A DNA stretch of 47,131 nucleotides from Saccoglossus kowalevskii (Eukaryota; Hemichordata; Enteropneusta; Harrimaniidae): positions 311,828 to 358,958 of the forward strand of contig NW_003105604.1 of assembly GCF_000003605.2 (NCBI RefSeq). Reading direction: 5' to 3'. The number at the start of each line of letters is the position of its first letter. Position 1 is the stretch's first letter. A program made the translations under genes and the position numbers. The notes under the pieces are model-generated. The model searched no databases. It saw only the letters and a list, made by a program, of their open reading frames with translations, and was not told the DNA's origin. This document shows, piece after piece, positions 1 to 47,131 of this stretch.

Positions 1-423
1 TTTGCAATGAGACATTTGTTTTTATACTAAAATATCTGAATTACTTTGAATAAAGCTATAAAATTATGTCCCTTAAAATAATTAAACAAATAAGGCACCA
101 ATGTTTTTGTAAGATATTTACATCTTTTAAGGACATTCAGTAGACTGACTCCCCACTGTTGGTTCAACCCCAAAACTTGTTTGTATTCAAAATTAATTAT
201 TACAATGCATATTCATATTGAAATAAACTATGGTAAAGGGAATTATATTATATAACAAAGGGCAAGGTCACCAGAGTTCAACTATGTTCATATTTTTTGT
301 CATTTTACCCATGGATAAGCTTGTATTGTAATAAGCTTGAGAGATACATATTTGAATTTGACTGGAACTAAACCATAAAGGTCCATGTAAAGCTTTCATT
401 TGCATATACAAGGCAAGACTACT
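1..423. other. Non-coding stretch, nothing recognised
   Basis: AT-rich sequence without a usable open frame, splice-flanked exon or repeat that I can recognise. It may be intron of the gene whose last exon lies at 1411-1563. Confidence 0.5.
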
Positions 424-1318
424 GTGACCTAATGGTGACTGCTTTGTGAACTATGCCCTGACAATGATGACTACTTTGTGAACTATGACCTGACAATGAC
501 TACTTTGTGAACTACGACCTGACAATTATGACTACTTTGTGAACTATGACCTGACAATGACTACTTTGTGAACTATGACCTGACAATGACTACTTTGTGA
601 ACTATGACCTGACAATGATGACTACTTTATGAACCATGACCTGACAATGATGACTACTTTATGAACCATAACTTGACAATGTTGACTACTTTGTGGACTA
701 TGACCTGACAATGATGTCTCCTTTGTGAACCATGACCTGACAGTGACTTTGTGAACCATGACCTGACAGTGATGACTACTTTGTGAACCATGACCTGACA
801 GTGACGACTACTTTGTGAACTATGACCTGACAATAACTACTACTTTTGTGAACTGTGACCTGACAATTACGACTACTTTGTGAACTATGACCTGACAATG
901 ACGACTACTTTGTGAACCATGACCTGACAATGATGACTACTTTGTCAACTATGACCTGATAATGACTACTTTGTGAACTATGACCTGACAATGACCACTA
1001 CTTTGTGAACTGTGACCTGACAATGATGACTAGTTTGTCAACTATGACCTGATAATGACTACTTTGTGAACTATGACCTGACAATGATGACTACTTTGTG
1101 AACTGTGACTGACAATGACGACTACTTTGTGAACTATGACCTGACAATGACGACTACTTTGTGAACTATGACTTGACAATGATGACTAATTTGTGAACTA
1201 TGACCTGACAATGACTACTTTGTGAACTATGACCTGACAATGATGACTACTTTGTGAACTATGACCTGACAATGATGACCTGACAATGATGACTACTTTG
1301 TGAACTAAGACCTGACAA
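424..1318. repeat. Minisatellite, about 28 units of 29-32 bp
   Basis: Tandem array with consensus built from ACTACTTTGTGAACTATG followed by ACCTGACAATGATG. Units alternate between a long form and a form lacking one GAT or GAC triplet, so the spacing is irregular. Substitutions such as ACTATG/ACCATG/ACTGTG are spread along the array. The array ends about 90 bp before the splice acceptor of the exon at 1411, so it is probably intronic. Nearly every unit carries TGACCT, the reverse complement of the AGGTCA nuclear-receptor half site; whether this matters is unknown. Confidence 0.93.
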
Positions 1319-1410
1319 TATCATATGGACAGCTTTCTTTTGCTCTTTGCTTAATAGCTTCCAGCTCCCATCTATATTCCCTAACTCTGTTTTCATATTG
1401 TTTTCCACAG

Positions 1411-1563
1411 GTCGGTTACGAGATTGGTTCGAATGGTAAAACACTACCTAGTAAATTCATGAAAGAACTGGACAATCACTTGATACCTGTCATTACCAAT
1501 GCAGTCACGCAGCAAGGCGACGGACCAGTCATACTTGAACTTATATTTTATATTTTAGACTAG
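1411..1563 (+). CDS. Last coding exon of an unrecognised gene
   Basis: A good acceptor (TTGTTTTCCACAG) ends at 1410. From 1411 one phase stays open for 50 codons, beginning VGYEIGSNGKTLPSKFMKEL and ending in GPVILELIFYILD before TAG at 1561-1563. The other two phases hit stops within 17 codons, so phase 0 is the only coding reading. The peptide has balanced composition (K, E, D, hydrophobics) rather than the look of translated AT-rich noise. I cannot assign it to a family. Upstream exons would lie to the left of the minisatellite or outside the window; none was found in 1-423. It could also be a chance acceptor before a short open frame. Confidence 0.45.
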   Translation, partial: VGYEIGSNGKTLPSKFMKELDNHLIPVITNAVTQQGDGPVILELIFYILD

Positions 1564-4500
1564 AATATTAGCAGTATGTATCAACAAAGATTACACTGTT
1601 AAAAATTACAGCATGAAGGTGTTACAATGTTTATCAATCCCACCATCCATTGCAGTGTATGTTAGTATCTCAATTTGGGAGGAGGGGAAATACCTATTTT
1701 TGTATGTTATCATCATGAATTAAGTATCTACGAATAGTTGAAACAGTACTCAATGCACCTGAGATGTTTTGTTCAATGAAAATCACCAAAATCCAGCAGT
1801 ATTTACATTTATTGGAGCTTATTGTTGTACAATTTTTTTTTTTTCTGCATTTACAGCTTTTTATTTGTGTAATTTGTAACTGAAAAGACTTGATTACTAT
1901 CAAAATCAATTGAGCTATGTGAATGGACTGTCCACAATACTGTTTTGTTTAGTGCTATGATCTATAAGAGCTTGGTCTTGTACTTGCCTAAAAAGACAAA
2001 GCAAAGACTCATCATTATAAAAGTTTCCATTGACCTCGCTATATCCTGATGCTGGTTGGTATGCCGCATCACCTTCTTCTTTTGCACACCATGCCCGTTT
2101 ACGCAACTTATGGTTATTGGCAGTACTGACAAAACAATGTCAGTTACACAAAACACTTGGTGAGTAAGAACCAAGTTGCCAGGTAGTCTACATGAACGAT
2201 CTCTTGTCACATGAGCATCTTTTTAGATGGTTTTCATTTGATCTGTTCAATGTGTTTACAACACTATGTCAAGAATACTCATCGGATTGTCTGTCTATTA
2301 AACATATTGATATCACACTGTCACTGTCATAACCATGTTATTGTAACAAAAAAATAACTTTAATTATTCTTACCCCTATTGTGCACATTGTACAAGCATT
2401 AAAATGTATAAGCAACTGTTGTCACAGTACCCTGGCCAATGTCAATGGAATATACTTCCTTCGCTCGATGTACCACTCAACTTCAGTTTTTTCAACACAG
2501 TCGCATTTAATGAATCTCAAAAACTTTACACTAACAAATATATTAGATCAAGTTGCCTGGTTTCATCGTCTTGTCATATACTGCTAGCATGTTCAAGTCA
2601 TACCAAATATGGTTTATATAATTCATGTATTTCAGTATAAGTAAGGTTGTACATAATAGTGTTGTGTGCTACATCAAGTCATTTGCATGCATTGGCCTTC
2701 TTGTATATTTTTACTAACAAGCCAACACAATTTGATTGTGATGTAATGGGTATGTTAAATAGGTTCGTACTAGGGGTTATAATCACAGAACATTATAATC
2801 ACACTGTTAGAAGTTGTTTCACGCAGCTCAAATGATTGTGTTTGATCATTTTGAGAGTCCCATAATTTATTCAACAGTAAATTCTGCAGCAAAAATTATT
2901 GATATTTCATATAATTGACAGAAAAATGTCCTGTTTAATTTAAGGAGATTGAAATCAACCTTTAAAGTGGAAATGATCACTTCAACTAAAATGTTCGTTT
3001 CAATTTTATTTTTTCAAGAAATTGTCCTTTTGTCATCAATTACCCTTGACCCCCACATTTTTGTCAAATTTCTGACTTGCAAGGATATAAGATAAGGGGT
3101 CTACCTTTTTTTGAGTATTCCATTGTATCTACTTCTCAGAAATTCATCCTTATTGTTCTGTTTCTATGGCAATAGATTATACCTGTATTGTCCACTAGTA
3201 TTTTTTCGCAATCATTTTATATTTCATTTTTATGCAAACATGGTTAGCACCTGTATGTTTAATATTCATGTTACAGGGCTTTTCACTTTGATATTCAGTT
3301 TCCCTGTAATTGACTTGCAAATCTTCACTGCTACCGGTACTTTATAAAATTTTTTGTGTATTATATTCAAAAGTTTTTATCTACAAAATATTTGCGTCTT
3401 CTTTGGGTTTACACTAATTCTAAATTCCTGGGTATTAGTCATGCTTCATTTTCGGCCAGTGTCCACTTTTTAATCGCTCTTTTATACTATTAAACAAGGA
3501 TTACTAGTTTAATTGTCTAATTCTCCCATTTACCCTTTTACCATCATTGTCAACTTGTGTTGCTTTCACAGAATATATTGACCTTATTCTTCAAATCTTT
3601 TTACTAAAAGCTGTAATAAATGTCACATTTTGTCTGATTGGCCCCAAATTAATATCGAAATTGAATAATTACATTTGGCAGGTGAAATATCAAAGTTAGA
3701 TTACAAATCTGATTGCTTGTATATGCCAGTTTTCTGTTCCTGGCAGTTAACTTATGGGTGTGTATATAAACATTTTTAGAAAACCAGATGTTTGGTAATT
3801 TAGGAAACATGTAATTTGTGTATTGTTTTTTTCTTTTATGTTTGTTAAAAAATAATAATGAATAAGAGTTCCATACATAGAGAACAGATAAATAAAATAG
3901 AAAAAAAAACCGACTTACTCCTAGAACACCAAAGTCATCTTATAGATTTTTCTTATTTGTTTTGAAAGTGTTTACCAAGTAGACAATGGGGAAATTATGT
4001 TGTTTGGTCCAACATTAATAAACATGGAATAGAAAACTGCATAAAAATGTATGATATGATGGCATTTTTGCGTTAAAGTCACTGTAAATGAACAATATAT
4101 TTGCAAATTGCCTTCTGCAACCGCAATATGCCGAACTTTGTGATACTATTTTTTTTTTTTATAATCTACTGATGCTCAGCATTGTCTCTAGAGGTATAAA
4201 TGTATGCAGGCTCTGGTAAATGACGTGCTCTACACAGCTTGTAATGCTGAATTTGAAAGTCAGCCATGCTGTGTTGTGATTGGGTAATCATCAGCTTATA
4301 GTGTATACAGGTGGTGACATGAGAAGAGCCAATCAAAATGTCAAAGCTGCAAATTAATTTGTTAGCATTTCTGGAAATTTCTATTCATTGTTGCCTTATT
4401 TGCTAATAAAATAAATTCATTGGCTGCACTGGTATTTTTCAGGGAATCAAGTAATCTTAGGGATTTTACTGTCAATTGCTTATCAACTTAATTAGCATAT

Positions 4501-5240
4501 GCAAATTAGTCTATTCTGCCCTGAGCTGATTGGCTTACTCGCAGCCATATGCATTAAGTTTAATTCATATTCAGCAATGTTCTTTCCTGCTTTAACTTTT
4601 TAACTCGACCCCGACATGTTTGTATTTCAATTTGAGAACTGTATCTAACTTGTAATCTGTGGGGTAGTATTATCTGTGTTTTTGAAAGCAAATATCCTTA
4701 TCTGGGTCTTTGTCGCAATGCCTGCAATAAAATATTCCCGACCAATTTTGAAAAAAAGAAATAACATTTCTAAAAATTATGTGTATTGCCTGCAGAAAGT
4801 GGCAATAAAGACCTTATGAAGAACCAATAGATTAACAAATAAATTAATACATGTATTTTTTTCCTCCCTTTCCTGAGTATTGACAAATTGGATGTGTGCA
4901 TACAATTGATATATTGTAACTATTTTGTATGTTATTGATTCATAGAATGCTTAATTTAATAACTATAATGAATGAAAGGGATAATCTTTCATATCAAAGA
5001 TATTGTATTATGAGATATTTAGAGATAGCTTGAATTCTGTATAATATTGGGAATTTATTATTAAACTATGCAGAAAATGGAATATTGTTTTTTTTATTTA
5101 TGTATTTTCAATCGCAATAGTATTTTTTTAATGCTACACATGTGTACAGGGCAGAATTTGTTATGTTGAAAAAAAAAAGTTCAAACAAGCTGCTCTCTGA
5201 TTGGTCTGAATATTTGGGGTTGGGTGACCAATCAGATAAA
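1564..5240. other. Long non-coding stretch
   Basis: About 3.7 kb of AT-rich DNA with poly-T/poly-A runs. The open frames present (up to 82 codons) are low-complexity, overlap each other on both strands and have no splice context or family motifs. The first part may be the 3' UTR of the gene ending at 1563. No RNA gene or transposon protein fragment was recognised. Confidence 0.5.
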
Positions 5241-5274
5241 GTCTTCCTCCTCACTTTGCTCTTCTACTTCTCCA

Positions 5275-5322
5275 TCCTCCTCCCCCTCTTCTTTTTCCTC
5301 TCCTCCTCCTCCTCCTCCTCCT
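5275..5322 (+). repeat. Uninterrupted polypyrimidine tract with (CCT)n
   Basis: 48 consecutive C/T bases, ending in a run of CCT triplets (about 5301-5322). A more broken pyrimidine-rich stretch extends left to 5242 with only a few purines. Long homopyrimidine tracts with mirror symmetry can adopt triplex (H-DNA) structures; that is an inference here. Confidence 0.85.
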
Positions 5323-6053
5323 GTATACAGCATGAAGTTTGAGTTCCTCACAAATGTTTACAACTTTCTTTCTGGTCAGTGAAGAGGAGGATCACAGTGA
5401 AGTGCAGTATACAGTGACAACAAGATCTGGGATACAAGCAGGCACTTGGAGACATGCACTGTTTCGCTGATTTGTAGAAACATTTATTTTTCACTCAATG
5501 ACTATAGTATGCAGACAATCTACACCAACTAACTATAACTAAACTAAATAATTAACTATAAAAATGTTTTTATAAAGAATTGAAAATGGGGGTCCACATT
5601 ATTTTTAGTCTTTGTCCAGGGGGGCACCATAATTTTCATAGTGGATACAGGAGGGGGTATTGATTTTGTTCCTACATTTACAAAAAATTTTCGGCCCGGC
5701 CATAAAAACTGATTGGTCCCTAATACATATGATAGAAACCTAGATAGTAACACTGATAAGGATAATTTCACGGTGATGGTGCCCTCACAAAATAACCGTT
5801 CCCTATAAGTACCCAAACTTACCCATAATGCACCACAGTCACGTGTAATAGAGCGTATACAGAAATACAGATTTTGAAATTATTCACTATTGAACTTGGT
5901 TCTTAATAATCAGATTTTGTCACAGAGAATTGCTTCAAGAAGGGCGAAATACAAATATAGGACTTTGATGTGGTGTGAAATCAGAGCAAAATTACGAGTA
6001 TAATGAAAATTCATTATCATGGTTAAATTTAAAGAGTTGTTGGAGATTATTCG
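5323..6053. other. Non-coding stretch, possible dispersed repeat
   Basis: No gene recognised. The segment around 5580-5720 has runs such as GGGGGCACCATAATTTTCAT and GGCCCGGCCATAAAAACTGA, a G-rich patchwork that looks like decayed interspersed repeat rather than unique sequence. No element ends could be defined. Confidence 0.35.
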
Positions 6054-6233
6054 TGACGTCATGCAAAATCATTTTGTGTGACGTCATCACGTCACCTTCG
6101 CGTTGACAGATAGTTAGTAAAATGTGATCTCTTCCGAACAGAGCAGTCTGTTTCTATTTTTAGCATATATACAAAGTCTTCCGGCCTATAAGATTACAAG
6201 TCCAGTATTGTTACTATAGTGTTATATATATAT
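6054..6233 (+). promoter_or_regulatory. Candidate promoter: two cAMP-response elements and a TATA-like run
   Basis: Two perfect CREB/ATF palindromes TGACGTCA at 6054-6061 and 6079-6086, 25 bp apart, followed by a further CACGTCAC half site. An AT run TTATATATATATGA lies near 6222-6233. To the right, 6590-6960 is richer in CpG than the surroundings. Together this resembles a promoter, but no gene is clearly attached, so the direction and the gene served are uncertain. Confidence 0.35.
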
Positions 6234-6268
6234 GAAAAGTATCGTCACATTTTCTACGTTATAGCAGG

Positions 6269-6445
6269 ATGTTTAAGCGTAAGATGATAAATAAATTCAG
6301 AAAGGTTTGTCAAATGTTGGAAACACGATTAAAGAGATTAGAGTATACGATTGTTTCAGCGTCTGATAAAAATATGGTAAATCACATAAAATACTACCTC
6401 GGATATACGATTATTGTTGATATGTCTGTCTGCTTCGATACGTAA
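6269..6445 (+). CDS. Candidate 58-residue open frame, basic N-terminus
   Basis: ATG at 6269 to TAA at 6443-6445, starting MFKRKMINKFRKVCQMLETR. The first 25 residues are strongly basic and could form a helix; no family was recognised. It begins about 35 bp after the TATA-like run and downstream of two CRE sites, which is the only reason to list it. A splice donor (AAAG/GTTTGT) occurs after codon 12, so the real first exon could be shorter. A chance frame is at least as likely. Confidence 0.15.
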   Translation: MFKRKMINKFRKVCQMLETRLKRLEYTIVSASDKNMVNHIKYYLGYTIIVDMSVCFDT

Positions 6446-6589
6446 ATTATTAGATGAAATTTGAAGTTTACATAACGACAGAATTCTATAAAATGCTTGA
6501 ATATTGCCTGCCCCTGTTTTTTCCATGTCTTGAACATAACAATTGTTTTGCGTTTGCAAGCCCAGCATAGCCTGCTTTTTTGTCAGCCT

Positions 6590-6962
6590 CATCTTTCTCG
6601 CAGAGGTAAGAGGACATAAAGGTACGTGTATCCTCGGGGGCGGACATCCGGGCATTTTCTACCGCCTGGCAACCCTCGCGGTGAAAACAAAGACCCAAAA
6701 CCCGCAGAAAACGGAACTTTGCGATGGTTGTTGAGAGTCCCCTGAACAGTGTAATAAGATGAGCCCTACGTGTGTAACATATATGAATTTGGTTGTTCAG
6801 GATTACTTCAAAGTTGAGTTTGTGTTGTTTTCTCGAGTTTTCACCGGCTCCACCGGCGTTCCACAGCAGCGCGCACAAAGTCCATAGAAATACGTGGTAT
6901 AGTGGTGCGCGTCTTAGCAACGTAGAACGTCCGTGACGTAGCTCCGCTCCCGAGGATAGCAA
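6590..6962. other. CpG-richer segment, open on the - strand
   Basis: Locally GC- and CpG-rich (for example GGGGGCGGACATCCGGG, GGCTCCACCGGCG, CAGCAGCGCGCAC) inside AT-rich surroundings. The - strand is open for 158 codons (6486-6962) and a second - strand frame for 99 codons, but neither product resembles a known family and the frames overlap. High CpG lowers the density of stop codons, so the open frames are weak evidence. It may be a promoter or first-exon region. Confidence 0.3.
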
Positions 6963-7985
6963 TGAAGTGTAACCAATATTTCACAATACGTACCTTTTAC
7001 AGAAACGTGTTTTCAACGCAAATCAGGGATTTGCATTTATTTTGAATTGTTCAATTCAGACAAAATGAAATCCTCCTACTTCGTTTCCGTGCTATATTAC
7101 TAACTCGTGAAATTACTTCGCTTTTAAATTACTAGAAATAGTGGTTTATTGCCTTTAGCCGTCCAGTTTGGTACCATTTATAAAAGCTAGCAAAATCTGT
7201 TCAAAGATAATTGTAACGAGTTACAACTTTACCGTGAAATTACTCATTTTCATATTTATCAAATCCACCATCTTTGTGAAAAGCCGTTACTCTGGTTTTA
7301 AAAATGTCAATTTTTAAATTCCATTTGATGAGTATCAGAAGAGAGATTGTTAAATGAACGTTGAAGTCTGTTTGGTAAACGCCTAAATAGGACCAGGCTA
7401 CCGGCAAATAGTAACTAAAATACTAGTAATTGCAATGAAGATATATGGACACCAGCCATTTCCTGCTTCACTGATTTGTCAAGGTCGTTTATAAATAAAA
7501 AAAAATAGCACACTCCCCTGCTGTACCCCAAGTGCACAGTGAAAACAATCAGTAACATAAAATGGTAAACAATGGAATACAATAACCAATTATAGTCAGA
7601 TATAATTAATCATATCAAAGACTTTTGGAAAATCTACAAAAATACAGAAATCCAGAAATAATTGTAAACAAATGATAAGCCATGATTGTAAAATGAATAT
7701 ATTGTCAATAGTGGAATACCTCTTTCAGAAACCCAAATGCTTTTTTCACTAGTGGAGTTCTAGTGTATAATTAGACCCAATATTCAATCTCTGATATACG
7801 TCACTGAACCGTGACGTGTTGACCACACTGGGAAATAGAGTCAGTCAGTTATTAACGCCATCGAATGATCCCTTTTACTCATTTTAGAAGAATAAACGCC
7901 AGGTAAAACAATTTGTAAAGTGTGAAAAGACAACTTTTCAGTACTAACGAAATGTTTTTTCCTTTTGTTTTTTTTTAATTTTGTA
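6963..7985. other. Non-coding stretch
   Basis: AT-rich, with no open frame over 60 codons. No exon or mobile-element fragment was recognised until the LINE relic beginning near 7990. Confidence 0.5.
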
Positions 7986-7989
7986 GTTG

Positions 7990-8262
7990 AAATGCCATCA
8001 ATGCCAGGAGCTGTTTTCAGTTTTCAAGTTCGGTTAGGGTAATCTCACGGTCAAGTATATCAATTTCAATGTCAAAATTATAGACAGCATCGTATATTTC
8101 TTTTCTCATATTCTTCTTAAAATCTCTCACTCTAATGAAGTTTCCTTGATCTGGGATGTTGGCACCAGCATTATCATCCAGATATGTTTTAGAAAAGAAG
8201 TTAAACCATTCTGGCAACTTAATGACGTCTTTCTTATTATGCTTCAGTTTGTCTTTTGCTGT
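7990..8262 (-). mobile_element. LINE relic, start of reverse transcriptase region
   Basis: On the - strand a frame containing KDVIKLPEWFNFFSKTYL and then LDREITLTELEN is followed, after a frameshift/stop near 8015, by KTAPGIDGIST in another frame. The order of a spacer, an IT-x-x-E-L-E-N segment and K-x-A-P-G-x-D-G is the standard N-terminal signature of non-LTR retrotransposon reverse transcriptases. Only about 270 bp survive and the frame is broken, so this is a dead fragment. Confidence 0.8.
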
Positions 8263-9696
8263 TAGTTATTTTATGTTTTTTTCTGATTCAACAAACATTT
8301 ATTTTTTTTCATAAACGAATGCCATTAATTTCTGCGTGTATGATAGTGTATGCAAATGTTGAATACAAATCGCTCTAAATCTAGCCGTCTATTAACTTCA
8401 ATCTGTCGTGTATGGTCTGAACTATGACGCTTACGCCGCAACAAGAACACACTCTATCCATAGTTGGTCGTAAATTTTCAAAAATTCCATCGCAAGGGCA
8501 AAACAAATGTCAACACTTGAGCAAAAACCAGAATTTACAGATGCAGTCAAAGAAAATATCAGTCAAAAAACCAAATCCATAGTACCCACGGTCTATGAAA
8601 CATCAAACATCACTAACTTAGACTCAGGGCCACTCAGTTGCGACATCACACGAATACATTATCAAATGGGTATTTAACATTTCCTCAATAAATGATGTCA
8701 AAATTCCAGAATGATTCCACAAATAAATCTTTTTACCGAGCCATTAAAGTCGACTTGTCCGGGAAAACGTCGCCCTCCCTGTCCTTGATCTATAATTAAC
8801 ATCGTTGCAATATTCTACTGGAGAATGTGTCAAATCATCACGTGATACGATGTTCTCTGTTCGCGTTTGTATCCATTGAAGCGATTCAGATTTCTAGCAT
8901 TTCGACATACTATGAAAAACACATTTATTTTACCTAAATACATACACATCTATAAAATGGCAACTTTTTTTAAAATCATCGCAAAACTGAAAACGAACTC
9001 ACTTGTTGTAACGGCATTTCATCGTGTATACACGATGCATTATATGTATTGCAATATCCCATAACATTGACCTTGCCTTATAAGGCACAACATGGAAGGT
9101 ATTCATTTCTTCAATATGCACAACATACATTACACTATATAAAAAACATTCCGAATATTTCCAATTTAGTATATTATAACTTCGGATTTTCTTTGATTAT
9201 GCGACGAAACTCTGTGGGATATCCCCCGGGGTAAATATTGTTACTTCTCGTCAGTTTCCGGCGTCAGAGTGTCGCGGTTATATCCTGGCTTGTTATATGA
9301 CGTGAGAGCGAAATCGTCATCGATTTTACGTCAGACCAATTTTCTGTAAAAAAATAATATGGCGATACCAATTTTATATATAAGTATACCAATTTTACTA
9401 TATATTGCATAAAATAACGAATTTAAAGATCCACAATAGTGCTACATTGTGTAGATTGGGTGGTCGGCTTGAAGAACCGCTTTGTAACTACATACATTTA
9501 CAAACTATTCACCATAGCCCCAGGAGCTAACGGAACAGCCAAATCACGTAACCTAACTACTGCCGTATCCCGTCGCTGAAGCCATTGAACTGTGTACTGT
9601 CTATGTCTGTCTTATTTCTACTAATTACGGAAGTTATTTGTTTGATACCCTGCGAAATAACAGCTTACTCGCACAGTAGTCGCTTGTCTGGCCAGT
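8263..9696. other. Non-coding stretch upstream of the EGF gene
   Basis: No supported gene. An 18-bp perfect palindrome, CATCGTGTATACACGATG, lies at 9020-9037. Short direct repeats of TACCAATTTTA occur near 9366-9398. Regulatory sequence for the EGF gene may lie at the right-hand end. Confidence 0.45.
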
Positions 9697-9770
9697 GTCA
9701 CGTGACTGTCGTAGGTGGAAAGTAGCCTTTGAAATTCTTCCGACTCCAATGCCGTCTAGGGTGTATAAAA
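9697..9770 (+). promoter_or_regulatory. Promoter of the EGF gene: E-box palindrome and TATA box
   Basis: TATAAAA at 9764-9770 lies 62 bp before the start codon at 9832, which would place transcription start near 9795. The palindrome GTCACGTGAC (9697-9706), a bHLH-ZIP type E-box, sits 58 bp upstream of the TATA box. The position directly before a signal-peptide exon supports the assignment. Factor binding is inferred from motif only. Confidence 0.6.
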
Positions 9771-9831
9771 CCAGGTGCCGGTGCCACTGGAGTGCAGTTT
9801 ACGACAGTACTGCACAGTCAACACATACGTG

Positions 9832-12800
9832 ATGAATACTCGCACGAGTGCCGTGTCCCTTGCGTGTGTAACATGTGTTCTTATACTGGCAACATCAACG
9901 GTGACAGGATTTTTTATACGTAAGTAACATCGACTCTTTATCAATATTTTGTTAGTAACACTCTATATAAGCACGAATGTATACACAGTTCCTCTTTCAG
10001 TATTTCTATGATGATGTCTGTGATGTTAAATACATATTCTTTTACTATGATATAAAAAAACGAATCAAATACTGACAGTAGTACACTAGTAAGAGGTTCG
10101 ACATCCTACTGTTTTTGAACATAGGTGTGATCACCGTCCCGGTGTTGGGGGACGGTGGTGTGATATAAATCTAATTAAACATCGGTACCATCCATGGACA
10201 ATCTCATTTCTAAAATTGGCAATACGCTCTGTAAACTACCGGCAAACTACCGAGTAATTCAACGCAACATTGTTTATAATATTCTTTTTACAGGTAGGAC
10301 CGACCCTTGTAGACTGAACCGATGTCTGAATGGTGGAAGGTGTCATGCTCTATCGGGCAGTGGTTTCTACTGTAGTTGTCCCCGTGGATATCACGGTATG
10401 TCATGTTTTTTTATTAGGGGGTCTCAGAAATTGGATTTTTAAGTTTCAATTACAAGTGTCTGAATAAGTCGTCAACGCGAGTCACAATTTAGATGTAATT
10501 CTGGCACGTTTGTGTGATTTAGAATTTGAACCAGACTGTGTTTAAAATTAAATTGAATGAATATCACAAACGTAAAGCTCGTGTTTTGCATGCCGTAAAT
10601 ATCATCATATGCGCTTCATTGTCGCGTTCTAAAGTACACACGTATACCTGTATATAGCCCTGTCATTACTACAGTGATGGCAAGTATATAGTGCATATAT
10701 GCCATTCAGGAACAGCGATCATTCCCTGCGGCATTTACATATACTGATAACTGTAGTGTTGAATTTTTATTTTTTGTCAATTAAGTTTTTACCGGAAATT
10801 TACACAAATTTACACATATCAAGCATTGCAAAAATTAAATAAGAGGCTCCCTCAAATTGATGTATGTTGTTAAAACGTGGGGAACATGTTTAGGCTAACA
10901 GTCAGTCGAACAGATTTCTACGCATGCGTGATACGATCCATTCGATTCGTGTTTAATTGAGTGATTATTTGAATATGCTTCACAGTGTCAGGTGTCGATA
11001 TATTTCGAAGGGTTGGGATTTACTCCCCCGTAATACGATCCAATTAACCATGGTGGTTATCGTTATAAATTCACCCATGTCTCAGTGATAATGTCAAGTA
11101 TTGATTTGCATTAGTATTTTGATAGATCTGTTTAATGAAGAAATCGCCCATACAGATTTATGATTTATTAAAAGTCAATTGATAAAATGGCTTTGATGCC
11201 TTCGTCTTCAGAAAGCATCGAAATTGACTAACGACTAGTTCTTTCTATATTATCGGATATAATGCTGTAAGCCGTCTACAAATTCCAATATTCAACGGAC
11301 AGTAAGATTGTAGTAATGAGATAAAAGTCGCCAAAACACAAGTTCGCAGTTTTCTCCCGTGTAACCAATGGTCACGTGATCGTAAATCGAAGACACTGTA
11401 TTTATTGGAGTACTAGTATTTGCGAAATCAGCTATGGTTCATACTCTGGACACATATGTAGGTTTCATGCGGCGTATCGATGATGCCAAATATCCGGTAA
11501 TTTGTAGTTTAAAAAGAAAAAAATGCCAGTAAATAGAAGAGTTAATTTCCTTGATGAGTCGATAAACTGTTGAAAAGTAGCTTGACGATCTTTGCATCTC
11601 ACCGAAATGTGCGTTTAGACGCCGGATACGCCAGACAAATAGTGACGTACTGCAGTGGCAGTCACGATCCCGTCAACTCACCGCGTTGATTTCTGACGCG
11701 TTCAGTTTGAATGAAAGGTGTACATTTCGTTCTGAACACAGTAGATTTAAATAGAAGATACACGTTTCTTATTTCATCTTTCATAAATTAATGCGTTATC
11801 AAGATAGCTTTTTAAAATAAATATCAAACTACTTGGGTTTGAGTGTAGAAGTCGTGAAACGTTTGATTTGTATTATATCTTTGGATAGTTTGAAAAATCG
11901 GACACTAAAGATCTTACGTCATAAGTAGTTTTCTTTAGATATAACATGTAAATACACAGACTGGATTGCATTGCAATGAGAAGACGCTTGTGTTACTGGT
12001 ACGTACTATCAATTCAATGCGCATGCGCTTTATATCACTAGCACGTACTATCAATGCAATGCGCATGGACATTTGCGTACTAGTTATTAATTACTACTTG
12101 ATGGAGACAATACTACCGCTTTGTTTACTTTAAACAATGGTTAAACGCTCGATGCGAATGTTAAATATTGTTAAACAATAATTGCTCCCGAGATCTCGAA
12201 TTTGCAAAAAGATGAGGATTATGGTCGTCATCTTGACAAGCCACCATGATAGGTATGTACTGTGATGAATTGATCTCTGTCACCATCATATTCACAGTGC
12301 ATTTTCTTTAGCGTCGTTGCTTTCATAATTCGATCATGTTTGTACATGTAATTGCAGTAATAAACTAAATTATTAACGCCTATCATTTACGTCATCGCCA
12401 AAAGATGGAAGGGAAGTGACGTCAATAAAGATGTGTTCTCTTGTTTTTCAAAAATATGATTGTTTGTCTGGTATCAATACAGGATACTGGAAATAGACAG
12501 ATAATGGGGCCATTGTCATACAAAATGTATGAGGCATGTCACGTATTAATTCTTTTTGTCGTCGACGGTGAACGACCTAACTATGGCTACAATGAGGGTA
12601 ACTGTAGTTAAAGGGGCACCTTCCAGTTAAGATTAATTTTACAACAAATTTGCTTTCTGGATTAAAATAACAATGGATAACAAAAGATAGATTAACATTG
12701 TAAACAACATAAACAATAGTGTCCCATGATTCTTTGGTGCAATCCATGGGATTGAGCGGTTCCCCTTTTTTTAACGACCTGTTTGGGTCGAGGTTGTAGT

Positions 12801-14853
12801 AAACGTTGTAAGGACGTTATATAGAAGGACAATGAACCAATTATCTGTAGAAATCGCACCTGATTTCAGACTTATCATATTGAACTACGTGTTACATTCA
12901 TCCACACATCATATGCTTGGCTCATTCAGTAAAGTGACCATGTATCCACACAGTACGTCGATCTGATAATCGTTGGTTGTTATCCAAGGTGCGACAAGAA
13001 AGTCGTACTCTCCAATTAGAACATGTGAGAACAGGATCATTCTATAAAAATACCCCTTCCTAGTAAACTACTATTGTTGAGAACGAAGAAACTATTCACT
13101 GGTACTGTTTGTAACAAAGAAATAATACTTCTCTAAATAATGAAATAAAACTATCCACTATCGAATGTTAGCGAACCGTTAAGAGCAATATAGCCGAGCC
13201 AAATTTTAAAAAGTTGTATTACTCCTTTGTACTACTATTCAGAAATAACCACTACATGTGTCTATATTAGTGACCCATTAATATAATTTGATTAGATTTT
13301 TATTTAAACTCGATAACTTCATAGGTAAAATACCATTTTTCATGAAAGTCAAGTGTAAGAACATCAAAAGCACAAAACAGGTGCATGACTATACACTAAA
13401 AGATTTGTTTGAATATAATATTACTTTTTAAAATTACACTTTCTGACAAAATCGTAAAAAACAATAATTTCTTGCAAATAGACAATGGCACAGAATCTCT
13501 GAAAACACCTTCAACTGGTATAAAATATCATGAAATATAGTTCTGGTTCTAGTTACTTGTAATATGTTCGGTTTGGATGGAAGTAACACTCCAGACGGAA
13601 TATAGCGATGGAACATTCTACTAATCTGGGGTTAAGTTATGGGTTGCCTTGTAAATATGGCTTAAACGATTTATACGAAGTTTTGTTGACAGGAATAACC
13701 ATTTAAGCGGAGAAAGGCGGTACGATCTTAAGAATAAGTCTCATGGCACGTTTCTGTAAACGCTCCAATGTAGCGTGCCTGATATTGTAGTCGGTTGTAA
13801 AACTCCAAACATTAGAACAATAGTTAATATGTGATGATACAAAACAATAATAAAACAACGTGAATGAAAGGGGAGACATTTTTTAATACGTGATAGTAAA
13901 AATCGTTTAGTATGAATTTTCTTTTCAATGGAAGAAATACAGTCAAAGTAACTTCTCAGAAGATACATATAAATGACCCTGCCAGCCATTACCAAACTGA
14001 ATACCAACACGTCATCTCATTTCAGAAGTGGTAACAACCATTCATTTAGTTTTAGTTGGGTTTACACACAATTTGTTATCAAAACTACGTCACGTGTGAT
14101 TTTACGTCTCCTCACACGTTATCTCAGATCACATGATCATAAAGACTGCTACATTTACAGAATACAAAACGTACGAATATATCTTTATTTATCTGACTTA
14201 TCTCCACAGGTAGCTATTGTTCCCTTGGCAACGGCATGTGTGAATATCACCAGTGTCACAATGGCGGCACCTGTGTCGTAAGTACACTAATTTATTTTCT
14301 CCTTTCAATTTCATTCAATATATGTACTGTATGCTTAGTGGCTTTATTTTCATACTTTCATCAAAGATGTCAAAAACGTGAAAATGCACTCACATAGATT
14401 TCCCGGATATAGTCTAGATCGTGCATCTCGCCATAGATTTGGTGCTGTCAAAACTTTTAGTAAGATATTGTGCATTAATATATCCTTATGACTGTTTAGG
14501 GCGACTTAGACGAGATTTTCTGTAAATAAAACAACTTGAAAACTAAACTTTGATATGTAGAATGCATTACGCGATCAGTACAAAGGAAAGATAGTTACAT
14601 TCATACACTATGATATGTTTCTGATATCCAACCTGCACGGTGTTAAACGAATAATTTTTGTTTTCAGGACATAGGCGGATGGGCAACGTGTCGCTGCTTC
14701 TTTGGTTACTACGGCAGAGACTGCTCAGCCAGTGTGTGTGACGACTTCCGGTGCAATCATGGTGGCACATGCGTAGTGGACTTTGATTCTCCAAAGTGCC
14801 AGTGTCGGGATAATCACCATGGCGACCATTGTCAATTCTCCAGCACATCGTAG
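9832..14853 (+). CDS. Secreted protein with three EGF domains (147 aa)
   Basis: Four coding exons: 9832-9919, 10294-10395, 14210-14277 and 14668-14853. Donors are GTAAGT, GTATGT and GTAAGT; acceptors are pyrimidine-rich, and the phases join (1, 1, 0). Exon 1 encodes a signal peptide, MNTRTSAVSLACVTCVLILA. The mature part has exactly 18 cysteines in three EGF patterns: C35-C40-C46-C56-C58-C67, C74-C79-C85-C94-C96-C105 and C110-C115-C121-C130-C132-C141. Each has the usual N-G-G or H-G-G turn before the third cysteine. No transmembrane segment follows and no calcium-binding D-x-D/N-E motif is seen, so it is probably a secreted ligand or matrix-type protein, possibly disulphide-rich defence or signalling; the family does not decide which. 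A TATA box precedes it. Intron 2 (3.8 kb) carries an antisense LINE relic. Extra alternative exons cannot be excluded. Confidence 0.85.
11995..12067 (+). repeat. Two copies of a short dispersed repeat
   Basis: Copies at 11995-12025 and 12037-12067 share ACTGGTACGTACTATCAATT or a close variant followed by CAATGCGCATG, 42 bp apart. Related single copies lie at 22075-22097 and 31010-31033. The repeat sits in intron 2 of the EGF gene. Confidence 0.6.
13434..14000 (-). mobile_element. LINE relic, reverse transcriptase thumb region
   Basis: On the - strand the decayed frames read SSIEKKIHTKRFLLSRIKKC, then a segment matching the LYHHILTIVLMFGVL-type motif, then RLQKRAMRLIL-like sequence in a shifted frame (ERLQKRAMR), then LSPLKWLFLSTKLRINRLSH and YKATHNLTPD before stops. 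This order is characteristic of the C-terminal half of CR1/L2-type LINE reverse transcriptases. Several frameshifts and stops make it inactive. It lies antisense in intron 2 of the EGF gene. Confidence 0.8.
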
Positions 14854-14906
14854 TATTGGTACAGACATGACGGAATTGTATATACATATACACTTCAATT
14901 ACCCCA

Positions 14907-15026
14907 AATGCACCACGTGAACCGAGATTGGACGACCACGCCATTCCGGACATTTTGTTTGGCGATAAAGGATTGAATAATTGAAAAAACATGTTATATG
15001 AGTCGTTGTTAAAACTGATATTATGT
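14907..15026 (+). repeat. 120-bp direct repeat, copy 1 (3' flank of EGF gene)
   Basis: Starts 54 bp after the EGF stop codon with AATGCACCACGTGAACCGAG and ends near TTAAAACTGATATTATGTA. It matches 15475-15598 along its full length with scattered substitutions and small indels. It is probably part of the 3' UTR. Confidence 0.8.
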
Positions 15027-15474
15027 ATATATATATTTAGTATCATGCTTAATTACTCATGCATGTTACATTATTCCATATTTGTCTTCTATTTATTGTA
15101 CATTTTATTTCTTTGCATATAATAGATTATTAAACACGGGCACGCGAAGTGGGTTCTTGTTCACTTTAAATATTAGCTCATGTCGGAAATATATTCGCAG
15201 AAGAGTAACTTTTAGAAGCGCCCTTATGGGCCGAATGTACTATGTTTTAAGTTGTTTTTATTTAAAATGTAAGATTTTATTCAAGGTTGTATTGATATTT
15301 AAGAAATTACATCATATTGTTCTAGATGCGTTTGGTTTTTCATGGGATCTCTACTTTCACTCCCCCTCGCCAAAAACATTTAACAGAAAACGCCCTCTAT
15401 AGTTTTCGTCTTTGATGAAATAATTTTAGTCGGGATATATGCCTTAGTGTCATTTTCGGGGGTCTTGTTCTCTC

Positions 15475-15598
15475 CCATAATGCACCAAGTGAACCGAGAT
15501 TGGACGACCACATAATTCTGGATATTTTGTTTGGCAATCAAAGATTGAATAATTGAAACATCATGTTATGTGATTTGTTGTTAAAACTGATATTAAGT
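15475..15598 (+). repeat. 120-bp direct repeat, copy 2
   Basis: Second copy of 14907-15026, starting TAATGCACCAAGTGAACCGA and ending TTAAAACTGATATTAAGTA. The copies are about 570 bp apart. Sequence between them shows no exon. Confidence 0.8.
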
Positions 15599-16135
15599 AG
15601 GTGTTTTAACTCAAAGTATACTAAAACTCGGCCTCAAGACACGTCGTTTCTTTTTTTAGCAAACATTTGAACTAGTGGTATGGGACACTTACATTTTTTT
15701 TAATTTCTATATTTTATTTATGGCAATTTGTCACGTATTTATGACAATTGTTTGGTTTTACTCGCCATTATTTAGTTTTTTATTCGACACGTTTGGGGAA
15801 GTATGTCGTAACCCGTGTTCTGATTGGTTGCCGACTCTAGGTACCAAAAAAAAAATAATAATAACGGCAAGAAAAACCAAAATAATAGCCAAAATAAATA
15901 ACAATGAATAAAATATTGGAATAACAAGTAAATAAATAGAAAAGAAGTAAATGGAGCATCGGGACGTTTATAAAAAAAAAGCTCCATATACAGTATTTTT
16001 CCGTGGCCAAGTTGCCCTTTTCTTAAGTGTGCGCCCTCATCAGGGCTCAGACGAATAACATCATATAGTATATGTGCATCACCCATGTCATATACATAAT
16101 TCAAGATATATTTCTATTTCTGTGGGAGGCGAACC
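15599..16135. other. Non-coding stretch, possibly a repeat remnant
   Basis: AT-rich. A - strand frame of 110 codons (15772-16104) runs through poly-T/TTATTATT sequence and has no recognised product. The part at 15960-16060 (GCCCTCATCAGGGCTCAGAC and flanks) has the feel of an interspersed repeat, but ends could not be set. Confidence 0.35.
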
Positions 16136-16301
16136 AGCTCGTTGATATGACGTCACATACATGTTATAAATCCTAGTCACAACATGTCGTGCAGCTCGTT
16201 GATATGACGTCACATACATGTTATGAATCCTAGTCACAACATCTCGTGCAGCTCGTTGTTATGACGTCACATACATGTTATGAGTTCTAGTCACAACATC
16301 T
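16136..16301 (+). repeat. 57-bp tandem repeat, three copies, each with a perfect CRE
   Basis: Units start AGCTCGTTGATATGACGTCA and continue with CATACATGTTAT and CTAGTCACAACATCTCGTGC. Copies begin at 16136, 16193 and 16250; the last is slightly truncated. Each contains TGACGTCA, at 16148-16155, 16205-16212 and 16262-16269, all unchanged although other positions vary. It lies between the EGF gene and the 3' end of the first PNPLA gene. Confidence 0.93.
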
Positions 16302-16716
16302 GATGGAATGCCTGAAAACATGTCATGCTTTACCGTTTGATACCCCGCCAACATTTATTTGACAGACACATTGTTATTGTCACTATAACAACAGAAGCGA
16401 CCACATGACTGAGTCTGAAAGTACTTTTAATAGTTTACAGAAATTGACAACAAAATATTTACACAGATGGACGGGTCTCAGTGGGCTTTCACGTCATTAA
16501 ACGTGTACAAACAATAAAGACATAACTACAAATACAAATAAAACATACGGTTAAGCTGTAACCGGTTGTCATGGAAACTAAAATTGTCTCATTTTAGACA
16601 AAATATACATAAGAATTTCTGATTAAAAACTAGAAGAAACTACTGCACTGTAGACAATTATGTGTGAATATAAGCGAAACGGTTTGTTTTAAAACAAAAC
16701 ACCACCCAGTATTACG

Positions 16717-16861
16717 TTAAAGCGGAAGGGTCGTCACCTGCACAAGCGACGATAACAACTTACACTAAAAACGCAAAGGCTCATGGGTAGACGCTTTTTT
16801 GTAAACAATGACACGCTATGGCCATCTGACGCATGCGCAGGTGACGACTCCTCCGCTTGAA
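16717..16861. mobile_element. Miniature inverted-repeat element with TTAA flank, copy 1
   Basis: A 137-bp element (16721-16857) whose left end AGCGGAAGGGTCGTCACCTG is the imperfect inverse of its right end CAGGTGACGACTCCTCCGCT. Flanks are TTAA on the left and TGAA on the right, read as a TTAA target duplication with one substitution. The interior (TAACAAC, AAAAACGCAAAG, GTAAACAATGACA, CTATGGCCATCTGACGCATG) matches the element at 33604-33768. It lies about 0.7 kb beyond the 3' end of the first PNPLA gene. Confidence 0.85.
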
Positions 16862-17579
16862 TTCGTTAATAGCACCATGTACATATTACAATGTAATATA
16901 GTTGTATTTAGACGCAAACCTGACAAATATATTTTTCTAACACTCATGGTTGGAGAGAAAATTGTCAAAAAATAATAATTGTGAGATGTGGACAAATTAT
17001 TTCAAATGTTTTGTTTGATATTACATGTGGTTCACAAATGGCGTCAGTAAGCATCACGTGATGTGGGTACTTACTCATAAAAACGTTAGACTCGGGCAAA
17101 CAAATAAGTAAACAAAAACTAAATTAGATCGACTAACTAACTAGTGTATGATTTAATATGAGCTTATTAAAACATTGTTTTGTGGGGTTTTTTCAGTGAC
17201 ATAATTAATTATATGCAACATAAAGATAAAGTGTGACAAAAAGCGCTGGTGATTTTGGGTCAGAGGGATTGCATTGTATTACATTTTAAAATGCGATATA
17301 TTTTTACAAAATGAATGTATTTCCAGTCGTATGATAAGAGAACTTGACTAAGATAACGTAGATCAACTCAACTTGATAAACATACTGATAATTCGCTAGA
17401 GGGCGCGGAGTACGGGGGAAGGTGCACATATATTCCACTGACAAAATAGGTGAACCGATTTGCTGGCAATTCTGGATCTGCCTAAATTACAACAGAATGT
17501 GAATATCTGAACTTCTAATCATATAAAAGTAAATCTTCGTCGCCAGATACGTCTGATATAAAGATTTTTTACTCTAGAT
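16862..17579. other. Non-coding, 3' flank of first PNPLA gene
   Basis: AT-rich sequence between the miniature element and the stop codon of the - strand PNPLA gene; probably includes its 3' UTR. No reliable polyadenylation signal could be chosen. Confidence 0.45.
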
Positions 17580-20500
17580 TCACGAACACACACATAGTTC
17601 TTGTTCCTCGTCCCGGACTACTTTTCCATTTTTGAGATACAAAAGTGTATCCTCATACCCGGTCCGGAAATACTCCATGTGCCTATTCCAAGTTTGTGGC
17701 AAGAGGGCGTCGTTGAGTGGCATAAAATTCCACGCTGTCCAGTCCACGGGGTAGCTAGTTGTGATAGATGATACTCGAACCGCGTTGCTGATATTTTTCA
17801 CTTTCGGTCCGATGTCTATTCCGTCGCCTAAAAATGGCGCAACTGTAATTGTTTTAGAGAACCCGGGAAATATGTCTTCAGTGGGAATATTATTCGTAAG
17901 TCCGGTGTCCATCCAGCACTAAAAAAGGGGAGCCAGAAAATAAAATGAGAATTTATTGGGGTTGTTTAGCCGCCAGTATGATGTTCATATCAACCAATCA
18001 ACCAATCAATTTACACATTTAAAAGTGGACCACCTGGGTGGGTATTATAATAGCGAATAAAAGCCACATGGAAAATTTCATCTTTTTTCTCGATATACTG
18101 ACTAACATTAAGATACTGTGATAAAGTCCACCCCAACAAAAAAGAGGACATCATAATGTTCGCCAGAGTTCATTGACAACATCAGATGAAAAAGGCCATT
18201 GGGTCACTAAGCTTCTTTATAATGTGCACGTATGTGAATTTTGTGTAGATTTTTCACTCACCGATCCATTGTGTTGCGGCGGGCTTAGACCTCCCCATAT
18301 TGGTATGTAGCAGCTACCACTTAATACCTGTCAGTACAAAGGAGAAATTTACTAGTAGATAAAAAGAAAGTATTTCCCGCCAAAATATTTCGTAAATTCA
18401 TTTCGACACAGGCAGATATAGCTTACATGTTTGGATCAATCATTTGGAAGGGTTGGTCAACATTTTGGTTGAGAACATATATAAAAGTCTGATTTGTGAA
18501 ATGTGACAACCGTTTGACAACAGAGATGAAACAGATAAAACAGTACCAAAGTCCCTTCGAAACAAATTCTTTGCATGTCAAAACGAATGATTGTGGATGC
18601 GGCAACCGATGTCACGTGATATCATGGGGCCATGTAATACATTTCCACAAATCTCAGTATGTCTTTATTAATAAATCTCACCTCTATCAAGTTTTTCCTT
18701 GACTCATAATTACTGGTGGCGACACTGAAGTCTTCAGAGGTATCTATGAAGTGATTACGAAACATGTCGATAGCAGTAGTTCCCATGGTTGTCCCGAGTC
18801 GTATCCACTCGTGAGGGTCCATCCATGGCAACGTCATTGGTAGATGGAAACTTGAAGAGCGTTTCTGGAACCTATTGGAAGCAATGAATAGACGGTTCGT
18901 GGCAATGTCTTGAAGTGGGCCGTTGTCCTGTGGTAGAATTCTATCAAGTGTTTCACGAAGTCGCTCCGTGAGTGTCGGATGATCGTTCATTTTGATGCCG
19001 CCAGTGTATCGGATTTCGTCGACTATGCTGCGACAGGCTTCCATGTAATCCTGCATATGGTGAAATTTTGAAAAAAAAAACGGTATGACTATATATAAGA
19101 GTATTTGGTTAGAATGGTACAGATAGGGTTGCGTAGTTTAGTATATACCAGGCGTTATACTAGCGCATAGATTCAGAGCATAGCAATATCTCTCTACAGT
19201 CACATATTGGCTGTAACCGCACCCAGCATTTAAACTGACCAATGAGAGTCACGAAAGTATTTTTATGTATCAAAACTGTTATGCTATCCTGTCACACAGT
19301 ATGCCGTGCTCAGGTGATAGTGGGGTGGCGTAACACCCCATAGCTCTAGATTATATTACCAATAATGGTATTTTGGTTTCAGCGGGTTTTTTTTTAAGTT
19401 CAGTGACTGAAATGCTGTGGATACAATGGAAAAAGTACCATTTTTTAAATAATGAATAAAAAAACAATCATCATCCGTATCTATGTGCGAAGAGCCGCAT
19501 CGAAATGCAAAGACCGAGAAACAACAGAATAGCATTCGTAACAGTATACCCCCGTGTTTACGATGCTTTTGCTTCGGAATAATATGATCATTAGGCAGAA
19601 ACAAATTTTGCAAATATTTTTCCACATCACTGATGGTTTACGGCCAGCGGATTGTTATCACCAGAATAGTGTTGATGTCAATTTGTTTTCCTATATCAAT
19701 TAAGCCTAAATTGTTTTGTCATGAATATAGTTTTGCTGTCACTGTCTTTCTATTGTTGTACTGTGCAGACCCCCTCTTAAGCATCCCATAATTTTTAACG
19801 GCCAATCTACGAGTATCACTTCCAATATGTAGACGTGTCTACAAGCAACTTGCGCTAGATTTCAACATTCGGTGTCACATTGACCTTTGACTTTAAAATG
19901 AAAGTATTGATATCATAAATTGAACATCTTTCCTATCTTTCCGTTGTGAACATACGTACAAATATATACTTTGACCTTTGTATCATGTGGGTTACACAGT
20001 GAACAAGTGTGTTAAGTTTGAAGTTCCTAGCAATTAACCCTTGTAACCCAAACTGAACATACGTAAATACATACTGAGATCATGACTCTTCAGGACCATT
20101 TGACCCAATAATACGCCCAGGTGTTGTGAGTGGCATGTGCAAGGAACTCATCTGCCATATCATAAGGTCCTAGTTTTCCCCCATGAAGTTATATTACATA
20201 GTACGAGTACACATAAACACACACTGTGACATTGACCTTTTGTCCCTAAACGAACACGAGAAACATTGTTCCAAGTTTGAAGTTCCTAGCTACCCATCTT
20301 GTAGCTCAATACTGAACATACAAACACAAACAATAATGTTATCTTGACCTATTGACCCGGAAATATATGCAGGTTTTGCGAGTCGCATTGTAAGATTGTA
20401 AAATAGATCAAAGACAAATCCTCTGAATGGTGTAGCAAGTGGTGGAAACTAACTTGAGCGCTCGATCTGGCCGTAACGCTTGGACTGTATGTAAATTAAC

Positions 20501-20735
20501 TAATTGATGTACATAAAAATACACATACATATATACTTACGGATATTCGATCAGGACATAACAATAAAAGTGCTGCAGCTATCGATCCACTCGATGTCCC
20601 GCCGTAGAATTCCACATTATTCAGCAGTTCCTGAGCATTATTGTAGAGAGAGTGCGCCACCCCAAGTTGATATACACCCAGGAACGTACTGCCTCCAAAA
20701 CATAAGTTGATTTTGTTGTCACTCGTCGAGTTCAT
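17580..20735 (-). CDS. Patatin-like phospholipase/lipase, PNPLA family, paralogue A (322 aa)
   Basis: Four coding exons on the - strand: 20735-20541, 19050-18682, 18327-18262 and 17918-17580. All introns are GT/AG and phase 0 (donors GTAAGT, GTGAGA, GTGAGT). Exon 1 carries the glycine-rich nucleotide-loop-like oxyanion motif CFGGSTFLGVYQLG (residues 12-25) and the nucleophile elbow G46-T-S48-S-G50. Exon 3 encodes SCYIPIWGGLSPP, which corresponds to the CFIPVYCG strand of human PNPLA2, and exon 4 opens with W-M-D214-T-G, the catalytic aspartate of the Ser/Asp dyad. Family members hydrolyse acyl esters of glycerolipids at membranes or lipid droplets; the substrate here is unknown. At 322 residues it is nearer PNPLA4 than PNPLA2 and lacks the long C-terminal lipid-droplet region. 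The position after Asp is Thr, where the family usually has Gly. ATG at 20735 is preceded by a possible acceptor, so a 5' untranslated exon may exist. Confidence 0.88.
19960..20400. repeat. Diverged duplicated repeat in intron 1 of PNPLA paralogue A
   Basis: Two related segments about 270 bp apart share AGTTTGAAGTTCCTAGC, then TTGTA with a few changes, then CTGAACATAC. TGACCTTTTGTCC or TGACCTTTG-like phrases precede each. This looks like a decayed interspersed repeat with an internal period of roughly 270 bp. Exact ends are not clear. Confidence 0.6.
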
Positions 20736-20948
20736 ATTCCAATTACTAAAGTTACAGCGTATTTAGATTTTCTACAAACGATACATAATATATGTAATGT
20801 TAATATATTTTCATACATGTACTATGCGTAGTTATTGTGGGTGAGTTGGTATAACCAGCTATGAGTTACTCTGTGCTAAATTGCAACGTTTCCTGTTAAT
20901 CTACTCAAATCTAAACATTTATTTATCAGTTCTAACAAAGTTCTGTTG

Positions 20949-20990
20949 CATACAACACAGTCCCTCAACGTTGAGGGACTGTGCATACAA
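20949..20990. mobile_element. 28-bp perfect palindrome flanked by 7-bp direct repeats
   Basis: The left arm CACAGTCCCTCAAC (20956-20969) is followed at once by its exact reverse complement (20970-20983). The palindrome is flanked by CATACAA on both sides (20949-20955 and 20984-20990). A target duplication around a structure that is all inverted repeat suggests a DNA transposon deleted down to its ends. A partner copy with the same ends and its own 7-bp duplication is at 35176-35209. It lies about 210 bp upstream of the PNPLA paralogue A start codon. Confidence 0.75.
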
Positions 20991-21291
20991 CCATGACCCA
21001 TATTACATTACATTAGCATACATGTCACTATGCGCATGCGCACAAGAAGTACGAATAGCATACTTTCCCACAATGATACGTTCGCAGTGATAACAATAAA
21101 GTATATCTGTTCTTTAACGTGCCACCCTTTTCTTTCACAGACGACTGTTGAATAAAGGACCGGTCAGGCAAATAATGTATGTACTATGCGTTTGTTCTTT
21201 ACCGTCAGATTTTTTAAACTCTCAAAATGACGCATTCTATATCGGAAACAGTGAATTTAGGTCACACCTCGCCCGATGAGCAACTCATTTA

Positions 21292-21725
21292 GGCAAAAAA
21301 AAAAAAAAAAAAAACTTATGTTGCCCTCAAGTCGGAAAATTGAAAAATTGGGTCGGTCGGTCGGATTTTTTTATTTTTTTTTAAACTCGTGAAAACTAAG
21401 AGTATCGTAAATAGCCTAGGTATATGGGAATCAATGAAACGCATGCTAGATATTAAACACAAAAATCAAAGCGTTTCTTTCAGTCTTTTGTATTTAAATA
21501 CAGATCAACCCGAGGTTCAAAGTCGCCACTTATCCTCCCAGGAACCCTGGGGACCAAACAACGGTCCGGGATCGTTAATTTTTTGAGGAAACACTTTTTA
21601 CTGTTTAAAATGGTGAGCTTTTAATATTTAAGCCTATTAAAAAAAAAAAAAAAAAAAAAAAACCGCGACCCGATAATCCATATTTTTCGGTCGGTCGCTG
21701 AGGGCGACAAACAATTTGTTTTGCC
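21292..21725. mobile_element. Candidate inverted-repeat element with A-rich ends and CGGTCGGTCGG motif
   Basis: The left end GGCAAAA plus a 20-nt A run leads to ATGTTGCCCTCAAGTCGG; the right end reads CTGAGGGCGACAAACAATTT then GTTTTGCC, roughly the inverse. Inside each end is a GGTCGGTCGGTCGG or CGGTCGGTCGC block and a second long A run occurs at 21640-21662. No protein-coding potential is seen. The inverted ends are imperfect and no clear target duplication was found, so classification is tentative. Confidence 0.5.
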
Positions 21726-24437
21726 CTTATCAAAAGTATTTAGTTGTGTCACGTGATGTGATTTGCTGACCATTCGACGTCAGTTGTTGTCATCGTTACT
21801 GCATGCATTTTAATCTATGTGTGATTTGTTACGTTTGATTGTCATTCTTCAACACTAACATAATGGGTAGTATGTTCTTTGTGTCGACCACTGCCATCAC
21901 GTGACAGCGGATACTAAGCCGACATTACATACACACCATAAAATTGTTTGAATTGGGTTGGTGGAATGTTCAGCAACTGGGTTATAATTTATCGAAATAG
22001 CCTAAACCCGTGTCTAATTGTTAGATGTGAAATAAACTGCACAAACGTGCACGCGTTCTTAATTACAGGTACGTACTATTAATTCAAATCACGTGCACAC
22101 AATGTCCGTATTTCCCAGCCAATGCATATTTATTTCTGGGAACTGTAAAACACTGCGAAATAGCTGCATACCATTTAGGCGAATTTGACTAAATGCATGA
22201 TTTAACTGGGTCTTATTTTAGCTCTAGTGTCAAAACCTCATTGTGAAAATATACTTTTAAATTAGCGATAACTTGAATTAGCAATAAGCAAAATTGACAT
22301 GTTTTACAGTATGAGCTCAATAACAGCGTGTTTATTAAATCATAATCAAGGATGTTTTTATCATGAATATCGAACTAAAATAATGAATGTTATTTTGTCG
22401 TTGCTATTATATTTCAGATATGCTTGAGACACACTGACAAAACTGCTATATTAACAGTAGGCGTATTCGTTTGTGAAAAGTAAACAATTAACTGATGGAA
22501 TTGCATTGGCGCTAATTCACGATGTCTTGGTGACGGACACCTGTTCTTACACAATAATATTAAAGCCCGTTCTCAGCGATGTTCGTTATATGTAATCTCC
22601 GATGATTAAGAGAACATTTCGAAATAGGTTATACAATTCTATGGTAGATGCACTCAGATAGAAATTGTAGAGTTCCAATATAGCCGTGTCATTGTAGTCA
22701 TGGATGTTACCCCGAACCAATGAATGTTGGTCTCAGGTGGAGAGGATACCATAGGATCTCCATATAGGGGTTCGCGTAATGCGGCACGTTCCAATGAACC
22801 TTGAAGTACCGGGATCCTCGGAACCAGGCCTACTATTCCTCCGCTTTATGAATACACGCGAATTATATAATTGTTTAGATAATCTTTTGCGCAAAAAAAA
22901 AAAACATCGTTTCACTGAAACATAATGTTACAAGGTGGAACATCATATTTACAACAATGTGTATAATAATTACCAGTATAACTATCAATGTTCGGGCGCA
23001 AAGTTGTGTTTATACAGAATTCGGTCTTACATCTCCACTGAGTGGTGGATGGACTCAATTTGGAAGGCTGCACAGAAGTGTACCATGTCTGCGGGTATGT
23101 TCCCGATAAGTTAAGAATTGCCCGGGCAACACAAATGGCTGAAGGATCATTTGAGTTCAGGCAGTGGAAGTCCGTGATTTATTTTTAAGTATTGGCCCTG
23201 CATTCCCCCATTGGCGATCAATGAATTACAGTTCAACTTCAATCCCCGATTATCATCGTCGTTCCCATCTTTGTTCGTGATGAAACGACGGGACCTTTTG
23301 GCCTTGGCTGGTCTCAAACACGGCAACGTGTTCTTAGAATTAGTACCGGCCAGTCTTATTTTACATTGTTAGCTGCATTGTCAATGTCAATAACATAGCA
23401 CTGGAATAATTCTCTTTAAATGCGATATTGCTTCACAGGTGACAATGTATTGTTCGGTTCGCACGTTTATGCGTATAACAGACAACTGTTTGGTTCTTAT
23501 AATTTAACGAGAGTTGCCACTTACATATTATGGATACGCCGCCTACCTAACAATTTGACAAGTTTCCATGGGGATTTTAAAATCTTAAACGCGTTTGGCG
23601 ATTTTTTCCTCATTCTTTCCACGACAGGCGCCATTTTATATCAATAATATCTTCACATACATATCAATTTCCCGAGAATTTACCAAGCACGCGACTCGCA
23701 TTTACTGTTAGAAGTTACTTTGTGGTTGAAGTACAGTATAATACAACAGCAAATTGCATGGTGAAATTTCATCCCAGTGTTGAAACAGAAATCTGCCGTG
23801 ACTATGGTTACGCACAGAGTGAACTGAAAGCCCCACTTTCATACCAAATTGAAACATGATCACTGGAGCACCATGAAGTTATTTTCTACACCGGGGATTC
23901 TATAGATACAAGGGTGTGATTGTTGATATTGCGTGTTACCCACGTACAACGCTGAATAGTCAGATTAGATAAACACTTGTTCGGTAACGGCGAACAACAA
24001 TAATGCATGCGACTAAAAGTTTAAACATATTTACAAATTGGCGCGTATGTGATATAGACTTAGTCCTTTATTTTCAAGTTCGTCTATGTTTGACTCAATC
24101 ACTTCCATACGTCTTCTTGGCACACCGCACAGTTAGTGTGCTGTATGAACCAAATTACATTACGTATGAATCAAAAGCGAAATAAAAAGACGACATCAAA
24201 ATCACCTTCAATTCAAACCGACCATTCAAATTATTAAGTTTAAACAATATATGTATCGTTATTAATATTAATGCAAATGATTGGTTTAAATACTCCACAA
24301 GAAGACCGCGACAAAGCGAAAACATTGCAGGCTACAACTGTCCGCTATGTCTGTCTGAGTTTTCATCGTGACATAGCAACAAAATATCTCGTGAGTATGT
24401 CTATACCTTACCTGTCCGTGGTCCTCGCTCGGCGTCC

Positions 24438-24477
24438 GCTAGTGGGGTTCTCAGCTTGCTAGTGGGGTTCTCAGCTT
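24438..24477 (+). repeat. 20-bp exact tandem duplication
   Basis: GCTAGTGGGGTTCTCAGCTT occurs twice with no gap. It looks like a recent replication-slippage event. Confidence 0.9.
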
Positions 24478-26879
24478 GTTACCGAACTATAAACAGCCAA
24501 TCCCAAAAGATACAATATGTATATACGTACAGGCGTGACACAGAGAAAGAAAGAGAGAGTGTGTATATAAACCGTTGTTTTACTGGGAGACGAAGCTCTC
24601 TTCATAACAGAGACACACATGTACGCGTCGTATCTAAGGCGTAAAGGTATATCGAGGCCTGCCTGTCACGCGGTGTTGGCGATGAATGGATCCCCCAATA
24701 TGAGCCGATGCGAATCATGGTACTCAATAAAAATACACCGAAGGAAACAAATTACAAAAACAACACATTTAAAGGGGTTTGTTTCCATAAGCTGATAAGG
24801 TTTTATTCATTAAAGCGTTTTTACTGGCCGGGTTTCAGCCGTTGTTACGGCCATAACACGAGAATAATGGGACAAGAATGACACCGCGCTTTGTGAGGGC
24901 GATGCGGGGTTAAACGTCCTTTAGAAAAAAAACAGTTAGGTCCAGAGTGCAACGGTGACGGATTATCACGATTTCTTTTCATTATTATGACTGAAAAGAG
25001 TGCAAAGACTGCAAAAACACAACGGTTTGTTGTTTTTTCTCATTGTGCATTATTAGTTTAAGTTCAAACGGAAGACCATGATGAGATATACCTATCTATT
25101 GAGTGATTTCTATGACATGGAATAGAGTTTATTTAGCAACAGGCAGTGCATTCATAGTCGTATACTTGTTGACAATCACTCGCACCTATCCTCTACGTAC
25201 ATGACCATTTGTCAATCATAAGTGTTTCCATTGTGTAGAGTACTGATATAACGGTACAATAAAATGTTTTGTATTGTTACAAGACATTTCCATATTAAAA
25301 AATACATGCACGGTTTATTTGTATACTTTTCTGTGTGTGTGACCCAATATTTACACATACGTCAAGTAATTGGTTTGTAGTAACTATCAAGGGACGGGTC
25401 ATATTTGTTGCAAGGAGGGGGATTAGAACTCTTTTAGTTTTATTAGACCCACTTTCGACCACGGGAGTCAAGTCAAATATACAAAAATGCATGGCTAATT
25501 ATCAGGAATAACAGCCATAGATGTTCTATAAAAATCAATTTATGATCCGTAAACGAAATCTGATTTACCGCCCCCACCCTGTGTATTTACTGGCCCTGTG
25601 TTTTTGTCAGACAATAATTATGAAATGTTGTTTATAAAGTCTAGGTTGCTAGGTGATGATTTGGATTTGTGCTGGTAATGAGAGAAATGTATCATATTGT
25701 AACACCGTCGTCATGTGTGTATTACAGCATACTGATGATACTGGACGCCGGGACACGTTATACGGCAGTTACCAGGCATCTTGGCAGTACCTCGCTACAG
25801 TAAAACTCCAACAGTAATCCCCTCATGTGCTAAGCTGCCTCACTGCGACGGTAACCACGGTTGAGAGAGCGGTGTGGTCGTCGACACCATAACTTTAATA
25901 GCGGTAGTTTCATTTATGCAATGTAACAAATAGTTACCGACACTTACCAGTGATTACAGCCGGTAGAGGTGACTGAATCTTGGCAATGCGTTAATCGTTG
26001 TCCACTGACACTGATGTCTGGCGCATAGATCCAAGTTCACTCAGTACGTCCGTCTATCTGTCTACACAGCGACACAATTTGTTAGTATAGTGTATGTCTT
26101 CTTCTTCTTCGGTTTTTGTGTCCAACTACTTAAAATTGATTGCAAAGAACTCACTCTTCGCCTATCATTGTGACAACGCGATTTATTGTGGACCAATATC
26201 TTAGTGAACTAAGGTTGCATTCAGGGGCGGATCGCTTCATTTGTAAGCCTTACATATTTCCCGTCGAGCGCTGCGCAACTATCAACAAACCGTTGGTCGT
26301 TAGGAGCAACTTCTCGCGTCAATTCCGAGCCCTTTCACCCCAGATAGTAACAGATCAATGAAAGATGCACAGACATTTTTATTTTTATCCACATGCAGTG
26401 TTTTTAAGTTCTTACTTTAGCGTTTGTTTTTTACTGACTGGTGAAGACAAATACGCACACCCTTTCAAAAAGATTGATTATTCGGTAAACGATTTGATGG
26501 TAAAATCAATTATAATTTATTTGACGAGGAGAGGATCCATATTTTTGTTATGAAAATGAAAAAAAGGGCAAGAGCTTTTGATTTCCGAATATCTTGGCAG
26601 GGTGATCGGGTACTCAGCAGAAGTTACCAGTCTATTCAAATCACAGTTTGATCAAGAATGGTAAAAAAAAAAAAAAAAAAAAATTACGAGTTCACCTGGT
26701 AATAAAGACACAGTATTTTAAATGGTACATGCAACGGGTGACGGTGAGTTTCTCCTGAGTCCATTATTAAACCGTTCACATTTTCAATGGTCTGGAAAGG
26801 GGTCTACAATCAGCATTCGGATCCCATTGCTAACAATATACCCTACAATGCCAACAGGTTTTGTGTAATCCTATGGGTG

Positions 26880-28690
26880 TAAAATAGCTGACGACATACA
26901 TAGTGACTCCATAGTGACCCGCACCAAAACAATCGTAGTCTACAGTGACGGGTCGTGCTCTATAGTGAGAATATCAAAGGAAACATAGACTGTGCTATAG
27001 GCTGTCACCCATAGTAACCCATGTCAAAATACCCAAAGCCTGCAGTAACGTGTTGTGATCCATGCCAAAAGAACCCGTAGTCTACAGTAATGGGTTGTGC
27101 CCATAGAGTGCCATACCAAAAGAACCATAGTTCATAGCATGGGTTGTAAGCCATAATGCCCCATGCCAAAAAACAGTCTGCAATAATAGGTTGTGACCCC
27201 ACTGTGACCCATAACAAAATAACCAAAATTTGCAGTAACGAGTTGTGAACCCATATCAAAAAACCCAAAGCCTGATGTAACGGTCTGTGACCCATGTCAA
27301 AATACCCAAAGCCTGCAATAATAGGTTGTGACCCCACTGTGACCCATAACAAAATAACCAAAATTTGCAGTAACGAGTTGTGAACCCATATCAAAAAACC
27401 CAAAGCCTGATGTAACGGTCTGTGACCCATGTCAAAATACCCAAAGCCTGCAATAATAGGTTGTGACCCCACTGTGACCCATAGCACAATAACCAAAATC
27501 TGCAGTAACGAGTTGTGAACCCATATCAAAATACCCAAAGCCTGCTGTAACGGGTTGTGACCCATGTCAAAGTACCCAAAGCCTGCATTAATAGGTTGTG
27601 ACCCCACTGTGACCCATAACACAATAACTAACATCTGCAGTAACGAGTTGTGAACACATATCAAAATACCCAAAGCCTGCTGTAACGGGTTGTGACCCAT
27701 GCCAAAATACCCAAAGCCTGCATTAATAGGTTGTGACCCCACTGTGACCCATAACACAATAACCAACATCTGCAGTAACGAGTTGTGAATCCATATCAAA
27801 ATACACAAAGCCTGCTGTAACGGGTTGTGACCCATGCCAAAATACCCAAAGCCTGCATTAATAGGTTGTGACCCCACTGTGACCCATAACACAATAACCA
27901 ACATCTGCAGTAACGAGTTGTGAATCCATATCAAAATACACAAAGCCTGCTGTAACGGGATGTGACCCATGCCAAAATACCCAAAGCCTGCATTAATGGG
28001 TTGTGACCCCACTGTGACCCATAGCACAATAACCAAAATCTGCAGTAACGAGTTGTGAACCCATATCAAAAAACCCAAAGCCTGCTGTAACGGTCTGTGA
28101 CCATGTCAAAATACCCAAAGCCTGCATTAATAGGTTGTGACCCCACTGTGACCCATAACACAATAACTAACATCTGCAGTAACGATTGTGAACCCATATC
28201 AAAATACACAAAGCCTGCTGTAACGGGTTGTGACCCATGCCAAAATACCCAAAGCCTGCATTAATAGGTTGTGACTCCACTGTGACCCATAACACAATAA
28301 CCAAAATCTGCAGTAACGAGTTGTGAATCCATATCAAAAAACCCAAAGCTTGATGTAACGGTCTGTGACCCATGCCAAAATACCCAAAGCCTGCATTAAT
28401 GGGTTGTGACCCCACTGTGACCCATAACACAATAACCATAGTCTGCAGTAACAGGTTGTGAACCCATATCAAAATACCAAAAGCCTGCTGTAACGGGTTG
28501 TGACCCATGTCAAAAGAACCACAGTCTACAGTAATGGGTTGTGACCCCATAGTGAGTCTTGCCAAAAGAACCATAGTCTGCTGTAACGGGTTGTGGCCCC
28601 ATAGTGAGCCTTGCCAAAAAAAACACAGTCTACAGTAATGGGTTGTCACCCATAGTGACCCATGTTAAAACGACCATAGTCTGCTACACA
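26880..28690. repeat. 135-bp higher-order minisatellite, about ten clean units plus degenerate flanks
   Basis: The marker ACTGTGACCCATAAC recurs at 27201, 27336, 27471, 27606, 27741, 27876, 28011, 28145, 28279 and 28414: spacing 135 bp, with two of 134. Each unit is made of three related ~45-bp parts, typed by CCAAAGCCTGCATTAATAGG, ATCTGCAGTAACGAGTTGTG and AAAGCCTGCTGTAACGGGTT. More diverged 40-50 bp monomers flank the array on both sides. Because 135 is divisible by three, the - strand is open for 357 codons (27005-28078) and 160 codons (28167-28649), encoding a 45-residue hydrophobic repeat; the frame is lost where units are 134 bp. Confidence 0.95.
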
Positions 28691-29439
28691 TTTATAAACA
28701 TTTGTTGTAAAACGGTAAAACAAGGTACTGGCAGCGCACCCCTTCCATGGTTCAAGGGTATTATCCCTCCCCGGATCATTCACGACATCTGTCCAAATCC
28801 TTTGAGAAACTTCCAAAACATGGCACAACATAAAATTAAAATCTATCGCAATATCATAAATAGCCTTTAAATTCACAAAAAAAAATGCTAAAAAGAAAGA
28901 CATATACAATCAATACATTTATACGCTCTATTTTAGTACATCACGTATGCAATTAACTTTGACGCCAAATAAAATCTTTGGTGAGAAACTTTCCTGGCGA
29001 ATTTATTTTTGTTGTTATAACAAGGGAATATCGTATCTTAGATTGAAAAGAATTCTCATGCAATGGACGGATTAATATTGGACGGCGCCTCTAGCATGGC
29101 TGTGAACAGTATTTGAAAAAAAAAATGTTTGAGAATACGCGAGACATATATAATTCCATTGGACTTGAAGGGAATTTCTAATGACTGCCCTCAACGACTG
29201 TTATTGGAAATGCTTGTTTGACTGATAAGACGTGAAACAATTTTGTAATAAATATCTATCGTCCATCGATGTAACATGTCGCTGCTTTTGTTGTCTGAGA
29301 TGAACATCGGAATATGAAATGACACAACGACCAGGCACAATGGCGTGCCAAACGTATTTTAGTTCGTTTTTGTAGAATATAACCACTTATACATGTACAA
29401 TTGCACAAATAATTTTGACACTCATAACTACATGTACGC
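28691..29439. other. Non-coding, 3' flank of PNPLA paralogue B
   Basis: AT-rich sequence between the minisatellite and the stop codon of the - strand PNPLA gene, probably including its 3' UTR. Nothing else was recognised. Confidence 0.45.
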
Positions 29440-32400
29440 CTAATCTCTGACAAGACGTCTTAAGAATCTGTCCGTATCGAAGAAACCGTACTCGTAGTAT
29501 TCATGCAACGTCTCGCCTGACTGTGGGTAGAGGGCGTCCTTTGCTCGGGTCAGGTTCCAAATACTCCAGTCGAGAGGTTGGCCTGTGAAGAATGTCGGGT
29601 CGCGCTCGACACCGTTGATGTTTTTGGCTGGACAGATGGACAGGTTATCCCCCATGTACGGTGATATAGATATGGTTTTGTAGTCGTTGGAAAAACAGTC
29701 TGTTCGTGGAAGGTTGTTCGTGAAGCCAGCGTCCATCCAACACTGAAATAAATAAAAAAAAAACCATTGCACATTATAATTAAAGATGAACTATTATTTC
29801 TACAGGACTGACAAGGTCAAAAATTGTGTGTAATTGATTTTGTGTTTTCCTCCACCAAAATATTTGTGTTGATTTATTTACCTCCTGCAAGTAATTTCGG
29901 TTGTGTTTGGTATTGTATATTTTTGTGTTCAATTTCACCCCCCTACTGAAATGGACCACCCCTAATGTGTGTATATTTGATAGTAAATGACGTGGCACTA
30001 CTTCTTTGTTTTATCACTTTTACACAAGATGACTGTGTGTTCCAGGACATTTTGGGAGAGTGTATTCAATGTTCACTCACCCGGTCAGGAATTGTCGGTC
30101 GGCTTTGAGGCGAGAGAAAAGTGCATTCAAATAGCGCCACCACCGACTAGTGAGTTTTTAAGTAAAAGTCGGTTTCAAATTGTGGCGAACACGCCGAAAT
30201 ATTAATCAAGAAATCAAAATTGTAATTATAACTTTCAAAACCACCATTAATACAAAGATGCATGCGGAGATGCAGGAAAATACATAGAAAGTAGTCGGAC
30301 TCGTCTTTGAATGTCACCATCGTGATTGTCCCTCTTATTCTGTTTTCTGTGTACATAAACCTTATTCCATCACGACGTTTAAGACGACATGCTAGGGCGG
30401 TGTGGCCATCTTCTTATCAGTATGGCAATATAATAAGCTATGTTGCCGTCAGCCAGGCAGGCGAACCTTAGCCAAGATTCTTGCAAAGTCTCATTCGTTC
30501 ATTGAATGAAATCCCCCACCCCAGTTGAGCCTATGGCATATATACTCATCCAAGGTAGGAATCGACTTCATTTGGGTCCTCAGTTAAAATTTGAACTCAA
30601 AAATAACAATCATGAGTACGATGCAACAACCACCAGGCTACCGGTGATCTTATTTAACAAAAAAATCGCCGTCGATGTGGGCATCGACGTCTGTAATTAT
30701 ATACCATTGGATGGTACGAACTGAAAATGGAGTGTTTACTCTTCACTCGCCCAATACACGCTATAACCTGATTGCGTTTGCGATCAACTTACCAAGTCAT
30801 CAAATTCCGGAAATTCTGGGCCTCCCCAAAGAGGAATGTACGTTGCACCAATAATTGCCTGTGAAGTAAACATCGATAATAATAATTGAAGATGAGGCTA
30901 AACTGAAGATTAGGAACTCGGTTATGATTTATTGGTAACTAAAACGTGACGTGTTCGCGCACAACAAAGTATGTTTTTTTCGTGAAATAGTGCGCATGCG
31001 TTTTGAAATACTGGCACGTACTTATTAATTCAAAGGGCAGCACGCTTACTTATTTGCAACGTTGCACCAAACGTATACTATTCTATGGAATATAAAGGCA
31101 TTTTATTTGTACGTACAACTGGCTGTGGTTTACCCAGAAAGTAGTACATTAATGGTACCGGTGGTAAATATGTGTTTGATGAAATAGCAGCATGCTATTC
31201 CTTACATAAATTTGTTTGAAAATTTAGGAATTAGTGACCCCGCGCAGGCACATACGTTATAATTCCAATGTGTTCCCTCAGTTGTCTGTATATCTATTTC
31301 ATTCGTTTTCCCGCATACTTAAAGGATGGCAGTCGTCGCGCCGCGTCCCGTTCGATATGGGACTCATAGCGACGTATACAACGCGTGTAAAATACATTGT
31401 TTATTTACATGAAATTCGAACACGCGCTGCGCGACGACCACCGCGCTTTAATGTTCAAAGGTGGATTGATAAGGCGTGCGTACAGTTTGACACCATTTAT
31501 CATGAAAATGCACCAGGATGGACGTTCATTCCACAAATGTGACAATGGGTTATTTACAAGTTCTAGAGTACGTGATATTCAATTACTAGTACGTCATCAA
31601 TATGTACCCTCGTTCGTAGCGAATTAGCGACACGCATGGGTGTCTGTTCGTACAGGCAATTTGTTTTCAGAAATTTGTAGCACTTCAATTAAACAGATTT
31701 TGACGATTATACCATGACCAGCTACCAACCAGAACAAACAAGATGGCGGCTTTGGTGACGTGTTCGGACAAAGGGTAATAGACCTTAGGACTTACATTAA
31801 TTAGATACTCGTTGTCTTTATACTCTGTGATAGGATGTAGTTTATTTTCAGGGAATACTGTCAACTTCTTAAAAATATCCAGCGCCGTAGTCCCCTTGGA
31901 AAGACCATACCTCATCCACGACGTGCCATCACCCCAGTACACCGGCATAGTGTAGTCGTGTTTCATCTTTTTGAAAGGCGTTGCTGTGATACACAGCCTG
32001 CCCGTCGCCTTTTGGTACGCGTCCTCCGGCAAAATCGACACCAGTACTTTCTTGAGTCTGTCTGCCAGAGATGGTTTCAGTTCCGGGCTGAGCCCGCCTC
32101 GTTTTCGGATTTCATCGGCTAGCACCTTAGCGTGTGCGATGTACTCCTGTTAAAATAAGTGTGTTTAGTAAAAATTGAGTTCGAATGTTTTGTGGGTAAT
32201 CGGAGGGTACGATCCTGATATCTTAATCAAAATTGGCGTTAGATCATTGCGAACAACTACGCAACTACTAGTGTGGGTTACAAACTGTCACAGTAAATTG
32301 CCGAATCTGTTTTTAAAACGTTAATTGTGTCCCAGTGGCAAAATAACAACACAGTTTTCAGCGTTAGGCGGAAGGCGCAATTCAAAAAGTTTATGTATAA

Positions 32401-34188
32401 CCTGCAGTACTGTAATGATTGAATTTCAATTATTGATACTCATTTACAGGCGCATTGTGGATATTTTGAAAGTGTAATACAATGATTTGTTTAGTATTGC
32501 TTGTTGATATTAATCACCGTAACTTAAAACGTTCTTCGTTTGATCAAAACCCAACAGGATCTATGATGTTTTGGTGATATATCATTGAGCGCATGCGTGC
32601 CGATACATTTCATTATTTCACAGAATGAATATGGTAACTTCTATGTTTGCTGCAAAAACATTTTTTTTTTAGTTTTAGAAGAATATTTTGTGCTGAAACT
32701 TATTCATATTTCTTCTATAAGTGACGTCGTGTGTTGGGGTGGATACAGGTTTTCACAAAGAAAGGTGCGAAAAAGCAGTTTCAAATTCCCCTCTTCTACA
32801 TTAATTTAGAAAAAAAAGTTTATGGTAGTTTATGACCCGTGTATTAGTCTTCTTTTGGGAGACATTTCTTGTTGGCAACTTATAACAAATAAGTCAGCAA
32901 ACAAATAAATAAATTGAAGTTGTTTGCCTATAGTAGCAATCTATTATCGCCCATTTCTTTAAGTGACGTTTTACTGTATTTGTACAATGACATTATTGTC
33001 TTTTGATTTCGATAACATTTTCTCAGAAATGGATACTTGTATAACCTTCCGTCTCCGGAAATATAGAAAACATACACTTAATGTGTAGCTAACAGTTCGT
33101 TTCACGACCCCTGGACATTTCAAGATGAAATGTTCAGCAAATTGCTTTCACGTAGTTTGTGGAAAGAGGAGTATCTGGAAAGATAGGAAATATTATGAAA
33201 TATTATGTCAAAGCGATCTGTCCACTCAATCAAATGAAAGCCAACTTTGATTGATCATGGATTCAATTTTTTTGAATGCCTTAGCAAACGTTAATTGTAA
33301 TCAACATTTTAAGTAAAAATATTTTTCACTATGTACGAAGGTATTTGGTAATCAAATGTTTGTATTTTGTAAACCACATCCTAAAATGAAGTCACATTGT
33401 GAGACTTAAGGCAAATCTAATGCTGTAATGTTATCCGACTGACTACTTTCGCACGTTTGTAATTTGAATTTTGTGTGATAATTACCAAGAATGATAATTT
33501 ATTCATCACTGACAAGCAACTGTACATATCAATATGAAAAATTATAGTTTGTATATACACTGAAAAGATGCACATCAACACTCCTAATGCTCACTTGATG
33601 TATTTAAAGCGGGAGGGTCGTCACCTGCGCACGCGCGGGAATTGAGTACCAAGCGATGATAACAACACACGCTAAAAACGCAAAGACTTATGGGTAAACA
33701 CTTGTTTGTAAACAATGACAAGCTATGGCCATCTGACGCATGCGCAGGTGACGACACCCACGCTTTAATTATGGCTTTTTCTGAACTCAGTTGGATGCAT
33801 AATGGTGTAAAATAGATCGTGTTTGAGTGTAATAAATGTACATATTACAAGTGAAATATATAATATGACACCAGGCACTTTGTATTGTCTATGTATACAG
33901 ACTGAAAAGGTTACGATCAACCAACGCACTTCCCCGATGCATCCGCCACATACGTAATACTATCTAAGTAATGTCCACGTAGAGGATACCTACCCCTATT
34001 TTATCCGGACATAACAGCAATAGAGCAGCAGCAATAACGCCACTGGACACTCCACTGTAGCACTCCACGTGATCCAGTAACGCCTGGCCATTATTGTAAA
34101 ACGCTTTAGCGACGCCTAACTGGTACGTTCCGAGAAATATCCCTCCGCCAAAGGCCAAATTCATTCTCCTATGTGCTTCGTCCGACAT
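29440..34188 (-). CDS. Patatin-like phospholipase/lipase, PNPLA family, paralogue B (304 aa)
   Basis: Four coding exons on the - strand: 34188-33994, 32146-31796, 30858-30793 and 29742-29440, all phase 0, with GT/AG introns (donors GTAGGT, GTAAGT, GTAAGT). Exon 1 has FGGGIFLGTYQLG (residues 13-25) and the nucleophile elbow G46-V-S48-S-G50, at the same position as in paralogue A. Exon 2 carries LPEDAYQKATGRLCIT, matching the L-P-x-D...GRL-x-I segment of PNPLA2. Exon 3 gives TYIPLWGG and exon 4 opens W-M-D208-A-G with the catalytic aspartate, then ITISPY-type YKTISISPYMGDNLSICP, close to the TITVSPFSGESDICP stretch of human PNPLA2. Exon 1 and exon 3 are the same length as in paralogue A, so the two genes arose by duplication. 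The family acts on acyl glycerolipids; the substrate here is unknown. A LINE end lies only about 120 bp upstream of the start codon. A possible acceptor just before the ATG hints at an upstream untranslated exon. Confidence 0.88.
33604..33768. mobile_element. Miniature inverted-repeat element with TTAA duplication, copy 2
   Basis: A 157-bp element (33608-33764) flanked by TTAA at 33604-33607 and 33765-33768. The left end AGCGGGAGGGTCGTCACCTG is the near-inverse of the right end (CAGGTGACGACACCCACGCT). It matches 16717-16861 through its interior, with about 20 bp extra near the left end. It sits in intron 1 of PNPLA paralogue B. TTAA target choice is typical of piggyBac-type elements, but the ends do not start with CCC, so the superfamily is uncertain. 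Confidence 0.9.
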
Positions 34189-34307
34189 TGTGACTTACTC
34201 TGAAACTGAGATAAAACAGGATTTGTTTATTTATATGTTATATGCGTATATACTGGTTGCAGATGCGCTGTACAATCGACCGATTCAAAAAATATACTAT
34301 TGGGTAA

Positions 34308-34800
34308 TGTCATAATAATAATAATCTTTATTGAAAACGTAAGTGGGATCTTGGTAAAGAGAACAATAAAATAACAACAACAGCAAGAGAAAAAAACATC
34401 AGTGATATGATGAAAAAAAAAATAAAAACCAGAAAAACAAAAAAGAATGATTTGATTTCTTTATGTCTCGGTTGGTTGAGGCAATTGGCATTTTATAGGA
34501 TTTTATATTGGCTCATTCTGAAACAAGTGTGGATGAATTTATTTGTTTTGTTATTTTTACTTTTTAACAGATCTGATAAAAAAATACCATCCGTCATGGA
34601 GTTGACTTAAATTAATATTTTAATCGTGTTTTCTCGTTGCTTCTTATATAGATTGCATTTGGGAAGGAAATGTTGTTCATTCTCAATTTCCTGTTGGTGA
34701 CAGACTGGGCAGATTCTATCTTCAACATTTATGTTATTATATCTACCCTTTCCATTTGATGGATATGAGTGTTTATTCTGAGTTTCGTCACGACCACCGT
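34308..34800 (-). mobile_element. LINE relic, 3' end with zinc-knuckle motif and ATT-rich tail
   Basis: The - strand encodes GRYNNINVEDRICPVCHQQE then IENEQHFLPKCNLYKKQREN, the C-x2-C...H-x-x-x-x-C motif found at the C-terminus of many LINE polyproteins. The sequence then runs through AT-rich 3' UTR to CAATAAAGATTATTATTATT, a tail typical of non-LTR elements, which ends at about 34308 (seen on the + strand as AATAATAATAATC). Only the 3' end is present, as expected from 5'-truncated insertion. The tail lies about 120 bp upstream of the PNPLA paralogue B start. Confidence 0.85.
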
Positions 34801-35175
34801 TTTCCTGAGCCGCTGCAAATTTTACCGATTTGTGAACTTTTATTCCGAGGTATGTGTAGGTTTTAGCTGTGTTTTACAAGTAGTACTTTCTATACATAGC
34901 TTAAGGGGGCACGAAGGTTCGAGCAGATATTTAACGTATTAAACGAGTTGACCGAAAATGAGGCACATTCGGCTACCCTAGCAATAGCAATATTGCACTC
35001 GGCTAACTACTCTCAAATCACAAATGACGTGCCGCCATTTTGAAATAGATTAGTTTCAGCAATATTTACACTCACATATTCCAAGGCTCGGTATTATAGT
35101 CAATAAAACAGATCGAAATACGAGCAAATCTTCAGTTAGGAATTAATGGTACATTCCTTTTGAAAACTGTAGTCA

Positions 35176-35209
35176 CATTGACCACAGTCCAGAGGGACTG
35201 TGCATTGAC
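35176..35209. mobile_element. 20-bp near-palindrome flanked by 7-bp direct repeats
   Basis: CACAGTCC, a 4-bp spacer AGAG, then GGACTGTG (35183-35202), flanked by CATTGAC on both sides (35176-35182 and 35203-35209). The ends CACAGTCC/GGACTGTG are identical to the 28-bp palindrome at 20956-20983, and the right part AGGGACTGTG extends the match. The flanking duplication differs, so the two copies are independent insertions. Confidence 0.75.
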
Positions 35210-38030
35210 GTAAAGTTACGATATTTGAACTTCACTTTAAACTTCAGTTTTAGTTTTGGCGGGTTTCCTAACTCGCACAGCGAAGCTTGTTCTCCCCAGA
35301 CTTCTTTCAGTGGTCTTAGGTTCTCCTGGGACAACACGATCCACCGTAGTGTACATTGAATTTGTTACAGTCCAAAGCACGACGTCGGAATGTGGAGGCA
35401 AATTTTCAGGTCCACTGAACAGGTCGCGTGTATTTATAAAACAAATTGGGTGACAGTGTCAGCGTCAATAAGGACAAGTAGCAATCGACGCGGAAAATCA
35501 CGTGATAGTCGTTGAACACTTGACACTTATTGAGTGCGACACAATGACGTTGTCCCGATTCACAAAACAACTCAATGGCATTGTTTGGGGTTGTGAAACC
35601 AAAGCGACTGCATTGTACACCGTCAAGAAGGAAATAACAACAACTTTGACAACAATGGGAAATGAAACTGGAATCGTAACTACTATACTAGTGATCCCAA
35701 AGCATATGTTGTCGAATCCAATATATGTTTGGTTTATCTGGAATATGTTGGCATAGCAATGACCTCTAAAGTCAAATATCCGAGTACTTAAAGTCGCATT
35801 CCATTCCCCCAGATTAAATATAGAGCAAATACGTTTTAGGAAGTCAATTTCAATGAAAAACATAAATCACTTCCAAAGTGTGCACACCTCAGACAATATA
35901 AATTACTTCCAGGCCATATAGTGAATATATCATAAAAATGAAGTTACAGAGCTACTGCTCTGTTTAGTTTTATATTGGTTGTTATAAATCTACCAATGCC
36001 ACCAAAAGTACCAGGATGTATGACCGTTAACCTATTACGTCATTACATAGTATGAAGACAATTGTTGTTATGTATTCACTTATAAGGCGATGTTTACAAT
36101 ATGTATTGATCGACAAACACTCTTAATGATAAAATTAGTATCCACAAACACAGCGTTATTTATTTAAAAAAATACATATGTAAAATACCAGTGATCATTC
36201 GAGTATATAGAATGCAAATTTGGGATCAACATTAATAGGTTATTCAACAAATAACAGTTATTTACAATACAATTAAAAAAACGGAAAAAGACTTTGGTGT
36301 GAAAATATACCTCGATTTAGTTTTCAAAAAATAATTAAATAGAGCTGATCTAATTAAATTTACCAGTATAAGTAGTGTTCACATTCTTAAAATTGAAGCA
36401 CTGGCAGATACATTAGACATAAGTTGGAAAACAGAAAATGTCTCTACTGTAAGGGCAACCAAATCTAGGATGAATGTAATTTTACGTGTTCCATGTAATA
36501 ACTTATGAATTGAATTTCGCGATTTTGAAACTAAGACGACAATTAAAACAGATACAGAAAATCCTATCAACATCATGATAACAGATGATAACACAGTCTA
36601 ACGAATCTCAGTAAATACATTTTCAAGTGCTTTTATTTAAGAAGTGACACTGCTAGCCATACAGACAAATTTACCACATAATTCTACCTTTATTTCTTCG
36701 GCAATATGTTTGTTTAAACTATATTTTATCTTTATTTAAATCCCAAATGAGGATTTGATTTCATTAAAGTAGTTATCACCATATCACTAAGCAAATTTTA
36801 ATAAACTTTATATCAATAGTGACAAACTAGTTACTGACAATAATATTACTAGCAATGAAATACATTTGTGAAGGTTTCACTCATCTGTTGCATTGTCATT
36901 AGCAGAGTACGTTGCAAAGTGTCGAAGTGTGATCCAAATACAAAACTCCCACTTACAACAGAAATGAATCGCCATTATACAATCCGTACATGAATGCGTC
37001 CAGTTAACGATGGGGTCATATTCACATAATTGTACAGTGACAATGACATAAATATTATGATTATTCCACTGTTGGTCACCTTATTTATGTGTAATTTTAT
37101 TTTGACTGGACATAGGATTGTGTTGTCTTGCAGCTACCATGGACCTACAGACGTAATGTTTCTAGATATATGCAGGTACCTTAGTCACACTTAGGTACCC
37201 CTATCCATGGAACTATTCTTTTAGCTTCATGCATTGATGAATGTTTAGAATACATTCCAAATCAACGGTAACTTGAGGGGTATTAAATCACAGCAAATTT
37301 GTTTTCCGCATATTGTAGCTTTTTGTTTGAGTATTTTACGGTGTATTCCAGTGATGTTGGCAGCTTCTAACGTACTCAGACACATGATCAGAGTGAGCTA
37401 TTACCAAGTTTTGTACCCAATTGTATTCTGCCTTCCGCCATGACCGAGTCAGTAGCCAGGTGTCGAATATAGACCTCATAGCGGCTCTATACGCCCAGTT
37501 TATGTCACGGTTCTTATGTTTGAACAATCGAACTTCTTTTTAACGCACTCGGTGAAGAAAAAGTGTGTAATTAAATGCAATTCACCATTTGACCTCAAAG
37601 TTCATGCCTTTTAGGCTACTTCATTTTATCAGTTAGCGTGACTTTCCAACAGTGTGCAACACTTCCACGATTTAACAAGACAAACGGAGTGAACGTTATC
37701 ATAACTATTTTGATCTCTTAATTTAACAGATATATATATATATCATTTATATCACGTGGCACCGTTACTATGTGCAAAGAACAAGTGGTAGCGTTGTATT
37801 AATCGAGACTCTGTACAGACATAACAAAAAATATCGACTTCATAATCTCCTCATTTGTGTTGCCTAATGTGAATAAGCCTGCCAATTTAATCCACAATAG
37901 AAATACACGCAATTACAGACAAACAGACGTGATGTTGTGACAACAACCAGCTACCTAGCTAATGATTTTAACGCGTAACAGAAGCTGTCGAATACACAGC
38001 CGTCTAAGTATACACACACGGTTCAGTGAT
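35210..38030. other. Non-coding stretch
   Basis: No supported gene. At 35498-35863 both strands stay open (84 codons on +, 121 on -), but the products are unlike any family I know and there is no splice context. A 63-codon - strand frame at 37336-37527 is likewise unassigned. A short TA dinucleotide run occurs near 37730. Confidence 0.45.
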
Positions 38031-38032
38031 AC

Positions 38033-38381
38033 TATATAATAGAAGTGCAGTCACTGTGTTTGTCGGCTAAACAAGCTTCTAAGGCAGAGCTGTCGTTCGA
38101 ACGCGGCGAGATATGTTCCGCCATTCCGCTGTCATGGCAACCGCAATGGACGCTTTTAATAGTAGTGATCGTGTTCATAATGACAGGTAGCGATGGCTGT
38201 AATTTATATGGCTGATAGTATACATTCTAGAAACGACACTGACAGTGACGTGATCGACTTGTGTTCCGAAGTGCCTCCACAAAATCGCCTCGGGGAAGAC
38301 ATAAAACAGCCATTACATCTGAATTTGCCAATTAATAAAATCATTAAAAAGCGTACGAACCACATTGGTGCGATATCATAA
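38033..38381 (+). promoter_or_regulatory. Candidate promoter and first exon(s), unassigned
   Basis: TATATAAT at 38033-38040 precedes a CpG-richer stretch (GTTCGAACGCGGCGAGATAT). An ATG at 38113 opens 24 codons (MFRHSAVMATAMDAFNSSDR) up to a weak donor GACAG/GTAGCG at 38186/38187. A second ATG at 38193 starts a 62-codon frame to 38381, acidic in the middle (DTDSDVIDLCSEVPPQ). No downstream exon joins either. It is a plausible but unproven gene start. Confidence 0.25.
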
Positions 38382-39284
38382 CAGTGACTTGTCGTTATTC
38401 AACACTGTGAAATGATCTTTACAAACACGGGTCCTTTTTGTTCTAGAAATACTTTAACAATTAACACGAATTTTCTTACCTTCTAGTGCAGATCTGTTAA
38501 TTTACGCAGAGATGGACTCGGAACTCAGAGATCTTCACTCGAACGTTCCACCTAATACACACGGCTTATTACGAACGCTTTAGGGATCGATGGTATCTAA
38601 GGTGTATGGATAAAAGCCGTATTGTGGGTCAACGAGGTCAATATTCTACCACATTGGTGACAGGGGCCGTGCCGTAACATGAAGTCGTCCTATCATTGTC
38701 TACGATCAGTGGAGTCAACCAATCGTTTACGGGGGTAGCTGCTAACCGACAACTTCAAAGAACACATTTATTTTTGTTGACATCAACTATAATAAATAAA
38801 ACGCTTACGGGAATGCGCATGCTCATTAGCATTCGGTGATTGAGAATGTACGTGATATAGTGCGTTTACACCGCTAAGCGTGTGCTCTGTGAAACCAACC
38901 AGAACTGACCCGACATGAAAACAGTTAAAAGTCTACAAATATTACATGATACATACTAAAATGGATCAAATACATTGGCAGGTGGACATCATTTAACGGA
39001 AGTGTGGTCACCCAACAACCAGCTGCCGTCTGAGAATTCAAAAGTTAATCTTTCCCAGCACTTAAAGCTTACGAGAACGTACACGCGCACTATTTCGCAG
39101 ATTAACCATGTCGCATCGTGTATTCCACGCGTACGTGTGCGTACGCGTTAACGGGATTGTTTGACACAGAATTAAACACTAGTCACATAACTGACGTCTG
39201 TGATTTATGATGTGGCCGTGCTGACATTATATCATAATATTTCAGTCAGAATGATTATATTTGAAGCACAAAAGAAAAGATTAT
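38382..39284. other. Non-coding stretch
   Basis: No gene recognised. It contains the alternating purine-pyrimidine segment at 39126-39148. Confidence 0.45.
39126..39148. repeat. Alternating purine-pyrimidine inverted repeat
   Basis: Arms ACGCGTACG and CGTACGCGT around a TGTG spacer (39127-39148). All 23 bases from 39126 alternate purine and pyrimidine, with many CG/CA steps, which is the composition that favours Z-DNA or a hairpin. Confidence 0.7.
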
Positions 39285-40062
39285 AAAATATTATAAAATC
39301 AATGTACACCAACATGGATTTTATAGTAAAGTTAAACGATGTCACCTCACCACACTTCAAATTACACAATGGAGTGAAACAAGGCTGCCCTCTAAGCCCA
39401 ACTTTATTCAACATCTACATGAATGACTTCACAAATGATCTAAATGAGCTACAAATGTCAGCACCCGAACTTAGTGGGAAAAAATCAACTGTATTCAATA
39501 CGCTGATGACATTGCTATACTGTCAACAACAAGTACTGGGCTGCCTTCGGCTCTGGCATCATCAATAATATAGTCATGACCACCAACCCCACGGCAGACA
39601 ACAAATCGTGATATTACCCTTACAAACATGTGTTATTATTTAAATACAGTGCAGCAATTAAATACTACCAACATACAAACAATAGAAAATACAATCTGGC
39701 ATACTATGCACTACAGGTTATGAAAGAAAATAAAAATACGGGGGCCTGCTTGTCAAAGCTAGAACAAAATCTTAAAATATCCTTGTAAAAACACTAATAT
39801 AAAAGATTGCTACAGTACATTACGGAAGAACGACAATATGAGAGACAATGAAAAGTTACAGTATTATCATACATACAAAGACAATCTTAACATTGTACAA
39901 TACTAAGAAGTATATTACACTGAAAATACTAGTAGTCGATATCATCAGATAATTAGCCAATTTTAGAACAAGTAATCACAGATTAGCAATAGAAACAAGC
40001 CGCTATACGAGACCAAAACACCAATGGAAGATACTAGTAGACTATGCACACAAAAGACAAAA
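39285..40062 (+). mobile_element. LINE relic, reverse transcriptase to C-terminus
   Basis: Reads KILKSMYTNMDFIVKLND, then HNGVKQGCPLSPTLFNIYMN (the R/K-Q-G-C-P-L-S-P block of non-LTR reverse transcriptases), then after a frameshift near 39485 CIQYADDIAILSTTSTGL with the catalytic Y-A-D-D box. A decayed spacer follows, and near 39960-40040 the C-terminal RTSNHRLAIETSRYTRPKTP motif. Frameshifts and stops show it is inactive. The D-D catalytic pair is intact in the fragment. Confidence 0.9.
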
Positions 40063-40075
40063 AGTTCAATCTATC

Positions 40076-40130
40076 TATTCTATTCTATTCTATTCTATTC
40101 TATTCTATTCTATTCTATTCTATTCTATTC
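40076..40130 (+). repeat. Pentanucleotide microsatellite (TATTC)11
   Basis: Eleven exact TATTC copies, preceded by CTATC. It separates two LINE relics that point in opposite directions and may have grown from the tail of one of them. Confidence 0.97.
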
Positions 40131-40204
40131 TCCAAGCGAGTTAGTACGTATCGAAAACCCACACTAACCATCATGCTTCCGCTGACAGTTGAATATATTA
40201 GAAT

Positions 40205-40375
40205 ATATGTGGATCTCCCAACAAAATTGTTTCATCAGATAAAGTATTTCTCAACCCAATATGTTTTCCCAATCGCTCAGAAATTTCTCCCAAAACAACT
40301 GAACAAGGGAACAGTGTATTATAAGGTGCATAATTGTTTCCACTTCCCCTTTACAGAATGTACACATTTTTGAAG
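40205..40375 (-). mobile_element. LINE relic, C-terminal cysteine-rich end of a different family
   Basis: The - strand reads KMCTFCKGEVETIMHLIIHC then SLVQLFWEKFLSDWENILG. The pattern C-x2-C-x3-E-x2-x-H-L...C-x2-V-Q-x-F-W is the C-terminal signature of L1/RTE/Jockey-like polyproteins, different from the R-x-S-x-H-x-L-x-I-E type of the + strand relic next to it. Only about 170 bp can be recognised. Confidence 0.75.
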
Positions 40376-41395
40376 GGCAAATCGATTTTTAAAAGTTAGA
40401 CATGTTTTCTCGCACGCTATGACACCGATGTTTATGAAATATTTGTGAATGCGTTGTCAGTTTGATGGTGTATCCCTGAGGTTTACTAGGCCTTTTATCT
40501 TATCTCCCCATGACCTCACTAGCATCCACTACTTTTCTAATATATTTTTTCTACCCCTCAACTTTGCTGTTTTTCAGTAGTGATGTTTTTATTACTATAA
40601 TCTGTATTAGTTGGTATGTTTCGTCACGGCATTTTTTTAGAAAAAATTACCAGGTAATTCCTGATGGCAATTATGTACCAAGTTAGTATAGTCTATACAG
40701 TATATAGAAAAAAATGGCACAATACAACAAATAAAAACAAAAGCAATGTATGCAATTTGGTATAAATTCAACTCAATTTTCCCATAAGAACTTAAAATGT
40801 TTATACTCCTAAATAAACAATGGTAATGCTTGTTTTCAGACATCTATTAATTAAATAATATTTGAAAATACTACCTTGAAAGGATGTCCGTGGGTTGGAC
40901 GTATTGCGTTCATTGGTGTCGGTAGGTGGCGCAGTACATTAACAGCCTGAGGTATGTGGCAAGCAATTTCACGACAGAACCCAAGTATTATCCGGCAATA
41001 TGATAGAGGTGTGAAGAAATTTTGCGCAAAATTGTTTTTTTTATAAACTAGTTCTTCAAGAATGACCCGTTTTTTTCGATTGGTGCAAGTAAGGATGTGT
41101 TAAGATGATGATTTATAGCATTGTAGTACTATTAGGTATTTTACGTAAAGGAAAGTTGGCACAGATCACATAACACGCAATAATTAAATACAGTTACTTG
41201 CCCGGTAAAAGAAAACAAGAATTCATCTTTCGGGTCATCTCATGCTCCAGTGCATGAAGGTAAACCTAAACAGGAAAACTCGTATTTTCTAAATACGTAC
41301 TGGCACTGAACATAAATTGCATGAGTACCCAGCTTCGTGAAAAATATAGCCTTGTTGAAAAATAACGAGCAGTTTAGGGAGTCAGTTTTTCCATC
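40376..41395. other. Upstream region of EXOSC3
   Basis: AT-rich; no gene and no TATA box close to the EXOSC3 start. The last 60 bp before the ATG probably contain the short 5' UTR. Confidence 0.45.
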
Positions 41396-44231
41396 ATGGC
41401 GGCACATGTGAATGAAGTTGTTCTTCCAGGTGATATTTTACAAGAATTAAGTGATTCCGAGCAATATCCCAAACTTAGACTGGGTCCAGGTCTTAGGATA
41501 GATGTAGATAATGTGGTTGTATGCAAATGCGGCATTCTGAGGTTTAGAGAACCGAGTGTGTTCTGGGTAGACACACACCAGAAACGGGTAAGTGCTTCAT
41601 GTGAGTGCTCATGCAGCTGGAAATTTAGCGCTGGTTCGCGGTTCCAGGACCATATTTTACACGGATGGTTACGCCAGATCCAACTGTGTTGTAGAATGGT
41701 GAAAACTGGTAGCGAGTACATTTCATACAGTTGGAATCAGGGCTTCTAGGTCCACGTAATATTTTGATCATCAAAGTGTTTCCCTACAAAACTACGACTA
41801 TGTCCATCTGCGGTGTTTTGAGTCACGGTGTCATTCACTGGGGTCTTAGGAAATTACAGTGACTCTCTTGGGTTCTAGGGAGTCACTGATATTCACAGGG
41901 GTTCTAGGGGGTAAAAGCACCACTTGCCCTCTGTATGAGCAAACTCACGCGATGAACTCCACAAAATCTTGTCCACACATTATGTGACATATACTATTAA
42001 ATTATAAAATCATGATAGTGATAACAATTAGGAAAGAGTTCTTTTTGTACCCCCATCCCTAACCCTACCCCCAACTCTCCAGCACTCCCCATTTAATTGT
42101 ACATTCCCCTCCTAAGGACATCTATATCTAGAGGGGGCATATACAAATGAATTGGGTAACTAGGAGTGAGTGTTAGGGTTAGGGATGGGGATGGGGGTAC
42201 AAAAAGAACTCTTGTCAAAAATTAAGCAGTCATATTCCAGATTTTCCCTGGTAAAAGTAATGTGTAATATTTGTGTGAAAATGTAAATTGTTTTTTACAG
42301 TATGTTCCAGTTAAAGGGGAGAATATTCTGGGAATTGTGATATCCAAAGCCGGTGATGTATTCAAAGTTGATATCGGCAGTAGTGAAATGGCCACTTTGT
42401 CATATCTTGCGTTTGAAGGAGCAACTAAGCGTAACCGACCGAATGTACAGGTAAGACTCATGAAATGTATTTAATGAACATCCCATCTAATGTACAGGTA
42501 CGACTGGCTTAGCCCTGACAATTTTTTTATTCTTTACCATGACTGGTCTATTCTGAGCCATAATTATTGCTATTAATTATTCATGATGTATTGAAACCTG
42601 GGAGTAGAACACTTCTAAAAGAGGAAAGTAGGTGTTTGTTTTAGTTGTGTTGATCAGCTTACAATTCACGCTACTCATTAGCATATTTACCACCCCGAAA
42701 ACGTAGTGACAGCTATAGAGGGCACGAGAAAACAGATGTCAACATCAGAGATTTTAAAAATTCAGTTTTGAAAGCAATTATCATATAAAATTGTCATGGC
42801 TGGCCAGTCTATAAGACTTACAGAATGGACTTACTGAACAGCCAAACTAATAGTGTAAGGTTTCCTACATTTCTAACTTGTAGAATATCACGAGGTGGAT
42901 CACTTGTGATGTCACATACAAAGGATCTCTAATGATTACTTTAGTTGATTTTTTCACTCACTGAATATTTGTGGTGTTGACATTACCATTGTTATTATTT
43001 TGAGTCATAGAATATATTTAGAATATATTAATTACTGCCTTTAATAAATCATACAACATATTTACATATGACAATTTATTTACGGATGTTCACTGCTGTA
43101 CCAGCCATATAATTACTGTCCAGTTTTAATGAAATCATATTGATTTTCAGATTGGTGATTTGATATATGGTAAATTATTGGTAGCTAATAAAGACATGGA
43201 ACCTGAGATAGTGTGTATTGATAGTACTGGTAGAAGTAGTGGACTCGGTGTAATATCAGGAGGTTTCATGTTTAAATGTTCACTGGGACTTGTCAGAAAG
43301 TAAGTTGCTAATAGACAAAATTGCTGCCAAGATCTTGTTGAGGATGAGAAAGCTATGAGTTTTAACCAGTATCTTTCAATAGACCATTTTTCTTTCACTG
43401 CGAGATTCTGCGCTATGCGTGAAATCGAACGAAAAAATAGGACAAACAAAGGTCATGGCGTCGTAGTGGCGTCAAACATCGCGTGGGATTGGACAAACGC
43501 AAAAGTATTTTGGGGGACACTTCCATGCTTAATAATGTGCTGTATACATTTGATGATGGTAAATTTCAAGTAAGGGTATTCAAACGCAATATTCCCCTGT
43601 CGAAGATTGGCCTTTTGATGTGAGCTACAAAATAAAGAAATTCGATACAAAATCAAATTGTTCAATTTTTCCTGCAGACGTTTGGCATGTATCTTTCATG
43701 CAATTTGCAAGATCTTGCAGTTGAACAGAAAATCCCCAATTATTCTTCCTTTTTCTTCTATCATCTCGTCCATTGTGTCCAATACCATGGTTACACAGGT
43801 CAGACGTAATAACGGGAGGGAGTACAATGCTAAAACAAGTCATGTGACTCTCTCACTCTCAACAAAATTTACATCTGAAAGGTCTACCAGTATTTACGTC
43901 ACTATTTTGCATGTTTTTGCAAAGTGACGAAAGAGGTCATTGGACTTTAAAGTGTGCCCTTCAACTTGCGACATATGCTTGTTTGAAAAATGCTTAAATA
44001 TATTCTGATTTTGTTAACAGAATTGTATCTCCGGACTGTCAGTTGATGAAGCTACTTGGCAAGCACATGCCGTACGAGACTGCTGTCGGATTAAATGGAA
44101 GAATATGGATAAAAGCAAAGACGTTATCACATACGATTGCAATATCTAATGCTGTGTGTTGTGCCGAATACATGTCTAAGAAACAAACTGAAGTGATGGT
44201 TAAACAAATTGTCAGTTCACAATGGACGTGA
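41396..44231 (+). CDS. EXOSC3: Exosome complex component RRP40 (233 aa)
   Basis: Four exons: 41396-41587, 42301-42450, 43151-43299 and 44021-44231, joined in phases 0, 0 and 2 with GTAAGT, GTAAGA and GTAAGT donors and good acceptors. The product is one of the three S1/KH cap subunits of the RNA exosome, which contact RNA at the mouth of the barrel in nucleus and cytoplasm for 3'-5' processing and decay. Residues 1-64 form the N-terminal domain ([21 protein letters not shown]). Residues 65-114 hold the S1 core ([20 protein letters not shown], then [13 protein letters not shown]), nearly identical to the human segment, and 115-164 contain [18 protein letters not shown]. The KH part has [12 protein letters not shown] at 187-198. 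It is shorter than human EXOSC3 (275 aa), mainly at the N-terminus. The start context is CATCATGG. Intron 1 carries a fold-back element. Confidence 0.97.
42035..42212. mobile_element. 178-bp fold-back element with telomere-like bases in its arms
   Basis: The left end AGAGTTCTTTTTGTACCCCC, continuing ATCCCTAACCCTA, is the near-inverse of the right end, which runs GTTAGGGTTAGGGATGGGGA to GTACAAAAAGAACTCT. Arms are roughly 33-40 bp. No coding sequence is present and no clear target duplication was found. It lies in intron 1 of EXOSC3. Confidence 0.85.
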
Positions 44232-44240
44232 GAATTGCTC

Positions 44241-44246
44241 AATAAA
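44241..44246 (+). terminator. Polyadenylation signal of EXOSC3
   Basis: AATAAA ten bases after the stop codon TGA (44229-44231), giving an unusually short 3' UTR if used. A TG/T-rich stretch (GTTGATGATTTTTTAAC) follows within 30 bp. Confidence 0.6.
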
Positions 44247-45028
44247 AGAACTTTTACACTGTTGATGATTTTTTAACTTTGCCTGTCAGATTTTATTATT
44301 TTTTAAAAAAAGATTATTACAGATACTATCGGGAAAGTGGCAATCCTGTGAATGTTGTCATCTTTTTTTATTCGCATGATATCACACTTGTAGGATAATG
44401 GACTAATTGAATTAAACTTATTTCAGACATGCTCTTTGATAATCCATACCTTTGCATTTAGTTCGAAAACTGGGTTTATAGTTTTATCTCTTCATGTGTG
44501 CCTCCACATCTGTATCTCTGACATGCTTGAACCGATTGCATTCAAACTTCACAAACACTTCATACATCATGTCACTTATTTACATATCCGTCTGTTTCAC
44601 CATCAAATTCAAGATGGCCAGCTAATACAACATGAAAATTACCGATCAAGATCTTAGTTGTGCATAGTAAAATTTCATTCAAACATGGACCATAATGGAA
44701 CCTTGATGACACCATTTTGTTAAATTTTTGCCTTCAATACCCTCAACATACTAGTACTTGGGTTCCTTCTAAGCTTCCGACTTAGAGAGAAATGTGTCAA
44801 TCCTAGAGACTGTCTTATTTGTGTGTCTTGACTGATCATTTTTACGAGATAAATTTTGATGTGTAATATTTGTTTTTATGACAGGGTTACAAAGAGAACA
44901 CAAGATATTCAGAATTTTAATTCAATTGCAAATGAATAAAAAACATACCATATTAATATCTTCTTCTTGTCTTTGTTTCAGCATGCACATCTCTATCTTG
45001 TGCATTTTATAATTTAGTTTCTTGGATA
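44247..45028. other. Non-coding stretch, possible interspersed repeat
   Basis: No gene. The segment 44510-44720 contains phrases such as GAACCGATTGCATTCAAACT that look like a decayed interspersed repeat; boundaries are unclear. Confidence 0.35.
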
Positions 45029-45432
45029 AGGCCAGACTTTTATTATCCCTTGTTTCGCGAACCCGCCGAACGAACAGGAGCCGAAAATGAAATAAAAATA
45101 ATAATTTGTCGCACCCGCCGACTTGCAAGTGCAAAAAATTGCTAAAAAGAACTTATTTTTATCTTAATTTTATTTCTGCCCGCCGCATAACAAACCAAAG
45201 TTGCATTTTCGTGGGAGTATCATGATCAAAGTACCGAAGTCTTGCGCAGATGAGAAACATGGTTATACATGGAATTTCATTTCCTTTCTCCGATCAATGA
45301 TCTCACTTACAATTCATTGAGAATCGCACAAATCTAATGGAGAAAAAAGAATTGATTTTATTTTTATTTTCGCCCTCCTCAAAAAAATTGTCTTATAAAA
45401 ACTCGAGTAACAAGGAATAAAAAGTCTGGCCT
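45029..45432. mobile_element. 404-bp inverted-repeat element, non-autonomous
   Basis: The left end AGGCCAGACTTTTATTATCC, continuing CTTGTTTCGCGA, is the near-inverse of the right end (TCGAGTAACAAGGAATAAAA then AGTCTGGCCT). The terminal repeats are about 33 bp. The interior is AT-rich with CCCGCCG islands and no open frame. Flanks suggest a short TA/AT-type target, but the duplication is not certain. Confidence 0.8.
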
Positions 45433-47131
45433 AATGATACCGTAATAAAACATTCAATATACATGGTTAGGTATAAACTGCAAGCGTGGTGCACCTTTCT
45501 CCCATAGCGCCCTCTAGTGACAAAACTATATTTACTCTGTTGGTAGCAGGCACTTGGGTAAATGACAGTGTGCCTAGGATTAACACAAGTCTTATTTTAG
45601 TGATACAGCATATAGTAAATGTAATTTTTGTCAAACATTGACTAGGCAGATCAAAAAAATGTACCGATAGATACCCTGCCTTTTGCCCATTTGGGTCACA
45701 AAAGCATTCTATTAAAGGCGCAACTTGAACAGTGCATTGGTATTCAGAGTTTTTAATTTTGCTGAAAAGTGAAATCCATTGAATTAAATGTGAACATGAA
45801 AAACTAATTCAATGAAAAATTTGTGAATTTAAAACCCACTGAATGATAAAATATCAAACTAGTGAATTACACCATATTGTTCCAAAACAGCAACATTGCC
45901 AGCTAAGTTGCTGACTGGTTTGCCATGTACGGCTCAAGATCGTTACATGATCAGAACTAGTTAAACCATTTCCACCAGGGTGTCAATTTGAATAAATGTG
46001 TGCATTTATGACACTCTAGCGACTGTACTGACATTTCAGACTGTCAGCACTTGCATTATTTTATATAACATTTATTATATAGTACCGGTAATTAAAACGA
46101 TTGAAAGAAATAGATTGAAATGCAAGTGCATCATTATCTTCTTTTTATATATTAATATGTTTGACGTCTCCTGTAACTTGGTTTGACCTATCTTATTCAA
46201 ATCATGTAATGGTCTCCAGGTGCACATGACAAAGCTCAGAACACCAGTATACAGGGATCCATTTAAAAATATAAAATACTTATTTTTATTAATAAAATAT
46301 CAAAATTAGTGTTGTTTGAACACACACATGTCTAGGAATAAAAACAACTGTTGTCGTCAATACAATATTTAACATACACAGTACTTGTAGTTCTTAATAA
46401 AACAATGCTTATTATAACTTGTAATGACAGATGCAGTATCTTGTATACCACATGTAATTGTAAAATTTACATAATAGTGTTATGAAATGGGATTAATAAT
46501 AATTCATGAAGACAAAAATGAGTAGACTTGCATACAGTCTCTTGTTTATTTTTCAGTGTTTTTTTCAATAAAATATGGGAAGGTATAAATGGAAAAAGCT
46601 GGGTTACTGCGAAATAAACCGACTTTTATCATTTATACGCTCCAATGATATCTTATTTAATTGAAAAAACATCAAAAAATAAACGAAATTTCCTCAGCAT
46701 TTGTAACTCATTTTAGTATTCATCATTTACACACATCCATATTTGAGTTGCATCTGTTCTATTATTTGGTAAAATCTTGTAATTTGTCTTCAACGACTCT
46801 GGATTGAAAAAGTAGAAAACTCGTTAATTCAACTCAAACTTCACATTCTTGTTACCAGGAGAAAAGTTCAAAATTCAGCTTAGTTTGTCGCACGGTACTC
46901 GCATTGGTGCACTTAGTGTGTTTCTTCATCTTTTATGCATGTCAATGAATTCTTGAATGCTGAGGTGGCCATTTTGAACCTTTGTCCTTATATCGTTTTT
47001 ATGTTTTACGGCAAATATTAAAGTTCTCATAGTACGTCTGTAATTGTTGTTCAATATTCTCTTGTTTCGATGATACACTTCTCTTTCAATGTTTTCCACC
47101 AATTTGCTGTCCTCCTATAGAATAGAAAAAA
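45433..47131. other. Non-coding right end
   Basis: AT-rich, no gene, RNA or mobile-element fragment recognised. A 62-codon + strand frame at 45998-46186 has AT-rich composition and no supporting context. Confidence 0.5.

Follow-up and report, generated by a model that had tools for sequence, protein, structure and literature searches.

Three ultra-short palindromic insertions with 7-bp target duplications, probable excision footprints of an undescribed P-superfamily DNA transposon

Genes and repeats of the window

The window analyzed here is a single stretch of 47,131 nucleotides, probably of animal origin to judge from its genes, in which two tandem patatin-like phospholipase genes lie on the minus strand (17580-20735 and 29440-34188), with 36-62% identity over the three exons compared. 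The putative first coding exon of the one (20547..20735, minus strand) was identified by Pfam PF01734 (E = 6.8e-09) and by tblastn; that of the second (34000..34188, minus strand), supported by tblastn and by the same Pfam family, was 62% identical to the former over 63 amino acids (tblastn). An RRP40-like exosome gene was encoded on the plus strand, and the matches to EGF, SARA, and TFIIS domains were weak or short. A reverse-transcriptase fragment was found at 39227-39448 (plus strand; Pfam RVT_1, E = 1.7e-07).

Several repeats of other kinds were also observed. Two MITE-like copies (16717-16861 and 33601-33771) were 88% similar across 121 bp and had inverted ends around TTAAAGCGG.AGGGTCGTCACCTGC, and a 180-bp element-like stretch with 46-nt arms that were 89% complementary (AAGAGTTCTTTTTGTACCCCC...) was located just upstream of the first RRP40_S1 match, at 42034-42213. 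Tandem arrays comprised (i) units of 32 bp at 431-1279, in approximately 27 copies, with some units of 29 bp; (ii) three near-identical units of 57 bp at 16135-16301, with TGACGTCA; and (iii) 10.6 copies of a 135-bp unit at 27178-28603, itself made of shorter units and giving rise to spurious long reading frames on the minus strand.

Three palindromic sites with 7-bp target duplications

Three ultra-short insertions, each having short matching inverted ends inside a perfect 7-bp duplication, were confirmed in the window; their features are given here without strand. At site 1 (20949-20990), two copies of CATACAA, both read directly from the sequence (20949..20955 and 20984..20990), enclose a perfect palindrome of 28 bp (20956..20983; core CACAGTCCCTCAACGTTGAGGGACTGTG) made of 14 + 14 nt of the terminal repeat CACAGTCCCTCAAC, and the whole reads CATACAA-CACAGTCCCTCAAC-GTTGAGGGACTGTG-CATACAA with zero mismatches. 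With a stem of 14, this core is the longest gapless perfect palindrome of the window, the runner-up having a stem of 9. At site 2 (35176-35209), exact copies of CATTGAC (35176..35182 and 35203..35209) enclose a core of 20 bp (35183..35202; CACAGTCCAGAGGGACTGTG) that consists of 8 nt of left repeat, an A, and 11 nt of right repeat, the whole reading CATTGAC-CACAGTCC-A-GAGGGACTGTG-CATTGAC. Both sites had been described in the first-pass annotation, and both the bracketed palindrome and the second copy proved exact.

An additional site, absent from that annotation, surfaced in a scan for inverted repeats combined with direct duplications. At site 3 (10125-10164), exact copies of GTGTGAT (10125..10131 and 10158..10164) enclose a core of 26 bp (10132..10157; CACCGTCCCGGTGTTGGGGGACGGTG) made of 9 nt of a left repeat variant, CACCGTCCC, and 17 nt on the right, the whole reading GTGTGAT-CACCGTCCC-GGT-GTTGGGGGACGGTG-GTGTGAT. 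Fourteen of the 17 nt on the right are clear repeat, in the variant form CACCGTCCCCCAAC when read on the other strand, which has 2 changes from CACAGTCCCTCAAC over 14 positions; the GGT represents either repeat positions 15-17 or filler.

The target duplication was exactly 7 bp at all three sites, the eighth base being mismatched in each, while the cores differed in length (28, 26, and 20 bp at sites 1, 3, and 2, respectively) and had three different centers. The repeat occurred in two variants, A/T versus C/C at positions 4/10, and each was symmetric within the arms of its own copy, to the extent that the retained letters show. The two ends retained 14/14 nt (site 1), 8/11 nt (site 2), and 9/14-17 nt (site 3), that is, at most 17 nt in 3/3 on the visible letters, the repeat being visible to position 14. 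A consensus of the terminal repeat would begin CAC(A/C)GTCCC(T/C)CAAC, and parent ends would be expected as CACMGTCCCYCAAC. Matched inverted ends combined with an exact duplication of constant length give good support for insertion by a cut-and-paste transposon, and the insertion boundary, terminal inverted repeats, and 7-bp target duplication that had been proposed all hold, for three sites rather than two.

Sites 1 and 2 each lie upstream of a different patatin-like gene, starting 221 and 995 bp, respectively, before its putative ATG. The two are nonetheless separate insertions, and were not duplicated along with the gene, because their target copies differ.

Chance expectation and control searches

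A family-blind scan of the whole window for exact arms of at least 7 bp touching exact flanking duplications, with 14-60 bp between the copies, returned three matches for 7-bp duplications, all of them the sites described above, by a design that is biased toward compact symmetric scars and that other scars may have escaped. The same scan gave no match for duplications of 5, 6, 8, or 10 bp, two unrelated matches at 4 bp, and a single match at 9 bp, which was the 28-bp palindrome of site 1 in a different register. Among 500 dinucleotide-preserving shuffles, the 7-bp scan gave no match in 493, one match in 7, and never two. The signal depends on the demand for real arms, and the contrast fades when this is relaxed: with a minimum arm of 4 bp, 5 matches at 7 bp were found in the window versus a maximum of 4 in any shuffle, and when arms of 5 bp or longer and distances of up to 200 bp between the copies were allowed, the window gave 13, 9, 3, 1, 5, 1, and 5 matches for duplications of 5 to 11 bp, respectively. 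The long tandem arrays of the window may account for some of the extra matches under the relaxed scan.

As a control that addresses the hairpin but not the host genome, the arrangement CACAGTCC-N0-20-GGACTGTG was sought in IMG/VR, where it was found in 84 stretches (viral/microbial hairpins). No exact 7-bp flanking duplication was seen in any of the 83 testable matches, two of which had one with 2 mismatches and among which the longest exact duplication was 3 bp; the 84th (L082) was left out, as its match starts at base 2 with no readable left flank. The longer form, with 14-bp arms and a gap of 0-20 bp, was found neither in IMG/VR nor in the prokaryote genome collection, sets that are not of animal genomes, have little bearing on relatives, and may omit the window's own genome.

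Search for a parent element and its superfamily

A search for CACNGTCC/GGACNGTG ends (up to 1 mismatch) lying up to 6 kb apart and flanked by a 7- or 8-bp duplication (up to 1 mismatch) identified no longer element in the window; apart from the three sites, it returned a single imperfect pair sharing the left end at 35183. A six-frame Pfam scan of the window (E 0.01) revealed no THAP or P-transposase domain; it was run on pieces divided near 15, 30, and 45 kb, and an exon smaller than a domain may go undetected. If the sites are scars, then no transposase is expected inside them. A literature search for CACAGTCCC together with transposon and inverted repeat gave no match, and a limited search, mostly without subscription journals, found no account that treats naturally dispersed P-type scars as a class of repeats.

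Several superfamilies were set aside by duplication length. A hAT origin is disfavored by the 7-bp duplication at 3/3 sites and by the 0 scan matches at 8 bp. Signal ends of the RAG type, considered because the repeat starts CACAGT, were set aside, as the duplications made by RAG and by Transib are 5 bp long. Duplication length also spoke against Transib itself and Tc1/pogo, with reference to Table 3 of PMC3276498. Of the earlier suggestion of a hAT or P-type transposase, the P-type half is supported, the hAT half being disfavored also by the 8-bp duplications given for hobo in that table.

Origin of the insertions

We regard the three sites as excision footprints of an undescribed P-superfamily DNA transposon that made 7-bp target duplications, a reading to which we assign a probability of about 0.7. 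From the letters that remain, we infer the former presence of a larger element, its P-type identity, the length of its tails, and the route of repair. The P superfamily is favored in part because a 7-bp duplication is known for 1360 and Galileo: among the TIR rows of Table 3 in PMC3276498, 7 bp is given for 1360 (P superfamily) alone, at 274/279 sites, whereas the P element and hobo have 8 bp, pogo and S-element 2 bp, and hopper and transib2 5 bp, and the duplication of Galileo, also of the P superfamily, is described as mostly 7 bp (PMC4168063).

The anatomy of the sites, with a 7-bp duplication on both sides, at most 17 nt per end (on the visible letters), and three different, irregular junctions, points to P-element excision followed by end joining by its match to the repair junctions of Drosophila in Table 1 of PMC2895639. 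When Drosophila P transposase excises P{wa}, the chromosome ends are left with single-stranded 3' tails of 17 nt of repeat (PMC2895639); this 17-nt stagger is described as unusually long, and long repeat-bearing tails as unusual for P-type cleavage (PMC7776569). By our recount, Table 1 lists 66 isolates from Rad51-deficient males, 44 of which retain both 8-bp target copies; in the other 22, at least part of a target copy is gone. Among the 44, all from this Rad51-deficient background, terminal arms of at least 7 were counted in 40 and perfect palindromes in 19, while the distance between the copies was at most 34 bp in 30 (20-28 bp in 6) and more than 34 bp in 14. The commonest junction among the 44 (14 isolates) is a 30-bp palindrome, CATGATGAAATAAC-AT-GTTATTTCATCATG, and one-base insertions, such as that of site 2, and a blunt join are also present in the table.

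Several observations count against the P-type reading. Neither a parent with these ends nor a THAP or P-transposase domain was found in the window at the thresholds given above. Three scars in 47 kb (approximately one per 16 kb), with no parent in the same 47 kb, is dense, a density that the reading leaves unexplained, and all three scars are compact, unlike a sizeable share of the fly junctions. The Rad51-deficient background of the fly table, the 8-bp duplications and larger flanking deletions known from the zebrafish P-like element and its THAP9, and the lack of a clear match of the target copies to the 1360 motif weigh on the same side. It is conceivable, if rather doubtful, that P-type excision in the host genome is a near-complete, perhaps regular (programmed or somatic) event that has left a natural record of great density, or else that the 20- to 28-bp palindromes are themselves mobile. 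In the former case, each site would preserve one outcome of double-strand-break repair; in the latter, the mobile palindromes would, to our knowledge, be far smaller than any known transposon.

An origin in another or unknown superfamily with 7-bp duplications, the sites then being footprints or collapsed remnants in which excision or abortive gap repair left long pieces of repeat, seems unlikely. In its favor, the cut-and-paste insertion is itself well supported, and the superfamily assignment draws on three features, namely, the duplication length, the CA ends, and the scar anatomy; that the Pfam scan found no transposase in the window is likewise compatible with such an origin. Against it, 7 bp is given among the TIR families of PMC3276498 for the P superfamily only, long repeat-bearing tails are described as an unusual property of P-type cleavage (PMC7776569), and gap repair should leave end pieces of varying and often far greater length, whereas 3/3 sites here keep at most 17 nt per end.

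The first-pass annotation had instead suggested a family of extremely small elements mobilized as such, a part of it that the present tests do not support. Elements barely longer than their terminal repeats, mobilized in trans by a transposase, would account for three independent 7-bp targets, three matched pairs of ends, and the lack of a longer copy in the window. A mobile mini-element would, however, be expected to be copied together with its center, and the three sites have three lengths, three centers, and two repeat variants; moreover, the subterminal repeats and internal transposase-binding sites carried by P-type elements (PMC7776569) could not fit into 20-28 bp. We therefore consider ultra-short mobile elements improbable and not the best reading. 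Because the lengths and centers differ, the two variants are each symmetric in their own copy, and at most 17 nt is kept per end, the sites would be remains and not mobile units, and the same differences, with the symmetry of the variants, argue for separate parents with intact symmetric ends.

Chance hairpins lying next to chance repeats, or a structured regulatory palindrome that arose without transposition, are strongly disfavored and very improbable, since hairpins with the letters CACAGTCC...GGACTGTG do occur elsewhere (the 84 IMG/VR matches) but an exact 7-bp duplication flanks 3/3 here versus 0/83 there and the shuffles never reached 2, the control and the shuffles together rejecting a chance origin of the three sites.

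Proposed route from insertion to scar

If the sites are P-type excision footprints, a larger element would have inserted at each of them, generating the 7-bp duplication, and a transposase would later have excised it by a long staggered cut within the terminal repeat (17 nt in Drosophila P). Each broken chromosome end would then have carried a single target copy followed by an unpaired tail with up to 17 nt of repeat, and end joining, probably through microhomology and polymerase theta, would have annealed or trimmed the like tails to cores of 28, 26, and 20 bp. Tails of identical sequence could pair only through a self-complementary stretch. For the palindrome of scar 1, the tails may have paired via CG, ACGT, or AACGTT, which would need at least a G at repeat position 15, and fill-in with trimming would yield 28 bp as 15+15-2 (CG, with the repeat running ...CAACG), 16+16-4 (ACGT), or 17+17-6 (AACGTT). 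The pairing route thus predicts that position 15 of the parent repeat is a G; a blunt join of the ends at position 14, an alternative route without this prediction, would give the identical letters. Scar 2 would require a one-base filler or a mutation, and scar 3 could represent 9 nt joined either to a full 17-nt tail or, through a GGT filler, to 14 nt. If the tail is a full one, the C/C variant may read ACC at repeat positions 15-17.

Were this reading true, very short palindromes with 7-bp duplications would form a readable fossil record of P-type cleavage beyond laboratory flies: the limit on scar length would show how far the cut is staggered, and the centers would provide natural spectra of end joining. 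Such scars could pass for miniature transposons, binding-site palindromes, or hairpins.

Comparison with known systems

MITEs share with the three sites the terminal inverted repeats, the target duplication, and the lack of coding capacity, but the scars are only 20-28 bp and have no common internal sequence. Copies alike in length and interior, as expected of MITEs, were not found, the cores being of 28, 26, and 20 bp with three centers, as judged in this window only.

Within the P superfamily, 1360 (Hoppel) and Galileo make 7-bp duplications like those of the scars (PMC3276498; PMC4168063), and full-size elements are known for both. Their target motifs, GTTNAAC for 1360 and GTATTAC for Galileo, had no clear match by eye in the target copies here, nor was a motif shared by the three empty sites (n = 3) seen by eye. 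The zebrafish Pdre2/THAP9 element is described as a full element with transposase and 8-bp duplications (PMC10983969). Its 13-bp repeat, CATACCTGTCAAC, bears by eye a vague likeness to the 14-bp CACAGTCCCTCAAC, with a CA start, a ..TCAAC end, and, weakly, AAC at positions 11-13 versus 12-14 here. Zebrafish THAP9 in fly cells is reported to have left larger flanking deletions, and neat scars are thus not universal to P-type enzymes (PMC10983969).

The closest likeness is to the excision products of the Drosophila P element, as given in Table 1 of PMC2895639. These differ from the scars in their 8-bp target copies, in the letters of the repeat, and in being laboratory events at one insertion as opposed to separate natural sites. 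In common with the scars, they have both target copies, at most 17 nt per end, palindromic or near-palindromic junctions, and small fillers, and their span of 7 to 44 bp (n = 44) overlaps the 20, 26, and 28 bp found here. The ends of Drosophila P also begin with CA, and AAC occupies positions 12-14 in both repeats, a weak likeness by eye. By eye, too, the palindrome at 20956-20983 has the same build as the commonest fly junction, the 30-bp palindrome, each reaching AAC at positions 12-14 and then turning.
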